Positions 1 to 64,000 of a stretch of DNA of 64,000 nt are shown in pieces. The stretch is from positions 1 through 64,000 of the forward strand of contig NZ_CP085337.1 in assembly GCF_020618475.1 (NCBI RefSeq), read 5' to 3'. The number at the start of each line of letters is the position of its first letter. The first letter of the stretch is position 1. The translations under genes and the position numbers were made by a program. This stretch comes from Haladaptatus halobius (lineage in GTDB: Archaea; Halobacteriota; Halobacteria; Halobacteriales; Haladaptataceae). Under the pieces are notes generated by a model. That model was not told the origin of the DNA and made no database searches. It saw nothing but the letters and a program-made list of their open reading frames with translations.

Positions 1-445
1 ATTCGAAGCCCACATCGCTGAGACGGGCGCGGAGGCCGTCGAAATCGACCGGGAGCCCTGGGAAGAACTGACCCGGGTCGCCGCCGAATCGAAGTCGGGT
101 CACGCCCCGCTCGACCATGGCTCGTTCGACCGCGGCGAGCAGTTCGTCGGCGGCGGCGTCTCGGTTCTCGACGGTCGGGTCGACGGCGAACAGGCTCACC
201 CAACCCTGTTCGGGGCCGGCGTAGTCGGCTATCCGCTCGGTGAGTTGCTTGCCGAGCGCGGTGGCGACGAGGTCGCCGCCCGCGAATCCGCCCAACGCCG
301 TCACGTTGAGACCGGCGAACGGGGCGAAGACATTCTGCGCGACGAGTCGTTCGGGAACCGCGAACGCCGGGCGAGCCTCGTTCCAAAGGTCGATACCGGC
401 GCGAACCGCGTCGTAGTCGGTGAGTCGGCGAACCTCGACGTTCAT
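1..445 (-). CDS. GNAT-family N-acetyltransferase, C-terminus cut by window edge
   Basis: The frame is open from an ATG at 445 to the left edge, giving 148 residues with no stop. The translation begins MNVEVRRLTDYDAVRAG. It contains a GNAT-like core (GWVSLFAVDPTVENRD followed by a helix ending VERGVTRLRFG) and then FGSDPGQFFPG, a pattern I associate with sugar- or amine-directed acetyltransferases. Inferred role: acetyl transfer from acetyl-CoA to a small amine in the cytoplasm. It lies just downstream of the SDR gene on the same strand (40 bp gap) and probably shares its transcript. The acceptor cannot be read from the sequence. Confidence 0.7.
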   Translation of the reverse strand, partial: MNVEVRRLTDYDAVRAGIDLWNEARPAFAVPERLVAQNVFAPFAGLNVTALGGFAGGDLVATALGKQLTERIADYAGPEQGWVSLFAVDPTVENRDAAADELLAAVERAMVERGVTRLRFGGDPGQFFPGLPVDFDGLRARLSDVGFE

Positions 446-485
446 CGCTCCGCTGATTCTCGCACCGCCACTTATAGTTCCGCGC

Positions 486-1325
486 TCACCGTTCTCGGTC
501 GCCGTCGCGCGTCGGGGGGTCGTCGACGCCGTACATCATCTCCTCCAACCGCTGGTCGAGACCGGCGGAGAGGCCCCCGTCGACGACGAGTTCGGTTCCC
601 GTGACGAACGACGCGGCCTCGGAGGTCAGGTAGGAGACGGCCGCAGCCACGTCCTCGACGCGGCCGAACCGGCCCACGGGGTACTGGTCGAGCCACTCCT
701 CCCGAACTGGTCCCTCGGTGGTGAGCTTCTCGCTCGACGCGTCGGTGATGATAGTGCCCGGACAGACGGCGTTCGAGCGGACGCCGTGACGACCGTACTG
801 CGTGGCGACGAGTCGGGAGAGCGCGAGGATTCCGCTCTTCGCCGCAGAGTAGGACGCGAGTCCGATGCCGAGCCGAGCGTTGACCGACGAGACGTGAACC
901 ATCGCGCCGCCGCCCGACTCGACCATCGCCGGGAGCACTTCGCGGGCGCAGAGGAACTGGCCCTTTAGGTTCACGTCGATGACGCGGTTCCACGTCGCTT
1001 CCTCGACTCGGTCGGGATTCCCGTCGTCGAAGGAGCCGCCGGCGTTGTTCACGAGCACGTCCACGCTCCCGTGGGCGTCCATCGTCGCCTCGACCAGCGA
1101 CGAGACGGCGGTCGCGTCGCTCACGTCCGTGCGGACGAACTCGGCAGTGCCGCCGTCGTCTTCGACGGCGGCGACCGTTTCTCCGCCGCCGTCGGCGTCC
1201 ACGTCCGCCACAATCACGGTCGCGTTCGCGGCGGCGAGGTACTGCGTGACCGCGCGTCCGATGCCGTTGCTCGCTCCGGTGACGATGGCGACCTCGTCGC
1301 TTCGGTCGTACGCGTCGGGATGCAT
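486..1325 (-). CDS. SDR-family NAD(P)-dependent oxidoreductase
   Basis: A 279-residue classical short-chain dehydrogenase. The Rossmann motif TGASNGIG is at residues 16-23, NNAG at 93-96, the catalytic serine in VHVSS near 146, and Tyr159/Lys163 in YSAAK. An Asp at the end of strand 2 (VADVDAD) favours NAD over NADP. The length is usual for 3-oxoacyl reductase, glucose or gluconate dehydrogenase-type SDRs. It is transcribed away from the binding-protein gene at 1426 across a 100-bp divergent promoter region. Its place in a sugar-derivative island suggests oxidation of a sugar, sugar acid or alcohol, but the substrate is not determined. Confidence 0.9.
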   Translation of the reverse strand: MHPDAYDRSDEVAIVTGASNGIGRAVTQYLAAANATVIVADVDADGGGETVAAVEDDGGTAEFVRTDVSDATAVSSLVEATMDAHGSVDVLVNNAGGSFDDGNPDRVEEATWNRVIDVNLKGQFLCAREVLPAMVESGGGAMVHVSSVNARLGIGLASYSAAKSGILALSRLVATQYGRHGVRSNAVCPGTIITDASSEKLTTEGPVREEWLDQYPVGRFGRVEDVAAAVSYLTSEAASFVTGTELVVDGGLSAGLDQRLEEMMYGVDDPPTRDGDRER

Positions 1326-1425
1326 GCCCCCGTCTTTTTGCTCGGACGTGAACTGCTTTGCGTTTCATTCGTTCTTTAAATAACCCAAACACTTTTGTAT
1401 TGATTATCTGAATATTGGTTCGAGC
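1326..1425. promoter_or_regulatory. Divergent promoter region between SDR and ABC binding-protein genes
   Basis: This 100-bp AT-rich gap serves the leftward SDR gene and the rightward binding-protein gene. On the minus strand a TATA-like TTATTTAAAG lies at about 1374-1383. AT-rich sequence at 1395-1415 precedes the plus-strand ATG at 1426. No clear operator palindrome is visible. Confidence 0.45.
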
Positions 1426-3387
1426 ATGGCTAACGCCAACCACGGTTCCGACGGCTACGCCGACGGAAACCGGCTAACACGACGACAGTGGCTTGCGCTC
1501 GGCGGGAGCGCGGCGATGGCTGGACTGGCCGGTTGCGGCGGCAGCAACCCGAACGACCCGAACGTCACGATGAGTTCGAATCCGTCGAATACCGACGGAG
1601 GCGACGGAGCGGCCGTCACGACGGAGATCAACATGCGCGCGCCGGTCAGCTGGCAGCCCAGTCAGGCGAACGTCAACCCGTTCACCGATACGAAGAACAC
1701 CGAGTTTTGGATGGACTACATGTGGTCGGAGTCGCTGGTGTACCCGAACTCCGAAGGCACGCCGATATACTGGCTCGCCGACGACATCAGCCTCAAGGCA
1801 GGCGGCTGTGAAGTCCACATCAAGTTGAACGAGGACTACACGTGGTGGGACGGCACCCCGGTGACAGCGAAGGACGTTCGCACCACCAACCTCCTCTACG
1901 ACTACAAGGACTACATGGGCCCCGACCAGACCGACGACAGTTGGGAGGTCGTGGATAAGTACACCGTCAAGAACGTCCTCGCGGGGCCGGCCAACCCCTC
2001 GCTGAAGAAATCCACGTACTACTCGGTCATCGCCAAGCACGACTACTTCAAATCGTGGCTCGAGAAGTACAAGGACGCGGGCGGCGACAGCGCCATCAAA
2101 AAGGTGACCAAAAACCTCCAAGAGGACACGATAACGCTGCAGGATCTCAAGGACAAGGGGTTGGGCTGCGGGATGTGGAAGCCGGCGCAACTCTCGCCGA
2201 CGATGGCCTCCCACACGAAGTACAAGGATCATCCGCGCGCCGACTGGACAAACCTGGAGACGTTCAACTGGCGCCTCATCTCCGAGAAACAGAAGGCGAT
2301 TCAGGCGCTCAACACCGGGAAGCTCGACATCGGCGACAAGACCATCACGCAGGCCCAGTCCAACGACAGGGTCGAGGTGTTCAACCGGTTCGGCACCTCT
2401 AGCATCGTGAAACTGGCAATGAACTGGAACAACGAGCACCTCGCTCGGCGTCCGGTTCGTCGCGCCATCGCCTACCTCCTCGACCACGACGAACTGGTCA
2501 AGGTTCTCAAAACCACGCAGGGCCTGAACTACAAGTCCCGAGACACCGTCAACGGGTTGTCCTCGAAGCAGGCCGACAAGTGGCTCGGAAAGAGTTTCCA
2601 AAACGACCTCATCAGCTACGGTCGAAAGTCGAAATCGGAGAAGGCGAAGAAGGTGCTCCAGGACGCCGGCTACTCGAAGAATGGCGGCGTTTGGGTCGGG
2701 CCGGACGGGAGCAAGGTGAACAACCTCACCTACCTGACGCCGCCGTGGAACATCTATGAGACTATCGGGAAGTACGTCAGCCCGAAACTGGACAAGTTCG
2801 GATTCAAGAACAAACTCATCATCCCGTCGTCGAGCGGATTCTGGCAGCGGTGGACGGAGACGCACGACTTCGACATGGTCAACTGGTACTCGAACACGTC
2901 GCACCCCGGAAACGCCTTCACCACCGCCAGCGTGGGAGGAATCGGAAAGTACGACGAAATCGCCGCCGCGCTGGAGAGCAGCGACGACTGCAAGGTCAAT
3001 CGCACGACGCCGGAACTCGCACAGCCGCGGAGCAAGAAGCTCAACCACCCCATCCGACCGAAGTATCCGAAGAAGGTCGGCACAATGGGTTCCGGCGGCG
3101 CGAAACAGACGTTCTACCCCATCAAGTGGAACAACATCATGACCCAGACGCAGTCCGCGGACGAGGTCAAGAAATTCTCCAAGAAGTTCGCGTGGTACAT
3201 GAACTGGCAGGTGCCGCACATCGGCTTCTACGACGAGACGAGAGCGTACTGGGGGAACACCAGCAAGTTCAACTTCCCCACCAACAAAGCGGACAACCAC
3301 CCGCAGGGCGAGGCGACCAAGTCGGAGCACCTCACGAACGCGATTGAGTTCTTGATGAAGGGTCACATCAGCGCGAAGACGAAGTGA
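1426..3387 (+). CDS. ABC transporter substrate-binding lipoprotein, peptide/oligosaccharide type (SBP family 5)
   Basis: A 653-residue extracytoplasmic binding protein. The N-terminus carries a twin-arginine signal (LTRRQWLALGG, residues 17-27) and a lipobox ending in Cys (GLAGCGG), so it should be exported folded and lipid-anchored outside the membrane. A Gly/Asn/Ser-rich linker follows. The body has family 5 features, including DYTWWDGTPVTAKDV near 140, where these proteins have WHDG-type motifs. It belongs with the permeases at 3968 and 4980 and the ATPases at 6406 and 7509, although two small minus-strand genes lie between. Family 5 proteins bind peptides or oligosaccharides; the neighbouring genes suggest a sugar-derived ligand here. 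Confidence 0.92.
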   Translation: MANANHGSDGYADGNRLTRRQWLALGGSAAMAGLAGCGGSNPNDPNVTMSSNPSNTDGGDGAAVTTEINMRAPVSWQPSQANVNPFTDTKNTEFWMDYMWSESLVYPNSEGTPIYWLADDISLKAGGCEVHIKLNEDYTWWDGTPVTAKDVRTTNLLYDYKDYMGPDQTDDSWEVVDKYTVKNVLAGPANPSLKKSTYYSVIAKHDYFKSWLEKYKDAGGDSAIKKVTKNLQEDTITLQDLKDKGLGCGMWKPAQLSPTMASHTKYKDHPRADWTNLETFNWRLISEKQKAIQALNTGKLDIGDKTITQAQSNDRVEVFNRFGTSSIVKLAMNWNNEHLARRPVRRAIAYLLDHDELVKVLKTTQGLNYKSRDTVNGLSSKQADKWLGKSFQNDLISYGRKSKSEKAKKVLQDAGYSKNGGVWVGPDGSKVNNLTYLTPPWNIYETIGKYVSPKLDKFGFKNKLIIPSSSGFWQRWTETHDFDMVNWYSNTSHPGNAFTTASVGGIGKYDEIAAALESSDDCKVNRTTPELAQPRSKKLNHPIRPKYPKKVGTMGSGGAKQTFYPIKWNNIMTQTQSADEVKKFSKKFAWYMNWQVPHIGFYDETRAYWGNTSKFNFPTNKADNHPQGEATKSEHLTNAIEFLMKGHISAKTK

Positions 3388-3436
3388 GGCCGCGACGGGC
3401 GTCACGTCAGTCGCACGACGCTCCGGTCGCGGTGCG

Positions 3437-3658
3437 TCACAGACGATAGCATTTTAGCAGAATCGCCGCCGTCGCCGTACCGAGGACGGCGATACCGACG
3501 AGGTTGAGAACCCCGACGACGTGCGTGGCGGTGCCCGGCTCCGTCCCCAGAAAGAGCGCGAGCGAGAGCGCTCCCGCGAGACACTCGAACGCGAACAGCA
3601 TGGCGAACTTATCGGCGTTCGAACAGACGTAGTCGAAAAACGTCGGTGCGGTGGACAT
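3437..3658 (-). CDS. Small two-helix membrane protein, hypothetical
   Basis: A 73-residue protein beginning MSTAPTFFDYVCSNADKF. It has two hydrophobic helices, about residues 16-33 (FAMLFAFECLAGALSLAL) and 44-65 (VVGVLNLVGIAVLGTATAA). The frame can be extended upstream to 3733. I chose the ATG at 3658 because a TATA-like AATATTTAAT lies at about 3690-3699, about 30 bases upstream, the usual spacing for a leaderless haloarchaeal transcript. It sits between the binding protein and the first permease on the opposite strand. I do not recognise the family. Confidence 0.6.
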   Translation of the reverse strand: MSTAPTFFDYVCSNADKFAMLFAFECLAGALSLALFLGTEPGTATHVVGVLNLVGIAVLGTATAAILLKCYRL

Positions 3659-3710
3659 TCTCTCGTTCACTAAGATTTTCCGACGGGGATTAAATATTTC
3701 GCCCCGACGC

Positions 3711-3869
3711 TCACTCGTCGGTCGTGCGGACAACCGCGTGTGAAACGCCGCAGTCAGGACACTCGTAATACTCGCGGTCGAACGTTCCGCCGCATCTGAT
3801 GCACTGGTACGCCTCGCTCTCGCCGTCCGCGTCGCCGAAGAAGTCGAGAAGTCGCGCCATGAGTGACAT
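3711..3869 (-). CDS. Small zinc-ribbon protein
   Basis: A 52-residue ORF beginning MSLMARLLDFFGD. It contains two CxxC knuckles, CIRC and CPDC, separated by a short acidic and aromatic loop, which is the signature of a rubredoxin-like zinc ribbon. Such small zinc-binding proteins are abundant in haloarchaea and mostly of unknown role. An alternative start is the internal Met at 3860. It lies upstream of the small membrane-protein gene on the same strand and could share its transcript. Function unknown; metal binding is inferred from the cysteines. Confidence 0.6.
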   Translation of the reverse strand: MSLMARLLDFFGDADGESEAYQCIRCGGTFDREYYECPDCGVSHAVVRTTDE

Positions 3870-3967
3870 AGGTGGAGGTCGGCCCCGGTCGTAATGAACG
3901 TTATCTCTTCGTGCTAAGAATCACCATAGCTTTATTGGTCTAGAAGAAAGACAAGCACTGTAGCACG

Positions 3968-4993
3968 ATGTATTATGTGAAGCGGATCGGCCAATCAGTG
4001 CTAGTGTTTTTCATCGCGCTGACCGTAACGTTCGCGCTGTATCGAATGTTACCGTTTGGCCCGGTCGAGATGGTCAAGGTGAAGCTGATGAAACAGATGC
4101 TCGAGCAGGGCCAAAGTCCGACGCCCGCGCAGATGGCGAACATCAACGCGATGGTCGAGACCTACACCGGCATCGACCCCTCACAACCCTGGTACGTCTC
4201 CTACTACGAGTATCTCCGCGACATCGTCCTGTATCAGGACTTCGGACGGTCGATCTTCAAGAACAAACCCGTCTTCGATCTCCTCTTCCGAGCGATGCCG
4301 TGGTCGATATTCATCAGCGTCTACGGTCTCGCGCTCGGCACGACCGTTAGCTTGCTGTTCGGCGCGGTCATGGCATACAACGAAGGCAGCAAGTTCGACA
4401 CCGGGATGACGTTCGTCTCCATCGCCAACACCACCGTTCCCTACTACGTCGTCGCCATCCTCACGCTCATCGTCTTCTCGTTCAACCTCGGCTGGTTTCC
4501 GAGCGGCGGTCGGATGAACCCGTCGACGACACCCGGTCTCAACCTGCCGTTCATCGTCGGCGTGATAAAACACGCAACGCTCCCCGTCTTCTCCGCGTTC
4601 ATCGCCGGGTTCGGCGGCGCGTTGGCGTTCCGCGGCAATTGCATCCGTGAGATGGGCGAAGGGTACATCCGCGTCGCGCGATTGCGCGGCATCAGTCAGG
4701 GTCGAATCGCGATACGCTACGTCGGCCGAAATGCGCTGTTGCCCGTCTACACGAGCATTATGATGGGCATCGCGAGCATCTTCGGAAGTAGCATCATCCT
4801 CGAAACGATATTCAACTACCCGGCGATGGGCATGTTGACGTTCAACGCGCTCATGAACCGCGATTATCCGGTCATCATGGGAGCGTTCATCTTCTTCACG
4901 ATAATCACGCTCCTCGGCATCCTCGTCGCCGACCTCACGTACGGTGTCATCGACCCACGCGTCAAAGGAGGGAGTGAACGTGAAACCTACTGA
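3968..4993 (+). CDS. ABC transporter permease, DppB/OppB type
   Basis: A 341-residue inner-membrane permease. It begins MYYVKRIGQSVLVFF and has about six hydrophobic segments. The EAA-type cytoplasmic loop that contacts the ATPases appears as RVARLRGISQGRIAIRYVGRNALLP in the second half. The C-terminus DPRVKGGSERETY is typical of DppB proteins. A TATA-like element (CTTTATTGG, about 3931-3939) precedes the start. It pairs with the DppC-type permease, whose start overlaps its last codons. The position of its stop is informative for the fused permease at 59963-62038, which lacks a stop at the equivalent place. Confidence 0.93.
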   Translation: MYYVKRIGQSVLVFFIALTVTFALYRMLPFGPVEMVKVKLMKQMLEQGQSPTPAQMANINAMVETYTGIDPSQPWYVSYYEYLRDIVLYQDFGRSIFKNKPVFDLLFRAMPWSIFISVYGLALGTTVSLLFGAVMAYNEGSKFDTGMTFVSIANTTVPYYVVAILTLIVFSFNLGWFPSGGRMNPSTTPGLNLPFIVGVIKHATLPVFSAFIAGFGGALAFRGNCIREMGEGYIRVARLRGISQGRIAIRYVGRNALLPVYTSIMMGIASIFGSSIILETIFNYPAMGMLTFNALMNRDYPVIMGAFIFFTIITLLGILVADLTYGVIDPRVKGGSERETY

Positions 4994-6023
4994 CGACGCG
5001 GCCGATTCGACCGCTCGTGCCGACGGCGGGACGAGTAGCCGCTCAGGCGGCGCCGGCGGCATCGACGAGACGATATTCACGCAGATGTCGAACGTGCCCG
5101 AACCGACGGCGCGCGAGAAGGTCGAGCGAGCGTTCGAGCGGCACGTCTACGCGCCCGGAGCGGTGCTCCTGAACGATTGGCGCGCGCTCGTCGGAGCGAC
5201 GATACTGCTCGGATTCGTCGTCATGGGAACTGTCGGCGTCTATCTCGTTCCCGAACCGACCGTGATGGAAGGGCCGATCTTCGTGCCGCCGTTCACCGAT
5301 TGGAAGTACCCGCTCGGAACCGGCGTGATGGGTCAGTCGATCTTCAAACAAGTCGTCCACGCGGCCCCCGCGATGTTGCAGATGATCACCGCCGGTGCGC
5401 TGCTCTCCGTCGCTCTCGGAACCACCATCGGAACCGTCGCGGGGTACCGCGGCGGACGTACCGACCAAACCTTGATGACGGTTACGGACACCGTCCTCAC
5501 GATTCCGGGGCTCGTGCTGGTTATCGTGCTGGCGACCATCTATCAGCCGGAGGATCCGTTCGTCGTCGGTCTCATCCTCGGCATCGACAACTGGCCGCGG
5601 CTGGCACGAACCATCCGCTCGCAGGTGTTGAGCATCCGGGAAGAGGCGTTCACCGAGGCGTCGCGCATCATGGGACTGTCCGAGCTTCACATCCTCCGCC
5701 GGGACGTTATCTCGAACCTGATGCCATACATCTCGGTAAACTTCGCCAACAGCGCGCGACGCATCATCTTCGAGTCCGTCGCGCTGTACTTCCTCCGCAT
5801 CCTTCCGACGTCACAGCTGAACTGGGGAGTGATGATGGCCGACGCGTACACCGGCGCGAACCTGACGAACCCGAACCAGATCCACTGGTTGCTCGTTCCG
5901 ATGGCGCTCCTCATCCTCGTCTCGCTCGGCTTCATCCTGCTCGCGCAGGGACTCGACCGCGTCTTCAACGTCAGACTGCGCGCCCGCCACGAAGGCTCGG
6001 CGAGCGGAGGTGAGACACCGTGA
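4980..6023 (+). CDS. ABC transporter permease, DppC/OppC type
   Basis: A 347-residue second permease of the importer. An upstream ATG at 4944 exists, but the GTG at 4980 is preferred because GGAGG at 4967-4971 lies 8 bases before it. The gene then overlaps the previous stop by 14 bases. A hydrophilic N-terminus is followed by an N-terminal helix after DWRALVGATILLGFV, a large extracytoplasmic loop, and about five further helices. The EAA loop reads EASRIMGLSELHILRRDVI. It forms the membrane channel together with the 3968-4993 product. Confidence 0.93.
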   Translation: MKPTDDAADSTARADGGTSSRSGGAGGIDETIFTQMSNVPEPTAREKVERAFERHVYAPGAVLLNDWRALVGATILLGFVVMGTVGVYLVPEPTVMEGPIFVPPFTDWKYPLGTGVMGQSIFKQVVHAAPAMLQMITAGALLSVALGTTIGTVAGYRGGRTDQTLMTVTDTVLTIPGLVLVIVLATIYQPEDPFVVGLILGIDNWPRLARTIRSQVLSIREEAFTEASRIMGLSELHILRRDVISNLMPYISVNFANSARRIIFESVALYFLRILPTSQLNWGVMMADAYTGANLTNPNQIHWLLVPMALLILVSLGFILLAQGLDRVFNVRLRARHEGSASGGETP

Positions 6024-6265
6024 GCACCGGCCACTCGGCGGACGGGCGCACGACATCGCTGCTGTTGGCGATTCGGCAGTCGTTCCTTGCCTTCGTCACG
6101 GCGATAGGGGTCGTCTGCTGTCTCCTCGCCGTGCTCCTCTCGACGCACGTGTTGCCCGCGCTGACAAACGGCGTCCTCGCCGGAATGTTCGCCATCTGGG
6201 GCGTGAGCGCGTTCATCTACGCCGTGCTCGGCCACCTCGGCCTGCGACTGATCGGATACCGCTGA
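6020..6265 (+). CDS. Small membrane protein in ABC operon, hypothetical
   Basis: An 81-residue protein translated from the GTG at 6020, overlapping the permease stop (GTGA). A perfect GGAGGTGA ribosome site at 6006-6013 supports translation. The sequence has two hydrophobic helices, roughly residues 20-45 (FLAFVTAIGVVCCLLAVLL) and 50-75 (TNGVLAGMFAIWGVSAFIYAV). Tight coupling to the permease genes suggests it accompanies the importer, perhaps as a small accessory subunit. I do not recognise a family. Confidence 0.7.
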   Translation: MSTGHSADGRTTSLLLAIRQSFLAFVTAIGVVCCLLAVLLSTHVLPALTNGVLAGMFAIWGVSAFIYAVLGHLGLRLIGYR

Positions 6266-6271
6266 TAGACG

Positions 6272-6400
6272 ATGAGACGACAGATCACACACGAATCCAT
6301 GTTCGCTTCCGACACGACCGACCGACCGTACCGCCGCACCGACCGAGACCAACAACGCGCCCGCACCGACTGGTTCAGCCAGACCGGTGGCCGGAGGTGA
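6272..6400 (+). CDS. Very small basic ORF (42 aa) between membrane protein and ATPase
   Basis: An ATG at 6272, six bases after the previous stop, opens a 42-residue frame beginning MRRQITHESMFASD and ending SQTGGRR. Its TGA (6398-6400) lies inside the ribosome site of the next gene. The product is rich in Arg, Asp and Thr with no membrane segment. The packing is compatible with a translated leader or coupling ORF, but there is no homology evidence and it may be an accidental open frame. Confidence 0.35.
   Translation: MRRQITHESMFASDTTDRPYRRTDRDQQRARTDWFSQTGGRR
6393..6400 (+). promoter_or_regulatory. Ribosome binding site deciding the start of the first ATPase gene
   Basis: GGAGGTGA matches the anti-Shine-Dalgarno end of archaeal 16S rRNA and lies 5 bases before a GTG at 6406. 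The open frame extends much further upstream (to 6010) without another plausible start. The same octamer occurs at 6006-6013 and 7495-7502 before the neighbouring genes. Confidence 0.8.
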
Positions 6401-6405
6401 CCTCC

Positions 6406-7512
6406 GTGGCCACCGAACGTCAGTCAGCCGCGAACGCGGACGACGACCGCGTCGACGAGGACATTATCTTGGAAGTTCGGAACGCGAGCGTCTCGTTCAG
6501 CATGGATCGCGGAGATTCGCGCGTGCTCCGCGACGTGAGCTTGGACGTTCACGCGGGCGAGGTGCTCGGAATCGTCGGTGAGAGCGGGTCGGGAAAATCG
6601 ATGCTCGCCTCGGCGATGCTCGACGCCATCGTCTCTCCGGGTCGGGTGAGCGGCGAGATACGCTACCACCCGCCGGACGGTTCGCCGGTCGATATCCTCT
6701 CGCTCCCCCGGGAGGACCTGACGAAGCTCCGCTGGAATGAGATCTCGTTCGTCATCCAAGGTGCGCAGAGCGCGTTCAACCCGACGATGACGATCGGCGA
6801 CCACTTCGAGGAGACGCTCCGGGCGCACGACGCCGATGTCGGGGGCGGGATGACCCACGCTCGGGAACTGCTGGCCGACCTCTACTTACCCGCCGAGCAG
6901 GTGCTTCGCTCGTACCCCCACGAACTCTCCGGCGGGATGAAACAGCGCGCGCTCATCGCGCTCGGCCTCATCCTCGACCCAAACGTCGTCGTGATGGACG
7001 AGCCGACGGCGGCGCTCGACCTCCTCATGCAGCGGTCGATAATTAGCATGCTGGAGAGTCTACAAGAGAAGTACGACCTGACGTTCGTGTTCGTCACGCA
7101 CGACTTACCGCTCGTGGCCGATCTCGCCGACCGCCTCGCCGTGATGTACGCGTTCGACCTCGTCGAACTCGGCCCGACGGACGAGCTGATCGAACACGCA
7201 GCACATCCGTACACGCGCGCGCTGCTCAACGCGGTGCCGAATATCTCCGACCGCGCGATGGATATCGAGGGCATCGGAGGGTCGAGTCCAGACCCCGTTT
7301 CGCTCCCGGTGGGCTGTTCGTTCCATCCGCGATGTCCGCTGGCAGACGGGCTGTGCGAGACGGAAGACCCCCACCTGCGCGACGCGGAGCCGGAGCACGA
7401 AGTCGCCTGTTTCCACTGGGAGGACGCCAGACAGGAGGTCCCGCTGACGCTCGACGAGTCGGGGGATGCGGCGGAGTACGGCACCGATTCCGCCGGAGGT
7501 GAGCCGCGATGA
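6406..7512 (+). CDS. ABC transporter ATP-binding protein, DppD/OppD type
   Basis: A 368-residue nucleotide-binding subunit started at the GTG behind the perfect ribosome site at 6393. Walker A is GESGSGKS (about residue 60), the signature is LSGGMKQRA, and Walker B is VVMDEPTAALD followed by the switch histidine in FVTHDL. The C-terminal oligopeptide-transporter domain has the cysteine pattern PVGCSFHPRCPLADGLC, typical of dipeptide/oligopeptide ATPases, where similar cysteines can hold an Fe-S cluster. It would form a heterodimer with the 7509-8636 product and power the importer encoded from 1426 onward. Confidence 0.93.
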   Translation: MATERQSAANADDDRVDEDIILEVRNASVSFSMDRGDSRVLRDVSLDVHAGEVLGIVGESGSGKSMLASAMLDAIVSPGRVSGEIRYHPPDGSPVDILSLPREDLTKLRWNEISFVIQGAQSAFNPTMTIGDHFEETLRAHDADVGGGMTHARELLADLYLPAEQVLRSYPHELSGGMKQRALIALGLILDPNVVVMDEPTAALDLLMQRSIISMLESLQEKYDLTFVFVTHDLPLVADLADRLAVMYAFDLVELGPTDELIEHAAHPYTRALLNAVPNISDRAMDIEGIGGSSPDPVSLPVGCSFHPRCPLADGLCETEDPHLRDAEPEHEVACFHWEDARQEVPLTLDESGDAAEYGTDSAGGEPR

Positions 7513-8636
7513 GTCGCGCGCGCGACGACGACCCGCTGCTGTCGTTGCGGGACGTGAGCGTCCACTTCCACAAGGAACGCCTATTTGGTCTCGCCGGGTC
7601 GGAGACCGTCCACGCGGTCGACGACGTGAGCCTCGACGTCTACGAGAACGACGTCGTGGCGCTCGTCGGCGAGTCGGGGTGCGGCAAGACGACCCTCGGA
7701 AAGACGGCTATCGGCATCCAGCGACCCACGGACGGGAGCGTGCTGTACCGCGGGCAGGATATTTGGGAGACGAAGGCCAAGAGCGGTCTCTTCGGCGGCC
7801 GAGGGGACGACGAGCATTCGGCGAAGGAGATACGGCGGTCGCTGCAGATGATCCACCAAGACCCCGGTAGTTCGTTGAACGCGAACTACACCATCGAATC
7901 GATACTCTCTGCCCCACTCGAACGCTGGCAGCCCGAGATGACCGAAGCCGACCGCCGCGCACGCATCTACGGACTGTTGGATTACGTCGGGATGACGCCG
8001 GCGAAGGATTTCGCCGGGCGATACCCCCACCAGCTAAGCGGCGGCGAGCAGCAGCGAGTGGCGCTCATCCGGGCCCTACTGATGAATCCCGACCTCATCC
8101 TCGCCGACGAGGCCATCAGCGCGCTGGACGTGTCGCTGCGCGCGGAGATGATGGATCTCATGCTCGAACTCCAAGAGCAGTTCGACACCTCCTTCTTGTT
8201 CATCTCGCACAACCTCGCCAACGCAAAGCATCTCACCCAGCGGGCCGGCGGACGCATCGGCATCATGTATCTCGGCGAACTCGTCGAAATCGGGACGCCC
8301 GAGCAGATCATCCACGACCCGCAACACCCGTACACGAAGGTGTTGCTGTGGGCGACCTCCGACCTCCGGAACCGAACCGGCGACATCGAGACGCCGCCGG
8401 TCCGGTCGCTCGACATCCCCGAACCGACCGACCCACCCTCGGGCTGTCGGTTCCACACGCGCTGTCTCGACGCGCGGACGGTCTGCACGCGCGACTGTCC
8501 CTCGCTCGAAGACCACGACGGCGACGGACGACGGACCGCCTGCTTCCGTGGGGAAGCGAACCACGAGTACTGGGACAGCGAACCGCTCGCCGACGACGCG
8601 GACGCGGCCGAGGGGAGCGCGGTCGAGATCGATTGA
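7509..8636 (+). CDS. ABC transporter ATP-binding protein, DppF/OppF type
   Basis: A 375-residue second ATPase. The ATG overlaps the previous stop (ATGA), with GGAGGTGA at 7495-7502. Walker A is GESGCGKTT, the signature LSGGEQQRVAL, Walker B LILADEAISALD, followed by FISHNL. The C-terminal domain carries the PPSGCRFHTRCLDA motif. A DppF-type insertion (GLAGSETVHAVDDV) lies before Walker A. The tail is acidic, usual for haloarchaea. It ends 12 bases before the convergent mandelate-racemase-family gene and closes the importer operon. Confidence 0.93.
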   Translation: MSRARDDDPLLSLRDVSVHFHKERLFGLAGSETVHAVDDVSLDVYENDVVALVGESGCGKTTLGKTAIGIQRPTDGSVLYRGQDIWETKAKSGLFGGRGDDEHSAKEIRRSLQMIHQDPGSSLNANYTIESILSAPLERWQPEMTEADRRARIYGLLDYVGMTPAKDFAGRYPHQLSGGEQQRVALIRALLMNPDLILADEAISALDVSLRAEMMDLMLELQEQFDTSFLFISHNLANAKHLTQRAGGRIGIMYLGELVEIGTPEQIIHDPQHPYTKVLLWATSDLRNRTGDIETPPVRSLDIPEPTDPPSGCRFHTRCLDARTVCTRDCPSLEDHDGDGRRTACFRGEANHEYWDSEPLADDADAAEGSAVEID

Positions 8637-8648
8637 TTCTGCGTCACG

Positions 8649-9764
8649 TCAATCACATCGATACTGTTCGACTTTCCTCTCGTCCACTTCGACGCCCAGC
8701 CCCGGCCTATCGGGAACCGGAAGCGCCCCGTCCTCGACCTCGAACGGATCTTCGACGATATAATCGGCCCAGCCGTAGTAGACGCTGTCCGGCGGCAGGT
8801 TGATGCCGGGCGTGCTCGCCACGGTATGGAGCATCGCCGCCGTCTTGACGCCGAGGTCGAACCCGCAGTGGTGGGACACCGAGACGCCCGCGTTGGCCGC
8901 CATCGCAGCCTGTTCGCGGACGCGGAGTATGCCCCCAGCGGGGACGAGGTCGACCACCGCCACGTCGATGGCGTCGGCGCGCAACAGGAACTGCAAGTTG
9001 CGCGGGAAGTACGTGTCCTCGTTGACCGCGACCGGCGTCCGAATCCGGTTTCGAAGCGAGGCGTACGTCCCGTAGGTGTCGATGCGAACCGGCTGTTCCA
9101 GATACTGGAGCAGGATGCCTTCCTCTTCGAGTCGGGTGGCGACCCGGACGGCGTCCTCGAACGACCAGCCCTGATTGGGGTCGAGGCGGAACTCAAGTTC
9201 GCCGTCCACCTCGTCGTGCATCGCACGAATCCGCTCAACATCCTCGCGCCAGTCTGGGCCGGCTTTCGTCTTCAGCGTCGAGAAGCCGTACTCGACGGCC
9301 CGCCGGGCGTACGGTCGGGACTCCTTGGGGCCGAGGATGCCGAGGCAGGTCGCAATCGGCACTTTATCGGTCGTCTTGCCGCCGAGAAGTTGGTAAACGG
9401 GCGCGCCGAGTTTCTTCCCGAGTGCGTCCCAGAGCGCGGTCTCGACCGCGCCGAGGAACGGGCGAACTTTGACGTACGGGAAATAAAACGACTCGACGAA
9501 CTCGCGTATCTCGCCGATCTCGCAGCCGACGAGTTCGGGAGCGATCACGTCGTCGATGACCGCCTTCGTCACCGCGGCGGATTTCATCCCGACGAGCATC
9601 TCGCCCCACCCCGTTACGCCCTCATCGGAGTCCACCCTGACGAGCATCCGCGTGACCGAGTCGACGCTGTCGTGGTTGCTCACGTACGGTGCGAGACCGA
9701 GCTCCGATTCGAGCGGTTTGACGCCCATCTCTACGGGGATGGCGGTGACGTTCGTAACCGACAT
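8649..9764 (-). CDS. Mandelate racemase/muconate lactonizing enzyme family protein
   Basis: A 371-residue enolase-superfamily enzyme with an N-terminal capping domain and a beta/alpha barrel. Visible catalytic elements are a KxK pair in TLKTKAG, metal ligands in RLDPNQGW, YLEQPV and VNEDTY, and HHCGFD near the end of the barrel. The family abstracts a proton alpha to a carboxylate, giving racemisation, epimerisation, cycloisomerisation or dehydration of acid sugars. It is only distantly similar to the two xylonate-dehydratase-like proteins in this window. Neighbouring transporter and deacetylase genes suggest a sugar-acid or aminoacyl-sugar substrate. Confidence 0.88.
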   Translation of the reverse strand: MSVTNVTAIPVEMGVKPLESELGLAPYVSNHDSVDSVTRMLVRVDSDEGVTGWGEMLVGMKSAAVTKAVIDDVIAPELVGCEIGEIREFVESFYFPYVKVRPFLGAVETALWDALGKKLGAPVYQLLGGKTTDKVPIATCLGILGPKESRPYARRAVEYGFSTLKTKAGPDWREDVERIRAMHDEVDGELEFRLDPNQGWSFEDAVRVATRLEEEGILLQYLEQPVRIDTYGTYASLRNRIRTPVAVNEDTYFPRNLQFLLRADAIDVAVVDLVPAGGILRVREQAAMAANAGVSVSHHCGFDLGVKTAAMLHTVASTPGINLPPDSVYYGWADYIVEDPFEVEDGALPVPDRPGLGVEVDERKVEQYRCD

Positions 9765-9909
9765 ACGTCACCCTTGGACTCCTCATACAAATACTTAGAC
9801 TTCACTCGCAAACCAATCCGATACGCGCACGGAGTGGACAACGAACCCGACAGTCCTCGGACCTCGTTGTTCGGTGGATTTATGTCGGTGTCAGGACTTC
9901 TGAAACCCG

Positions 9910-10734
9910 ATGGCAACCGAGACGGTACGCGTCCTCGTCGTCGGCACTCACCCCGACGACTGCGACTTCAAAGCCGGAGGCGTCGCGTGCAAGTACGCGG
10001 ATCGCGGTGAAGACGTTCTGTTCGTCTCGATGACGAACGGCGAGGCCGGCCACCACGAACTCGCGGGGAGGGAGCTGGTCAGCCGACGCCTCGCGGAGGC
10101 CGAAGCGTCGGCGGCGGTCGCCGACGCCGAATTCGAGGCGTTCGACGTTCCCGACGGGCGACTCCAACCGTCGCTGGAAAACCGCAACCGACTCATCCGA
10201 CGCATCCGCGAGTTCCGACCCGACCTCGTACTCACCCACCGACCGAACGACTATCATCCGGACCATCGGTACACGGCGCAGCTCGTCCGGGACGCCGCCT
10301 ATCTCGTCGCGGTGCCGAACGTCTGCCCGGCGACGCCCGCGCTCGACCGGAACCCCGTCTTCGCGTACCTGAGCGACACGTTCGAACGGCCGTACCCCTT
10401 CTCGCCGGACGCGGTCGTCGACATCGACGACGCGATAGAGCGCAAGTTCGAGATGCTCGACTGCCACGAATCCCAGATGTACGAGTGGCTGCCGTCCGTC
10501 GAGGGGACGCTGGACGACGTGCCCGACGACCCCGACGCGCGGTTCGAATGGTTGCGCGACGGCGGGCTTCCGCACGTCGAGGCGCTTTCAGACGTTGCGA
10601 ACCGCTATCGAGACGACCTCGTCCAGCGGTACGGCACGGACGGCGAGCACGTTCGCTACGCCGAGGCGTTCGAGGCTAGCGAGTACGGTCGACCGCTCAC
10701 CGACGAAGTGGTCGAGCGACTATTTCCCTTCTAA
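9910..10734 (+). CDS. PIG-L family (LmbE-like) deacetylase
   Basis: A 274-residue zinc hydrolase with the defining HPDD motif at residues 14-17 (GTHPDDCDF) and the downstream HRPNDYHPDHR segment carrying the other zinc-binding histidines. PIG-L proteins remove acetyl groups from N-acetylglucosamine conjugates and related amides. The protein has no signal and should be cytoplasmic. A TATA-like TTTATG near 9880 is followed by a very short leader. It diverges from the enolase-superfamily gene across 145 bp. With the GNAT, SelA-like and RidA genes nearby, it fits processing of an acetylated amino sugar. Confidence 0.9.
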   Translation: MATETVRVLVVGTHPDDCDFKAGGVACKYADRGEDVLFVSMTNGEAGHHELAGRELVSRRLAEAEASAAVADAEFEAFDVPDGRLQPSLENRNRLIRRIREFRPDLVLTHRPNDYHPDHRYTAQLVRDAAYLVAVPNVCPATPALDRNPVFAYLSDTFERPYPFSPDAVVDIDDAIERKFEMLDCHESQMYEWLPSVEGTLDDVPDDPDARFEWLRDGGLPHVEALSDVANRYRDDLVQRYGTDGEHVRYAEAFEASEYGRPLTDEVVERLFPF

Positions 10735-10779
10735 TCGCGAGCGACAGGATTATACGACGACGGTCTGACACGGCAAACG

Positions 10780-11508
10780 ATGACGAACGTCCTCCTCGCC
10801 GGCGAGTCGTGGGTGACCGTACAGTTCGAAATTAAGGGACGCAACGTGCTGCGCGACAGCCAATACGGCGAGGCCGCCGACCGGTTCATCTCAACGCTGG
10901 AGAATATCGGCGCGTCGGTGACCTACCAACCGTGTCACGTTGCCGCCGAATCGTTTCCGCGAACGCGGGCGGATTTAGACGAGTACGACCTCGTGATTTT
11001 GAGCGACGTTGGTGCGGACACGCTCCAGATAACGCAGCGGGTTGCGGACGGCGAGACCGACGCGGATCGCTGTGCACTGCTCGCGGAGTGGGTTCGGGAC
11101 GGCGGCGCGCTCGGCATGGTCGGCGGCTACATGAGCTTCGCGGGAAAAGGCGGACAGGCGCGGTACGGGATGACGCCCGTCGCCGGCGTCCTCCCGGTCG
11201 ACATCGCCGCGGGCGACGACCGCGTGGAGACGCCGGACGGGGCGGTTCCCAAAAATCGCGGCGTGCCAGGTGGAGACCTACCTGAGGAGTGGCCGCACGT
11301 CCTCGGCTACAACCGCACCGCGGCGAAACCCGACGCGGAGGTCTGGGCAACGGTGCGGGACGACCCGTTCCTCGTGGTCGGCGACTACGGCAAGGGGAGT
11401 TCGTTCGCCTACGCGACCGACTGCGCGCCCCATTGGGCACCCGAGGGGCTGCTCTCGTGGGAGCACCTCCCGACCCTCTGGGAGCGCGTGCTCGACCGCG
11501 TCGTCTGA
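10780..11508 (+). CDS. Glutamine-amidotransferase-like protein (GATase1-like)
   Basis: A 242-residue protein whose N-terminus MTNVLLAGESWVTVQFEIKG, together with a central GGALGMVGGYMSFAGKGGQ, resembles the putative glutamine amidotransferase family of class I GATase-like folds. No canonical Cys nucleophile in a GxCxG elbow is seen; GGYMSF occupies that place, so glutaminase activity is doubtful. The C-terminus (ATDCAPHWAPEGLLSWE) is typical of the family, often found in carbohydrate operons. It follows the PIG-L gene by 45 bp on the same strand and is likely co-transcribed. Confidence 0.75.
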   Translation: MTNVLLAGESWVTVQFEIKGRNVLRDSQYGEAADRFISTLENIGASVTYQPCHVAAESFPRTRADLDEYDLVILSDVGADTLQITQRVADGETDADRCALLAEWVRDGGALGMVGGYMSFAGKGGQARYGMTPVAGVLPVDIAAGDDRVETPDGAVPKNRGVPGGDLPEEWPHVLGYNRTAAKPDAEVWATVRDDPFLVVGDYGKGSSFAYATDCAPHWAPEGLLSWEHLPTLWERVLDRVV

Positions 11509-11523
11509 CTCAGATTGCGGCAA

Positions 11524-12525
11524 CTATGGCAGTTCGTCGAGGTACGCCTCCCACACGGCCATCGGTTCGGCGCACGCGATCTTCGAGATGGCTCGACAGC
11601 CGTCGTAGCCCCACATAAACACGCTGTCCGCGAGGTCGAGCGCGGTTCGAGTCGCGGTTCGAACGTCGTCCGGGGCCGAGTCCCCCCGCAACCCGAACCC
11701 CTGAATCCAGAGCTGGCTCCGAAGGTCGTGGTCGTCGGTGATTTCGACTAGTTCCTTCCCGAACCGAGCGACGTACTCGCCCGGTTCGGCGTCCTCGGTG
11801 AACGCCGCCCAGTAGGGGTCGGTAGCGAGCACGTCGATGTGGTCGTTTTTCGCCAATTGCGCCCAGTCTCGCGGACCGTGGTCGGCCGACTGAGTGGGCA
11901 TGAGACAGACCGCGTTCTCCGCGCCCTCGTCGCGGGTCAGCGCCATCATCTCGTCGAGGAAGTCGAGCATCGATTCCTCGCGGAAGGTCGAGACGCGCTC
12001 CGTCTCGGTTGCGGGCATGGATTCGTCGTAGCGTTCGCGGTACAGCCCCCGGCAGTGTTCGCACCGACAGCACCAGACGTCATTGGGGTGGTCGTCGCCG
12101 TACCAGTGGACGTTGTGCCAGTGGGGTTCGTCCCAGAACAGCACGTCCGCGCCGAGTCCGGCGGCGTCGTGTGTCCACTCGCGCACGAACTCGCGGAACG
12201 CGGGGTCGTTGAAGCAGGCGGCTGACACGCGCTCTCCCGTGTTGAGCACCTGCCGGGAGTCGGGGTTGCGGGCGACGAACCGGGAGAACGCCTCGCCGCC
12301 GAAGACGCCGCCGACCCCCCACGGATTGACGTAGACGGAGAGCGACCGGTCGTGGCTCGCGGCGACTATGTCGGCCATCGTCTCGCGGTAGAACTCGCGG
12401 TCGCGTTCGCTGAACGTGTGGAGGACGGCGTCGAGTCCCGCGTCGGAAAAGCGGTCCAAGTCCGTCTCCGCGTGTTCGGGGTCTCGTACGCCGAAGTAGC
12501 TCGTTCCGGCTTCGATGTTAGGCAT
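11524..12525 (-). CDS. Probable TIM-barrel protein, possible glycoside-hydrolase-like, function unknown
   Basis: A 333-residue protein started at MPNIEAGTSYFGVRDP (an upstream ATG at 12552 would add nine residues). Alternating strand motifs such as DAVLHTF, LSVYVNPWGVGG, DVLFWDEPHWHN, NAVCLMP, IDVLATDPYW and LWIQGFGLRG look like a beta/alpha barrel with acidic residues at strand ends. This is reminiscent of uncharacterised glycosyl-hydrolase-like proteins. A CCRCEHC cluster near residue 150 could bind metal. It is convergent with the GATase-like gene. I do not recognise a named family, so function is open. Confidence 0.6.
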   Translation of the reverse strand: MPNIEAGTSYFGVRDPEHAETDLDRFSDAGLDAVLHTFSERDREFYRETMADIVAASHDRSLSVYVNPWGVGGVFGGEAFSRFVARNPDSRQVLNTGERVSAACFNDPAFREFVREWTHDAAGLGADVLFWDEPHWHNVHWYGDDHPNDVWCCRCEHCRGLYRERYDESMPATETERVSTFREESMLDFLDEMMALTRDEGAENAVCLMPTQSADHGPRDWAQLAKNDHIDVLATDPYWAAFTEDAEPGEYVARFGKELVEITDDHDLRSQLWIQGFGLRGDSAPDDVRTATRTALDLADSVFMWGYDGCRAISKIACAEPMAVWEAYLDELP

Positions 12526-12629
12526 GGCTCGTGACGTGTTAGTGGAGGTCACTCACGAAGCATGAACGTACCGGTAGCGGAACGGGGAAACGTCGAACCT
12601 ATTTAGGTTCCGCCGCGCGAGAATATCGT

Positions 12630-13841
12630 ATGCCCCCCGAGACGATCTATGAGGAGCTAGGCGTCCCGCACGTGGTCAATGCGACCGGGACGAAGACGCG
12701 CATCGGCGGGAGCCGTATCCGCCCCGAAGCCGTCGAAGCGATGCGTCGCGCGTCGGAGGCGTTCGTCCGCCTCTCGGATTTACAGGCCAGAGCGAGCGAA
12801 CTGATCGCGGACGTGACCGGGGCGGAGGCGGGCTACGTCGCCTGCGGCGCGTCGAGCGCGCTCGCGCTCGGCGCTGCCGCCTGCATCGCGGGCGACGACG
12901 TCGGCGCGATGGCGCGACTGCCGGACACCGCTGGCGTGCCCGACGAAATCGTCATGCCGCGAACCCACAGGACGGGCTACGACCACGCGCTCCGCGCGGC
13001 GGGCTCGCGAATCGTCGACGTCGGGACGAACGACAGGCACCTCGGCACCGGGTCGCGCAACGTCGAGCCGTGGGAGATCGAAGACGCGATCGGCGAAGAC
13101 ACCGCGGCGGTCGCCTACGTCGAGAAGTCGTACACGGAGCCGCCGCTCGACGTGGTGTGCGATATCGCTCACGACCGCGGCGTGCCGGTCATCGTCGACG
13201 CCGCCGCCGAACTGCCGCCGACGCGCAACCTCTCCGCGTTCGTAGAGGCCGGCGCTGATCTCGTCGCGTTCAGCGGCGGGAAGGCCATCCGCGGCCCGCA
13301 GACCACCGGTATCCTCGCCGGGCGGGCGGATCTCGTCGCGTCGGCGGCGGCGCAACACCTCGACATGCACGCCGCCGAGCAGGTGTGGGAGCCGCCGCGC
13401 GAACTCGTCAATACCAACCGGTTGGGCGGCGTCCCTCGTCAGGGAATCGGCCGGCCGATGAAAGTCGGGAAGGAGGAACTCGTCGGACTGCTCCGCGCGC
13501 TCGAACTGTTCGTAGAGGAAGACCACGAGGCACTCGTCGAGGAGTGGCTCGAACGCGCGCGACGAATCGCGGCCGACCTCGACGCGCTCCCCGGATTGGA
13601 AACGTCGATCACGGCGGACGACAAGACTGCCGTCGCCCCGGAGGTGGTTGTCGCGGTCGACGCGGACGCCGCGGGCGTCTCTGCGACCGACGTGGTCGGG
13701 GGACTCCGGCGCGAGGAACCCCGCGTGTTCGTCGGCGCAGACGCGCTTCCGGCGGGCGAGTTCACGGTCAACCCGATGTGTCTCACCGACGAGGAAGCGA
13801 CGTACGCCGTCGAGCGTATCGCGGCGCAGGTCGAAGAATAG
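12630..13841 (+). CDS. SelA-like PLP-dependent enzyme (aminotransferase/ammonia-lyase family)
   Basis: A 403-residue fold-type I PLP enzyme similar to the L-seryl-tRNA(Sec) selenium transferase family. It begins YEELGVPHVVNATGTKTRIGG and has the PLP lysine at about 218 in FSGGKAIRGPQ. In organisms without selenocysteine such proteins act on amino acids or amino sugar acids; D-glucosaminate-6-phosphate ammonia lyase is one known member. No sign of selenocysteine machinery is visible here. Clustering with RidA, which clears the enamine/imine products of PLP lyases, supports a deaminating role. A TATA-like CTATTTAGG lies near 12598. Confidence 0.85.
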   Translation: MPPETIYEELGVPHVVNATGTKTRIGGSRIRPEAVEAMRRASEAFVRLSDLQARASELIADVTGAEAGYVACGASSALALGAAACIAGDDVGAMARLPDTAGVPDEIVMPRTHRTGYDHALRAAGSRIVDVGTNDRHLGTGSRNVEPWEIEDAIGEDTAAVAYVEKSYTEPPLDVVCDIAHDRGVPVIVDAAAELPPTRNLSAFVEAGADLVAFSGGKAIRGPQTTGILAGRADLVASAAAQHLDMHAAEQVWEPPRELVNTNRLGGVPRQGIGRPMKVGKEELVGLLRALELFVEEDHEALVEEWLERARRIAADLDALPGLETSITADDKTAVAPEVVVAVDADAAGVSATDVVGGLRREEPRVFVGADALPAGEFTVNPMCLTDEEATYAVERIAAQVEE

Positions 13842-13952
13842 CGGAACTTCGAACGACCTCTATCGGTCGAACATTCCGTCGTATTGCGGTCGGCACGCAC
13901 TTTCCGGAACAACCCCGACGAGACACGGGTCTGGCGCTGAGATCAGTAACTC

Positions 13953-15020
13953 CTACACCGTGTCGAACTCGACGACCGTCTTGATAACGTCGTCGCCGGT
14001 TTCGAACGCTCGCCCCGCCTCGTCGGGATTGTAGACGCCGGTGATGAGCGCGTCGATGAACCAGTCGGGGAACGACGAGAGCGACGCTTTGGCCGCCTCG
14101 AAGTGGCGGACGTTCGAGTTGACGCTACCGAGCAACGCCTTGTTCTGGAGAACCAGCTCCCGGTGGAGACGACCGCCGTCGAACTCGAACGAGTGATCCG
14201 AGGGGATTCCGAGCAGTGCGCCGACGCCGTTGGGCGCGAGCGCAGACACCGTCTCGAACGCGTGCGGAGCGTACCCGGTCGCCTCGTAAACGAAGTCCAC
14301 CGGTTCGTGGGCGTCCGGTACATCGGAGACGGGTGTCTCCCGCGAGTCGACGTACGTCGCGCCGAGGCGCTCGATGATCTCAACGGTTGGGTCAGGACGG
14401 TCGCGTCGTCCGAGGCAGTAACTCCGGTCGAAGTCGTCGCTCTGGACGAGCATCGCCAGTGTCAGGAGGCCGAGTGGCCCGTTGCCGAGTACGAGCGCGG
14501 ACGCGGGTTCCCACTCGAACGCCGACCTGCTGGCGTAGGCGTGTTCGATAGCCTTCTCGGTGTTGCTGATCGGTTCGACGAGGAACCCGTCGGTCACGAA
14601 GTCGTCGGGCACGCCGACGAGGAACTGCTCGTCGCTGACGAAATACTCCGACATGTAGCCGTGCGCCCCGGCGATACCTCGTTCGAGGTACGCTCCGTCG
14701 GGAGCCATGTCCGGTTCGCCGCGCTCGAAGTACGCGTTGGACTCGCCCGGAGGTCGCCGCACCGTCGGGACGACGAGGTCACCCGCGTCGAACCGCGTTC
14801 CGTTCGGCTCCTCGACGACGCCGACGGCCTCGTGGCCGAGGATCTGGTAGTCCTCCCCCTCGGGGAAGCCGCCGTGATTCCCCTCGACGACCTCGTGATC
14901 CGTGCCGTCGATACCAACCCGGAGCGTTCGAATCAGCGCCTCTCCGGGTGCGGGGGTCGGTTTCGGAACCTCGGCGACTCGCGGTTTCGACTCGCCGCGC
15001 CGAACTACGACGGCCTTCAT
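13953..15020 (-). CDS. gdh: Glucose 1-dehydrogenase-like zinc MDR dehydrogenase
   Basis: A 355-residue medium-chain dehydrogenase resembling haloarchaeal glucose dehydrogenase. Zinc-binding positions visible are Asp38 in GIDGTD and His63-Glu64 in LGHEAVG. The nucleotide fold has LGNGPLGLLTLAM, and a CLGRRDRPDP segment follows where NADP specificity is usually set. The known family reaction is oxidation of D-glucose or related aldoses to the lactone. Here it shares a strand with the RidA gene 9 bp upstream and faces the SelA-like gene, so it may oxidise a sugar derived from the island's unknown substrate. Confidence 0.85.
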   Translation of the reverse strand: MKAVVVRRGESKPRVAEVPKPTPAPGEALIRTLRVGIDGTDHEVVEGNHGGFPEGEDYQILGHEAVGVVEEPNGTRFDAGDLVVPTVRRPPGESNAYFERGEPDMAPDGAYLERGIAGAHGYMSEYFVSDEQFLVGVPDDFVTDGFLVEPISNTEKAIEHAYASRSAFEWEPASALVLGNGPLGLLTLAMLVQSDDFDRSYCLGRRDRPDPTVEIIERLGATYVDSRETPVSDVPDAHEPVDFVYEATGYAPHAFETVSALAPNGVGALLGIPSDHSFEFDGGRLHRELVLQNKALLGSVNSNVRHFEAAKASLSSFPDWFIDALITGVYNPDEAGRAFETGDDVIKTVVEFDTV

Positions 15021-15029
15021 GCCGCCGCC

Positions 15030-15416
15030 TCACTCCTCCTCGCGGGCGCTTGCGACGACCTCGATTTCGACACCGATGTCGATAGGGAGGTCCGCTACCT
15101 CGACGGCGCTTCGGGCGGGATACGGCGTCGATACGTGGTCGGCGTACACATCGTTTATCGCGTCGTAATCGTCCATATCCTGCACGAAGACGGTCGCCTT
15201 CACGACGTCGTCGAGCGAGCGGTCGGCCGCCCGCAGGACGGCGTCGACGTTCGCCAGCGTCCGTTCGGTCTGTTCTTCGATGGTGTCGCCGACGATTTCG
15301 CCGGACTCGGGGTCGACCGGGCCCTGTCCGGAAACATAGATCCGATTCCCGTCGCGGATGCCCTGCGAGAACGGGCCGATGCTCGGCGGTGCGGCGTCGG
15401 TGCTAATCTCTTCCAT
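15030..15416 (-). CDS. ridA: RidA family enamine/imine deaminase
   Basis: A 128-residue YjgF/YER057c/UK114-family protein. It shows SQGIRDGNRIYVSGQGPVDP, and the arginine that holds the substrate carboxylate is Arg102 in YPARSAVEV. RidA hydrolyses reactive enamine/imine intermediates, especially those from PLP-dependent lyases, to keto acids and ammonia. It ends 9 bp before the dehydrogenase gene and is probably its operon leader. With the SelA-like PLP enzyme nearby this suggests a deamination step in the island's pathway. Confidence 0.9.
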   Translation of the reverse strand: MEEISTDAAPPSIGPFSQGIRDGNRIYVSGQGPVDPESGEIVGDTIEEQTERTLANVDAVLRAADRSLDDVVKATVFVQDMDDYDAINDVYADHVSTPYPARSAVEVADLPIDIGVEIEVVASAREEE

Positions 15417-15846
15417 GGTTCACCTCCGGTCGAAAACCGCACGTCGATGGCATTCTATTGGCGGTGCCGATCGAGTGAACTACTTTTCGAGCCACGTCAG
15501 TAGCTATACGGCAAGCTGTCATCAGCCGTGTAGTCAAACCCGCGAACCATAAAGCCGACGCCCAAGCGACGAAGCCGGCGACGATAGACCGTCGACTCAG
15601 TGCGCAGATTCGGCCGGGGACGATGCCTGTCGAATGGCGTTCTTCGTGGAGTGTGAAGAGTCATCCTCGTTGGGGCAGCGAGGATCGTCGAAGGTAGATA
15701 CTGGTTGACAACACGCGATTCGACGGGGCAGTCGATGGTTGGTAAGGAGGCAAAGACTGGCGTTTCCGAGGCGACGGGGAGTGATCTGTAACGAAATTCG
15801 TGGCCTTCCCGGTTACCGGTCGTGGAATTCGATTCAGTGGTACGGG
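15417..15846. other. Non-coding boundary between catabolic island and replication origin
   Basis: No convincing gene is visible. The open frames here have unconstrained composition and no recognisable motifs. The stretch separates the leftward RidA gene from the first origin repeat. Confidence 0.5.
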
Positions 15847-15868
15847 CACCCCTTGTACCGAGTGAAAA
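15847..15868 (-). repeat. Origin recognition box-like repeat 1
   Basis: The minus strand reads TTTTCACTCGGTACAAGGGG followed by TG. It shares the TTTCACTCGGT core and G-run with repeats 2 and 4. Confidence 0.75.
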
Positions 15869-15947
15869 GCGTGAAAACAGGTTCGGTATCATCGAGCGGG
15901 TTCGAACCGAAAACGGAAAGAACAGTCGGTCTGATCGTAACCCCACC

Positions 15948-15969
15948 CACCCCTTGCACCGAGTGAAAT
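15948..15969 (-). repeat. Origin recognition box-like repeat 2
   Basis: The minus strand reads TTTCACTCGGTGCAAGGGGT followed by GGGTGGGG, the longest G-string of the left group. Confidence 0.78.
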
Positions 15970-16016
15970 GGTTCTGGTGATTCCCGTCGGTTAGAGCGGG
16001 TTACGCGAGTGGCGGA

Positions 16017-16038
16017 CACCCGTCAAACCGAGTGAAAA
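16017..16038 (-). repeat. Origin recognition box-like repeat 3
   Basis: The minus strand reads TTTTCACTCGGTTTGACGGG followed by TG. The core is intact; the G-run is interrupted. Confidence 0.7.
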
Positions 16039-16426
16039 CATTATCCGACCGACTTAGAACTCGTTCTCTTATCCTCGGGTCGAGTACACTTTCGTTTATT
16101 CCTTCCCGTACTGTCTCTAACCCTCGATTTCTGTATTTTGTCTTCAATTTCTGCGTTTTTATAAACTCTGTGTGATTTCATTCAGTTCTCCACTATTCGA
16201 AGCAACTCCCTAGTCACCCTAATTTCTCGTCAGACACATTCCCCTAGTTATCTAATCGCCCCGATTCTTCATCTCCTTAGCTATCCAACGAATCTCAACC
16301 AGATTCTAGTCATTTTACCAACTACTTCCGATCATTTTTTAACCGCTTATTTGCTCGTCTACTTTCACGAAACAAAACGATCCTAATACTTTTGACGATT
16401 TCTTCGCTAGCTGGTTGGGGCTGTCT

Positions 16427-16455
16427 TAAATATATTATATATATTTAACTGTATA
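16427..16455. other. AT-only core of the putative DNA unwinding element
   Basis: An almost uninterrupted A/T run (TAAATATATTATATATATTT at about 16428-16447) in the middle of the origin region. It is preceded by roughly 330 bases in which one strand is nearly free of G. Easy melting is expected here. Confidence 0.65.
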
Positions 16456-16608
16456 GGCAAACAAAACAACACAGTAAATAGTAGATTAGCTAGAAGCAGC
16501 GGTTAGATACCAGTATAGAAAGTGAAGTTTCCTGGGGATGTATTTCTTTATAGGTGGTTTCGGTCCTACCCGATTCGAGTTGATTCCACACTCGCCCCTC
16601 GAACTGAA

Positions 16609-16633
16609 TTTCACTCGGTGCGAGGGGTGGGGG
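16609..16633 (+). repeat. Origin recognition box-like repeat 4
   Basis: Plus-strand TTTCACTCGGTGCGAGGGGT followed by GGGGG. It is the inverted counterpart of repeat 2, with the fullest G-string. A partial reverse copy (CGCCCCTCGAACTGAA) lies just left, at about 16592-16608. Confidence 0.78.
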
Positions 16634-16697
16634 ATGTCCAACATCTATACTCTCGAAAACTCATCTTCAAAGCTCGAGAACGAGGAATCTAACGCAA

Positions 16698-16717
16698 TTC
16701 ACTCGGTTCGAGGTCGG
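16698..16717 (+). repeat. Origin recognition box-like repeat 5, in the orc1 promoter
   Basis: TTCACTCGGTTCGAGGTCGG lies immediately before the TATA-like TTTTATC and 37 bases from the orc1/cdc6 start. The placement suggests that Orc1 bound here could repress its own gene. Confidence 0.72.
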
Positions 16718-16753
16718 TAGTTTTATCTTCTTGGCACAACGTCACACGACACG

Positions 16754-18127
16754 ATGACCGACGCGGAGGAGAACGAGGGTTCCGCTAGTGAAGTAGGTTC
16801 CACTAGCGAAGCAAGTTCCCAGAAAACAGATCGAGACGGTGATTTACGCGAATTCGGTGACAAACCGCCGACCTCGGACGAATCCTCCGACGCGGATAGC
16901 TCCGCTTCGGCCTCTACGAGCGATTCCGATGACCTTGCGGATCCGTTTGCTGTTGGTGATATCTTCGCCCGCGAGGAGTTGTTGCGTGTGGGATACGTCC
17001 CCGACCGCGACCGTATCATCGGTCGTGACGACGAGATTCGGGCGGTCGGGAAAGCGCTTGGCCCGGCCGTTCGTGGAGGGCCACCGCGAAATCTGCTTCT
17101 ATACGGGAAAACTGGAACCGGGAAGTCGCTCGTCTCGAAACACATGGCCTTCGAAGCTCAAGACCGGGCGCAACGCAACGACGTCCACCTTATCCACCAA
17201 TACCTCGATTGTTCTAACGACGACACGGAGACACGAGCGGCTCGGGAGCTCGCGCTCGGCGTCCGCGATACGCTCGACCCCGACCTTGAGATTCCGCGGA
17301 AAGGTATCGGGGCGGCCGAATACTTCCGCCACTTGTGGGATATGCTCGACGATCACAAGGTTCGCTCGCTCATCGTGATCCTCGACGAGGTCGATAAACT
17401 CGACGGTGACGACGACATACTCATGACGCTCTCGCGGGCGGAAGAGACGGGCAAGACCAACTCCTACGTCGGTATCATCGCCATCAGTAACAAGATTCAG
17501 TACCGAGAAACGATCGGCGAGCGCGTCGACTCGTCGCTTCAAGACCGTGAGTTCGTGTTCCATCCCTACGACGCGAATCAGCTCCGACACATCCTCGAAA
17601 ATCGTCGAGACGCGTTTCACGAGAACGTTCTCTCCGAAGACGTAATACCGAAAGTTGCGGCACTCGCCGCACGAGAGCACGGTGACGCGCGAAAGGCGAT
17701 CGATATCCTCCGCTACGCGGGTGCAATCGCCGAAGAATCCGGAACGTCCGAGGTGTTAGGTGAACATATCGATAGTGCGATGGAACGAGCGGAGGCCGAT
17801 CGATTCGCTGAACTGGTGTCCGGAAGCACCCCACACGTGAAATTCATCCTCATTGCGCTCGCATCGCTGACGAGAAATCGTGATGAGGAGGAGTTCGCCA
17901 AACAGGACATTTACACGGCCTACAAGACGGTCTGTGAGAACGAAGGCTCCGATCCGATTTCGTGGGATCGCGTGTCCCGACTCCTGAAAGAACAGTCGTT
18001 CCTCGGGATTACCGAGAGTCGCCACACTGGCGGCGGATACGAAAAGGGCAGTTACCGGGTACATTCGTTGAATCGAGATCCGGAAATCGTCCTCAAAGCG
18101 CTGAACTCCGGAGCAGATCCGATTTAA
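16754..18127 (+). CDS. orc: Orc1/Cdc6 family replication initiator
   Basis: A 457-residue AAA+ initiator. About 60 acidic, Ser-rich residues precede the domain. Walker A GKTGTGKS is at 118-125 and Walker B LIVILDEVD at 206-214. Sensor-like and arginine-finger elements follow (GIIAISNKI, ARKAIDILRYAG), and the last 90 residues form a winged-helix DNA-binding domain ending near RLLKEQSFLGITESR. It should bind the surrounding origin boxes and load the MCM helicase. The acidic extension is longer than in many Orc1/Cdc6 proteins, a common feature of plasmid-borne haloarchaeal copies. Confidence 0.95.
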   Translation: MTDAEENEGSASEVGSTSEASSQKTDRDGDLREFGDKPPTSDESSDADSSASASTSDSDDLADPFAVGDIFAREELLRVGYVPDRDRIIGRDDEIRAVGKALGPAVRGGPPRNLLLYGKTGTGKSLVSKHMAFEAQDRAQRNDVHLIHQYLDCSNDDTETRAARELALGVRDTLDPDLEIPRKGIGAAEYFRHLWDMLDDHKVRSLIVILDEVDKLDGDDDILMTLSRAEETGKTNSYVGIIAISNKIQYRETIGERVDSSLQDREFVFHPYDANQLRHILENRRDAFHENVLSEDVIPKVAALAAREHGDARKAIDILRYAGAIAEESGTSEVLGEHIDSAMERAEADRFAELVSGSTPHVKFILIALASLTRNRDEEEFAKQDIYTAYKTVCENEGSDPISWDRVSRLLKEQSFLGITESRHTGGGYEKGSYRVHSLNRDPEIVLKALNSGADPI

Positions 18128-18247
18128 CCGGCGTAGATTTCTCGCTTTAGCTTTCTACTTTGCGTGTTCTGTCGACGTCTTTTAGCGGTCTTAATCAATA
18201 GGACTGAATTGTTTGTCTGTGCAGTTCTGTTGGATAGATTGACTACG

Positions 18248-18336
18248 AAGTAATACTGGTCACATTATCCGAACAGTAGTACTGGCTATATTACCTTTCA
18301 AGTAATATTGGACAGAGTGTGTGTGGGGCAATACTG
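18248..18336. repeat. 26-bp-phased CAGTAnTACTG repeats, cluster 1
   Basis: Four copies of an 11-bp palindrome, consensus CAGTAnTACTG, start at 18248, 18274, 18300 and 18326, exactly 26 bp apart. The second, CAGTAGTACTG, is a perfect palindrome. The fourth keeps only the right half (AATACTGG). Further loose copies follow at 18336, 18375, 18388, 18414 and 18449; 18388 and 18414 are again 26 bp apart. They are probable binding sites for a partition or copy-control protein, given their position between orc1 and parA. Confidence 0.75.
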
Positions 18337-18664
18337 GTTGATACTGCTGCCGGATGTGGCCACATTCAGTTGTCCAGTACTCCTGTTCAATAATACTGGT
18401 TAGTTTTACTACCCAGTGTTATTATAATTTCTGTTCGAAACCACAGCTCAGTCATACCAGAAAGTATAATCGATGGGGCTGGACGGCATTTTCATTCGAG
18501 GTGCACCCTGTTTCGGCTGAACTAGGCCGAGCGATTTCGCCGTCGGGACGTCGACTGGAAAACGCAACAACGGATCACGAGAGCGTCGAGGAACTGCCAA
18601 CTCGGAACTCTCATCCTAGTCAACTGCACTGATCAGTCAGACTGGATAGTTCCGTCGTACTCAA

Positions 18665-18701
18665 CAGTATTACTGAATAGTTTATCCATCCAGTGTTACT
18701 G
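18665..18701. repeat. 26-bp-phased CAGTAnTACTG repeats, cluster 2, parA-proximal
   Basis: CAGTATTACTG (18665-18675, perfect palindrome) and CAGTGTTACTG (18691-18701) keep the 26-bp spacing of cluster 1. They end about 50 bp before the parA start, overlapping or just upstream of the TATA-like TTTTTATAC at 18722-18730. This position is suited to repression of parA. A variant, CAGTCAGACTG, lies at 18634. Confidence 0.72.
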
Positions 18702-18739
18702 GCCAGACCGTCTGACGAGTATTTTTATACATGCTGTTC

Positions 18740-18756
18740 CATGTACCCCGTACATG
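18740..18756. promoter_or_regulatory. Perfect inverted repeat overlapping the parA start codon
   Basis: CATGTAC-CCC-GTACATG has 7-bp perfect arms around a 3-bp spacer, and the second arm contains the parA ATG (18754). It lies 10-27 bases downstream of the TATA-like element, at the expected transcript start. An operator or a translation-masking hairpin is possible. Confidence 0.5.
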
Positions 18757-19623
18757 ATTTCGTACACCATCTGGTCGGAGGCTGGGGGCGTCGGAAAGAC
18801 GACGCTCTCGGTGAACCTCGCTGCGGCGCACGCGCGTCGCGGTCAAACGGTGCTCGTGATCGACATGGATCCACAGAACGGTGGGTTGACGCACCACTTT
18901 GGGGTCGAAGATCACCGTGACGATCCGGAAATCGACAATCTCGTTCGGCACATGATCGAACGACCGAAGGGTGATTTCGCCGATCTCATCGTCGAAGCCG
19001 AAGAGAATCTCGACCTCGTTCCCGGGCACAACATGCTAGAATCGCTCGAACGTAATCTGACGCGCGCGGCGCAGATGGAAGAAGACATGCACGACGCGAA
19101 CTACCGCTGGCCGAAGGAAAAGCAACTCCGACGCGTCCTGACTGACGCAGATATCCCTGCGAGCTACGACGTCCTGATTATCGACCCGCCCGCGACGGTT
19201 GGCCAGCACATTTACAACTCGATTTACGCTACGTCGAATCTCCTGATTCCGGCCGAACTTTCGGCGAAGGGGTCTCAGAGCGTCGATGGACTCCGAGACG
19301 TGGTTACGAACATCGAGGCCACGCTCGGCGATATCGAGGTCGGCGTTCTCGGTGTCGTCCCGAACAAAGTAGCGAATACGAATGTTCAGCGGGAGTACCG
19401 CGAAAAATTAGACGACCAAAACCTCCCCATTGCGCCGATCTCCATCAGGGAACGCGGATCGATGCTCGGGGATGCGTGGGACAGTCAGGTCAGTATTTTC
19501 GAACTCGCTGAGAACGACGAGTATCGTGACCTCCGTGACTACGAAAAAGAAACGCTGGAAAAACTAGACCGGCTTGCGGCGTTCATCACCGAGCAGTTTG
19601 AACAGCCGGAGGTCACAGCATGA
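18754..19623 (+). CDS. parA: ParA/Soj-family partition ATPase
   Basis: A 289-residue deviant Walker A ATPase. WSEAGGVGKTTLSVNLAAA (residues 7-25) contains the GGVGKTT motif, with Walker A' VIDMDPQNG and VLIIDPPATVG later. ParA proteins use ATP-driven nucleoid binding to segregate replicons. The gene directly follows the phased palindromes and is translationally coupled (ATGA) to the 149-residue ORF downstream, the usual arrangement of ParA with its site-binding partner. The N-terminus lacks an extra DNA-binding domain, so repression of the operon would need the partner. Confidence 0.95.
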   Translation: MISYTIWSEAGGVGKTTLSVNLAAAHARRGQTVLVIDMDPQNGGLTHHFGVEDHRDDPEIDNLVRHMIERPKGDFADLIVEAEENLDLVPGHNMLESLERNLTRAAQMEEDMHDANYRWPKEKQLRRVLTDADIPASYDVLIIDPPATVGQHIYNSIYATSNLLIPAELSAKGSQSVDGLRDVVTNIEATLGDIEVGVLGVVPNKVANTNVQREYREKLDDQNLPIAPISIRERGSMLGDAWDSQVSIFELAENDEYRDLRDYEKETLEKLDRLAAFITEQFEQPEVTA

Positions 19624-20069
19624 AGTCCGGCGCATCAGACCCGTTCGCTGATGACCCGTCGGACTCGTCCGACGCCGATGAGTCCGCCACCGGCGAGCCC
19701 ACTTCTGACGAGTCTCCTTCTGACAAATCTCCCACCGACGAAGAGGGCTCGACCGAGTCGCAGAACGACACGTTGACCGAGCAGTCTGACGAGTCAGTAA
19801 AACAAGGCAGTAATACTCATCAGATAAACCGATCGGACTTACCGCTCACGCTCCGCCGCGATAACGTCAAAGACGAACGCGAGAACGTCCATCAGCTGTT
19901 CGTTCAAGACGATACGGACGACCGTGCGAAGGACGCGGAGCGTGATTTGGAATCGATGGTCGGCGAGGATATCTACCGCCTCGACGCCCGCGAGGCGATC
20001 TATCTCGCCGGGATGCAGAATCTGGACGACGCGGCGGCCATCCTCCGTGAGTGGGGGTACGACCTGTAA
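19620..20069 (+). CDS. Small acidic protein coupled to ParA, candidate partition partner
   Basis: A 149-residue protein whose ATG overlaps the parA stop. The first 60 residues are a low-complexity Asp/Ser/Glu/Thr tail. The second half is ordered (LPLTLRRDNVKDERENVHQL, then EAIYLAGMQNLDDAAAILREWGYDL). No ParB helix-turn-helix is evident, but the location matches a ParB-like or centromere-binding role in haloarchaeal plasmids. The coding sequence itself contains a copy of the partition-type motif, CAGTAATACT at 19808. Function is inferred from position only. Confidence 0.7.
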   Translation: MKSGASDPFADDPSDSSDADESATGEPTSDESPSDKSPTDEEGSTESQNDTLTEQSDESVKQGSNTHQINRSDLPLTLRRDNVKDERENVHQLFVQDDTDDRAKDAERDLESMVGEDIYRLDAREAIYLAGMQNLDDAAAILREWGYDL

Positions 20070-20369
20070 TCGCCTCGGTGATCTCCTTACGTTTTTTGCG
20101 CTACCACTCACTTCTCGACTGTGTTCGGAAACAAATTAACGAGACGACGTTGTACGCCATGTCGACGTATATCCTATGTCGCTATATAAACTCTGTTCTC
20201 CCTTCGCTGGAGATTTCCAGTTGTGAGCGGAACCGACCGAGAACGCTTTAAACAGAGAGAGCATCGTGCAGGATGGGCGCCGACCCTCCGGTTGGGCGCA
20301 TCGACGGAAGGGAAAGCATCTTACCTTTCCAACTTATAAAAACAGTAACGGAAACTCGGTCGAGAAATT
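20070..20369. other. Intergenic region with rdfA promoter
   Basis: No gene seen. A TATA-like ACTTATAAAAAC lies at about 20331-20342, 28 bases before the rdfA start, and a second one (CTATATAAAC) near 20183 has no obvious gene behind it. Confidence 0.45.
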
Positions 20370-20999
20370 ATGAGTGATAAACGCAGTTCGAGAAAGACGA
20401 GCAAGGTCCAACGAGTAATCGACGAGTACGGACTCACAGGTCTCGGTGATCGGCTCGAAGAGCATTGGCTCGGAGACGCCGACGAACAGTACAGTCTTCG
20501 CCAGCTTGCCGATCTCTTCAATCAGGAGGTGTTGCGTGCTGCTTTGACGGAAGCGGGAGTGACGACGCTCGACGGAGAGATCGAGAACACGCATCGGTTG
20601 CTGACGAGCGATGGGGTCAGTAGCGGCGTTCGAACCGAGACGGAGAACGCGCTCAAGCGCGACGGAATAGATGTCGAACGACTCAAGCAAGACTTCGTCT
20701 CCCACCAGGCCGTTCACACGTACCTCACCAAATATCGGAGCGTGAACTACGAGTCACAGGCCGACGAGCCGGCAGCTCAACTGGAGAAAGGTGCGAGCAC
20801 GATTCAGCGATTACGTAATCGCACGGCGGCGGTCACGGAGACGACACTCAACAGTCTCCGAAACACCGACCGAATCGCGCTCGGCGATTTCGAGTTGCTC
20901 GTCGACCTCCGCGTCGTCTGCAACACGTGCGGCCAGTCCTACCCCGTCGACGAACTTCTCCGGGAAGGTGGCTGTGATTGCGCCGGCGAAATCGATTGA
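20370..20999 (+). CDS. rdfA: Rod-determining factor RdfA
   Basis: A 209-residue protein matching the haloarchaeal RdfA family, named in Haloferax volcanii for its role in making rod-shaped cells. It begins with a basic Ser/Arg/Lys stretch and SKVQRVIDEYGLTGLGDRLEE, has a helical middle with a likely coiled segment (EKGASTIQRLRNRTAAV), and ends in a zinc-ribbon-like CNTC (184-187) plus CDC (202-204). The gene is followed 118 bp later by an SMC-like protein, the same pairing known from chromosomal rdfA loci. Here the pair sits beside orc1 and parA. Confidence 0.85.
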   Translation: MSDKRSSRKTSKVQRVIDEYGLTGLGDRLEEHWLGDADEQYSLRQLADLFNQEVLRAALTEAGVTTLDGEIENTHRLLTSDGVSSGVRTETENALKRDGIDVERLKQDFVSHQAVHTYLTKYRSVNYESQADEPAAQLEKGASTIQRLRNRTAAVTETTLNSLRNTDRIALGDFELLVDLRVVCNTCGQSYPVDELLREGGCDCAGEID

Positions 21000-21117
21000 G
21001 TAACCTTCCACCATCTCTTCTGGACCCCGAACTCGATCTTCTATTACATACCTAAGGGTGTAACTCCTCGATCTCGAATATCGACCTTTTATATCTATGG
21101 AACGGTAACCACTCCGT

Positions 21118-23082
21118 ATGGAATTAGCGCCCGAGAATCTCGCCCAGGCCGAACTGAATGTTCAGAACATCGGTGGAATCGACGACACGGAAATCACACT
21201 TACCCCGGGCGTAACCGCCCTTACCGGGCGGAACGCGACGAATCGAACGTCGTTGCTCCAAGCCATCATGGCGGCGCTCGGGAGCAACCAGTCGTCGCTC
21301 AAAGGCGACGCGGACGAAGGGCGGGTCGAACTGACCGTCGGTGACGAAACGTACACGCGGACGCTGACGCGACAGGATGGAACGGTCGTAACGGGCGGCG
21401 ATCCGTATCTCGATGACCCTGAACTCGCGGATCTCTTCGCATTCCTACTGGAATCGAATGAAGCTCGCCGCGCGGTCGCGCGCGGCGACGACCTGCGCGA
21501 ACTCATCATGCGTCCCGTGGATACGGAGGCGATTCAGGCCGAGATCGACCGAGTGAAAGCCGAAAAGCAACGACTCGACGAGGAACTCGACGAACTCGAC
21601 TCGCTCAAGCAACGACTCCCTGGTCTCGAAGAAGAACGGACGCGCTTGGAGAAAGAGATAGAGGAAAAACAGGCCGAACTTCAGTCGAAAGAGGCCGAAC
21701 TGGAAGCCGCCGACGCGGATATCGGCGAGACACACGCGGAAAAGGCCGAACTCGAGGAGAAGCTCGAAGAGCTACGCGACACTCGGTCGCGCCTCGAAGA
21801 CATTCGATTCGACATCGAAACCGAAGAAGAGAGCATCGACGCGTTGGAAACCGAAGTTACGACGCTCGAAGCGGAGCAGGCTGAACGCTCCGACACTCCG
21901 GATGGAGAGGCCGAACGGCTCGCGGATCAGATCCAACAACTGCGCGAACAGAAACAACGGCTCGACTCAACGATGTCCGAGCTCCAGACTGTCATCCAGT
22001 TCAACGAAGAGATGTTGGAGGGGACGAGTCCCGAGGTGGTTAGCGCGCTCCAGTCGAACGACGAATCCACGTCCCACTCGAACGAGTCCGTCACCGACCA
22101 GCTCGTGGCCGACGCGGAGACGGTGGTCTGCTGGACGTGCGGAACGGAGGTCGAAAAACAGGAGATCGAAGGAACGGTCGAACAGCTCCGCGAGTTCCGG
22201 AAGGAACAGGCCGCCGAGCGAAACTCGATAGATTCGGAGATCTCCGATCTCAAAGACGAAAAACAGGATCTCGAGGAGACGCGACGCCAGCGTGAGCAGA
22301 CGGAACAGCGACTTCGTCAACTCGAATCGGAACTCGACGAGCGCGAGACTCGTCTCGGCGAACTCCGCGAGACGCGAACCGAACTCACCGACGAGATCGA
22401 ACGGCTCGAACAGGAGGTCGAAGAACTCGAACAGGAAGAGTACAGTGAAGTTCTGGACATCCACAAGGAAGCGAACCAACTCGAATTCGAACTCGGACGG
22501 CTCGAATCCGACCTCGACGATGTCGAAGCGGAGATTACCACCATCGAATCTCGACTCGCCGAAGAAGACCAGCACGAAACTCGACGAGAGGAGATCAAAG
22601 AGGAACTGGCGAGTCTCCGCACCCGAATCGACGAGATCGAAGCACAAGCGGTCGAACAGTTCAACGATCACATGGCGACCGTACTCGACTTGCTCGACTA
22701 CGCGAATCTCGAACGCATCTGGATCGACCGCACCGAACGAGAGGTTCGAGAGGGGCGGCGGAAGGTCACGAAGAGCGTGTTCAACCTACACGTCGTCCGA
22801 AGCACGGAGTCGGGGACGACCTACGAGGACACCATCGACCACCTCAGCGAGAGCGAGCGAGAGGTCACCGGTCTCGTGTTCGCACTCGCGGGATATCTCG
22901 TCCACGATGTCTACGACCGAGTCCCGTTCATCCTGTTGGACTCGCTCGAGGCGATAGACTCCGATCGCATCGCGCAGATCGTCGAATACTTTAGCGACTA
23001 CGCCGGTTACCTCGTTGCCGCACTACTGCCCGAGGACGCCGCCGCTCTCGACGACAAACACGAACGAGTGACCGAAATCTAA
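21118..23082 (+). CDS. Archaea-specific SMC/Rad50-related coiled-coil protein
   Basis: A 654-residue protein with head domains at both ends and heptad-rich Glu/Leu/Arg coiled coil from about 140 to 560. The N-terminal head has TGRNATNRTSLLQAI (36-50) where Walker A should be, with Arg in place of the invariant Lys. The C-terminal head has PFILLDSLEAID in the Walker B/D-loop position. A CWTC motif near 338-341, in the middle of the coil, resembles the Rad50 zinc hook. It is half the size of a true SMC. A role with RdfA in cell shape or DNA segregation is inferred from pairing and fold. Confidence 0.88.
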   Translation: MELAPENLAQAELNVQNIGGIDDTEITLTPGVTALTGRNATNRTSLLQAIMAALGSNQSSLKGDADEGRVELTVGDETYTRTLTRQDGTVVTGGDPYLDDPELADLFAFLLESNEARRAVARGDDLRELIMRPVDTEAIQAEIDRVKAEKQRLDEELDELDSLKQRLPGLEEERTRLEKEIEEKQAELQSKEAELEAADADIGETHAEKAELEEKLEELRDTRSRLEDIRFDIETEEESIDALETEVTTLEAEQAERSDTPDGEAERLADQIQQLREQKQRLDSTMSELQTVIQFNEEMLEGTSPEVVSALQSNDESTSHSNESVTDQLVADAETVVCWTCGTEVEKQEIEGTVEQLREFRKEQAAERNSIDSEISDLKDEKQDLEETRRQREQTEQRLRQLESELDERETRLGELRETRTELTDEIERLEQEVEELEQEEYSEVLDIHKEANQLEFELGRLESDLDDVEAEITTIESRLAEEDQHETRREEIKEELASLRTRIDEIEAQAVEQFNDHMATVLDLLDYANLERIWIDRTEREVREGRRKVTKSVFNLHVVRSTESGTTYEDTIDHLSESEREVTGLVFALAGYLVHDVYDRVPFILLDSLEAIDSDRIAQIVEYFSDYAGYLVAALLPEDAAALDDKHERVTEI

Positions 23083-23316
23083 GATCGCCTTCGATTCGGA
23101 GACGACTCCGGAAACCGAAATTTTATACTCTGCCAATTCGATAGTACAAGGTACTGAGTTATACGGCAACCATTTCGATAGTGATATAATCGAACCGCTT
23201 ACGAAGACTTTCAGAGACTGTGAACCTGTACACGGACAGTTGCTCGAACGCAATTGTCCGACGAACGCGCGCAACCTGATGTCGGACGTCGCGGAGAGAG
23301 ACGGGAGAGACCTCGT

Positions 23317-24102
23317 CTATCGTACCGATCGTGCCACACGGTCGACGACTTCGTCGTGGCGCGTCCCGTTCGACGCGACGATGCCCTCGCAGCCGGGTTC
23401 CCACGGCGACCCATCCACGTCCGTTACCGTCCCCCCGGCCCGCTCGACCAAGTGGACTCCCGCGATCGTATCCCACGGATTCGGATTCGGTTGCGTCGAG
23501 ACCGCGGCGTCGAGCGTACCGCAAGCGACCATTCCCAGCGTCACCTGCGCACAGCCGAAGCGACGCAGATCACCGAATCGCAGTATCAGTTCTCGAAGGA
23601 GATCGCCGAACTCCCGGTCGCGTTCGGAACCGTATCGAAGGATGGGTGCGACGATGAACTGTTCGAGGTCTGTTCGCCCGCTCACCGATATTCGTTCTCC
23701 ATTCAGGGTCGCGCCGTCGGAGTCCGCGGCATACGTATCGCCGAGCGCCGGGGCCACGGTCGCCGCCGCGACGGTCTCGTCGTCGCGGACGGCCGCGACG
23801 GTCGTCGTCCACAGTTGTGCCCCGCGGACGAAGTTCGTCGTCCCGTCGATGGGGTCGATCACCCACGCGTTCCCGTCCTCGGGAATCGACTTCAGTTCGT
23901 CCTCCTCCTCCCCGACGATAGTCGCGTCGGGATATTCGTCGCGGATAACCTCAATGACGCGCCGTTGCGTTTCCGTGTCCGCTCTGGTGACGAAGTCCAT
24001 CTTCGAACTTTTGGTCTCGACGTCTAGCTCGGTACGGAAGAGACGCTGCGCGACGTCGGCCCCCTCGACCGCGGCTCGAAACGTAGTGTCGTATCGTGTC
24101 AT
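23317..24102 (-). CDS. Inositol monophosphatase family protein
   Basis: A 261-residue lithium-sensitive-phosphatase-fold enzyme. The metal site has GEEED (64-68) and DPIDGTTN (83-90), and the second motif is NPWDTIAGVHLVERAGG. Family members dephosphorylate inositol-1-phosphate, fructose-1,6-bisphosphate or PAP. It lies 89 bp downstream of the sugar ABC ATPase gene on the same strand and probably ends that transcription unit, so the importer may handle a polyol or sugar phosphate. Exact substrate not determinable. Confidence 0.9.
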   Translation of the reverse strand: MTRYDTTFRAAVEGADVAQRLFRTELDVETKSSKMDFVTRADTETQRRVIEVIRDEYPDATIVGEEEDELKSIPEDGNAWVIDPIDGTTNFVRGAQLWTTTVAAVRDDETVAAATVAPALGDTYAADSDGATLNGERISVSGRTDLEQFIVAPILRYGSERDREFGDLLRELILRFGDLRRFGCAQVTLGMVACGTLDAAVSTQPNPNPWDTIAGVHLVERAGGTVTDVDGSPWEPGCEGIVASNGTRHDEVVDRVARSVR

Positions 24103-24191
24103 GACGATCGATTTGCTTCTAGCGATTCGGCTCCGCGCGTGTTAATCTTTGTTGTCGGGTATCTCCGAACGCGGTTGTGAGAGCGATGCGG

Positions 24192-25388
24192 TCAGACGAT
24201 TCGAGCGCCGCTCTCCTCGAACACCCACGCCTCCTCGGTTTGAACGTCGATGTGAACGCGGTCGGTTTCCCTCGATATCTCTCCCTGCGGGGTGACCGCC
24301 GACAGAGCGGTTCCGTTCGCGGAGAGGTGAACCGCGTCCCTGTCGCCGAGCGGTTCGATAACGTCGACGTCGGCCGCGAATTCGCCCCGCTCGCCCTGGA
24401 GATTTAGATACTCCGGTCGAACGCCGTAGATGACGGTGTCTCCCACGTAGCCCTCGACCTGCGCGGCCTGCTTTTCGGTCGCCGGAATCGTACAGAACTC
24501 GGAGACGAACGAGAGTCCCGAGGACTTACGTTCGACCGTGCATTCAATCAGATTGGGCGACGGAGAACCGATGAAGTCCGCGACGAAGAGGTTGTCCGGG
24601 TCGTTGTAGATGTCGTACGGACTCCCGATCTGCTGGACGTGACCGTCGTTCATCACGACGATCTTATCCCCAAGTGTCATCGCCTCCTCCTGGTCATGCG
24701 TGACGAAGATCATCGCCGTGTTCAGCTCCCGTTGAATCTTCTTTACTTCGACGCGCATGTGGTCGCGGAGGTTCGCGTCGAGGGCGGAGAACGGTTCGTC
24801 GAGCAGGAACGCCGCCGGCTCCATCACCATCGCGCGCCCGAGCGAGACGCGCTGCTGTTGCCCTCCAGAGAGCGCCGACGGCTTGCGGTCGAGCATCTCG
24901 GCGATGTCGAGCGTCTCGGCGACTTCCTCGACGCGCCGATTCTTCTCGTCCTTCGAGAGGTCGGTGTTCATGTCGAGGCCGAACCGAACGTTCTTGCGGA
25001 CGCTCATGTGTGGGAACAGCGCGATGCTTTGGAAGACGAACGCGAGGTTCCGGTCTTTCGATTTCAACCCCGTGATATCTTCGCCGTCGACGAGGATGCT
25101 CCCTTCGTCGGGTTCTTCCAACCCGGCGATGCACCGAAGCGTCGTCGTCTTTCCGCATCCCGAGGGGCCGACGAGCACGACGAACTCGCCCTCGCCGATT
25201 TCGATGTTCACGTCGTCGCAGGCGACGATTGCCCCGTCGTTGAACGTCTTGCGGAGGTCGTCGATGCGGATGTGATCCCCCGCTTTGCTCACTCCCGCGC
25301 GGTTTCGATCGGTACTCGATTCCATCGTCTGGGTTCGGTCGGTCGAACTGTTGCCGTTTGGTGGTTGGTTCATTGTATCTCGGCTCAT
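24192..25388 (-). CDS. Sugar ABC transporter ATP-binding protein (MalK/UgpC type)
   Basis: A 398-residue ATPase whose ATG overlaps the permease stop (ATGA at 25385-25388). A disordered 40-residue N-terminus rich in Asn/Thr/Ser precedes IRIDDLRKTF. Walker A is GPSGCGKTT, the Q-loop FVFQSIALFPHM, the signature LSGGQQQRVSLGRA, and Walker B FLLDEPFSALD. The C-terminal regulatory OB-type domain (VIYGVRPEYLNL and beyond) marks the carbohydrate class. An alternative start is the Met at 25373. It energises the importer formed with the two permeases upstream. Confidence 0.93.
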   Translation of the reverse strand: MSRDTMNQPPNGNSSTDRTQTMESSTDRNRAGVSKAGDHIRIDDLRKTFNDGAIVACDDVNIEIGEGEFVVLVGPSGCGKTTTLRCIAGLEEPDEGSILVDGEDITGLKSKDRNLAFVFQSIALFPHMSVRKNVRFGLDMNTDLSKDEKNRRVEEVAETLDIAEMLDRKPSALSGGQQQRVSLGRAMVMEPAAFLLDEPFSALDANLRDHMRVEVKKIQRELNTAMIFVTHDQEEAMTLGDKIVVMNDGHVQQIGSPYDIYNDPDNLFVADFIGSPSPNLIECTVERKSSGLSFVSEFCTIPATEKQAAQVEGYVGDTVIYGVRPEYLNLQGERGEFAADVDVIEPLGDRDAVHLSANGTALSAVTPQGEISRETDRVHIDVQTEEAWVFEESGARIV

Positions 25389-26218
25389 ACTGTGAATGCG
25401 TTCTCCAGGTAGTTCCGGGCCACGAGGTAGATGATCGTTGGCGGAGTGCCGATGAGGAGCGTCTCGGCCATCAGCTTCCCCCAGTAGACGCGCTCGCCGG
25501 AGCCGCCGCCGATGGTGCCGTACAGCACCGGCACCGCCGGAACCGGTCCCGTGCCGGTGGTGAGTAGGTTGGCGAACAGGAAGTCGTTCCATCCCGTGAG
25601 GAAGGCGAGGAAACCGACGGCGACGATTCCCGGCGCGGCCAGCGGGAGGATGACTCGCAGAAACGCCGAGAACTGCGTACAACCGTACACTTGAGCGGCC
25701 TCCTCGATGTCCTCCGGGAGCTTCGAGAAGAAGTCCCGAAGGATCCAGATGGCGAAGGGGGTGACGAACACCTGATACGCCAGGATCATCCCGGGGATGG
25801 TGTTGTACAACCCTAAATCGTTCCACAGATCCATGATGGGGATGACCAGCAGGATATACGGGAACATCATCGCCGAGATGATGGCGTAGAACCCTGCCGT
25901 CTTCCCATAGAACTCCTTGCGGGCGAACGCGTACGCGCCGGGGATGGTGATGGTCAGCGCCAATAGCGCGGTGCCGGCGCCGATGAGGAAGCTGTTCACG
26001 AGGTTGTCCTTCAGCTCGGCGAACCCGCTCGTCCACGCCTCCAGCGTGGGTTCGTACGGAACGACGTGCGGGTCGCCGAAGAACTCGGTCGGCGGCATGA
26101 ATGACACCGACACGATGAACAACAGCGGGATGAGGTTCAACAACACGAGGAACGCGACGATGCCGTAGGTGGTTGCCTTCAGCGTCACCCCCGCGGCGTC
26201 GTACCCTCGCGAACTCAT
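25385..26218 (-). CDS. Sugar ABC transporter permease, MalG type
   Basis: A 277-residue permease started at MSSRGYDAAGVTLKATTYG; the open frame extends upstream but the ATG overlaps the stop of the previous permease (ATGA). Six hydrophobic helices are expected, with the EAA loop near EDIEEAAQVYGCTQFSAFLRVILPLAAPG in the second half. It has the short N-terminus and SFMPPTEFF periplasmic segment of MalG proteins. It partners the 26215-27141 permease. Confidence 0.92.
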   Translation of the reverse strand: MSSRGYDAAGVTLKATTYGIVAFLVLLNLIPLLFIVSVSFMPPTEFFGDPHVVPYEPTLEAWTSGFAELKDNLVNSFLIGAGTALLALTITIPGAYAFARKEFYGKTAGFYAIISAMMFPYILLVIPIMDLWNDLGLYNTIPGMILAYQVFVTPFAIWILRDFFSKLPEDIEEAAQVYGCTQFSAFLRVILPLAAPGIVAVGFLAFLTGWNDFLFANLLTTGTGPVPAVPVLYGTIGGGSGERVYWGKLMAETLLIGTPPTIIYLVARNYLENAFTV

Positions 26219-27141
26219 GCTCCCGCCTCCTCGCTCGCGCGCTCGAACTCGCGGATGAACACGAACACGAAGCCGATGGTCAGGAGGAGCAGGATGACGC
26301 CGACCGCGTAGGAGACGCCCATCCGACCCTGCCCGTAGGCGAACCGGTAGAGCAACACCGCCAGGATGGAGGTATCGTAGCCCGGACCGCCGTTCGTGAG
26401 CTGTAACACCTGCGAAATCTTGGTCATGTTCCAGATGAGCCGGATGCTCACCGCGACCAAGATGGCGCTTTTCAGTTGGGGGAGCGTCACCCGGAGGAAC
26501 GTCTGGACGCGGTTGGCGCCGTACATTCTGGCGCTTTCGTACATCTCCTCGGGGATGCTCTCCAGATTGGCGGAGATGATGAGGAACATGAACGGCCAGA
26601 ACGTCCACGTCGTCACGAACACGATGACCCCGAGCGCCGTATCGCCGTGACTGCCCCAGTAGATAGTCTCCTCCAAGACGCCCCATTGGGTGAGGTAGCC
26701 GAAGAGGGGACCGAGGTCGGGTTCGAGCAAGTACGCCCAGATGGTTCCGGTCACCAGCGGCGGCACCGTGTACGAGATGAGGAACACGCCAGTGACGAAA
26801 CTCTTCCCTCGTCGGAGTTCGCGCACGGCTAGCGCCGCCGCGATGGCGACGATAAGCTGAAACAGTGTGGTGAGCGTGAATATCAGGGTCGCCTTCAGTG
26901 ACGTGTAGAACGGTTCCCAGCCGAACAGGAATTCGTAGTTCGCCAGCCCGACCCACGTCGGCTCGCCGCCGAACGGCCAGTTGTTGAAGCTCATGTAGAT
27001 ACCCTGCACGAACGGTATCCACATCAGCAGAACGAGGAAGACGAGCACCGGGAGTATCAGCAGGTAGGAGAACCAGTTCTCCGAGAGCGTCTCCCGATAG
27101 CGCTCGGTTCGCTCCCCGTTCAGGATGTTCTGTGTGGACAT
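26215..27141 (-). CDS. Sugar ABC transporter permease, MalF type
   Basis: A 308-residue permease beginning MSTQNILNGERTERYRETLS, with six hydrophobic helices. The first is WFSYLLILPVLVFLVLLMW. The EAA loop is EEMYESARMYGANRVQTFLRVTLPQL. It starts two bases after the binding-protein stop (27143) and overlaps the next permease by four bases. The substrate follows from the binding protein, which is of the carbohydrate class. Confidence 0.92.
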   Translation of the reverse strand: MSTQNILNGERTERYRETLSENWFSYLLILPVLVFLVLLMWIPFVQGIYMSFNNWPFGGEPTWVGLANYEFLFGWEPFYTSLKATLIFTLTTLFQLIVAIAAALAVRELRRGKSFVTGVFLISYTVPPLVTGTIWAYLLEPDLGPLFGYLTQWGVLEETIYWGSHGDTALGVIVFVTTWTFWPFMFLIISANLESIPEEMYESARMYGANRVQTFLRVTLPQLKSAILVAVSIRLIWNMTKISQVLQLTNGGPGYDTSILAVLLYRFAYGQGRMGVSYAVGVILLLLTIGFVFVFIREFERASEEAGA

Positions 27142-27142
27142 C

Positions 27143-28534
27143 TCAGATTTTTATCTGGTTCCGGAGCTGTTTTGCCGACCGGGTACAGGCCTCCTCGGCG
27201 GAAATCTTCCCGCGAACGGCCTGCTGGAACAGCGGCCCGGCGATGTTGTACTGGATGGCGTTCATGCTCGGGTGACTCGCCCATCCGTGCTCCATCCCCT
27301 CGACGGTCGTCTCCAGCGTGGAGATGAAGTTGCTGTTTCCGAGGGCCTTATCGTTCTTCAAGCCGCTCCAGACGTCCTTTCTGACGGGGAGCGTCGCGAG
27401 CGACCGCGGCACCTCCTTCTGGAACTCCTTCGAGAGGAGCTTGTTTATCCACTTGATGGCGGTGTCCTCGTGTTTTTTCCAGACGTTCGATTTGACACCA
27501 TCGGGTTTCCGCATGAGTGCGACGCACTGGGTGAAGAACTCGCCGCGGTTCCCGGCCTTACCCTTCCATGACGGGCCGAAGACGATGGTTCCGTCTTTGA
27601 GCTTATCCTCGGCACGACTCCGAAACAGGCCGAAGTCCTTCGTGCTTCCCTGGTACATGCTCACCGACCCGTCGACAAGCATCTGGGCGACCCCCTCGTT
27701 GGACGCCGTCGGAGCCTTGTCCGACGAGAGGCCGTGTTTCCGATAGATGTCGACGTACTGCTTGGTCGCTTTCTTCCACACGTCGTTATCGTACGTAACG
27801 TCCGACCAATCCTTGTCGAGATACATGCCGTCGTAGCCACCCTCCGAGGCCGTCCACGTCACGAGCGCCTCGTCGGTCACGTCGCCCTGCGCGCCGTAGA
27901 TCTGGAAGCCGTAGTCGCCCGGCCCCTTCTTCTGGAGCTGTTTTGCGACTCGTAGGAGATCTTGGTAATCCTTCGGCGGGAAGTCGTCCTCGATGGAGAG
28001 ACCGGCCTTCTTGAAGTGGTCGGCCCGTGCGATGAACGGCGCGCCGACCTCCATTCCAACGGGAATCTCGTAGAGGTTCGAGTCGAACCCGCGATAGCAG
28101 CTCTGTGCCTTGTCGAACGCCCACTTGACGTTCTTCAGCGCGTCGTCATTGAGTCGATCCTTGTATTCGTCGACCGGCTTCACCCAGTCCGGTTCGATGA
28201 ACTGTCCGTTGAGCGAGTTCGTCGAATCGTAGATAACCGGACGATTCCCGTTCTGGATGTTGTTCTTCCACTTGCCGCCGTTGATATCGTCCCAACTGGA
28301 CCAGTTCATCTTCATCTTGACGTCATGGTTCTTCTCGAACTCCTTTACCGACGACTCCATCAACGTCTTGGCGACTTCTGACTGCGAGTGGAAGTACTCC
28401 CAGTACTCGAAGCTGTCTCCGCCTCCGCCGGAACCGTTTCCACCTGTGATGTTGCTGATGCAGCCGGATAGCCCCGCAATTCCTCCGATACCTGCGGCTT
28501 TGATAAACTGCCGTCTTCGTGTCTCGCCCGACAT
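27143..28534 (-). CDS. Sugar ABC transporter substrate-binding lipoprotein (SBP family 1)
   Basis: A 463-residue binding protein started at MSGETRRRQFIKAAG, placing a Tat motif (TRRRQF) at once and a lipobox GLSGC near residue 31. A TATA-like TTTATA at about 28559-28564 supports this start. The Gly-rich linker GGNGSGGGG precedes a mature domain typical of family 1 carbohydrate binders (WSSWDDINGGKWKNN, YEIPVGMEVGAPFIARAD). It leads a binding protein-permease-permease-ATPase-phosphatase operon and diverges from the 2-hydroxyacid dehydrogenase gene. Confidence 0.92.
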   Translation of the reverse strand: MSGETRRRQFIKAAGIGGIAGLSGCISNITGGNGSGGGGDSFEYWEYFHSQSEVAKTLMESSVKEFEKNHDVKMKMNWSSWDDINGGKWKNNIQNGNRPVIYDSTNSLNGQFIEPDWVKPVDEYKDRLNDDALKNVKWAFDKAQSCYRGFDSNLYEIPVGMEVGAPFIARADHFKKAGLSIEDDFPPKDYQDLLRVAKQLQKKGPGDYGFQIYGAQGDVTDEALVTWTASEGGYDGMYLDKDWSDVTYDNDVWKKATKQYVDIYRKHGLSSDKAPTASNEGVAQMLVDGSVSMYQGSTKDFGLFRSRAEDKLKDGTIVFGPSWKGKAGNRGEFFTQCVALMRKPDGVKSNVWKKHEDTAIKWINKLLSKEFQKEVPRSLATLPVRKDVWSGLKNDKALGNSNFISTLETTVEGMEHGWASHPSMNAIQYNIAGPLFQQAVRGKISAEEACTRSAKQLRNQIKI

Positions 28535-28726
28535 ACAGTGACACACGTGAACACAGGGATATAAATCTTTGGTCAACAGGGTTCGAGCAGACGAAATCAC
28601 CGAAACGACAGCAGTAACTGAAATTTGATACGTATCTCGACAGGGGAAACACTAATAAACCACCTTGGAGATTTTAAACCGTGCCGCGGGAAGAGCGTTG
28701 CTCACGCCCGTCGGCGGAACCCAACT

Positions 28727-29695
28727 ATGACCGACGAAACAGATATCCTCGTACTGCGAAGCGACACGCACGGACTGCCGGCGGAAGCGTACGCCGACCT
28801 ACTCGCCGACCGACTGCCAGGTCACCACGTCCGGCTCGCCCGGACGCCGTCGGAGGAGCGCGAACTCATCCGAGATGCGCGTGTCGTCTCCGGCGTCGAC
28901 ATCGACGAGAGCCTGCTGGAGCACGCGGAGAACCTTCGATTGTTCGCGGGCGTGGCGGCGGGCTACAACCACCTACCACTCGAGACGCTGGCGGAGATGG
29001 ACGTCGCAGTGACCAACGCGTCGGGAATCCATGCACCGAATATCGCGGAGCAGGTTCTCGGATACGTGCTGACCTTCTCGCGCCGCTTTCGGGAGGGGTG
29101 GGAGCGCGAGAGGCGCCGCGAGTGGCGGCACTATCAGGCCGACGAGTTGAAGGGTAGCACCGTCACCGTCGTCGGTCTCGGCGCGATCGGAACGGCCGTC
29201 GTCGAGCGGTTGGTCGGGTTCGGCGTCCACACCATCGGCGTCCGATACACACCCGAGAAAGGCGGTTCGACGGACGAGGTCATCGGATTCGAACAGGAGG
29301 AGTTCCACGACGCTCTTTCGCGGACGGACTACCTCGTCATCGCCGCACCGCTGAGCGACACGACGCGAAAGCTCATCTCGGACGATGAGTTCCAGACGCT
29401 TCCGCCGAACGCGACGGTGATCAACGTCGGCCGCGGGAAGATAATCGACTCCGATGCGCTGGTCTCGGCAATCCAAAAGAATCAGATCGACGGTGCCGCA
29501 CTCGACGTGACCGACCCCGAACCGCTCCCGGCGGACCACCCGCTCTGGCGGTTCGAAAACGTCGTTATCACCCCACACAACGCCGGTCACAGCCCGAAAC
29601 ACTGGGATAGATTGGCCGACATCGTCGCGGACAACGTCGAACGGCTCGACGAAACAGGTACCGTCGACGAACTGGAGAACGTCGTTCGATCGTAA
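28727..29695 (+). CDS. D-isomer-specific 2-hydroxyacid dehydrogenase
   Basis: A 322-residue NAD-dependent dehydrogenase started at MTDETDILVLRSD. The nucleotide motif GLGAIG is at 150-155. The catalytic Arg lies in NVGRGKIID, Glu/Asp in DVTDPEPLP, and His in ITPHNAGHS. The family interconverts 2-oxoacids and D-2-hydroxyacids (glyoxylate/hydroxypyruvate reductase, phosphoglycerate dehydrogenase). It lacks the ACT domain of SerA. Between a sugar importer and an IclR regulator it probably serves sugar-acid metabolism. An upstream in-frame extension to 28625 has no supporting start. Confidence 0.88.
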   Translation: MTDETDILVLRSDTHGLPAEAYADLLADRLPGHHVRLARTPSEERELIRDARVVSGVDIDESLLEHAENLRLFAGVAAGYNHLPLETLAEMDVAVTNASGIHAPNIAEQVLGYVLTFSRRFREGWERERRREWRHYQADELKGSTVTVVGLGAIGTAVVERLVGFGVHTIGVRYTPEKGGSTDEVIGFEQEEFHDALSRTDYLVIAAPLSDTTRKLISDDEFQTLPPNATVINVGRGKIIDSDALVSAIQKNQIDGAALDVTDPEPLPADHPLWRFENVVITPHNAGHSPKHWDRLADIVADNVERLDETGTVDELENVVRS

Positions 29696-29953
29696 AACCG
29701 ACGCCGGAACCGAGAACCCCGAACGGAGCGCGGAACCGCGGATGTCGTCATCGGTTTCGTGAGTGGGGGTTCGGAGTTTCGCAGTCGACGTTCTGGCGGC
29801 GACTTGGCAGCTGATTTCCGAGCTGGCACTTCCCCGCCCCGTGAAGTCCCCAGGTGATTTCCTGTCGACGAGCGTCCGGGTCAAGATTGTTGAACGACGT
29901 GAACCGCCGAGAGAGGGCGCACATTTAAAACAAAGAGGGCTGTCGGTACGAAC

Positions 29954-30736
29954 ATGAACGACGATTCGTCCGAGACAGGCGCTGGGAACACGCTCGGGTC
30001 GGTCGAGAAAGCGTTCACCATTCTTGAACAGCTCAAGACGGTGGAGCGAGCGGGTCTCTCGGAGTTGTCGAACCAGTTGGATATTCCGAAGAGCACGGTT
30101 CACATCTATCTCCAGACGCTTCGGAAGAGTGGTTTCATCGTGCGCGACGGCGATGAGTACTCCCTCAGCTTCCGCTTCCTCGAATACGGCGGGAGTTTCC
30201 GCAACCAGTCGAAACTCTACCAAGTTGCGAGGTTAGAAGTGGATAAACTCGCACTGGACACCGGCGAAGTCGCAAACCTCGGAATCGAGGAGAACGGACT
30301 GCGCGTGCTGATCTACAAATCGGAAGGGCCGGAGGCCATCCACGACAACGCCCCCATCGGCGAGTACACGAACATGCACTGGACGGCGCTCGGAAAAGCG
30401 ATGTTGGCCCACTTTCCGACGGCGCGCGTGGAGTCCATCATTGAGACGCACGGACTGCCACGGGCGAACGAGCACACGATAACGGACGCCGACGAACTGT
30501 TCGCCGAACTGGAGCGCATTCGTGAGCGGGGATACTCCGTCGAGGATCAGGACCGGAGACAGGGCGTCCTCACCATCGGTACGCCGATTATGAACCGGAG
30601 TACCGACGAAGTCATCAGTGCGGTTTCGGTTTCGGGGCCGAAGAGTCGCGTGGACGAGTCGAGCCGGATCGACGACCTCGTTGCCGCCGTCAAGAAAGCG
30701 GCGAACGTGATCGAACTTCGTTACTCGCACTACTAA
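29954..30736 (+). CDS. IclR family transcriptional regulator
   Basis: A 260-residue regulator. The N-terminal winged helix (residues about 18-75) has GLSELSNQLDIPKSTVHIYLQTLRK as helix-turn-helix. The IclR effector domain follows (YEYTNMHWTALGKAMLAH-like core, HTITDADELFAELERIRERGYSVED, IGTPIMNR). IclR regulators of haloarchaea control sugar pathways; XacR is the pentose example. A TATA-like CATTTAAAAC precedes the gene near 29923. Probable targets are the flanking importer and the downstream pentose/xylan genes. A palindromic repeat pair lies just after the gene. Confidence 0.92.
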   Translation: MNDDSSETGAGNTLGSVEKAFTILEQLKTVERAGLSELSNQLDIPKSTVHIYLQTLRKSGFIVRDGDEYSLSFRFLEYGGSFRNQSKLYQVARLEVDKLALDTGEVANLGIEENGLRVLIYKSEGPEAIHDNAPIGEYTNMHWTALGKAMLAHFPTARVESIIETHGLPRANEHTITDADELFAELERIRERGYSVEDQDRRQGVLTIGTPIMNRSTDEVISAVSVSGPKSRVDESSRIDDLVAAVKKAANVIELRYSHY

Positions 30737-30785
30737 CGGTTGTCCTCTTTCGAGACGAGTACCCCGGTTCGGACGAGAAGAGTGA

Positions 30786-30801
30786 TTCAACGATATTGAA
30801 C
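30786..30801 (-). promoter_or_regulatory. Palindromic operator-like site A
   Basis: The minus strand reads GTTCAATATCGTTGAA, an imperfect palindrome (TTCAA/TTGAA arms). It matches site B at 31025 in 15 of 16 positions, in opposite orientation, and lies 50 bp after the IclR stop. Confidence 0.4.
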
Positions 30802-31024
30802 GAGATCCCGCACATGGATTCGTGAGCTCTCTTTTAGGGAAGACGTTACAGACCTAAGGATGTAATCAAGGATTCGCTTCGTCGTTCTCGGTGTGGCCGA
30901 TCGAAACTTCGTCTCTATCGTGTATTGTTGGTTCCAACGGACCTCACGCGTCGTTGATACCGGATGTCGAGCACGCAATCGAGGGGTTTAGGTAGGGCAG
31001 AAGTCATAACGTAAGCATCATTTT

Positions 31025-31040
31025 GTTCAACATCGTTGAA
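31025..31040 (+). promoter_or_regulatory. Palindromic operator-like site B
   Basis: The plus strand reads GTTCAACATCGTTGAA, palindromic and nearly identical to site A. Either the pair are regulator operators or they are the inverted ends of a small element about 255 bp long. Confidence 0.4.
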
Positions 31041-31108
31041 ATCCGGAGCGGATAGCGACAGTCCGACATCGACATCGTCGTTCTGTAATGGGGAATGACT
31101 GGCAGTCA

Positions 31109-31141
31109 ATGGCGATTCGATGGCGGTTCGAAGGCGGTTCG
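31109..31141 (+). repeat. Three tandem 11-bp units
   Basis: ATGGCGATTCG, ATGGCGGTTCG and AAGGCGGTTCG follow one another without spacer, and GGTGG continues the pattern weakly. No function is evident. Confidence 0.6.
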
Positions 31142-31566
31142 GTGGAACGCGGTCGTCTCGGGAATGGGGGCGCTGCACACGATACGCCAACGCTGCCCTG
31201 CCGTTACAGCAATACGACTGTAAAGGAAGAACGCGGTAGTCAAGAAACACGCCGACAGAGGTAATTCGAACACGACGCCACCGTCGTTCTGTTCTCTATC
31301 ACGGAATCGAACATTTCTCACTTCGACGGTCGTTTTCCTCGAATCGTTCAGGTTTTTTCTTGTGATGCGGTCACCCCCGACTATTCCGGCGAATCTCACG
31401 CTCGCCGATTCGACCGAATGCTCCCGAGTAGTTCTGAGAAAGAGAACGATACTGCCGGAGTGAATGCGTCTATCGCGGACGAACGTGTGCGTCACGGAGA
31501 AGTATCGAGTCGAAACGGCGTACCCCGTCCGAATTATTAAGAGACGGGGTTACGAGAACCTAAACG

Positions 31567-33897
31567 ATGCAAACCGGATCAAATCGCGGAGTTCATCGAA
31601 TCTCCGTCGAACAGCGAGTAGAAGTGCTCCTAGACCGGATGACGCTGGAGGAGAAGGCCGCACAGTTAGGATCGGTGAACGCCAAGAAACTGCTCGACGA
31701 CAACGGAAACCTGGATCAGGAGGCCGCCGAAGAGCACCTCAAAAACGGTATCGGCCATTTGACTCGTATGGGCGGTGAAGGAGGTCTCTCCCCCCGCGAT
31801 GCCGCGAAGCGGACGAACGAACTTCAGACGTTGCTTCGGGACGAGACACGACTCGGTATCCCGGCGATTCCGCACGAGGAGTGCCTGAGCGGCTACATGG
31901 GCCCTGAAGGGACGACGTTTCCTCAGACGATGGGACTCGCCAGCACGTGGTCACCGGAGCTCGTCGCGGAGATCACGTCCACTACCCGGACTCAATTGGA
32001 GGCGATCGGCACGGCGCACGCGCTCTCCCCGGTTCTCGACGTCGCTCGCGACCTCCGGTGGGGTCGCGTCGAGGAGACGTTCGGCGAGGATCCGTACTTG
32101 GTCGCGGCGATGGCGTGCAGCTACGTGAACGGTCTGCAGGGCGATGGAGACGGCGTCTCGGCGACACTCAAACACTTCGCCGGGCACGGTGCCGGCGAGG
32201 GCGGGAAGAACCGCAGTTCGGTCACCGTCGGTCGGCGGGAACTCCGCGAGACCCACTTGTTCCCCTTCGAGGCCGCCGTCCAGACGGCCGATGCCGAGTC
32301 CGTGATGAACGCCTATCACGACATCGACGGCATCCCATGCGCGAGCGACGAGTGGCTGTTGACGGACGTTCTCCGCGGCGAGTGGGGTTTCGACGGCACG
32401 GTGGTCTCCGACTACTATAGCGTCGAGTTCCTGCGGAGCGAGCACGGTATCGCGGCGTCGGAACGGGAGGCTGGCGTGATGGCCGTCGAGGCCGGCATCG
32501 ACGTGGAGCTTCCCTACACGGACTGCTACGGCGAACACCTCGTAAATGCCGTCGAGGGGGGTGAACTGGCCGAAAAGACGGTCGAGGAGGCAGTTCGCCG
32601 TGTCCTTCGCGCGAAAGTTCGGAAAGGACTTCTCGACGACTCGACCGTGGATGTCGCCGCCGCCGCCGATCCGTTCGGCACCGCGGAAACGAAGGAGCTC
32701 TCCACGCGCGCCGCCCGCGAATCGATGACCCTCCTGAAGAACGAGGGCGATCTCCTGCCGCTGGTCGGCGAGGAGACGGAATCCGTCGCGGTCGTCGGGC
32801 CGAAGGCCGACGACGCGCAGGAGCTGATGGGCGACTACGCGTACGCCGCACACTATCCCGAAGAGGAGGTCGAACTCGACGCGATGACGCCGCTTGACGC
32901 CATCGAGGCCCGCGGCAGGGAAGCCGGGTTCGATGTTCGCTACGAGCGCGGCTGCACGACGACCGGCCCCTCGACCGAAGAGTTCGAGGCGGCCGCCGAC
33001 GCGGCAGCCGGCGCCGACGTCGCCGTCGCGTTCGTCGGTGCTCGTTCCGCCGTCGACTTCTCAGATTTCGACGAGGAACAGGCCGACCGCCCGAGCGTAC
33101 CCACCAGCGGCGAGGGGTGCGACGTGGTCGACCTGAACCTCCCCGGCGTCCAGCAGGAACTCGTCGAACGCGTCCACGAGACGGGTACTCCGCTGGTCGT
33201 CGCCGTCGTGAGCGGGAAGCCCCACTCCATCGAGTGGATCGCAGACGAAGTGCCCGCAGTCCTCCACGCGTGGCTCCCGGGCGAGCGCGGCGGCGAGGGA
33301 ATCGCAGAAGTGCTGTTCGGCGAGCACAATCCCGGCGGCCACCTCGCCGTCTCCATCCCACGGTCGGTCGGCCAACTGCCGGTTCACTACGACCGGAGGC
33401 CGAACACCGCGAACGAGGAGTACGTCTACACGGAGAGCGCACCGCTGTACCCGTTCGGCCACGGGCTGAGCTACACCGACTTCGAGTACGACGACCTCTC
33501 GCTGTCGACGGACGCGCTCGACCCGGCCGGGAGTATCACCGCCGAGGTCACGGTTCGAAACGCGGGCGACCGCGGCGGACACGAGGTCGTCCAACTATAC
33601 GCCAGCGCGGAGAATCCGAGCCAAGCCCGACCGGTGCAGGAACTCACCGGGTTCGAGCGAGTGTATCTCGACGCCGGCGAGTCGAAGCGCGTCAGTTTCG
33701 AGGTCGATGCCTCGCAGCTCGCGTTCCACGACCGCGACATGAACCTCGGCGTCGAGGGAGGCCCCTACGAATTCCGAATCGGCCGGTCGGCGAGCGATAT
33801 CGTCGCCGCGGCGACGTTCGAGGTGACCGCGACGAAGGACGTGCCGGCGACCGGCCGGACGTACTTCACGGAGACGCGGATCGAAGACGGCGAATAG
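31567..33897 (+). CDS. Glycoside hydrolase family 3 beta-glycosidase (beta-glucosidase/beta-xylosidase)
   Basis: A 776-residue GH3 enzyme. The N-terminal barrel contains KHFAGHG (from Lys202) and the nucleophile Asp282 in VVSDYYSVEF. An alpha/beta sandwich follows (SMTLLKNEGDLLPL) and a C-terminal fibronectin-III-like domain (YPFGHGLSYTDFEYDDLSLS). There is no signal peptide, so it should be cytoplasmic. GH3 members cleave terminal beta-linked glucose or xylose; in this island xylo-oligosaccharide trimming is likely. The start fits a TATA box at 31532-31541 with a leaderless transcript. Confidence 0.93.
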   Translation: MQTGSNRGVHRISVEQRVEVLLDRMTLEEKAAQLGSVNAKKLLDDNGNLDQEAAEEHLKNGIGHLTRMGGEGGLSPRDAAKRTNELQTLLRDETRLGIPAIPHEECLSGYMGPEGTTFPQTMGLASTWSPELVAEITSTTRTQLEAIGTAHALSPVLDVARDLRWGRVEETFGEDPYLVAAMACSYVNGLQGDGDGVSATLKHFAGHGAGEGGKNRSSVTVGRRELRETHLFPFEAAVQTADAESVMNAYHDIDGIPCASDEWLLTDVLRGEWGFDGTVVSDYYSVEFLRSEHGIAASEREAGVMAVEAGIDVELPYTDCYGEHLVNAVEGGELAEKTVEEAVRRVLRAKVRKGLLDDSTVDVAAAADPFGTAETKELSTRAARESMTLLKNEGDLLPLVGEETESVAVVGPKADDAQELMGDYAYAAHYPEEEVELDAMTPLDAIEARGREAGFDVRYERGCTTTGPSTEEFEAAADAAAGADVAVAFVGARSAVDFSDFDEEQADRPSVPTSGEGCDVVDLNLPGVQQELVERVHETGTPLVVAVVSGKPHSIEWIADEVPAVLHAWLPGERGGEGIAEVLFGEHNPGGHLAVSIPRSVGQLPVHYDRRPNTANEEYVYTESAPLYPFGHGLSYTDFEYDDLSLSTDALDPAGSITAEVTVRNAGDRGGHEVVQLYASAENPSQARPVQELTGFERVYLDAGESKRVSFEVDASQLAFHDRDMNLGVEGGPYEFRIGRSASDIVAAATFEVTATKDVPATGRTYFTETRIEDGE

Positions 33898-33975
33898 CCA
33901 GCCGACCGTGGAGACGGTTCTCGTTTCCCAGAAAAACCTATTAATGAGTGGGCGCTATCGCGGTGCCAAGGTAGC

Positions 33976-34857
33976 TCAGACGGTAACCGTCTTGTTCACT
34001 AGACGCCCGATTTGGTCGATGTCGATGGTGACCTCGTCGCCTTCGAGGAGGGTGAACGTCTCCGGGGGGACGAGGGCGGTACCCGTGAGCAGAATCAGCG
34101 TCTCAGGCAGGTTGTTGTGGCGGCGGAGGTATGAGACGAGTTCCTCGCAGGAGGTCGTCATCTCGCCCGTCGAGGTCGACCCCTCGTAGACCATCTCGCC
34201 GTCGCGCTCGATCACCAGCGACATCGTGAGGTCGTGGGGATCCGTTATCGTCTCCGGGGTCGAGACGCAAGGGCCGATGGAGCAACAGCGGTCGTACACC
34301 TTGGCTTGCGGGAGGTAGAGCGGATTTTTTCCTTCGATGTCTCGGCTGGAAACGTCGTTACCAATGGTGTAGCCGACGACGTCGCCGCGGTGGAGGACGA
34401 CGCCCAGTTCCGGTTCCGGAACGTTCCAACTGGAGTCACCGCGTACGCCGATTTCCTCTAGCGGGCCGACCGTCCGCGACGGCGTCGCTTTCAGGAACAG
34501 TTCCGGTCGGTCGCTCTCGTACACATCGATGTAGACCTCCGGTTTCCCACTCTCGGATTCGCGGGCCTCCTCGCTGATACGGTACGTGACACCGGCCGCC
34601 CACACCTCGTCCGCGATGACCGGTTGGATGGCGTTTTCTTCGAGAACGTCCCTATCGATGCGGTCGGAGTCGTCGAGGCGTTTGCGGGCGATGGTGTCGA
34701 TGGACTCGTCGTTCGCGTTCGCCGCGCGGGCCAGCGCCCTGAACGAGCCGAGGTCGGGCGATGCGGAGGTCAAATCGTACGCGGTTCCATTGTCGGCGAC
34801 CACGACGAGAGAATCCGTGGCTGAACGCTCTCCACCGGGGAGTCGGTAATAGCGCAT
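33976..34857 (-). CDS. FAH-family protein, candidate 2-keto-3-deoxypentonate dehydratase
   Basis: A 293-residue fumarylacetoacetate-hydrolase-fold enzyme started at MRYYRLPGGER (the frame runs on to 34911). The metal-binding part reads PEPELGVVLHRGDVVGYTIG then NDVSSRDIEG. In Haloferax volcanii an enzyme of this family (XacE) dehydrates 2-keto-3-deoxy-xylonate to 2-oxoglutarate semialdehyde. The other steps of that route are encoded nearby (46035, 47335, 48853), which supports the same role here. Family membership is clear; the substrate is inferred. It may be co-transcribed with the GH2 gene 50 bp upstream. Confidence 0.85.
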   Translation of the reverse strand: MRYYRLPGGERSATDSLVVVADNGTAYDLTSASPDLGSFRALARAANANDESIDTIARKRLDDSDRIDRDVLEENAIQPVIADEVWAAGVTYRISEEARESESGKPEVYIDVYESDRPELFLKATPSRTVGPLEEIGVRGDSSWNVPEPELGVVLHRGDVVGYTIGNDVSSRDIEGKNPLYLPQAKVYDRCCSIGPCVSTPETITDPHDLTMSLVIERDGEMVYEGSTSTGEMTTSCEELVSYLRRHNNLPETLILLTGTALVPPETFTLLEGDEVTIDIDQIGRLVNKTVTV

Positions 34858-34907
34858 ACAGTATGATGAATGGATGGTGTTAAAAGAGTATCGCCACGAC
34901 GACTTGG

Positions 34908-38201
<3,294 letters not shown>

Positions 38202-38282
38202 TCAGCATCGAGATATCGCCGAGAGGCCACTGTCGCGATACGAGATTCGAATTTAGGGGGCGACGTCACGACGATCCCCGGT

Positions 38283-38292
38283 AGTTATATAA
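38283..38292 (+). promoter_or_regulatory. TATA box of the second sugar importer operon
   Basis: AGTTATATAA ends 24 bases before the ATG at 38316, the spacing of a leaderless haloarchaeal transcript. It decides that start over the much longer open frame reaching back to 37674. Confidence 0.6.
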
Positions 38293-38315
38293 TGCTTCTT
38301 TACAACAATTGGAGT

Positions 38316-39896
38316 ATGTCGTCGAGAGATGACGGTACCGAGGGTTCCGTTTCGGAATCCGTTGAGGGTACGAGTGACCAGACGGAGGAGTATTCACGCC
38401 GTAAGTTCATGGAGACGGCCGCCGCCATGGGTGGAGTCGCTGCATCGACGAGCCTAGCCGGATGCCAGGGTCTCGGTGGTGATGGCGGTACCGATGGTAA
38501 CGGCGAAGGCGATTTCCTGTGGTGGACGATGCGAGGCTACATCCCCGCAGAGACGAAGGCCATCAAAAAGGCGGCCAAGGGCTACGAAGACGCTGCCGAC
38601 GAGAAGATCAACGTGACTACCAACGTCGTCGTTTGGGATCAGGTATTTCAAGAGTGGAGCGCCTCCATCGAAGGCCGTTCGATGCCGAACGTCTCCGAGA
38701 TGGCGTGCGAGCACGCGGTCGATTTCGGCAATCGGGGCGCGGCCCGACCCAACACCGAACTGTTCGACAAATACGACGACTGGTACGACACGATCTCGGC
38801 GTGGGGTAAGTTCGACGGCGAGTTCTGGGGCCTTCCGTGGTTCATGGAACTTCGCACCAGTCACGTCAACATGAACCTCCTCGAGAAAGCCGGCGTGTCC
38901 AAGCCGCCGGAGACATGGGCGGAGCTCGTCAAGACCGGACAGGCCGTTTCCAAGAACACCGACGCCTCCGGATTCACGACGCCAGGTGCACAGGACTTCG
39001 TGACCGGTCAGAACGTGACCGCGTTCGCCCACCAGTCCAACGCATCCCTGTACGATTATTCCGATGGTAAGTTCAAGGTCGAGATCGACAGCCCAGGATC
39101 GCTATTCGCCCATCTCTGGACGCTGAGTCTACGCGAAAAGTGGAACATTGCCCCAGGCGGCTGGGGTGGTATCGACACGACCGCCGCCGAGGAGCTTTAT
39201 CGGAAAGAGCGAACGGCTATCGCCCACAACCCGACGGATTTGGCCCGCAGCCTCATCGACCCGCAGGATGGCGTCTCCAAGGATAATAAGAAATTGGCCG
39301 AGGCAACGGAGTTGACCCCGATGCCGGCTGGCCCGAACGGGAAGCGACAGTCCTTCATGGGCGGGAGCTGCTTGACGACGTTCAAGCAGAACGTCACCCG
39401 TCACGATATCGATGATAAGCTCTCGCTTGGCTTCATGGAGTACATGACGCAGCCGGACACGCTGAACAAGTACTTCCCGGTCTCGGCGCCGAACTTCCTG
39501 CCGGTTCGACGCGGACAGGAGGAGATGGAGTTGTTCACCGACAACCCGACTAAGATTCCAGACTCCTGGCTGAAGGCCCGCCTGAAACAGGCGCCGAACG
39601 CCGTCCGATACGGTATCACCGGTGCCGGGCGTGCCGCTCCGTTCATGGGTTCGTTCGAGGGAAGTACGTCGGGCTACTCGACCGCCATATCGGGGATGAT
39701 CGGTTCCAACAAGGATCCCAAAAAGGCGCTCCGCAGTATGGCCAACAACGCCCGATCGACGATCAACGACGCCGACTACACCGACTACGAGTTGAAAAAG
39801 AACAACAACGGCCCGTCGCTGGACGACGCCCCGGATGCCGTCAAGCCGTGGATCAACGGAGACGGCGTGCCCAAGATTTACAATCCGTACGCGTAA
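38316..39896 (+). CDS. Sugar ABC transporter substrate-binding lipoprotein (SBP family 1)
   Basis: A 526-residue binding protein. After about 28 hydrophilic residues the Tat motif SRRKFMETAAAM leads to the lipobox SLAGC near residue 49, and a Gly/Asp-rich linker. The mature part has carbohydrate-binder features (FWGLPWFMELRTSHVNMNLLEKAG, then PPETWAELVKTG). The long N-region before the Tat motif is unusual but seen in haloarchaea. The gene starts the operon 38316-43200. By comparison with the XacGHIJK xylose/arabinose importer of Haloferax, it may take up pentoses or xylo-oligosaccharides. Confidence 0.92.
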   Translation: MSSRDDGTEGSVSESVEGTSDQTEEYSRRKFMETAAAMGGVAASTSLAGCQGLGGDGGTDGNGEGDFLWWTMRGYIPAETKAIKKAAKGYEDAADEKINVTTNVVVWDQVFQEWSASIEGRSMPNVSEMACEHAVDFGNRGAARPNTELFDKYDDWYDTISAWGKFDGEFWGLPWFMELRTSHVNMNLLEKAGVSKPPETWAELVKTGQAVSKNTDASGFTTPGAQDFVTGQNVTAFAHQSNASLYDYSDGKFKVEIDSPGSLFAHLWTLSLREKWNIAPGGWGGIDTTAAEELYRKERTAIAHNPTDLARSLIDPQDGVSKDNKKLAEATELTPMPAGPNGKRQSFMGGSCLTTFKQNVTRHDIDDKLSLGFMEYMTQPDTLNKYFPVSAPNFLPVRRGQEEMELFTDNPTKIPDSWLKARLKQAPNAVRYGITGAGRAAPFMGSFEGSTSGYSTAISGMIGSNKDPKKALRSMANNARSTINDADYTDYELKKNNNGPSLDDAPDAVKPWINGDGVPKIYNPYA

Positions 39897-40013
39897 CGAG
39901 AACCGCCGCCGCGTCAGTTCGCCTACCGTTCGGCAGCGGTGGCGTTTTCGACGGTAGGAGCGGTAACGATGCACATAAATTAAAGTATCTGTGCGCCACT
40001 CTCCCGATAGAGC

Positions 40014-40943
40014 ATGTCAAAGGTTACCTCGTCGTTCGGTGGCATCGCCGTCCCGGAGGAGTACCAGTACTGGCTCTCGAAGGAGAGTCTCTGGGGATGG
40101 TTGTTCCTGTTACCGTCGCTAGCGGCGCTCGCACTCATCAGTGTCGTCCCGATTCTGCGGGGAATCGCACTTAGCTTCTACGAATACGGAGGCCTTCAAG
40201 AGGACGTCTTCGTCGGATTCGAAAACTACGTCGAGGTCTTCGGACTACCCGACTTCTGGGTCGTCATGAAGAACACATTCGTTTGGTCGTTCGCCGCCGT
40301 GGTTCTGATGGCGGCGGTTGGGTTGGCGTTCGCCGTTCTCCTCAACCGGGAGTTCAAAGGGCGCTCCGTCGCAACCACGCTCCTGTTGCTCCCGTGGACG
40401 ATTCCGTTTATCGCGGTGGCGCTGAACTGGACGTTGCTATTCAACTACGAACTCGGGATGTTCAACGGTCTCTTCAAAGTCCTCGGGTTCGGGAACGGTG
40501 TCGAGTGGTTAGGTCGGTCACGATACGCGCTGTTCTCCGTGATGCTGGCGTACGTCTGGCGAAACTTCCCCTTCTTCATGATCACCTTCCTTGCGGCGAT
40601 GAAGGGGATTCCACAGGATCTCTACGAGGCGGCTCGGGTCGACGGCTCGACCCGATTGGATCTGTTCCGCCACATCACGCTGCCGTTTCTTCAGCCCATC
40701 GGCGTCGTGACGACGCTACTGATGAGCTTGTGGACGCTGAACCACTTCACGCTCGTCTTCGTGATGACCAGCGGCGGTCCCGGAAACTCCTCGATGGTGT
40801 TGCCGGTGTACATCTACAGGCAGGCGTTCATCCAGAATGAATTTGGCATCGCGGCCGCGATAGCGGTCGTGATGTTGGTCATCATGCTGGCGTACGGGAT
40901 GGTGTACTTGCGGTTCTATCAAGAGGAAGTCGGAGGGAAATAA
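40014..40943 (+). CDS. Sugar ABC transporter permease, MalF type
   Basis: A 309-residue permease with six hydrophobic helices (first LWGWLFLLPSLAALALISVV). The EAA loop is QDLYEAARVDGSTRLDLFRHITLPFL. A TATA-like CATAAATTAAAG lies at about 39974, so it may have its own promoter besides read-through from the binding protein gene 117 bp upstream. It ends one base before the next permease. Confidence 0.93.
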   Translation: MSKVTSSFGGIAVPEEYQYWLSKESLWGWLFLLPSLAALALISVVPILRGIALSFYEYGGLQEDVFVGFENYVEVFGLPDFWVVMKNTFVWSFAAVVLMAAVGLAFAVLLNREFKGRSVATTLLLLPWTIPFIAVALNWTLLFNYELGMFNGLFKVLGFGNGVEWLGRSRYALFSVMLAYVWRNFPFFMITFLAAMKGIPQDLYEAARVDGSTRLDLFRHITLPFLQPIGVVTTLLMSLWTLNHFTLVFVMTSGGPGNSSMVLPVYIYRQAFIQNEFGIAAAIAVVMLVIMLAYGMVYLRFYQEEVGGK

Positions 40944-40944
40944 C

Positions 40945-41832
40945 ATGGCGAGCAAAACGCGAGAGACGGATGAACTGTTCGGCGTCGAAGTATCACCGAA
41001 GACTGCAAAGTGGACAAAAAAACTCGGCTTCCACGCGTTGCTGTGGTCGTCGATTTTCGTGGTTCTGTTGCCGGTCTTCTGGATGGTCGTCGTATCGCTG
41101 AACCAGGTCGCGTTCGACACGTTCATCCGAGACCCCGGCGCTTGGCTGGGGGGCGTGAGTTTCGACGCCTACCGTCGGATGTTGTACCAGACGAATTTCC
41201 CGATTTGGTTCCGTAACAGCGTCATCGTCACGGTGGCGTCGACCGTGCTGAGTATCCTCATCTGTACGTTCGGGGCCTACAGTATCGGCCGACTCGACTT
41301 CAAGGGTCGCAAGGCGGTGGCGACGTTCCTCTTGCTCACGCAGATGTTCCCCCTCATCTTGGTGGCGGTGCCGTTGTTCCTCATCTTCCGGAACATCGGC
41401 TTGTTCAACAGCCTCTTCGGGCTCACGATCGCGTACGTCGCGTTCGTGTTGCCGTTCTCGATATGGATGCTGCGGGGCTTCTACGAGAACCTCCCGGAGT
41501 CGCTAGAGGAGGCGGCGATGATCGACGGCAGTACCCGCATCGGCGCGGTCATACGGGTCATCGTCCCGCTGTCGGCACCGGCCATCGCGACAACCGCCAT
41601 CTTCGCGTGGATCTTCGCGTGGAACGAGTTCGTGATGGCGCTCATCCTGATCAACGACGACGGGAAGATGACGCTCCCTCCGGGACTGGGCTCTTGGGTC
41701 GGCCAGTACACCCTCCAGTGGGATCTGATGATGGCCGGTGCGCTGGGCGCGACCCTCCCGCTGTTCGTCATCCTGTTTTTCCTCCAGAAGTACATCATCA
41801 ACGGTCTGGCGGAAGGCGCGGTCAAGACCTGA
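40945..41832 (+). CDS. Sugar ABC transporter permease, MalG type
   Basis: A 295-residue permease with six hydrophobic helices (first LLWSSIFVVLLPVFWMVVVS). The EAA loop is ESLEEAAMIDGSTRIGAVIRVIVPL. It pairs with the 40014-40943 product. Its ATG follows the previous stop by one base, implying coupled translation. Confidence 0.93.
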   Translation: MASKTRETDELFGVEVSPKTAKWTKKLGFHALLWSSIFVVLLPVFWMVVVSLNQVAFDTFIRDPGAWLGGVSFDAYRRMLYQTNFPIWFRNSVIVTVASTVLSILICTFGAYSIGRLDFKGRKAVATFLLLTQMFPLILVAVPLFLIFRNIGLFNSLFGLTIAYVAFVLPFSIWMLRGFYENLPESLEEAAMIDGSTRIGAVIRVIVPLSAPAIATTAIFAWIFAWNEFVMALILINDDGKMTLPPGLGSWVGQYTLQWDLMMAGALGATLPLFVILFFLQKYIINGLAEGAVKT

Positions 41833-41970
41833 CGCCATCCTCGCTGCCGACCGTCGATGCGGTATCGCTGAGGGCGGTGACGATCGCCGCACCGCTTACC
41901 CACTCGCGCAGATCGTATTTGTACGACCAACCAAAGTAATAAATAGTTACGATAGGAACCTTCCTTCAGC

Positions 41971-43200
41971 ATGAGTCGAATCTTGTTCGACAGTGTAACG
42001 AAGGTTTACGGCGAAGACATCCTCGCCGTCGACGAGTTCGATCTCGGAATCGACGAAGGGGAGTTTCTGACGCTCGTCGGACCGAGCGGTTCCGGGAAGT
42101 CAACGTTGCTCCGAATGGTCGCCGGTCTCGAGGAGATAACCGACGGCGAGATTCAAATCGGCGATACCACCGTCAACCGACTGCCGCCGCGTAACCGAGA
42201 CATCGCGATGGTGTTTCAAAACTACGCGCTGTATCCGCATCTGACGGTGAGCGAGAACATGGCGTTCGGTCTCAAGCGCTCGACGGAGCTTCCTTCCGGG
42301 GAGATCGACGAACGGGTCGAGGAAGCGGCCGAGTTGATGGGTATCGGTGATCTGCTCGACCAGAAGCCGAAGCACCTCTCTGGCGGCCAGCGACAGCGTG
42401 TCGCCACCGGGCGAGCTATCGTCCGCGACCCCGCGGTGTTCCTGTTCGACGAGCCGCTGTCGAATCTGGACGCCAAGCTCCGAAAACATATGCGGACGCA
42501 GCTTCAGCGTCTCCAGCAGACGCTCGAAACTACGACGATCTACGTCACGCACGACCAGGAGGAGGCGATGACGATGAGCGACCGTATCGCCATCCTCAAC
42601 GAGGGAACGCTTCAACAGGTCGGTTCCCCTCGTCAGGTGTACAACCGACCGGAGAACGCGTTCGTCGCGCAGTTCATCGGCAGCCCGTCCATGAACATGT
42701 TCGTCGCGGAGCTGGATCGAACCGGCGATCGACCTCGGTTCACGGGCGACATCGAAGTGGACGTTTCCGAACGTCGAGCCGAGTCGGTCGCTAGCCACAG
42801 TAACGCCGACCAATTCCTGCTTGGCATCCGCCCGGAGCACATCGAGGTTCACGAAAGGGCGACCTCGGAGTCGGTGCCAGCGTACGTCGATATCATCGAA
42901 CCCTTGGGGAGCAACGATCTGTTGTACTTCGAACTCGAAGACGGTATCGGCGTCGACGGCGTCGTGGCCGAAGACGTCGACATCGGCGCGGACGAGGAAG
43001 GCGACGAAGAAGAGTACAAAGTGTTCATCGAGCCCGGTTCGATTCCTAATCGGTACGAGAACGGCGATACCCCCGTCTACCTGACGTTCGACACGGAACA
43101 CGTGCATGTGTTTGACCCGCAGACCGGGGAGAACCTCGACAACGAACGGCTCTCGGCGACTGAATCTCGGACGGGGTCCGCTAAAGGGGCCGGCGACTAA
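41971..43200 (+). CDS. Sugar ABC transporter ATP-binding protein (MalK/UgpC type)
   Basis: A 409-residue ATPase. Walker A is GPSGSGKSTLL, the signature LSGGQRQRVATGRA, and Walker B FLFDEPLSNLD. The C-terminal regulatory domain has LLGIRPEHIEV. It is about 30 residues longer than typical MalK, due to an acidic insertion (ADEEGDEEEYKVF) and tail. It lies 138 bp after the permease with its own TATA-like AGTAATAAATAG near 41935. It powers the 38316-41832 importer and, as MalK-type ATPases can be shared, perhaps others. Confidence 0.93.
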   Translation: MSRILFDSVTKVYGEDILAVDEFDLGIDEGEFLTLVGPSGSGKSTLLRMVAGLEEITDGEIQIGDTTVNRLPPRNRDIAMVFQNYALYPHLTVSENMAFGLKRSTELPSGEIDERVEEAAELMGIGDLLDQKPKHLSGGQRQRVATGRAIVRDPAVFLFDEPLSNLDAKLRKHMRTQLQRLQQTLETTTIYVTHDQEEAMTMSDRIAILNEGTLQQVGSPRQVYNRPENAFVAQFIGSPSMNMFVAELDRTGDRPRFTGDIEVDVSERRAESVASHSNADQFLLGIRPEHIEVHERATSESVPAYVDIIEPLGSNDLLYFELEDGIGVDGVVAEDVDIGADEEGDEEEYKVFIEPGSIPNRYENGDTPVYLTFDTEHVHVFDPQTGENLDNERLSATESRTGSAKGAGD

Positions 43201-43291
43201 CTGTCGTGGTGAGAGCTATGCGAACACCGAGTATCCGTGTTGGGCGGCGAACGAAGCAGTTCGACCGGTCGACGACCACCCTCGTACACGC

Positions 43292-44023
43292 ATGAGCCGG
43301 GACGATACCCCCGAGTCCGGGTACAACATGGACGTCGACTCGAACGCCGACCCTCACGCGCCGGGTATCGGCGTCGACGCGACTGCACGGACGTGGCGTC
43401 GGCTCGGCCGCGAACTGACGAACGCACGGAGTATCTCCGGTTTGGTCGGAACGGTCGAGCGGTACGGCTGGATTCCGCCGCTCCTCGGGTTACTGCTGTC
43501 TGGCGTTGCGAGGGGTATTTTCGAGCATCTTTCGGAACCGTTCGCCATGTCTCAGGGGTACGTCTTTTCCGGGTGGCAACTGGCCCTGGGAATCAACCTC
43601 TTCTACGGATTCTTCTTCGTCGCGTTCTCGTGGTTCCTCTACTTCGGCGTCATCGGCGCCTTCGCGGGGTACTTCTCTGAGGAGACGAAGATGGAGACGA
43701 CGGTTTTCAAAGTCGGCGGATATCTGATGGTGTTGTTCGTCCCTCTGGTGGCCGTCGGCTCGGCTCTCGCCCTGACGATTCCGGCACCGGAGCCGGTCGT
43801 CGCGGGTGCGGCACCGGCCACTGCGGTTGCACGAACGCACGAGGTAGTGGCGGATACTCACCAGATGCGGATCGTCGGCACGATGATGGCGAGCGGGTGG
43901 ATACTAGTAGGATTCTTGATGCTCCCCATCGTAAGCGAACTCTACGACGTCGACAACAGAGCTAGCGTCCTCTCCGTACTTCCGGCGACGCTGGTTGCGG
44001 TTACTGCGACGCAACTTCTCTAG
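43292..44023 (+). CDS. Multi-pass membrane protein, Yip1-like
   Basis: A 243-residue protein started at MSRDDTPESGYNMDVD. About 60 hydrophilic residues precede five predicted helices (WIPPLLGLLLSGVARGIF, LALGINLFYGFFFVAFSWFLYF, VGGYLMVLFVPLVAVGSAL, MRIVGTMMASGWILVGFLML, SVLSVLPATLVAVTATQLL). The layout resembles Yip1-domain proteins of archaea, of unknown role. It follows the ABC ATPase by 91 bp and its end overlaps the convergent chaperonin-like gene by four bases. The family guess is moderate. Confidence 0.65.
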   Translation: MSRDDTPESGYNMDVDSNADPHAPGIGVDATARTWRRLGRELTNARSISGLVGTVERYGWIPPLLGLLLSGVARGIFEHLSEPFAMSQGYVFSGWQLALGINLFYGFFFVAFSWFLYFGVIGAFAGYFSEETKMETTVFKVGGYLMVLFVPLVAVGSALALTIPAPEPVVAGAAPATAVARTHEVVADTHQMRIVGTMMASGWILVGFLMLPIVSELYDVDNRASVLSVLPATLVAVTATQLL

Positions 44024-45687
44024 TCGCTGTCCTGTTTCTCACCGGGTTCGTACGTCGGCTCTTCGAGCACGCGGTCGACCGTCGGCTCGCGCTCGTCCAA
44101 CAGCACGCCGTCGATGCGAGTAAGAGAGTTGACAAATTCGATAGCCCGAACGAGCCCCGACACCCGGATCTGAAACGGGTCGAGACCGCCGCCCTCGGCC
44201 GTCACGTCGTCGACGACGGTTCCGTCGCTCGAGACGGCGGCCCGGTGGTGGCCCGCGTCGTGGCGAACTCGCAGTTCGATCAGCGCATCCAGCGGGTTCA
44301 GACCGGCGTTGGCGGCCAGCGTCTTGGGAATCGACTCGAGTACGTCCGCGAACTCCTCCGCGGCGAGTTGCTCGCGCCCGTCGAAGCGCGTCGCCAGCGA
44401 TCTGACCGCACGGGCCGCCGCCACGTCCGCGGCTCCACCGGCCGGAAGCGCGGCGGGGGTTTGGATGCAAGCACGTAGCGCGTTCTTACCGTCCCTGATA
44501 CGGCGTTCAGCTTCCTCGGCGGCCGTCCGCGTGCCGCCCCGAACGACGAGCGTGACTGCCGGTGCTTCGACGCCAGCGGAGGGTTGGAACGCAACCCAAT
44601 CTTCGTCGCGGCCGGTGTCGCGGAAACGTACGGTAGCGTTACCGAGCGTGACGGCGTCGATTCGACTGTCCGGTCGAACCGGCCCGCGAGGAGTCGCACC
44701 GGTCGCCCGTGCGATGTACTCGAAGTCGGTGTTCTTGACGTTTCGAAGAAGAACCACCCCATGTCGGGCCAACTCCTTGGCGATAGCCATGTCGACATCG
44801 CCGGTCGCAACGACGGCGACGGCGTCCGTCAGCCCGATGTTCGCGGCGATCTTTTCGCTCTCGTCGAGTCCATCGGAGGTTCGCTCCGCGTCGGTCGCAC
44901 TCTCGACTGTGACGTTCACGTCGGCCGCGAGACTTCGGGATTGGAGGCTCCCCTTTACGAGCAACACCGCCCCCGTCGCCGGAAGGAGTCGTTCGGCGGT
45001 CACGACGTTCTCGGGAAGTACGACGCCCTCGACGAGCGTCGAGTCGGCGACGCTCCCGCCCGGTACGGCGATCGTCTTGGCGTGATCGAGTCGGACGCTG
45101 CCGTTCGCGGGGTCGGAGACGCGCAGAACTCCGTCGACGACCGTGTCCGCGAACTCGCCGAGCGGCCACGACCCGTTCCGACCGTTGGTCATCCCAGTCA
45201 TCACGATGGCACGTAACCGAGTGCGATCGAACTCTCCGGCCGAATCCGTCAGTGGAATCGACGTTTCGTTCCACAGTTCGATCGTCCGCTGGCCGCCGAT
45301 CGAAAACCCCTCGATAACGTCGGTCGGGTGGACGCCCCGGTCGACAAGATCCATTGCCGTCGACAGCAGCTCTGACGCTAGCAAAACCATCGTCGTCGAA
45401 CCGTCGCCGTAGTCGTCCTCGTGATCCTCCACCGCTCGGATGAAACGTTGCGCGACCGGATGATCCGTCTCCCCCTCGAACTCCTCCATGATGGCGCTAC
45501 CGTCGTTGCTGACGAACCCCCGGAGTTCGCCGTCGGACATCCGCCGGACGATCATCTTATCGATCCCCCACGGTCCGAGCGTACTCCGAACCAGGTCTCC
45601 CATCTGTCGTGACGCATCTCGGATCATCCGTCGCGTCTCCGGGGACGGTACCGTCTTCCAACCGGTGTACAGTTCGTTCGTAGTCAT
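44020..45687 (-). CDS. Divergent group II chaperonin (thermosome/TCP-1 family) paralogue
   Basis: A 555-residue protein with the thermosome framework. TLGPWGIDKMIV is at 37-47 (TLGPKGMDKM in canonical forms), NDG at 61-63 and GDGST at 94-98, which hold ATP. A later RIRDGKNALRACI keeps the aspartate used for hydrolysis. The GGGA loop appears as AGGAADVAAARA. The rest is much diverged and the C-terminus lacks the usual Gly-Gly-Met tail. It may be a specialised folding machine or a mixed-ring subunit. Its location inside a sugar-use island is unusual. Confidence 0.85.
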   Translation of the reverse strand: MTTNELYTGWKTVPSPETRRMIRDASRQMGDLVRSTLGPWGIDKMIVRRMSDGELRGFVSNDGSAIMEEFEGETDHPVAQRFIRAVEDHEDDYGDGSTTMVLLASELLSTAMDLVDRGVHPTDVIEGFSIGGQRTIELWNETSIPLTDSAGEFDRTRLRAIVMTGMTNGRNGSWPLGEFADTVVDGVLRVSDPANGSVRLDHAKTIAVPGGSVADSTLVEGVVLPENVVTAERLLPATGAVLLVKGSLQSRSLAADVNVTVESATDAERTSDGLDESEKIAANIGLTDAVAVVATGDVDMAIAKELARHGVVLLRNVKNTDFEYIARATGATPRGPVRPDSRIDAVTLGNATVRFRDTGRDEDWVAFQPSAGVEAPAVTLVVRGGTRTAAEEAERRIRDGKNALRACIQTPAALPAGGAADVAAARAVRSLATRFDGREQLAAEEFADVLESIPKTLAANAGLNPLDALIELRVRHDAGHHRAAVSSDGTVVDDVTAEGGGLDPFQIRVSGLVRAIEFVNSLTRIDGVLLDEREPTVDRVLEEPTYEPGEKQDSD

Positions 45688-45768
45688 GGTCTCCTCGGGA
45701 ACGGAATACTGTATCGATATGGGTAGAGTGTCATAATTGCACCGGAACTGCTGCCGACCGTCATTAAG

Positions 45769-45966
45769 TTACTGAACTAACATTTTATCGTAGGCGAACA
45801 GCGCGGCGATGAGTATCGACGCCGCGTACGCCACCTCCACGATAAGTGGTTCCTGCTGCCCGCGAAGCCATGCGATGCCGGCAGCCGTGACGACCACGGT
45901 TGCGACTATCAGCGCCAGGAGAATACCGACGTTGCGCTGCTCGTTGAGGTTGGCAGACATTAGCAT
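45769..45966 (-). CDS. Small two-helix membrane protein, hypothetical
   Basis: A 65-residue protein (MLMSANLNEQRNVG...) with helices at about 14-36 (ILLALIVATVVVTAAGIAWL) and 44-60 (VAYAASILIAALFAY). A TATA-like TTATTTATAG at 45984-45993 puts the transcript start at or near 45966, so translation begins at the first Met or at the Met two codons later (45960). It is upstream of the chaperonin-like gene on the same strand. No family recognised. Confidence 0.6.
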   Translation of the reverse strand: MLMSANLNEQRNVGILLALIVATVVVTAAGIAWLRGQQEPLIVEVAYAASILIAALFAYDKMLVQ

Positions 45967-46034
45967 GACTTCGGCCCTCTTCCTATAAATAAGCGGTGAT
46001 TCGGGGCGCAGAAATCGGTTCTCGATTCCGTGGG

Positions 46035-47267
46035 TCAGTCGAAGAGCGTCTCGCCCGCAACCGTGTGCTCGGAGACGGCGTCTAAGTCGAGCGTGAGACC
46101 GAGACCGGGTTTCTCGGGGATCTCTATCCGACCCGCCTGGATGAGGTTGTCTTCCTCGATGAGGTCTTCCCACCAACCGAGTTGGTAGGAGTGGTACTCC
46201 ACCGCCAGCGAGTTCGGGATGGCCGCCGCGACCTGCGCGGACGCCATCGTGCCGATGGGCGAGGAGACGTTGTGCATCGCAACCGGAATGTAGTACATAT
46301 CCGCGAGGTCGGCGACCTTCCGCGTCTCGCGCATGCCGCCCACGCGGGGCAGGTCGGGCGCGATGATGTCCACCGCCTGCTGTTCGATGAGTCTGCGGTT
46401 GCCGTGCTTGCGGTAGACGTTCTCGCCCACGGCGATGGGCGTCGTGGTGGACTTCGTGATCTCCTCTTGAACGTCGTGGTTCTCCGGGGGAACTGGATCT
46501 TCGAGCCACCACACGTCGTACTCCTCGAGCGCGTCGGCGAGACGCCTCGCGCTGCCGCCGGTGAACGACCAGTGGCAGTCGAACGCCACGTCAGCGCGGT
46601 CGCCGACCGTTTCGCAGACTTGCTTTACAATTTCGACCTTGTGGTCTATCTCGGGGCCGCGGAGGTGACGGTTCGCACGGTCCTTCTCGTGGCCCGAGGG
46701 AACGTCGAGGTCGAACTTGATGGCGTCGTAACCGAGTTCGGAGACGACGCGTTCGGCCTCCGCTGCGTTGGAGGCGGGTTCCGACTCGTCACCGGCGTGG
46801 CAGTCGCAGTACACTCGAACCTCGTCGCGGTACTTCCCGCCGACGAGCTGGTAGGCCGGCACCTCGAGGAGCTTCCCCGCGACGTCGTGGAGTGCGATTT
46901 CGATACCGGAGATGGCGGAGATGGTCTTCCCGGAGATCGACCCTTCGCCCGACATCTTCTGGACGAGGTGTTCGTAGAGGCGGTCGATATCGAGGGGATT
47001 CTCGCCGACGAGGAAGGGTTTCATCCGTTCGATGATGGCCGTGTCGCCGCCGCCCCAGTATGCCTCGCCGGTTCCCGTGACGCCGGCGTCGGTGTAGACG
47101 CGAACGAGAATCCACGGGTAGTTGCCGTCCACCATCGTCGTCTGCACGTCGGTTATCTCTGCGTCGCGGACGCCGCCGCGACGGTTGGTGAGACCCATCG
47201 TCTCGGCCGAGAGGTCGCGCATCGTATACTCCGCGTTCGGGTCGCGCAGCTTCGCGTGGTCAACCAT
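46035..47267 (-). CDS. xacD: D-xylonate/gluconate dehydratase, enolase superfamily
   Basis: A 410-residue enzyme closely matching the haloarchaeal xylonate/gluconate dehydratase group. It opens with the family's MVDHAKLRDPNAEYTMRDLS leader. Barrel residues include KFDLDVPSG, AFDCHWSF, WLEDPVPPEN, VGENVYR and the His in PVAMHNVSSPIG. It removes water from aldonates to give 2-keto-3-deoxy acids; in Haloferax volcanii XacD does this for xylonate and arabinonate. It lies 67 bp downstream of the xylose dehydrogenase gene on the same strand, so the two probably act in sequence. Confidence 0.9.
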   Translation of the reverse strand: MVDHAKLRDPNAEYTMRDLSAETMGLTNRRGGVRDAEITDVQTTMVDGNYPWILVRVYTDAGVTGTGEAYWGGGDTAIIERMKPFLVGENPLDIDRLYEHLVQKMSGEGSISGKTISAISGIEIALHDVAGKLLEVPAYQLVGGKYRDEVRVYCDCHAGDESEPASNAAEAERVVSELGYDAIKFDLDVPSGHEKDRANRHLRGPEIDHKVEIVKQVCETVGDRADVAFDCHWSFTGGSARRLADALEEYDVWWLEDPVPPENHDVQEEITKSTTTPIAVGENVYRKHGNRRLIEQQAVDIIAPDLPRVGGMRETRKVADLADMYYIPVAMHNVSSPIGTMASAQVAAAIPNSLAVEYHSYQLGWWEDLIEEDNLIQAGRIEIPEKPGLGLTLDLDAVSEHTVAGETLFD

Positions 47268-47334
47268 TGCGTGCGAGATATTCCCTGGGCCGGTAGTAAA
47301 GCTTGTGAATCGACGGGGGTCGTCCGGGCCGAAA

Positions 47335-48426
47335 CTATTCGACCGCGACGCGTTCGCCGGTGTCGGCGGCCTCGTAGATGGCCGCGAGCGTCCGCATGTC
47401 GACGAGGGCGTGTTCGCCGTCGGGCGAAGGCGTGACGCCGCGGAGGACGCGGTCGGCGAAGTAGTCGAACTCTTCGGTCATCTCATCGCCCGTGACGTCG
47501 CGGCGACCGTCGTCGATCTCAACTTCGCGTTCGTCGGGCTGTCTGAGTCTGAGCGTCTGCGGCGTCTGCCCGAGATAGGCGGGTTCGAGGAGTAGCTCTC
47601 CCTCAGTTCCCGCGACCCGGAGGTGGCCCGACAGGTGGGAGTGCTGGCTGGCCGTGCAGGAGGCGTACGTTCCGTCGTCGAACCGGATCGAGAAGGTCGC
47701 GTGTTGGTCGGGGACGTTACGGAACGCTTCGTCTTCGGAGTGCATCTGCGCGGTCACGCTCACGGGGTCGGCGTCGAGGACGAACCGAGACGTGTTCAAC
47801 GGGTAGATGCCCAGATCCATCACCGTCGCGCCGTAACCCGCGAGTTCGGGGTCGAGTCGCCACTGGTCGGGATCGGCCGAGACTATGTCGAGCATCTGTT
47901 GCCCCATGTGTCCGTGGACGGCGACCGGATCGCCGACCGCCCCGTCGCGGACGAGTTCGCGCATCCGACGAACCTGCGGGTCGGTCTGCATCCGATAGGC
48001 GACCATCAGGGGCACGTCCTCGGCGGCCGCGACGAGCTCCTCGGCCCGATCGAGCGTCGCCTCCATCGGTTTCTCGCAGAGAACCGCCTTCCCGTGCTCG
48101 GCCGCGGCTTCGACGTACGGGAGGTGGTACGCGTTCGGCGTACAGACGTACACCGCGTCGTACTCGTCGGTCGCCTCGCCGTCGACGAACTCGTCGTAGG
48201 TGATGGCGGCGTCGACGGTCGCGGATTCGTCGGCGACCGCTTCGGCTTTCTCGCGGCTACTGCTGACGGCGACGGTCGTCTCGCAGAACTTCGACCGCTC
48301 GACCGCCGGAATCGCCTGTTCGCGCGTCCACCAACCGAGCCCAACCATCGCGAGGCGGAGGGTTCCCGACTCCAACTCCTCCCAGTCCCGCTGTCTGACG
48401 TTGCTCAGGTAGTCATCGACTGCCAT
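47335..48426 (-). CDS. xacA: D-xylose 1-dehydrogenase, Gfo/Idh/MocA family
   Basis: A 363-residue oxidoreductase with [19 protein letters not shown] as nucleotide-binding start (residues 24-42), EKPMEA with the catalytic Lys, and [19 protein letters not shown] in the substrate domain. These match haloarchaeal xylose dehydrogenases, which oxidise D-xylose with NADP to xylonolactone. The N-terminal [11 protein letters not shown] also fits. It heads the 46035-48426 unit, the first two chemical steps of the oxidative pentose route except the lactonase. Confidence 0.88.
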
Positions 48427-48852
48427 GGTCTGGTGGTTCGGGGCGACCGATAAAAGTGTAGTGAACTCGGCTGTCCGTCCTGTTCAGATGAGCGATTGCC
48501 GTTTACCCAACCGCTAGATAATCGCCCGCCCGACTGACCGCAGGGCAGGATTCTCTACGCCATTTTTATCGTTTCCGACGACGAGACGCGGACGATTGCC
48601 GATTCTATGCACCTCGACAACGACGACGGCAACCACAACCCAGTGAATGCCGACTCCTTGTGACTGCAACCGCACCGCAACAGCTCTGGACTCCCCGGCC
48701 TCCTTCATCGTTCAGTCGTCCCTCGCGCGCCGCTCGCTCCGTTCGCTCCCACGCGCCGACCGTAATTCGGCTCCCGAATCGTCGCAGCGAGGAGTCGTCG
48801 AATCTCCGTCGTACCGTAAGAATCGTATGGGAGAGGTGAGAACTGACGCACG
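48427..48852. other. Intergenic region between divergent xacA and xacF
   Basis: Both promoters should be here. No gene or clear repeat is visible. The stretch 48590-48830 is coding-like in composition but has no supported frame. Confidence 0.4.
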
Positions 48853-50301
48853 ATGACGGAGCGTAAGCAAAACTACGTGAACGGAGAGTGGATCGAATCG
48901 GCGACCGGCGAGACCGTCGCCGTCGGGAACCCCGCGAACCCTAGTGAGGTCGTTGCGCGTTACCAGCAGTCAGGCGCGGCCGACGCGGCCGACGCCGTCG
49001 AGGCCGCTGCTGCGGCGGCTGACGACTGGGCCGCGACGCCCGGTCCTGAGCGCGGTCGAATCCTCCGCGAAGCCGGAATTCGACTCGCGGAGCGCAAGGA
49101 CGAACTGACGAACCTGCTCGTCGCCGAGGAAGGTAAGGCCCGCGCCGAAGCGAGCGGGGAGGTACAGCGCGCCGTCGACATCTTCCACTACTTCGCTGGG
49201 AAGGCGTCCGACCTCGGCGGAACCGTCAAGAGCCCGAGCGCACCGAACCAGCACCTCTACACCGTCGAGGAACCGGTCGGCGTCGCCGCGCTCATCACGC
49301 CGTGGAACTACCCCATCGCCATCCCCGCGTGGAAGCTCGCGCCGGCTCTCGCCGCGGGCAACGCGGTGGTGTTAAAACCGGCGTCGATAGCCCCCGGCGT
49401 CGCCCTCGAACTCGCGGAGGCGCTCGACGATGCCGGGCTTCCCGACGGCGTCCTGAACGTCGTCACGGGGCCGGGGAGCGCGGTCGGCACCGAGTTCATC
49501 GAGCACGAGGCGGTGGACGCCGTCTCGTTCACGGGCAGCAGCGAGGTCGGCCAGTTGGTGTACGAGCAGGCGACCGACGCCGGCAAGCGCGTCCAGACGG
49601 AACTCGGCGGGAAGAACCCGACGGTCGTCTCGGAGTCGGCCGACCCCGCGGAAGCCGCCGACATAGTTGCAAACGGCGGATTCGGGACGACCGGCCAGTC
49701 GTGCACCGCGTGTTCCCGCGCCATCGTCCACGAGAGTGTCTATGACGAGTTCGTGGACGAACTCGTCGACCGCGCGGAGTCTGTCGATATCGGCCCCGGT
49801 GCGGAGCACGAGATGGGGCCACAAGTTAGCGCGGCCGAGCGCGACTCGACGCTCGAATACGTCGGCATCGCCGAGGACGAGGGTGCGACGCTCGCCGCCG
49901 GAGGCGGCGTCCCCGCAGGTGCGGAGGTCGAGTCGGGTTACTTCGTCGAACCGACCGTGTTCGTCGACGCGACCCCGGACATGCGTATCGCCCAAGAGGA
50001 GGTCTTCGGGCCGGTCGTCGCCGTCATCGAGGTGAGCGACTTCGACGAGGGGTTGGCGGTGGCGAACAACGTTCCCTACGGCCTCTCGGCGAGCGTCGTT
50101 ACCGACGACCACGCGGAGGCGAACCGGTTCGTCGACGAGGCGGAAGCCGGCGTCGTGAAGATTAACGAGAAGACGACCGGCCTCGAACTGCACGTCCCCT
50201 TCGGCGGCTTCAAACGCTCTTCCAGCGAGACGTGGCGGGAACAGGGCGACGCGGGACTGTCCTTCTACACGATAGAGAAGACGGTGTACGACAGCTACTG
50301 A
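48853..50301 (+). CDS. xacF: 2-Oxoglutarate semialdehyde (2,5-dioxovalerate) dehydrogenase
   Basis: A 482-residue aldehyde dehydrogenase. Catalytic Glu250 is in QTELGGKNP and the nucleophile Cys284 in GQSCTACSRA, and the cofactor segment is GFTGSSEVG-like (VSFTGSSEVGQLV). The sequence is close to what I know of Haloferax XacF, which oxidises 2-oxoglutarate semialdehyde to 2-oxoglutarate at the end of pentose oxidation. It is divergent from xacA and tail-to-tail with the alpha-glucuronidase gene six bases away. Confidence 0.88.
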   Translation: MTERKQNYVNGEWIESATGETVAVGNPANPSEVVARYQQSGAADAADAVEAAAAAADDWAATPGPERGRILREAGIRLAERKDELTNLLVAEEGKARAEASGEVQRAVDIFHYFAGKASDLGGTVKSPSAPNQHLYTVEEPVGVAALITPWNYPIAIPAWKLAPALAAGNAVVLKPASIAPGVALELAEALDDAGLPDGVLNVVTGPGSAVGTEFIEHEAVDAVSFTGSSEVGQLVYEQATDAGKRVQTELGGKNPTVVSESADPAEAADIVANGGFGTTGQSCTACSRAIVHESVYDEFVDELVDRAESVDIGPGAEHEMGPQVSAAERDSTLEYVGIAEDEGATLAAGGGVPAGAEVESGYFVEPTVFVDATPDMRIAQEEVFGPVVAVIEVSDFDEGLAVANNVPYGLSASVVTDDHAEANRFVDEAEAGVVKINEKTTGLELHVPFGGFKRSSSETWREQGDAGLSFYTIEKTVYDSY

Positions 50302-50307
50302 ACTCGG

Positions 50308-52395
50308 TCACCCGGCGCGATCATCCGGCGGGACGCGACCTCGTTCGTCCGGAACGTCGGCGTGGTCGTGGAAGAACGACACCAACGTATCGCGCCACAG
50401 TTTCGCGTGGTCGAGTTGTTCGTCGAAACGTTCCGCGACGTGGCGGTAACGTTTTTCGTCGATGGCATCCTCCAGTTCGTTCCACCGGTCGCGCATGTCG
50501 CGAACCGCCTCGACGCCCTCGAAGCAGTTGTCGTAGAGGCGCTGAACGACCGTCGTCCCGTCGAGGTCGTACTCCCACGGGAGGTGGTGGAAGAACAGCA
50601 GAAGTTCGCGCGGACAGGTCTCCGGCGATTCGTAGCGCTCGGCAACCGGGTCGCGGAACTGTCCCGCGTAGCCGCTCCCGCTAGCGGTGCGGTCGACGCC
50701 GATACCGTCCTCGGCGCCCCCGTGGTACCCGGGCCACTCCTCGGGCGAGGGATTGTAGTGGTTCTCCAGTACGTCGCCCTGATTGTACATCATGTGCATC
50801 AGTCCGAGGCGGCCGGTCGTGTAGTCGAGGACGGCCGGCCATGAATCGTGAAGTACACCGGCAACCGTCTCGACGACGGTGGGGTCGTTACCGAAGGTCT
50901 GGCGTACCCACTCGTCAGTGATGGTCTCAGTATCGAGGTCAGGGTTCCAGACGAGGCGACCGTAGCCGTAGAGGTTCGCCTGAGCGAGATAGTGGCCGGT
51001 CCAGTTGGGGTCGTCGCCAACGTTGCAGACGCCCGCGACGCCCTCGCCTTCATCGTGCATGAAGAGGTTCTTGACCGGCGTCCCCTCGCCGTCCGCACGC
51101 GTGTCGAACTCGAAAACCTCCTTCCACTGCGGGACGTGATAGCATGCGTGGACCCCTTGTCCGGTGTACTCCTGCGTGATCTGGAGTTCGCAGGCAAGGT
51201 TCGTCTCGGGCATCGCGCTGAACAGCGTCGAGACGGGTTCGCGGGGTTGGAAGTCGATGGGACCGTTCTTTATCTGGACGGTGACGTTGTCGCGGAACTC
51301 GCCGTCGAGCGGTTCGAACGTCTCGTAGGACTGCACCGCGCGGTCTTCGTGGGAGCCGTAGACGAATGCACGCCAGTAGAGGCGACCGCCGTGCGGTTCG
51401 AGCGCCCGCGCGAGGACGTTCGCCCCGGCGGCGTGGTTCCGGTCGTAGTCGTAGGGGCCGGGTTGTCCCTCCGAGTCGGCCTTGACGAGGAAGCCTCCAA
51501 AGTCGGGGACGTGTTTGTACACCTCGTCGACCGTGTCCGCCCACCACGCTTCGACGGCTGCGTCGAGCGGGTCGGCGGTGTCCAGATCGCCGGCGAGTAT
51601 CGGCGCAGCGTAGTTGACCGAAAGGTAGGTCCGGACGCCGTGTCGCCGGAAAACGGTCGCCAGCGCCTCGACCTTCTCCAGATTCTTCGATCGGAGCAAC
51701 TGCCACCCCTCCTTTCCTGCGATGGCCTCGTTCGCGCCCGGTCGGTCGGGCTTCTGCGTGTTGACGTTGTTGAGGACGATGCCGTTGACGCCGACCGAGG
51801 CGAGGAGGCGGGCGTAGTCGCGGTACCGGGGCCGGATGTCGGGGAGTCGTTCCCAGTCGAAGATGGACATTCCCGCGTACCCCCGTTCAACGGAGGCGCG
51901 GAAGGGATTGTCCCAGTGGTTGACGATCCGCTCTTCGGTTCGCGGTTCTTCGACGATGTCCAGGTCGTCGACAGGGCGGTGCGCCGCGAGGTGGCGGAGC
52001 AGGTGGTACGTGCCGTAGAGCATCCCCTTGTCCGTTGAACCGGTGACGACGAGGCAGTCTTTGTCCTCCCATTCGACCGACCGCAGGATGTACCCCTCGT
52101 CGTGGAGGCTCTCGATCTCCGCTTCGTCGACGGCGGCGCGGATGACCGCCATCCGCTCGCGTCGGCCGACGGCGAGGAACCCGTCGACCGTCCGCGGTGG
52201 GTGCATCCAGAGGTGCGGTTCGCGCCCGAGCAGTCCTTCGAGTCCCATGCGGAGTTCTTCGCGCGCCACGCCGAGCTCCGGCCCCTCTGTCGAGGCGAAG
52301 ACGTGCGCACAGCGCGTTCGATAGGACGACCGGAGTTCGGCGTCGCCGACGCGGTCGTACCGGAGCCAACAGTCGTCGTACTCGTCTGTGAGCAT
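50308..52395 (-). CDS. Alpha-glucuronidase, glycoside hydrolase family 67
   Basis: A 695-residue GH67 enzyme. The N-terminal domain is followed by the barrel with NHWDNPFRASVERGYAGMSI. Catalytic residues align with those of the Geobacillus enzyme: acid Glu309 in KADSEGQPGP, and bases Asp381 in GPIDFQPREP and Glu409 in TQEYTGQ. It removes 4-O-methylglucuronic acid from the end of xylo-oligosaccharides. No signal peptide, so it works in the cytoplasm after uptake. This gene is the strongest evidence that the island targets glucuronoxylan. Confidence 0.95.
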   Translation of the reverse strand: MLTDEYDDCWLRYDRVGDAELRSSYRTRCAHVFASTEGPELGVAREELRMGLEGLLGREPHLWMHPPRTVDGFLAVGRRERMAVIRAAVDEAEIESLHDEGYILRSVEWEDKDCLVVTGSTDKGMLYGTYHLLRHLAAHRPVDDLDIVEEPRTEERIVNHWDNPFRASVERGYAGMSIFDWERLPDIRPRYRDYARLLASVGVNGIVLNNVNTQKPDRPGANEAIAGKEGWQLLRSKNLEKVEALATVFRRHGVRTYLSVNYAAPILAGDLDTADPLDAAVEAWWADTVDEVYKHVPDFGGFLVKADSEGQPGPYDYDRNHAAGANVLARALEPHGGRLYWRAFVYGSHEDRAVQSYETFEPLDGEFRDNVTVQIKNGPIDFQPREPVSTLFSAMPETNLACELQITQEYTGQGVHACYHVPQWKEVFEFDTRADGEGTPVKNLFMHDEGEGVAGVCNVGDDPNWTGHYLAQANLYGYGRLVWNPDLDTETITDEWVRQTFGNDPTVVETVAGVLHDSWPAVLDYTTGRLGLMHMMYNQGDVLENHYNPSPEEWPGYHGGAEDGIGVDRTASGSGYAGQFRDPVAERYESPETCPRELLLFFHHLPWEYDLDGTTVVQRLYDNCFEGVEAVRDMRDRWNELEDAIDEKRYRHVAERFDEQLDHAKLWRDTLVSFFHDHADVPDERGRVPPDDRAG

Positions 52396-52575
52396 GTGAC
52401 GAATGGTTTCTCGGACGCAATTAAAACAGTGCCGGTCGTTACCACGCGGTCGACGGCCTGCCGAGATGGAGTAGGTACCGTAACAATCTACAGGATGCTT
52501 TCGGTACTGAGGATATGAGCACGTGACGAGATCGGTTCTGGGATTTCATCTGCGTCTTCTCCTCGCAGGCCTACG

Positions 52576-52743
52576 GTGTTCCTCGCGATATCGGTCGCGC
52601 TGTTGTTCTTCATGGTCTACGCGTGGTTCAACTCGCCATCGCCGGGTACCAGAGCCCTCATACCGCTCAACGCGGCGATACTGTCGACTAACATCGTCGT
52701 GCTGTACGCGATCACGCGTCGCTGTCAATCCCACGATCTGTGA
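52576..52743 (+). pseudogene. Fragment of a membrane protein
   Basis: From a GTG at 52576 a 55-residue frame shows two hydrophobic helices (VFLAISVALLFFMVYAWF and NAAILSTNIVVLYAI) and ends RRCQSHDL. The frame is open further upstream without an ATG. It is either a small membrane protein or the tail of a lost larger one. Confidence 0.4.
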
Positions 52744-52885
52744 ACGAGGCCTCGTCCGTGAACCGTCGGCGAGAAACGAACCCCGACCGTTGGGTCGGGC
52801 GACCGGTCGTCAGTCCTGGTGGCGAGCGGACACCGCGGATGGTACGAACACCCCGACGGAACGTCAACTGGATCGAGACGTGAGA
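52725..52885 (-). pseudogene. Remnant of an oligopeptide ABC transporter ATPase C-terminus
   Basis: The minus-strand frame reads DPVDVPSGCSYHPRCPLA at about 52825-52875, the cysteine motif that ends DppD/OppD-type ATPases. Compare PVGCSFHPRCPLA in the intact gene at 6406-7512. No Walker motifs remain, and the sequence on both sides is unrelated. It is a relic of a deleted transporter gene. Confidence 0.65.
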
Positions 52886-53133
52886 CTTCCGCGCAGAGTT
52901 CATCTTGCTGAAACTGCGAGTTTAGATTAGATACAGCGATATCCGAGTTGATCGCTCCTATAACTCCTGGGTCGACAGCCAGACCATTTTCAACGAATGA
53001 ATTGAGTAGTTTATACATTGCTATAACACACTAATATAAGGTTAGTAGTCTATCTAATTATATATCAGCAAGCATCACCATTCGACCACAGGTCAGCGAC
53101 TACATAAAGGGACTCTCGCGTGGCCGACTGTAG

Positions 53134-54228
53134 TCAATCTAATTTGATGCGCTTTCCGTCCGCGGCCGACATCTGGACGCCGGCGAGCGTGTACATGTCC
53201 ACTAACCCGTGTTCGCCGTCTGCGTGTGGTTCCTTTCCAGTAAGACAGCAGTGTGCGAAGTAGTCGAATTGCTCCGTGACTTCGTTACTGTCGAGATCCT
53301 CGTAGTGTGCCGTGCGTCCGTCGTGTTCGAAATCGACTGTCCGAGGGGCGTCAGGAAGGAAGAGGTTCCCCATGGTGATCCGGCCCTCGTTTCCAGAGAC
53401 AGTGAGGTAACTGTCACCGAACGACCCGTAGCTCGACTGGCAGAGCACCTGGATGCCGTCATCGAACTCGGCGACGAAGGCGGCGTGTTCGTCGATGATC
53501 GGATCGTCGAACTGAGGGTCGGGGCTGGTGAGCGACCCCTGTACACTCACAGGATCGGCGTCGATGACGAACCGTGCTGTATTGAGCGGATAGATACCAA
53601 TATCGTACAGCGATCCGCCGCCGGCGAGAGAGGGGTCGAGACGCCACTGATCCGGATCGGCGTCGCGACCTCCGAACATTGTGAAGGTGAACGACCCCCT
53701 CACCTGGCTGACGTCACCGACGAACCCGTCGGCCACCAGTTCACGGGCGCGTCGCACAACAGGGTCGGATTGCATGCGGTAAGCAATCATGAGCGTGACG
53801 TCGGCGTCCGCACAGGCGTCGACCACCGCCTCTGCGCGCTCGACGGTCGCCTCCATCGGCTTCTCGCAGATCACGTCCTTTCCGAGTTCGGCAGCGGCCT
53901 CGACGTGTTCGAGGTGAAGGGCGTTCGGCGTACAGACGTACACTGCGTCATATGCGTCACTGCCCTCTCCTTCATGGAATTTCTCGTACGTGAGTGCTAC
54001 ATCTGCGGCGGTCTCGTCGGCGACTTCGCGAGCTTTCTCAGCGGATCCGCTGACGGTCGCGGTGACTGTGGCGTATTTGGAGTCTGCGATGGCCGGGAGT
54101 GCCGAGTTATAGGCGAACCCGCCGAGTCCGACTAGCGCGATCCGCAGCGTTCCTTCAGCGCCATCGTCCCAGTCCCGACGGTCGAATCCGCCGCTCTCGA
54201 AAGCCTCGAACCTCGCTTCTCGTGCCAT
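53134..54228 (-). CDS. Second Gfo/Idh/MocA sugar dehydrogenase, xylose-dehydrogenase-like
   Basis: A 364-residue paralogue of the 47335-48426 enzyme, started at MAREARFEAFESGG; the frame extends to 54507 but a TATA-like CTTATG near 54255 supports this ATG. It shares RIALVGLGGFAYNSALPA, EKPMEA and DIGIYPLNTARFVIDADPV. GGFAYNSA replaces GWWTREQA, so the sugar specificity may differ (arabinose, glucose or galactose). It forms a pair with the dehydratase-like gene at 54504 on the same strand. Confidence 0.85.
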   Translation of the reverse strand: MAREARFEAFESGGFDRRDWDDGAEGTLRIALVGLGGFAYNSALPAIADSKYATVTATVSGSAEKAREVADETAADVALTYEKFHEGEGSDAYDAVYVCTPNALHLEHVEAAAELGKDVICEKPMEATVERAEAVVDACADADVTLMIAYRMQSDPVVRRARELVADGFVGDVSQVRGSFTFTMFGGRDADPDQWRLDPSLAGGGSLYDIGIYPLNTARFVIDADPVSVQGSLTSPDPQFDDPIIDEHAAFVAEFDDGIQVLCQSSYGSFGDSYLTVSGNEGRITMGNLFLPDAPRTVDFEHDGRTAHYEDLDSNEVTEQFDYFAHCCLTGKEPHADGEHGLVDMYTLAGVQMSAADGKRIKLD

Positions 54229-54503
54229 ACTCGCATATCCTACCTCTACCACATAAGCGTAGCGTCGCGACGTGAATTCGTACTCTGATCTGTGAACTAG
54301 AAGTCTGTATCGTCCGCCGACTTCGCCAGGATTCCGGCGCACTTTTTCTTTAGCGACCGCGAGCAGGATACCACCCACGTGACTGGATCGAATTTCCGTC
54401 TCTACCATCTCGTACCAGCGGAATCTTCCTCCGTCAGGAGATTCAAATGTCTCCTGGTTCTGATCTGTCCGGCGCATCAGAAGCGCCCCGGTCGACTCCA
54501 CCC

Positions 54504-55676
54504 TCACATTTCGTCGAACAGGGTTTCTCCGTCTGAGAGGTGGCTTTCCACTACGTCTAGGTCGAGGTCAACTCCGAGTCCCGGAGCGTCGGGAACTGGG
54601 ATGGCCTTCCCGTCGATGGGATTGCCCCCGATTAGGTCACCCCACCACTCCACTTCTCGAGCGTGGTACTCAAGGGCGAGAAAGTTCGAACACGCAGCGG
54701 CAACGTGTACGCAGGCGAGCGTCCCGATCGGCGAGGCGACGTTATGCAATGCGAGGGGGATCTCGTAGAGGTCGGCGAGTTCCGCGATGCGCCGTGTCTC
54801 TCGCAGACCGCCACACTTTGGCGGATCCGGTTGGACGATATCCACGCTTTGGGAGGTGATCAGCTCAAGAAAACCACTAGCGCGGTAAAGACTCTCCCCT
54901 GTACAGATTGGCGTCTCCGTCGCAGTAGTCACCGCTGCAGGGACAACGGCATTCTCCGGCGGACAAGGATCCTCAAGGAACCAGACGTCGTAATCTTCGA
55001 TAGAACGTGCGAGTCGGATTGCGCTGTCCGTCCCATACGACCAGTGGCAGTCGAACGCCACGTCGGCCTGATCCCCGACGCGTTCAGTAACGGCCTTGAC
55101 AATGTTTGCCTTCTGCGAGACAGCATGCGTGTTGAGGTGGCGGTTCCAGACATCTTCTTGGAACTGTTCGGCCGCGTCGAGGTCGAACTTCATGGCGTCG
55201 AAACCGTCCTCGACCACCGCCTCCGCAGCATCAGCGTACGCCGTCGGCGAGAACACTGACTCGTCGTTCAGCTCTGCGCTCCGCAAGTGGGCGCCAGCGT
55301 GGGAATCCACGTATACGCAGACGTCTTCTCGGAACTTCCCGCCGAGCAACTGGTGGATTGGGATCTCGAGCAGTTTCCCTGTGAGGTCGAACAATGCGAT
55401 CTCCACTCCGGAAATGGCGGCCGTAACTCCGCCCGCGTTTCCGCCCGTGTACGAGAGGCGTCGGTAGAGCAGCTCGGTCAATCTAGACACGTTCAAGGGG
55501 TTCTCGCCGCGGAGAAGTTCGATGGTGTCGGCTGCGATGTCTGCCACCCGTTCCCCGAGGATGGCCTCGCCGATACCGACGATGCCTGCGTCCGTATACA
55601 CCCGGACGAGTGTCCAGTCGAAGTTCCCGTTCACGACACAGGTCTGTACATCCGTAATCTCGGCGTCTCGAACCAT
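54504..55676 (-). CDS. Second sugar-acid dehydratase, enolase superfamily
   Basis: A 390-residue paralogue of XacD that lacks the roughly 30-residue N-terminal leader and starts at MVRDAEITDVQ. Conserved barrel parts are KFDLDAAEQ, AFDCHWSY, FLEDPCPPEN, TGESLYR and the His in ALHNVASPIG. It likely dehydrates an aldonate such as arabinonate, gluconate or galactonate. A TATA-like GTATAAAATG at 55716-55725 gives it its own promoter. Sequence change relative to 46035 suggests divergence of substrate. Confidence 0.85.
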   Translation of the reverse strand: MVRDAEITDVQTCVVNGNFDWTLVRVYTDAGIVGIGEAILGERVADIAADTIELLRGENPLNVSRLTELLYRRLSYTGGNAGGVTAAISGVEIALFDLTGKLLEIPIHQLLGGKFREDVCVYVDSHAGAHLRSAELNDESVFSPTAYADAAEAVVEDGFDAMKFDLDAAEQFQEDVWNRHLNTHAVSQKANIVKAVTERVGDQADVAFDCHWSYGTDSAIRLARSIEDYDVWFLEDPCPPENAVVPAAVTTATETPICTGESLYRASGFLELITSQSVDIVQPDPPKCGGLRETRRIAELADLYEIPLALHNVASPIGTLACVHVAAACSNFLALEYHAREVEWWGDLIGGNPIDGKAIPVPDAPGLGVDLDLDVVESHLSDGETLFDEM

Positions 55677-55848
55677 ATTTCTCTATTTCTTATCTGAGAG
55701 GATAAATCATTACTCATTTTATACCTAGAATACTGAAACGGGAAGGTGGACTCGACTTTTTTCGGCTTCTTAGTCGAGCAATAATGAAGATCTTAGTAAA
55801 AGATCGAGAACGTCAAAATTCGGAATGTGGCAGCAGACCACAGTGGAT

Positions 55849-56019
55849 TTACTTGCTCAGCTGTTCGATTTCCCGGCGACTCAGGCTAATAGTGACGGAA
55901 ACGCCACCCTCAACGCGCCGGTGAAGAAAATGAGTTGACAAGAGGAGCGAATCAAGGATCGAATAGCTTCGATAGCAGCAGTTACAAATTGGATATATCG
56001 ACCTACTGGCGCCAATCAT
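55849..56019 (-). CDS. Possible 56-aa small protein, low support
   Basis: The frame runs from ATG at 56019 to TAA at 55849. The first half is Cys/Tyr/Ser-rich; the last 25 residues (RRVEGGVSVTISL, then SRREIEQLSK) look like real coding sequence with a strand followed by a helix. It may be the tail of a decayed gene rather than an intact one. No family recognised. Confidence 0.2.
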   Translation of the reverse strand: MIGASRSIYPICNCCYRSYSILDSLLLSTHFLHRRVEGGVSVTISLSRREIEQLSK

Positions 56020-56357
56020 GATGTGAGGTTAAACCTCAGAGGGTACTTGACGCGAGTTATGCGTGAGCTTGATTGCCTTCCGAAACCGGTTTTCATCTTG
56101 ATACGGAGACCGCGTGAACCGAGCCTGTCTTGCAACCGACATAGGCGATTTTTGGGAGGAATAATTTCGCGTCCAACAGCGAATTTTCTCCAGGTACTAA
56201 ACGAGTCGTTCTGAGAAATAGAACGCTCCAACGGAACATATCGTTACATAAACCACCTCCATTACAGCTATATGGTTGTAATGCCTTTGTTCATTTTCTC
56301 ACCAGAACACTATCAAGATTCCAAGTACCATTAGAGGTATATGAGGATTGAAGATTG

Positions 56358-56515
56358 TTCTATGATAGAGAATCAACAAAATAGACCTCATAAACGCTTG
56401 AACGCCCTCTATTCGCCTCGGTCTTTGGTCTTTTTGAGCCTTGACCGGATCATATGTTGACCTAACGTTATTCTGTTATAGAGAATCAATAAGGTGTACC
56501 ACTCACCAACGCTCA
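56358..56515 (+). repeat. Diverged direct repeat, two copies about 113 bp apart
   Basis: Copy 1 (56358-56400) and copy 2 (56471-56515) share ATAGAGAATCAA, then CTCA and AACGCT at matching distances, with a TTCT start in each. The rest has drifted. Probably a duplicated piece of a mobile element; no inverted ends were found. Confidence 0.4.
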
Positions 56516-56716
56516 AACAACTACAGCACCATTCGCCCAACAGAATATCCGGAATTCGATGCTCTTTCCTATGGAGAACGTAGGGATACTCTGGGCTACT
56601 GTACCGAGTCGGTCACTCACGTTCTTGCCTCTCGCGATGCTAGCCTGTCGCTCACCTCGTTATCCGTGCCCTATTGCCGCTGGATGAGAATAAAATGAGT
56701 TCTAGCCGACTTCGCC

Positions 56717-57697
56717 TTATTTGACCCTTCTGAGTGCGTCTCTGACGGCGCGGTAAGCTGGTTTTCGGTTGCTATGATCGTCAAAGAGAAGTGGATCGAC
56801 GGTGTACCGACTCGCGAAGTCCTTGAACTCCCGAACCCACGAACCGGCGTCGTTGACTCCCCATGTGATCAGCATGTTACAGTCGACTGCGAGACACGTT
56901 CGGACAATATCGCCGTAGTACTCCGCCTGCTTCTCAAGAGGGTTCTCCGGTGGGTCGTCGGCCGGAAAGGCGACGTCCATCTCCGTGATCTGGACGTCGA
57001 GACCTAGATCCTGGAAGCGCCGGAAATTCTCTCCCACAGATTCTGGGTTCGGTCGGTCGCCGAGAGCGTGCAATTGGAACCCGACGCCGTCGATCGGAAC
57101 CCCCCGGTCGAGGAGCCGCTCCATAAGCTCGTAGACTGCGTCGGATTTTTTGTTGACAGCGTCGGCACCGTAGTCGTTGTAATAGAGATCGGTTTCTGGG
57201 GAGATTTCGTTCGCCCACTCAAACGCGCGGTCGATATATCTCTCGCCCATCGCGTCGTACCACACCGTCTCGCGCATCGTCCCGTCGTCGGAGACCGCCT
57301 CATTGACCACGTCCCAGGTGTCGATTTTACTCCGATACCGACCGACCACCGTATGAATGTGGTCACGTAGGAACCGGCGGAGTTGCTCGTCGGTGTAGTC
57401 CCAAGCTTGAAACCACGCCGGGGTCTGGTTATGCCAGACCAGCGTGTGGCCCCGAATAGTCATGCCGTGTTTCCGACCGAAGTTGACGATTGCGTCGGCG
57501 TCGGCGAAGTCGTAGGTTCCCCGTATGGGTCGGAGCGGACCCATCTTCAGGGCATTCTCGGGCGTGAGCGCGTTAAACTCGTATCGAAGCGCGTCCCTGT
57601 AGCTCACGTCGTTTCGAAGCAAATCAGAGTCGACCGCGGCGCCGACCTTGAACCCGCATTCGTGGGCGATCTCTCGAAGTGGTCGTTCGTTTGACAT
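56717..57697 (-). CDS. Endo-1,4-beta-xylanase, glycoside hydrolase family 10
   Basis: A 326-residue single-domain GH10 enzyme started at MSNERPLREIAHECG. The acid/base Glu133 is in WDVVNEAV and the nucleophile Glu239 in ITEMDV. Also visible are GHTLVWHNQTPAW and the aromatic TWGVNDAGSW near the end. There is no signal peptide and no carbohydrate-binding module, so it probably cuts imported xylo-oligosaccharides in the cytoplasm rather than polymeric xylan outside. The Met at 57739 would add 14 unlikely residues. Confidence 0.93.
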   Translation of the reverse strand: MSNERPLREIAHECGFKVGAAVDSDLLRNDVSYRDALRYEFNALTPENALKMGPLRPIRGTYDFADADAIVNFGRKHGMTIRGHTLVWHNQTPAWFQAWDYTDEQLRRFLRDHIHTVVGRYRSKIDTWDVVNEAVSDDGTMRETVWYDAMGERYIDRAFEWANEISPETDLYYNDYGADAVNKKSDAVYELMERLLDRGVPIDGVGFQLHALGDRPNPESVGENFRRFQDLGLDVQITEMDVAFPADDPPENPLEKQAEYYGDIVRTCLAVDCNMLITWGVNDAGSWVREFKDFASRYTVDPLLFDDHSNRKPAYRAVRDALRRVK

Positions 57698-57719
57698 CAA
57701 CCTCACAAACGCGCCGTGA

Positions 57720-57965
57720 CAAGTAAAAACTAGGGTCACAGGAGCAGAAAGTCAGAAATCCAAGCGGGCGATCGAGCGCATCGAGGCATTCGTCGACACC
57801 AACGTCAACAACCCAATCCTCACCCTGATTGGCGACTTCACGGAAGGGATGACCTACGAGAAAGTGATCGTGCCCTCCATTGAGGAGAGACGAATTCGAA
57901 CGGTCGAAGTCCGGCACCCGTTGGTCGAACGAGTTGCCCGCCGGCCGAGATCGGACGGTTACTGA
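57720..57965 (+). pseudogene. Unidentified coding remnant
   Basis: An 81-codon plus-strand frame without a plausible start reads AFVDTNVNNPILTLIGDFTE, then YEKVIVPSIEERRIRTVEVR, which has the codon pattern and strand-helix alternation of a real protein. It lies just outside the intact xylanase start and runs into the tail of the broken GH10 gene. The parent family is not recognised. Confidence 0.4.
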
Positions 57966-58880
57966 TTGAAGCCGACAACAATCTCCCCGTCCTCAGTTCG
58001 CCCGCGGAGCATCGCTGTGCCGTCGAGGGCACTCTCATCGGCGTCGAAGTGCAGGATGCGCGTTTCGTTTCTGCGTGCCTCCTGATCGCCGCTTCCGCGT
58101 TCTCGGACGGTGCTCCCCTCACCGCCGTTGACGGCTTCCGGCGCGCTGAACCGGACGGTGTCAAGGTCGAGGTTTTCAAGTAAGAACTCATCGCCTCCAG
58201 ACACCGCCACCGGAACAGTACTGCTCGCGCGGTCGCTAATCGATTCACGGACATCAATGTCGACGATGAGTATGCTGATCACGTGTTCGGTCGGGTCGTC
58301 CACCGACACACTCATCTGGAAGTCGCCCCCATCGATCAATAACCTCACCTCATGTTTGCCGAGGAACGCGCGGGCTCCGTAGATCCCACTGTCGGTCGTG
58401 CCAGACTCGTCCGTCCACCATCCGTCGAATACCAAGCCGGTGTAGACTTCGTAGGTCGGCGTCTCCGATCAGTCTTCGTCGAACAGCGGTGCCTGTCCCT
58501 GCCAGTGGCGGCCGTCCCAGAAGCCCCACATCAGAAAATCCGTTGTCGTCGGGCGGCTGTAGACCATCTTCAGGAACTGATAGAGGAAGTCAGCCTTGTC
58601 CTTGTCGGTCCAGTTCTCGTTACTCATGTCGAACTCGGTAATCCGGAGGTCAGCGCTGTGACCAGCGTACAGGTTGAGCCCTTCGAGGATCTCGGTCGAC
58701 GTGAGCGTCTCCTCTCGCTAAAGTGACATTGCATCCCAATCCCGCCGAGATCGATTCCCTCACCTCGCAGAAACTCGATCTGATCCTGATACAGATCGCG
58801 AGCGTACTCGTAGGCGCCGGCGAGGACGTTGAAGTCATCGCCGGACTTGGCGCGGAGCACTGTGACGCTATCCGCAGTCT
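57959..58880 (-). pseudogene. Broken GH10 xylanase with C-terminal extension
   Basis: On the minus strand, from about 58870, the frame gives FNVLAGAYEYARDLYQDQIE and GIGMQCHF, the second half of a GH10 barrel. A frameshift at about 58710-58716 moves the frame to TLTSTEILEGLNLYAGH, then DLRITEFDMSN with the nucleophile Glu, and MWGFWDGRHW. An in-frame TGA at 58469-58471 follows FDED, after which TYEVYTGLVFDGWWTDESG continues to a stop at 57959. The N-terminal half, including the acid/base, is missing. The tail resembles the accessory part seen on secreted-type GH10 enzymes. Not functional. Confidence 0.85.
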
Positions 58881-59187
58881 CCGTCTCGGTCGTGCCGTCA
58901 TCACTTTAGTCGGTTGTCGCATGTGCGTTGGTTTCACCAGTTCCCCAAATCGATCGTCCGGGCCACCGTCCGACAGTGAGACAATCGGCGCATCCGGCCC
59001 GCCCAGGGCGCTGAATGCTGCAGGTACTGCCAACTGCTTGATGGCTCCTACAGGCTGGTTCGTCAGCCTGGATCAACGTCTGAAAGTCCGAAATGGCGAC
59101 CTTCCGACACAACGCTACGAACGATAGTCTACGAGACAGTATACTTAAGCCTCCACCACGATATCTCACGGTGAGTATCACACAGTC

Positions 59188-59862
59188 ATGACCTTGACAA
59201 GCGACCAACGCGAGCGACTGAAGCGGTTACACAGCGCGCTAATCAACGATATCACCGACGAAATGGGAATCGACGACAACATTATCCCGTGTAGGCGGAT
59301 TAGATCTCTCTGGAGTCGTGAACCGGCCGTAGGGATGGCACATACCTCCCAGCGCGTGGAGATCGGATACGAGGAGGAGAGCGACTCGGACGATCCTCGC
59401 GATTCCGATTTCTTCCAGTACCTTGAAGCCACCGACGAGGGTGACTTCGTCGTGATGGCGGCTCCGAGGGACACGACGGCTGGGCTCTGGGGCGAGTTGC
59501 TCAGCACCATCGTCCAGGAGAATGGGGCGACGGGCGCGCTGATCGACGGTTCGACCCGTGACGCCCGCCTAATTGAGGAACATGCCTTTCCCGTCTGGTC
59601 GGCGGGGTTCAGTTCGATCGAATCGTTCGGTCGCGTGAGCTTCCGTGAGTGGGACGTCCCTGTCAAAGTTCGCGGCGTTACAATTAATCCGGGTGACGTA
59701 GTCTTCGCCGACTATGAGTCGATCAGCATTATCGATCCTGATGACGTGGATGAAGTGATCGAACGTGGTGAGGAGGAACTCGAGGTCGAGAACAACGTCC
59801 GCGCAGATATCCGCAACGGAGACAGCGTCTTTGAGGTCTGGGATCGCTACAAGACTCTCTGA
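59188..59862 (+). CDS. RraA family protein (HMG aldolase-like)
   Basis: A 224-residue RraA/demethylmenaquinone-methyltransferase-like fold. The hallmark GLWGELLSTIVQENGATG followed by ALIDGSTRDARLI covers the pyruvate and metal site (Arg and Asp in GSTRDAR). Catalytic members are 4-hydroxy-4-methyl-2-oxoglutarate or oxaloacetate-type aldolases/decarboxylases; others inhibit RNase E, which archaea lack. In a sugar-acid setting an aldolase acting on a 2-oxo acid is plausible. A TATA-like GTATACTTAA lies near 59139. Convergent with the fused permease. Confidence 0.85.
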   Translation: MTLTSDQRERLKRLHSALINDITDEMGIDDNIIPCRRIRSLWSREPAVGMAHTSQRVEIGYEEESDSDDPRDSDFFQYLEATDEGDFVVMAAPRDTTAGLWGELLSTIVQENGATGALIDGSTRDARLIEEHAFPVWSAGFSSIESFGRVSFREWDVPVKVRGVTINPGDVVFADYESISIIDPDDVDEVIERGEEELEVENNVRADIRNGDSVFEVWDRYKTL

Positions 59863-59962
59863 ACAAATCGCATGCGGTTCGAATCTCCTGATCTGTCAGC
59901 GAATGAGTGCTAATGCCGGATGTTACGAGAACTAACGCCTCACCTTAGGGGTGGAGAGAATG

Positions 59963-62038
59963 TCACACCGACTCGTTATCACTATCGACGGACTTGGCGT
60001 GCCGTGCCCTAATCCGCGGATTGCTGACTTGGTCGAGCGACTGCGCGAGCAGTATCAGTCCGGTCGAGAAGAGGACAATAAAGAGAATCGGACCGAGGAT
60101 AAAGTGGAATCCATCGATCGTGTACAGCGACCCGGCGTCCTCCGCGTTGTTGAGTACGACGCCCCAATTCTGTGAACTGTACGGGAGGAATCCGAGGAAG
60201 TACAGGCCGACAGACGCGAAGATCACACCACGGGCGCGGTTTGCGAGGTTGATCAAGATGTATGGCCAGATGTTCGGCAGGATATCTTTTATGATAATGG
60301 GAACGGATCCAACGCCCATCGCGCGCGACGCCTCGACGTACTCCTGACTTCGTACCTTGAGCACCTCTGAACGAACCGAGCGACCGAGGCCACCCCATGC
60401 GGCAACCGAGAGGACAAGGCCGACGAGCGCCGGATTACGAGGTTCGATGATGGCCGCGATAACTACGATGAGTGGGAGGCCTGGTAGTGAGAGGACGATA
60501 TCGCAGAGAGTCATCAGAACCCGATCAGTAGCGCCGCCTCGAAACCCTGCAATCGTCCCGATACCAACGCCGACGAATACCGTCGCGAACGCACCGGTCG
60601 TGATCATAATCAACACCGGCGTAGTCCCATGAACCATCACCGAGAGGATGTCTGCCCCGGTGTTCGTCGTCCCGATTGGATGTGCGAGGTTTCCGTCGAG
60701 CGGCGAGATCCAGAAGTCGAACGTTTTGGTCGGACTGTAAACGTATGCGGGACCGAAGATACCAACCACGAAGAACGCGAGCGTTATCGTGAGACCCACG
60801 AGACCGCGCCAGTCACTCAGTACGATCTTCAAAGGGGCATACAGCGACCGGTCGACCTTCCGGTAGATGACGTCTTTCCGATTAACTTCGATCGATTGCT
60901 CCTTTCCTAGAAATCTCTGTTGGGCTTTAGCCCCTCCGTCAGTTCGCCTATACTGGCCTGCAGTGCTATTTCCTAGCAGACGCTGGACATACCGCTTGAG
61001 CTGTGTTCGAAGCGGAACCCCAGTCGAGCTCCCGTATACCTCCTGGTTGCTCCCTTCGGCTTTTGCACGCGGATCAATACGGCTGTAGGTGATGTCCGCT
61101 ACTAGCATCGACACGACTACTGTCACAGTGATCACCAAAAACCCACCAACCATCAGCGGATAATCGCGGTTGTTGACTCCTTCGAGCATATAGTAGCCCA
61201 TTCCTCGGTATTTGAATATCTCCTCGAGGATGAGTGATCCACCAATCATGAATCCTATTGTTAAGAGAAGGCCAGTGTAAAGTGGTAACAGGGCGTTGCG
61301 CATCACATACCGGAGCGCAATCCTAGTCGGTGGGAGACCACGTAATTGTGCAACTCGAATGAAGTCGGCACCGAGAGTACTTATGGAATTTCCGCGCATA
61401 CTCAGTGAGGCAGCAGCTCCTGTTACAATCAACGAGAGTATAGGCAATGCCGCATGATAGAGCGCGCCAATAATGAAATCGGCATTAAGACCGATTTCCG
61501 CCCCACCGGGATACCGTGCACCTGTTGGGAAGATTTTCAGTTGGTAGGCGAGCACGAAGGATAATAGGAGCGCAGCGACATAATAAGGAGTGGAGCTCTC
61601 AATGACAGCCACCAGCGTCATTGCCGTATCGAACCGCGACCCTTCATAGTAAGCCATGACGGCTCCGAGACAAATGCTGAGAGTGAAGGTGATCACCATG
61701 GCGATGGACATGTAAAAGATGGTCCATGGCACTGCTTCCGCGAGGATTTGATTCACCGGTTCTGACTGTGAAATTGAGTATCCAAGATCCCCCTGCAGGA
61801 GTTCTCCCATGTAGTTGAAATATTGAACGTACAGGGGATCATTCGGAGCGATATTCATACGTAACTCCGCGATTTGTCTCGCTGTTTCGGTCTGCCCGGG
61901 ATACTGCGACATCAATTGGGCTACCATCGCCTGATACGGGTTCCCTGGCATGAACCGAACCAAGAAGAACGTGAGATGGAAAACAGCGACAATCGTCAGT
62001 ACTGCTTGTCCCAGCCGCTTGATGAGCCAATTTACCAT
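59963..62038 (-). CDS. Fused DppB-DppC ABC transporter permease
   Basis: A single 691-residue frame with two complete permeases. Residues 1-335 are DppB-like (MVNWLIKRLGQAVLTI, EAA loop VAQLRGLPPTRIALRYVMRNALLP, end DPRAKAEGSNQEVY). Residues from about 385 are DppC-like (DWRGLVGLTITLAFFVV, EAA loop EASRAMGVGSVPIIIKDILP). A 50-residue hydrophilic linker joins them. The separate DppB at 3968 stops after GGSERETY, exactly the homologous place, so the fusion looks like a lost stop codon at about 61031-61033. It lies 100 bp downstream of its binding protein; no ATPase genes follow. Confidence 0.92.
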   Translation of the reverse strand: MVNWLIKRLGQAVLTIVAVFHLTFFLVRFMPGNPYQAMVAQLMSQYPGQTETARQIAELRMNIAPNDPLYVQYFNYMGELLQGDLGYSISQSEPVNQILAEAVPWTIFYMSIAMVITFTLSICLGAVMAYYEGSRFDTAMTLVAVIESSTPYYVAALLLSFVLAYQLKIFPTGARYPGGAEIGLNADFIIGALYHAALPILSLIVTGAAASLSMRGNSISTLGADFIRVAQLRGLPPTRIALRYVMRNALLPLYTGLLLTIGFMIGGSLILEEIFKYRGMGYYMLEGVNNRDYPLMVGGFLVITVTVVVSMLVADITYSRIDPRAKAEGSNQEVYGSSTGVPLRTQLKRYVQRLLGNSTAGQYRRTDGGAKAQQRFLGKEQSIEVNRKDVIYRKVDRSLYAPLKIVLSDWRGLVGLTITLAFFVVGIFGPAYVYSPTKTFDFWISPLDGNLAHPIGTTNTGADILSVMVHGTTPVLIMITTGAFATVFVGVGIGTIAGFRGGATDRVLMTLCDIVLSLPGLPLIVVIAAIIEPRNPALVGLVLSVAAWGGLGRSVRSEVLKVRSQEYVEASRAMGVGSVPIIIKDILPNIWPYILINLANRARGVIFASVGLYFLGFLPYSSQNWGVVLNNAEDAGSLYTIDGFHFILGPILFIVLFSTGLILLAQSLDQVSNPRIRARHAKSVDSDNESV

Positions 62039-62138
62039 TGTTTAGCTACTTATGGGATAGTTCCATCCAACATAATAAAAGCTTGTGTTGTATGGCTGAT
62101 GTAGTGATCATGACGAATTCACGTCTTATATTTGACGC

Positions 62139-63968
62139 TCACTTTTGCTGCAGGCCATGCTGGAGGAAGTAGTGGGCGATCCGATTTGAGGTCAGCCATG
62201 CATTGCTGTCAAGATCGAAGTTCCAGTCTCCAGCGTTCACCCAGTAGAACTCACTCCACGGGAAAATCTGTGCTCCAGGAAGGAGCTGGTTGTGCGCCCA
62301 CGCGAGTTGCGTCGAGAGTTTCTTGGCCTCTTTACTCGACCCTGCCACCGAGAGTTCGTCCAGCGTCTTACGGAGATTAATCGTTATCGTGCTTCCCTCA
62401 GGATTCCCTACTTCAGGAACCTCCACTTCCTTCGAGAGGCTTCCCACTTTGTTCACGGCACCACGGATTGAACCGAAGTACGCTGCTTCCAAGTCAGGAT
62501 AGGAATGGTACTTGCGCGCCTCCCCGTAGTTGAGATGCAGACTGATGTCGTATTTGAGAGGTTGTTCAACCTCTGCGTTCCATGTAGCCATCTCGTCGAC
62601 GTAGTGGTCAACGGAGATGCCGAACTGAGAGAGGTTGTCCGAAACGATTTGGCTTGGAGTTGCAAACCAATCTCCGACCGGGAAATTCAACTTCCACTGT
62701 TTCCCGTTCGGATTGTGCCACTTACCGCCTTTCTTGGAAAAGCCAGCTTCCTTGAGGAGGCTCGTCGCCCGGCCGGTATCCCTCGGTACGTAGTTCGTCA
62801 TCGAGGAGAGAACGTCTTTCTTGACGAAGTGTTTGATATAGCCAGCATCTATTCCGCCGGAGTACTTGTCAACAGGTGTCCCTGGCTTCGTCACTTGGAC
62901 GACAGAGTTGAAATCGATGGCATGTGCCAGCGCCTGCCGGACACGGGGATCGGACTTGATAAACTCGTCTGTGGGTCCGAAGAGAAGGGCGAACGATTGG
63001 CCCGAGAAAGCTACGGGTGGAGAATCGTACTTCTTGGGCAGGTCTTTGAGCGTGGATGACTGGTGGTGATACGTAACCTCTCCCGCTCGTAACCCCGCCT
63101 CTTCCTCGTAGACGCCATGCCGTTGATAGAACCCGAAGTCTTTGGCGATAGGGTGCTCTTGGTTCGGGATTTGGTCGGCGTACTGCTCGTTCGCTTCGAC
63201 GTAAACAAACGGCCCGGAGAAGGCGATCTCGTTCCAATGGGGATCGAACTGAACAAGTTCTTTCTGTACCGCCTTGACCTCATCTTTACTCGAGGCCTTA
63301 TCGAATTTCTTGACGTATTTTCTGAAATGGGAGGCGGGGGTATTTATCAGCGTTTCCAGCCACTGGTTGTACCACAAATCCTTCTCGATATTCTTGTATT
63401 CAGACCGCGGCTTGAGTTCGAACTCGTACTTGCTGACTTCTTTGACGCCGTCTGGATTGAGGAATTGGGAAATCCCTTGATCCATGTATATTGCTAGCTT
63501 GATCGTGGTCACAATATCCTTTGCGGTGATGGGATTGCCGTTCGACCATGCGTAGTTTTTCTTCAGCACACCACGTGATACCCCATCCTTGTGTGACCAC
63601 TCTTTGCCGACCCGAGGGATGAACTCTCCCTTTTTCGTGTTGTACACGGCGAAGTACTCGTAGCTCATCTCCTGCGCGTCACCAGGATTCCAACTCGTGT
63701 GATATGGATTGTATATCCACTCCCCTTGATAGGGATTGACTGCCCCCGACGGAACAACTTGACTGAGTTGCTCTTCGTAATTCTTTGCTAGATTTTTGTT
63801 CGCATCGCTACCGCCCCCATTATTCTGGGAGCCATTCCCTTTGACTTCTCCCGGATTGTCAGGGCTATCACCGGAACAGCCGGCGAGCGTTCCGAGGCCC
63901 GCAACGCAAGTCATTTCGAGCATCGATCGGCGTGATATACAGTCTCGCCAGCTTCTATCTGTCGACAT
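62139..63968 (-). CDS. ABC transporter substrate-binding lipoprotein, peptide/oligosaccharide type (SBP family 5)
   Basis: A 609-residue binding protein. The N-terminus MSTDRSWRDCISRRSMLEM has the Tat arginines followed by the lipobox TLAGC. A Gly/Asn/Asp linker follows, and family 5 features include KKNYAWSNGNPITAKDIVTT. TATA-like TTTATAATG lies at about 63990-63998. Only distantly similar to the 1426-3387 binding protein. It is transcribed into the fused permease gene and defines a second importer of this class, of which the ATPases are absent from the window. Confidence 0.92.
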   Translation of the reverse strand: MSTDRSWRDCISRRSMLEMTCVAGLGTLAGCSGDSPDNPGEVKGNGSQNNGGGSDANKNLAKNYEEQLSQVVPSGAVNPYQGEWIYNPYHTSWNPGDAQEMSYEYFAVYNTKKGEFIPRVGKEWSHKDGVSRGVLKKNYAWSNGNPITAKDIVTTIKLAIYMDQGISQFLNPDGVKEVSKYEFELKPRSEYKNIEKDLWYNQWLETLINTPASHFRKYVKKFDKASSKDEVKAVQKELVQFDPHWNEIAFSGPFVYVEANEQYADQIPNQEHPIAKDFGFYQRHGVYEEEAGLRAGEVTYHHQSSTLKDLPKKYDSPPVAFSGQSFALLFGPTDEFIKSDPRVRQALAHAIDFNSVVQVTKPGTPVDKYSGGIDAGYIKHFVKKDVLSSMTNYVPRDTGRATSLLKEAGFSKKGGKWHNPNGKQWKLNFPVGDWFATPSQIVSDNLSQFGISVDHYVDEMATWNAEVEQPLKYDISLHLNYGEARKYHSYPDLEAAYFGSIRGAVNKVGSLSKEVEVPEVGNPEGSTITINLRKTLDELSVAGSSKEAKKLSTQLAWAHNQLLPGAQIFPWSEFYWVNAGDWNFDLDSNAWLTSNRIAHYFLQHGLQQK

Positions 63969-64000
63969 CGCTTAGGATTGTATAACTAAACATTATAAAA

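Follow-up and report, generated by a model that had tools for sequence, protein, structure and literature searches.

A recurrent array of 13-bp palindromes beside haloarchaeal parA genes as the probable centromere and operator of a plasmid partition module

The window analysed here is a stretch of 64,000 nucleotides of Haladaptatus halobius, at the start of an 816-kb contig within a nine-contig genome of 7.3 Mb. Its parA gene (18754..19623, forward strand) lies downstream of an orc1/cdc6 replication initiator gene (16754..18127, forward strand), and is followed by an orphan gene for a small protein of 149 amino acids (19620..20069, forward strand), which overlaps parA by 4 bp. The next neighbours, both on the forward strand, are rdfA of the rod-determining factor A family (20370..20999), whose order is kept in a Haladaptatus salinisoli plasmid, and a gene for an archaea-specific SMC-related protein, ASRP (21118..23082). 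Their relatives rdfA and sph3 are described as required for the rod shape of Haloferax volcanii (PMC10869688). The only other RdfA match of the genome lies on the same contig, at ∼513 kb. No match to ParB, the CTPase/HTH protein of classic ParABS systems, was found among the five genes tested, from orc1 to the SMC-related gene.

A probable replication origin (15946..16713, no strand assigned) precedes orc1 and consists of inverted, origin-box-like repeats with G-runs around an AT-rich stretch. The repeats lie at 15946-15969, 16017-16037, 16608-16631, and 16695-16713, have the core TTCACTCGG, and carry the G-runs on the outer pair. They look like the haloarchaeal origin recognition boxes, for which a G-string is mentioned in PMC3528665.

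The product of parA (289 amino acids) is short and has no N-terminal helix-turn-helix extension: the P-loop, SEAGGVGKTT, occupies residues 8-17 at the extreme N-terminus, and the AAA_31 profile matches from residue 7. The signature lysine of the deviant Walker A box (KGGxGK[T/S]) is absent, and KGG occurs in none of 180 ParA loci, compiled from two partly overlapping sets. The GGxGK box is preceded by A in 159 of these loci and by S in 8; the remaining boxes comprise 11 with ESGG and a variant box, one cut by a contig end, and one divergent sequence. A normal KGG box is present in nine further ParA/MinD-type genes of the genome. The presumed parA promoter (18710..18729, forward strand) is composed of a GTCTGAC box (18710-18716), which here precedes the parA start by 44 bp, and a TATA-like element, TATTTTTATA (18720-18729). 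Iterated repeats are present at the promoter of the par operon, where they are a candidate centromere.

The sequence-only reading had described palindromes of the form CAGTAnTACTG in non-coding DNA upstream of parA, starting at 18248, 18274, 18300, 18326, 18388, 18414, 18665, and 18691. Copies are recognizable at all eight positions, but only those at 18274 and 18665 are exact. One mismatch is found at 18248, 18388, and 18691 and two at 18300, while direct reading shows three at 18326 and three at 18414, which are half-sites. The palindromes are genuine and not a product of chance. When as many as two mismatches are allowed, the window contains 25 matches against 8.35 expected, a count reached by none of 100 dinucleotide shuffles, and 9 of the 25 start within 18196-18691. 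A scoring matrix built from ten orthologous plasmids only, with the window left out, placed 18 positions of 18131-18745 above the 99.9th percentile of the window, where 0.61 are expected. The exact palindrome occurs at eight places in the whole genome, two of them within the array.

Three groups of sites, none assigned to a strand, make up the array. Group 1 (18196..18351) advances in 26-bp steps from 18196 through 18222, 18248, 18274, and 18300 to 18326, with degenerate units between. Group 2 (18375..18474) starts with contiguous units at 18375, 18388, 18401, and 18414 and has further sites at 18423, 18449, and 18462. Group 3 (18634..18716) has sites at 18634, 18665, 18678, 18691, and 18704 and reaches into the parA promoter. 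The array therefore exceeds the interval first reported for it, by 18196 and 18222 on the left and into the parA promoter on the right, and it has additional units at 19782-19846 within the next gene. A single register is not kept across the groups, as the step from 18326 to 18388 is 62 bp.

Spacing was scored as autocorrelation over the 560 bp before parA. The 26-bp spacing of the sequence-only reading is a genuine signal (z 6.0 at lag 26), but it is not the unit: the unit is 13 bp, with an equally strong score at lag 13 (z 5.8). Units in 13-bp steps are visible at 18375/18388/18401/18414 and at 18665/18678/18691/18704, and every second unit of the window array is often degenerate. A 26-bp unit was rejected because lag 13 is as strong in the window and, on average, stronger among relatives. 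Protein binding on alternating faces of the DNA, a claim derived from the 26-bp unit, loses its basis with it. The DNA helix has 10.5 bp per turn; 13 bp correspond to ∼1.24 turns, so that proteins on neighbouring units would wind round the helix.

The small protein has a conserved MKSG..DPF N-terminus, an acidic linker, and a conserved C-terminal domain (∼residues 72-149). It is a ‘hypothetical protein’ in both database records opened, and the window copy matched no Pfam and no NCBIfam model. An alignment of 43 members gave weak, scattered matches, the best at 0.00045 in Pfam (one member) and 0.0054 in PHROGs (two members). The best PDB sequence match was a copper ATPase with an E-value of 0.13, which was judged to be chance. 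The full-length AlphaFold2 model has high confidence solely in the C-terminal part, and the linker, modelled with low confidence, is probably disordered. The C-terminal domain modelled alone reaches a pLDDT of 91.8 and has an extended segment followed by helices at 30-47, 53-66, and 68-77. This helix order after an extended segment resembles that of ribbon-helix-helix proteins, in which the strand pairs only in the dimer, and on the strength of the model the domain may be ribbon-helix-helix-like. The top Foldseek matches were TCP domains of plant transcription factors, which are themselves ribbon-helix-helix-like, with best E-values of 3.4 for the full-length protein and 1.8 for the domain. 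A profile comparison of the small protein with 14 RHH_1 proteins of the genome was not significant.

Related loci were collected in two sets that overlap in part and hence are not independent: 97 loci with homologous parA genes from the genome of the window, its family, and its class, and a named set of 83 loci, 78 of which have at least 560 bp upstream and were used in the array test. A script located a small gene directly 3′ of parA in 93 of 97 and 83 of 83 loci, and one that it missed (G001) was seen by eye. The small genes have ∼108-245 codons, and the 4-bp overlap with parA is usual. The GTCTGAC box recurs at ∼−42 across lineages with differing array words. It is present at 63 of 97 loci, compared with 2 of 485 control windows further upstream, and at 38 of 81 loci, compared with 1 of 399. 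The closest plasmid relatives by parA are from Haladaptatus, Halomicrococcus, and Halorussus. Three IMG/VR contigs (L232-L234) also contain the pair of genes, which may be used by some viruses or plasmid-like elements.

A search upstream of other haloarchaeal parA genes, which the sequence-only reading had proposed as a check and whose failure would have counted against it, showed that the 13-bp periodicity recurs beside related genes. Compared with 457 flank controls, 78 of 97 loci and 49 of 78 loci of the named set exceeded the 99th percentile, and 48 and 20, respectively, exceeded the control maximum. Over the 97 loci the mean z was 4.18 at lag 13, 3.68 at lag 26, 3.02 at lag 39, and 2.09 at lag 52, while the other lags from 4 to 60 had means between −0.65 and 1.41; those above 1 (lags 4, 9, 30, 35, and 48) are multiples of 13 offset by 4 or 9. 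The strongest lag was 13, 26, 39, or 52 in 74 of 97 loci. In 110 control windows z at lag 13 had a mean of −0.90 and a maximum of 1.85. No 13-bp array was present upstream of the nine other ParA/MinD-type genes of the genome, where the z sum over three lags did not exceed 3.3, compared to a control 99th percentile of 5.58. One of these genes (L238) had a z of 2.4 at lag 13 (99th percentile 2.32) and nothing at lags 26 or 39.

No clear array was found within 560 bp upstream of parA in 19 of 97 and 29 of 78 loci. A full-length scan of 39 of these 48 below-threshold loci, using a score without a null distribution, showed that several have their best array elsewhere. Plasmids of Natrinema, Natronolimnohabitans, and relatives have it within the small gene, whereas in Haloarcula it lies 3′ of that gene; the latter include the pHH400 locus of H. 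hispanica, with its small gene at NC_015944 23272-23655. At the G001 locus the array lies ∼1.8-2.0 kb upstream of parA. The same scan gave no convincing array near parA in other loci, such as those of Halarchaeum (L167-L168) and a chromosome-type group. The chromosome-type paralogues of parA and the small gene (L121, L130-L132, and L140) have no upstream 13-bp array; three of these five peak at lag 12 (z 3.0 to 6.0), and the small proteins of the group start with MTDDRYG or MSDDRYG.

The repeated word itself was derived from a 13-bp tandem model fitted to 178 loci, the 180 ParA loci less two that were too short. Passing the fit cut (gain above 65) and a small-protein filter left 97 loci, fits below the cut giving unreliable words, and 71 remained for correlation after near-identical small proteins were dropped. 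The words vary by plasmid lineage, with examples such as CAGTnnTACTG in the window, TCTGTnACAGA, TATAGCTATA, ATCTTAGAT, TTCA-type, TAGnCTA, TTACTA-type, and TGGCTnAGCCA. The genome of the window alone has eight parA copies of this kind with at least five distinct words, and when the word of the C4 plasmid was searched for as a two-unit pattern, every match lay next to the C4 parA. Across the 71 loci, motif distance correlated with small-protein distance (r 0.638), and the correlation persisted when made partial on ParA (0.389, with a null maximum of 0.108 in 2000 permutations). The reverse partial correlation, with ParA when the small protein was held constant, was 0.215 (null maximum 0.129). 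The word thus tracks the small protein better than ParA, and ParA is a possible contributor, since its partial correlation also exceeds the null maximum. In an exploratory ranking of residues, in which kinship was addressed solely by a between-clade run, positions 90/92/94 ranked first among 77 alternating triplets as predictors of the word, likewise between clades only, and residue 84 was the best single predictor beyond overall distance. Alternating residues of this kind are the pattern expected of a DNA-facing strand.

The 13-bp units are also found inside the small gene. In the window, units at 19782, 19795, 19808, 19821, and 19834 (19782..19846, no strand assigned) lie in the part that codes for the linker. 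Against the reversed-matrix control this intragenic array passes with four units (30.4 compared to 28.7) but fails with three (22.4 compared to 22.8). Synonymous shuffling was applied to 21 loci picked from the lineage of the window and its relatives. In 11 of the 21 loci, no more than 3 of 300 shuffles attained as much motif as the N-terminal and linker region contains; the same cut was passed by one of 21 C-terminal domains and none of 21 parA genes. Three of the loci (L167, L170, and L171) had no intragenic motif excess in these shuffles. At a Halorussus locus (L142) an in-frame array encodes a 13-residue protein repeat, because three 13-bp units equal 13 codons.

Satellite arrays occur elsewhere on the plasmid. 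A matrix scan, restricted to the 816,114-base contig of the window (C3), identified three mini-arrays at 287.05, 683.06, and 753.33 kb besides the main array, all above the reversed-matrix control maximum with two, three, and four units. Judged from lists of open reading frames of at least 120 codons they appear intergenic, with a short, doubtful frame entering the 753.33-kb array. The other contigs were covered by pattern search. With three mismatches, a two-unit pattern gave 27 and 15 matches in the whole genome against 17 and 14 for the reversed control, a modest excess; at two mismatches, one place lies on contig C2 and the rest on C3. The two-unit pattern, again at two mismatches, was located at 32 distinct places in six orthologous genomes. 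Of these places, 25 are on the contig bearing parA, and 7 of the 25, spread over four of the six orthologous plasmids, lie more than 10 kb from parA. The control pattern had 6 matches in these genomes, compared to 50 strand-wise matches.

From the computed features, namely the array, its 13-bp unit and recurrence, the covariation of word and protein, the intragenic units, and the satellites, we infer binding, the fold of the binder, repression, stimulation of ParA, and partition. We consider it highly probable that the array is the centromere and, at its right end, probably the operator of a ParA-type partition module with the small protein as its predicted binder. The sequence-only reading had arrived at a centromere/operator whose site-binding protein is not a classic ParB; both parts are supported, the former as a reading of the array and the latter with the 19620-20069 product as the most likely binder. 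Dimers of this product would bind each 13-bp palindrome via a two-stranded ribbon (residues ∼90-94) and an arm residue near 84; loaded side by side, one every 13 bp, they would wind round the DNA along the array. Once bound there, the small protein would stimulate the product of the preceding parA gene, perhaps through its own conserved N-terminus, and in this way the plasmid would be tethered to the nucleoid and its copies distributed. At 18665-18716 the small protein would also repress the parA promoter, so that the operon would be autorepressed. Because the word is specific to a plasmid lineage, several plasmids of this type could coexist in a cell.

Other roles for the array were considered. 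Were it an operator alone, the small protein would repress parA and the genes near satellites and have no role in plasmid movement. Autorepression is usual for type Ib modules, and the array does abut a parA promoter with a conserved GTCTGAC/TATA box. However, 18 strong positions over ∼500 bp are more than an operator needs, the 13-bp units continue within the small gene, the Haloarcula array sits 3′ of that gene, and the C3 satellites lie between genes and not clearly at promoters, all of which makes a purely regulatory array unlikely. The sequence-only reading had named iterons of a copy-control system as its alternative; such repeats, whether they serve replication or copy control, would be bound by Orc1. 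Iteron plasmids typically carry regular repeats close to their initiator gene, and orc1 adjoins the array in the window. Set against this are the separate inverted origin-box-like repeats with G-runs upstream of orc1 (15946-16713), which point to a probable origin distinct from the 13-bp array; moreover, in the upstream DNA covered, a match to the Orc1 of the window was absent for 53 of 60 strong arrays and for 33 of 34 (very divergent orc genes could escape this search), and the word tracks the small protein. Iterons are accordingly disfavoured, and we regard them as very improbable.

The array might also be read by ParA itself or by an unrelated host factor, leaving the small protein as an accessory activator. 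The partial correlation of the motif with ParA distance (0.215) agrees with such a reader, as does the unproven DNA-binding fold of the small protein in the RHH_1 profile comparison and the Foldseek search. Yet the small protein is the better predictor of the word, its best triplet alternates like a DNA-reading strand, and at least five words in one genome are hard to reconcile with a single host factor, so that we give this explanation very little credence.

A bolder proposal, which we hold to be slightly better than an even bet, is that these loci form a haloarchaeal partition family in which the centromere lies partly inside the gene of its own binder, satellites are placed round the megaplasmid, the word is read by positions 84/90/92/94, and ParA works without the signature lysine. 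If this is true, incompatibility groups would be predictable from sequence via residues 84, 90, 92, and 94, a testable rule that connects amino acids with the DNA word and, through it, with plasmid compatibility. A centromere array that doubles as coding DNA would offer a clear example of overlapping selection. Haloarchaea are polyploid and rich in megaplasmids, and the inheritance of these plasmids is little understood. The module is a widespread and concrete candidate with named genes and sites, including those of pHH400 in the tractable Haloarcula hispanica. Review texts describe SegAB and pNOB8, both from Sulfolobales (PMC9178275, PMC5120986). Among the top-ranked matches of a search in open-access literature, no description of such a module was found.

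Among known systems, the archaeal plasmid pNOB8 is partitioned by AspA, ParB, and ParA, and its DNA binder is described as able to spread helically on DNA (PMC5120986). That system has three proteins with a winged-helix AspA, whereas the module described here has two, and no winged-helix or ParB match was obtained for the partner of parA. The lack of a signature lysine is shared with McdA, a chain of which matches the ParA profile at 5e-13, with Soj chains higher. McdA acts in carboxysome positioning; it positions a protein compartment and is not known to use a centromere. It is listed as a ParA-family ATPase without the signature lysine, with the box SGGQGKT, in a review table (PMC9178275).

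Short repeats are a feature shared with the well-studied type Ib-like partition system of pSM19035, where they are bound by a ribbon-helix-helix protein; that system is bacterial with 7-bp repeats, whereas the present one is archaeal with 13-bp repeats. The ParA of pSM19035 has the signature lysine. Ribbon-helix-helix proteins of the pSM19035 type were absent among the PDB sequence matches of the small protein. The ParB of this family is reported to need four or more contiguous repeats for ParA activation (PMC9499535). The chromosomal SegAB system of Sulfolobales is alike in combining a ParA-type ATPase with a small site-binding protein. Structures of SegB are present in the PDB, and SegB was absent among the PDB sequence matches and structure matches of the small protein up to an E-value of 10. 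SegB is described as a ribbon-helix-helix protein that binds both a 13-bp palindrome located upstream of segA and dispersed sites, most of them within genes (PMC12284271, PMC9178275). As presented there, the SegB sites are palindromes scattered over the chromosome with one largely conserved word, in contrast to the head-to-tail arrays found here. Two type Ib features, a short ParA free of an N-terminal helix-turn-helix extension and iterated repeats at the operon promoter, are present in the module described here. The present module is not filed as type Ib, because the signature lysine is missing and the fold of the binder is unproven. By analogy, it would nevertheless work like a type Ib system, with SegB as its nearest archaeal parallel.
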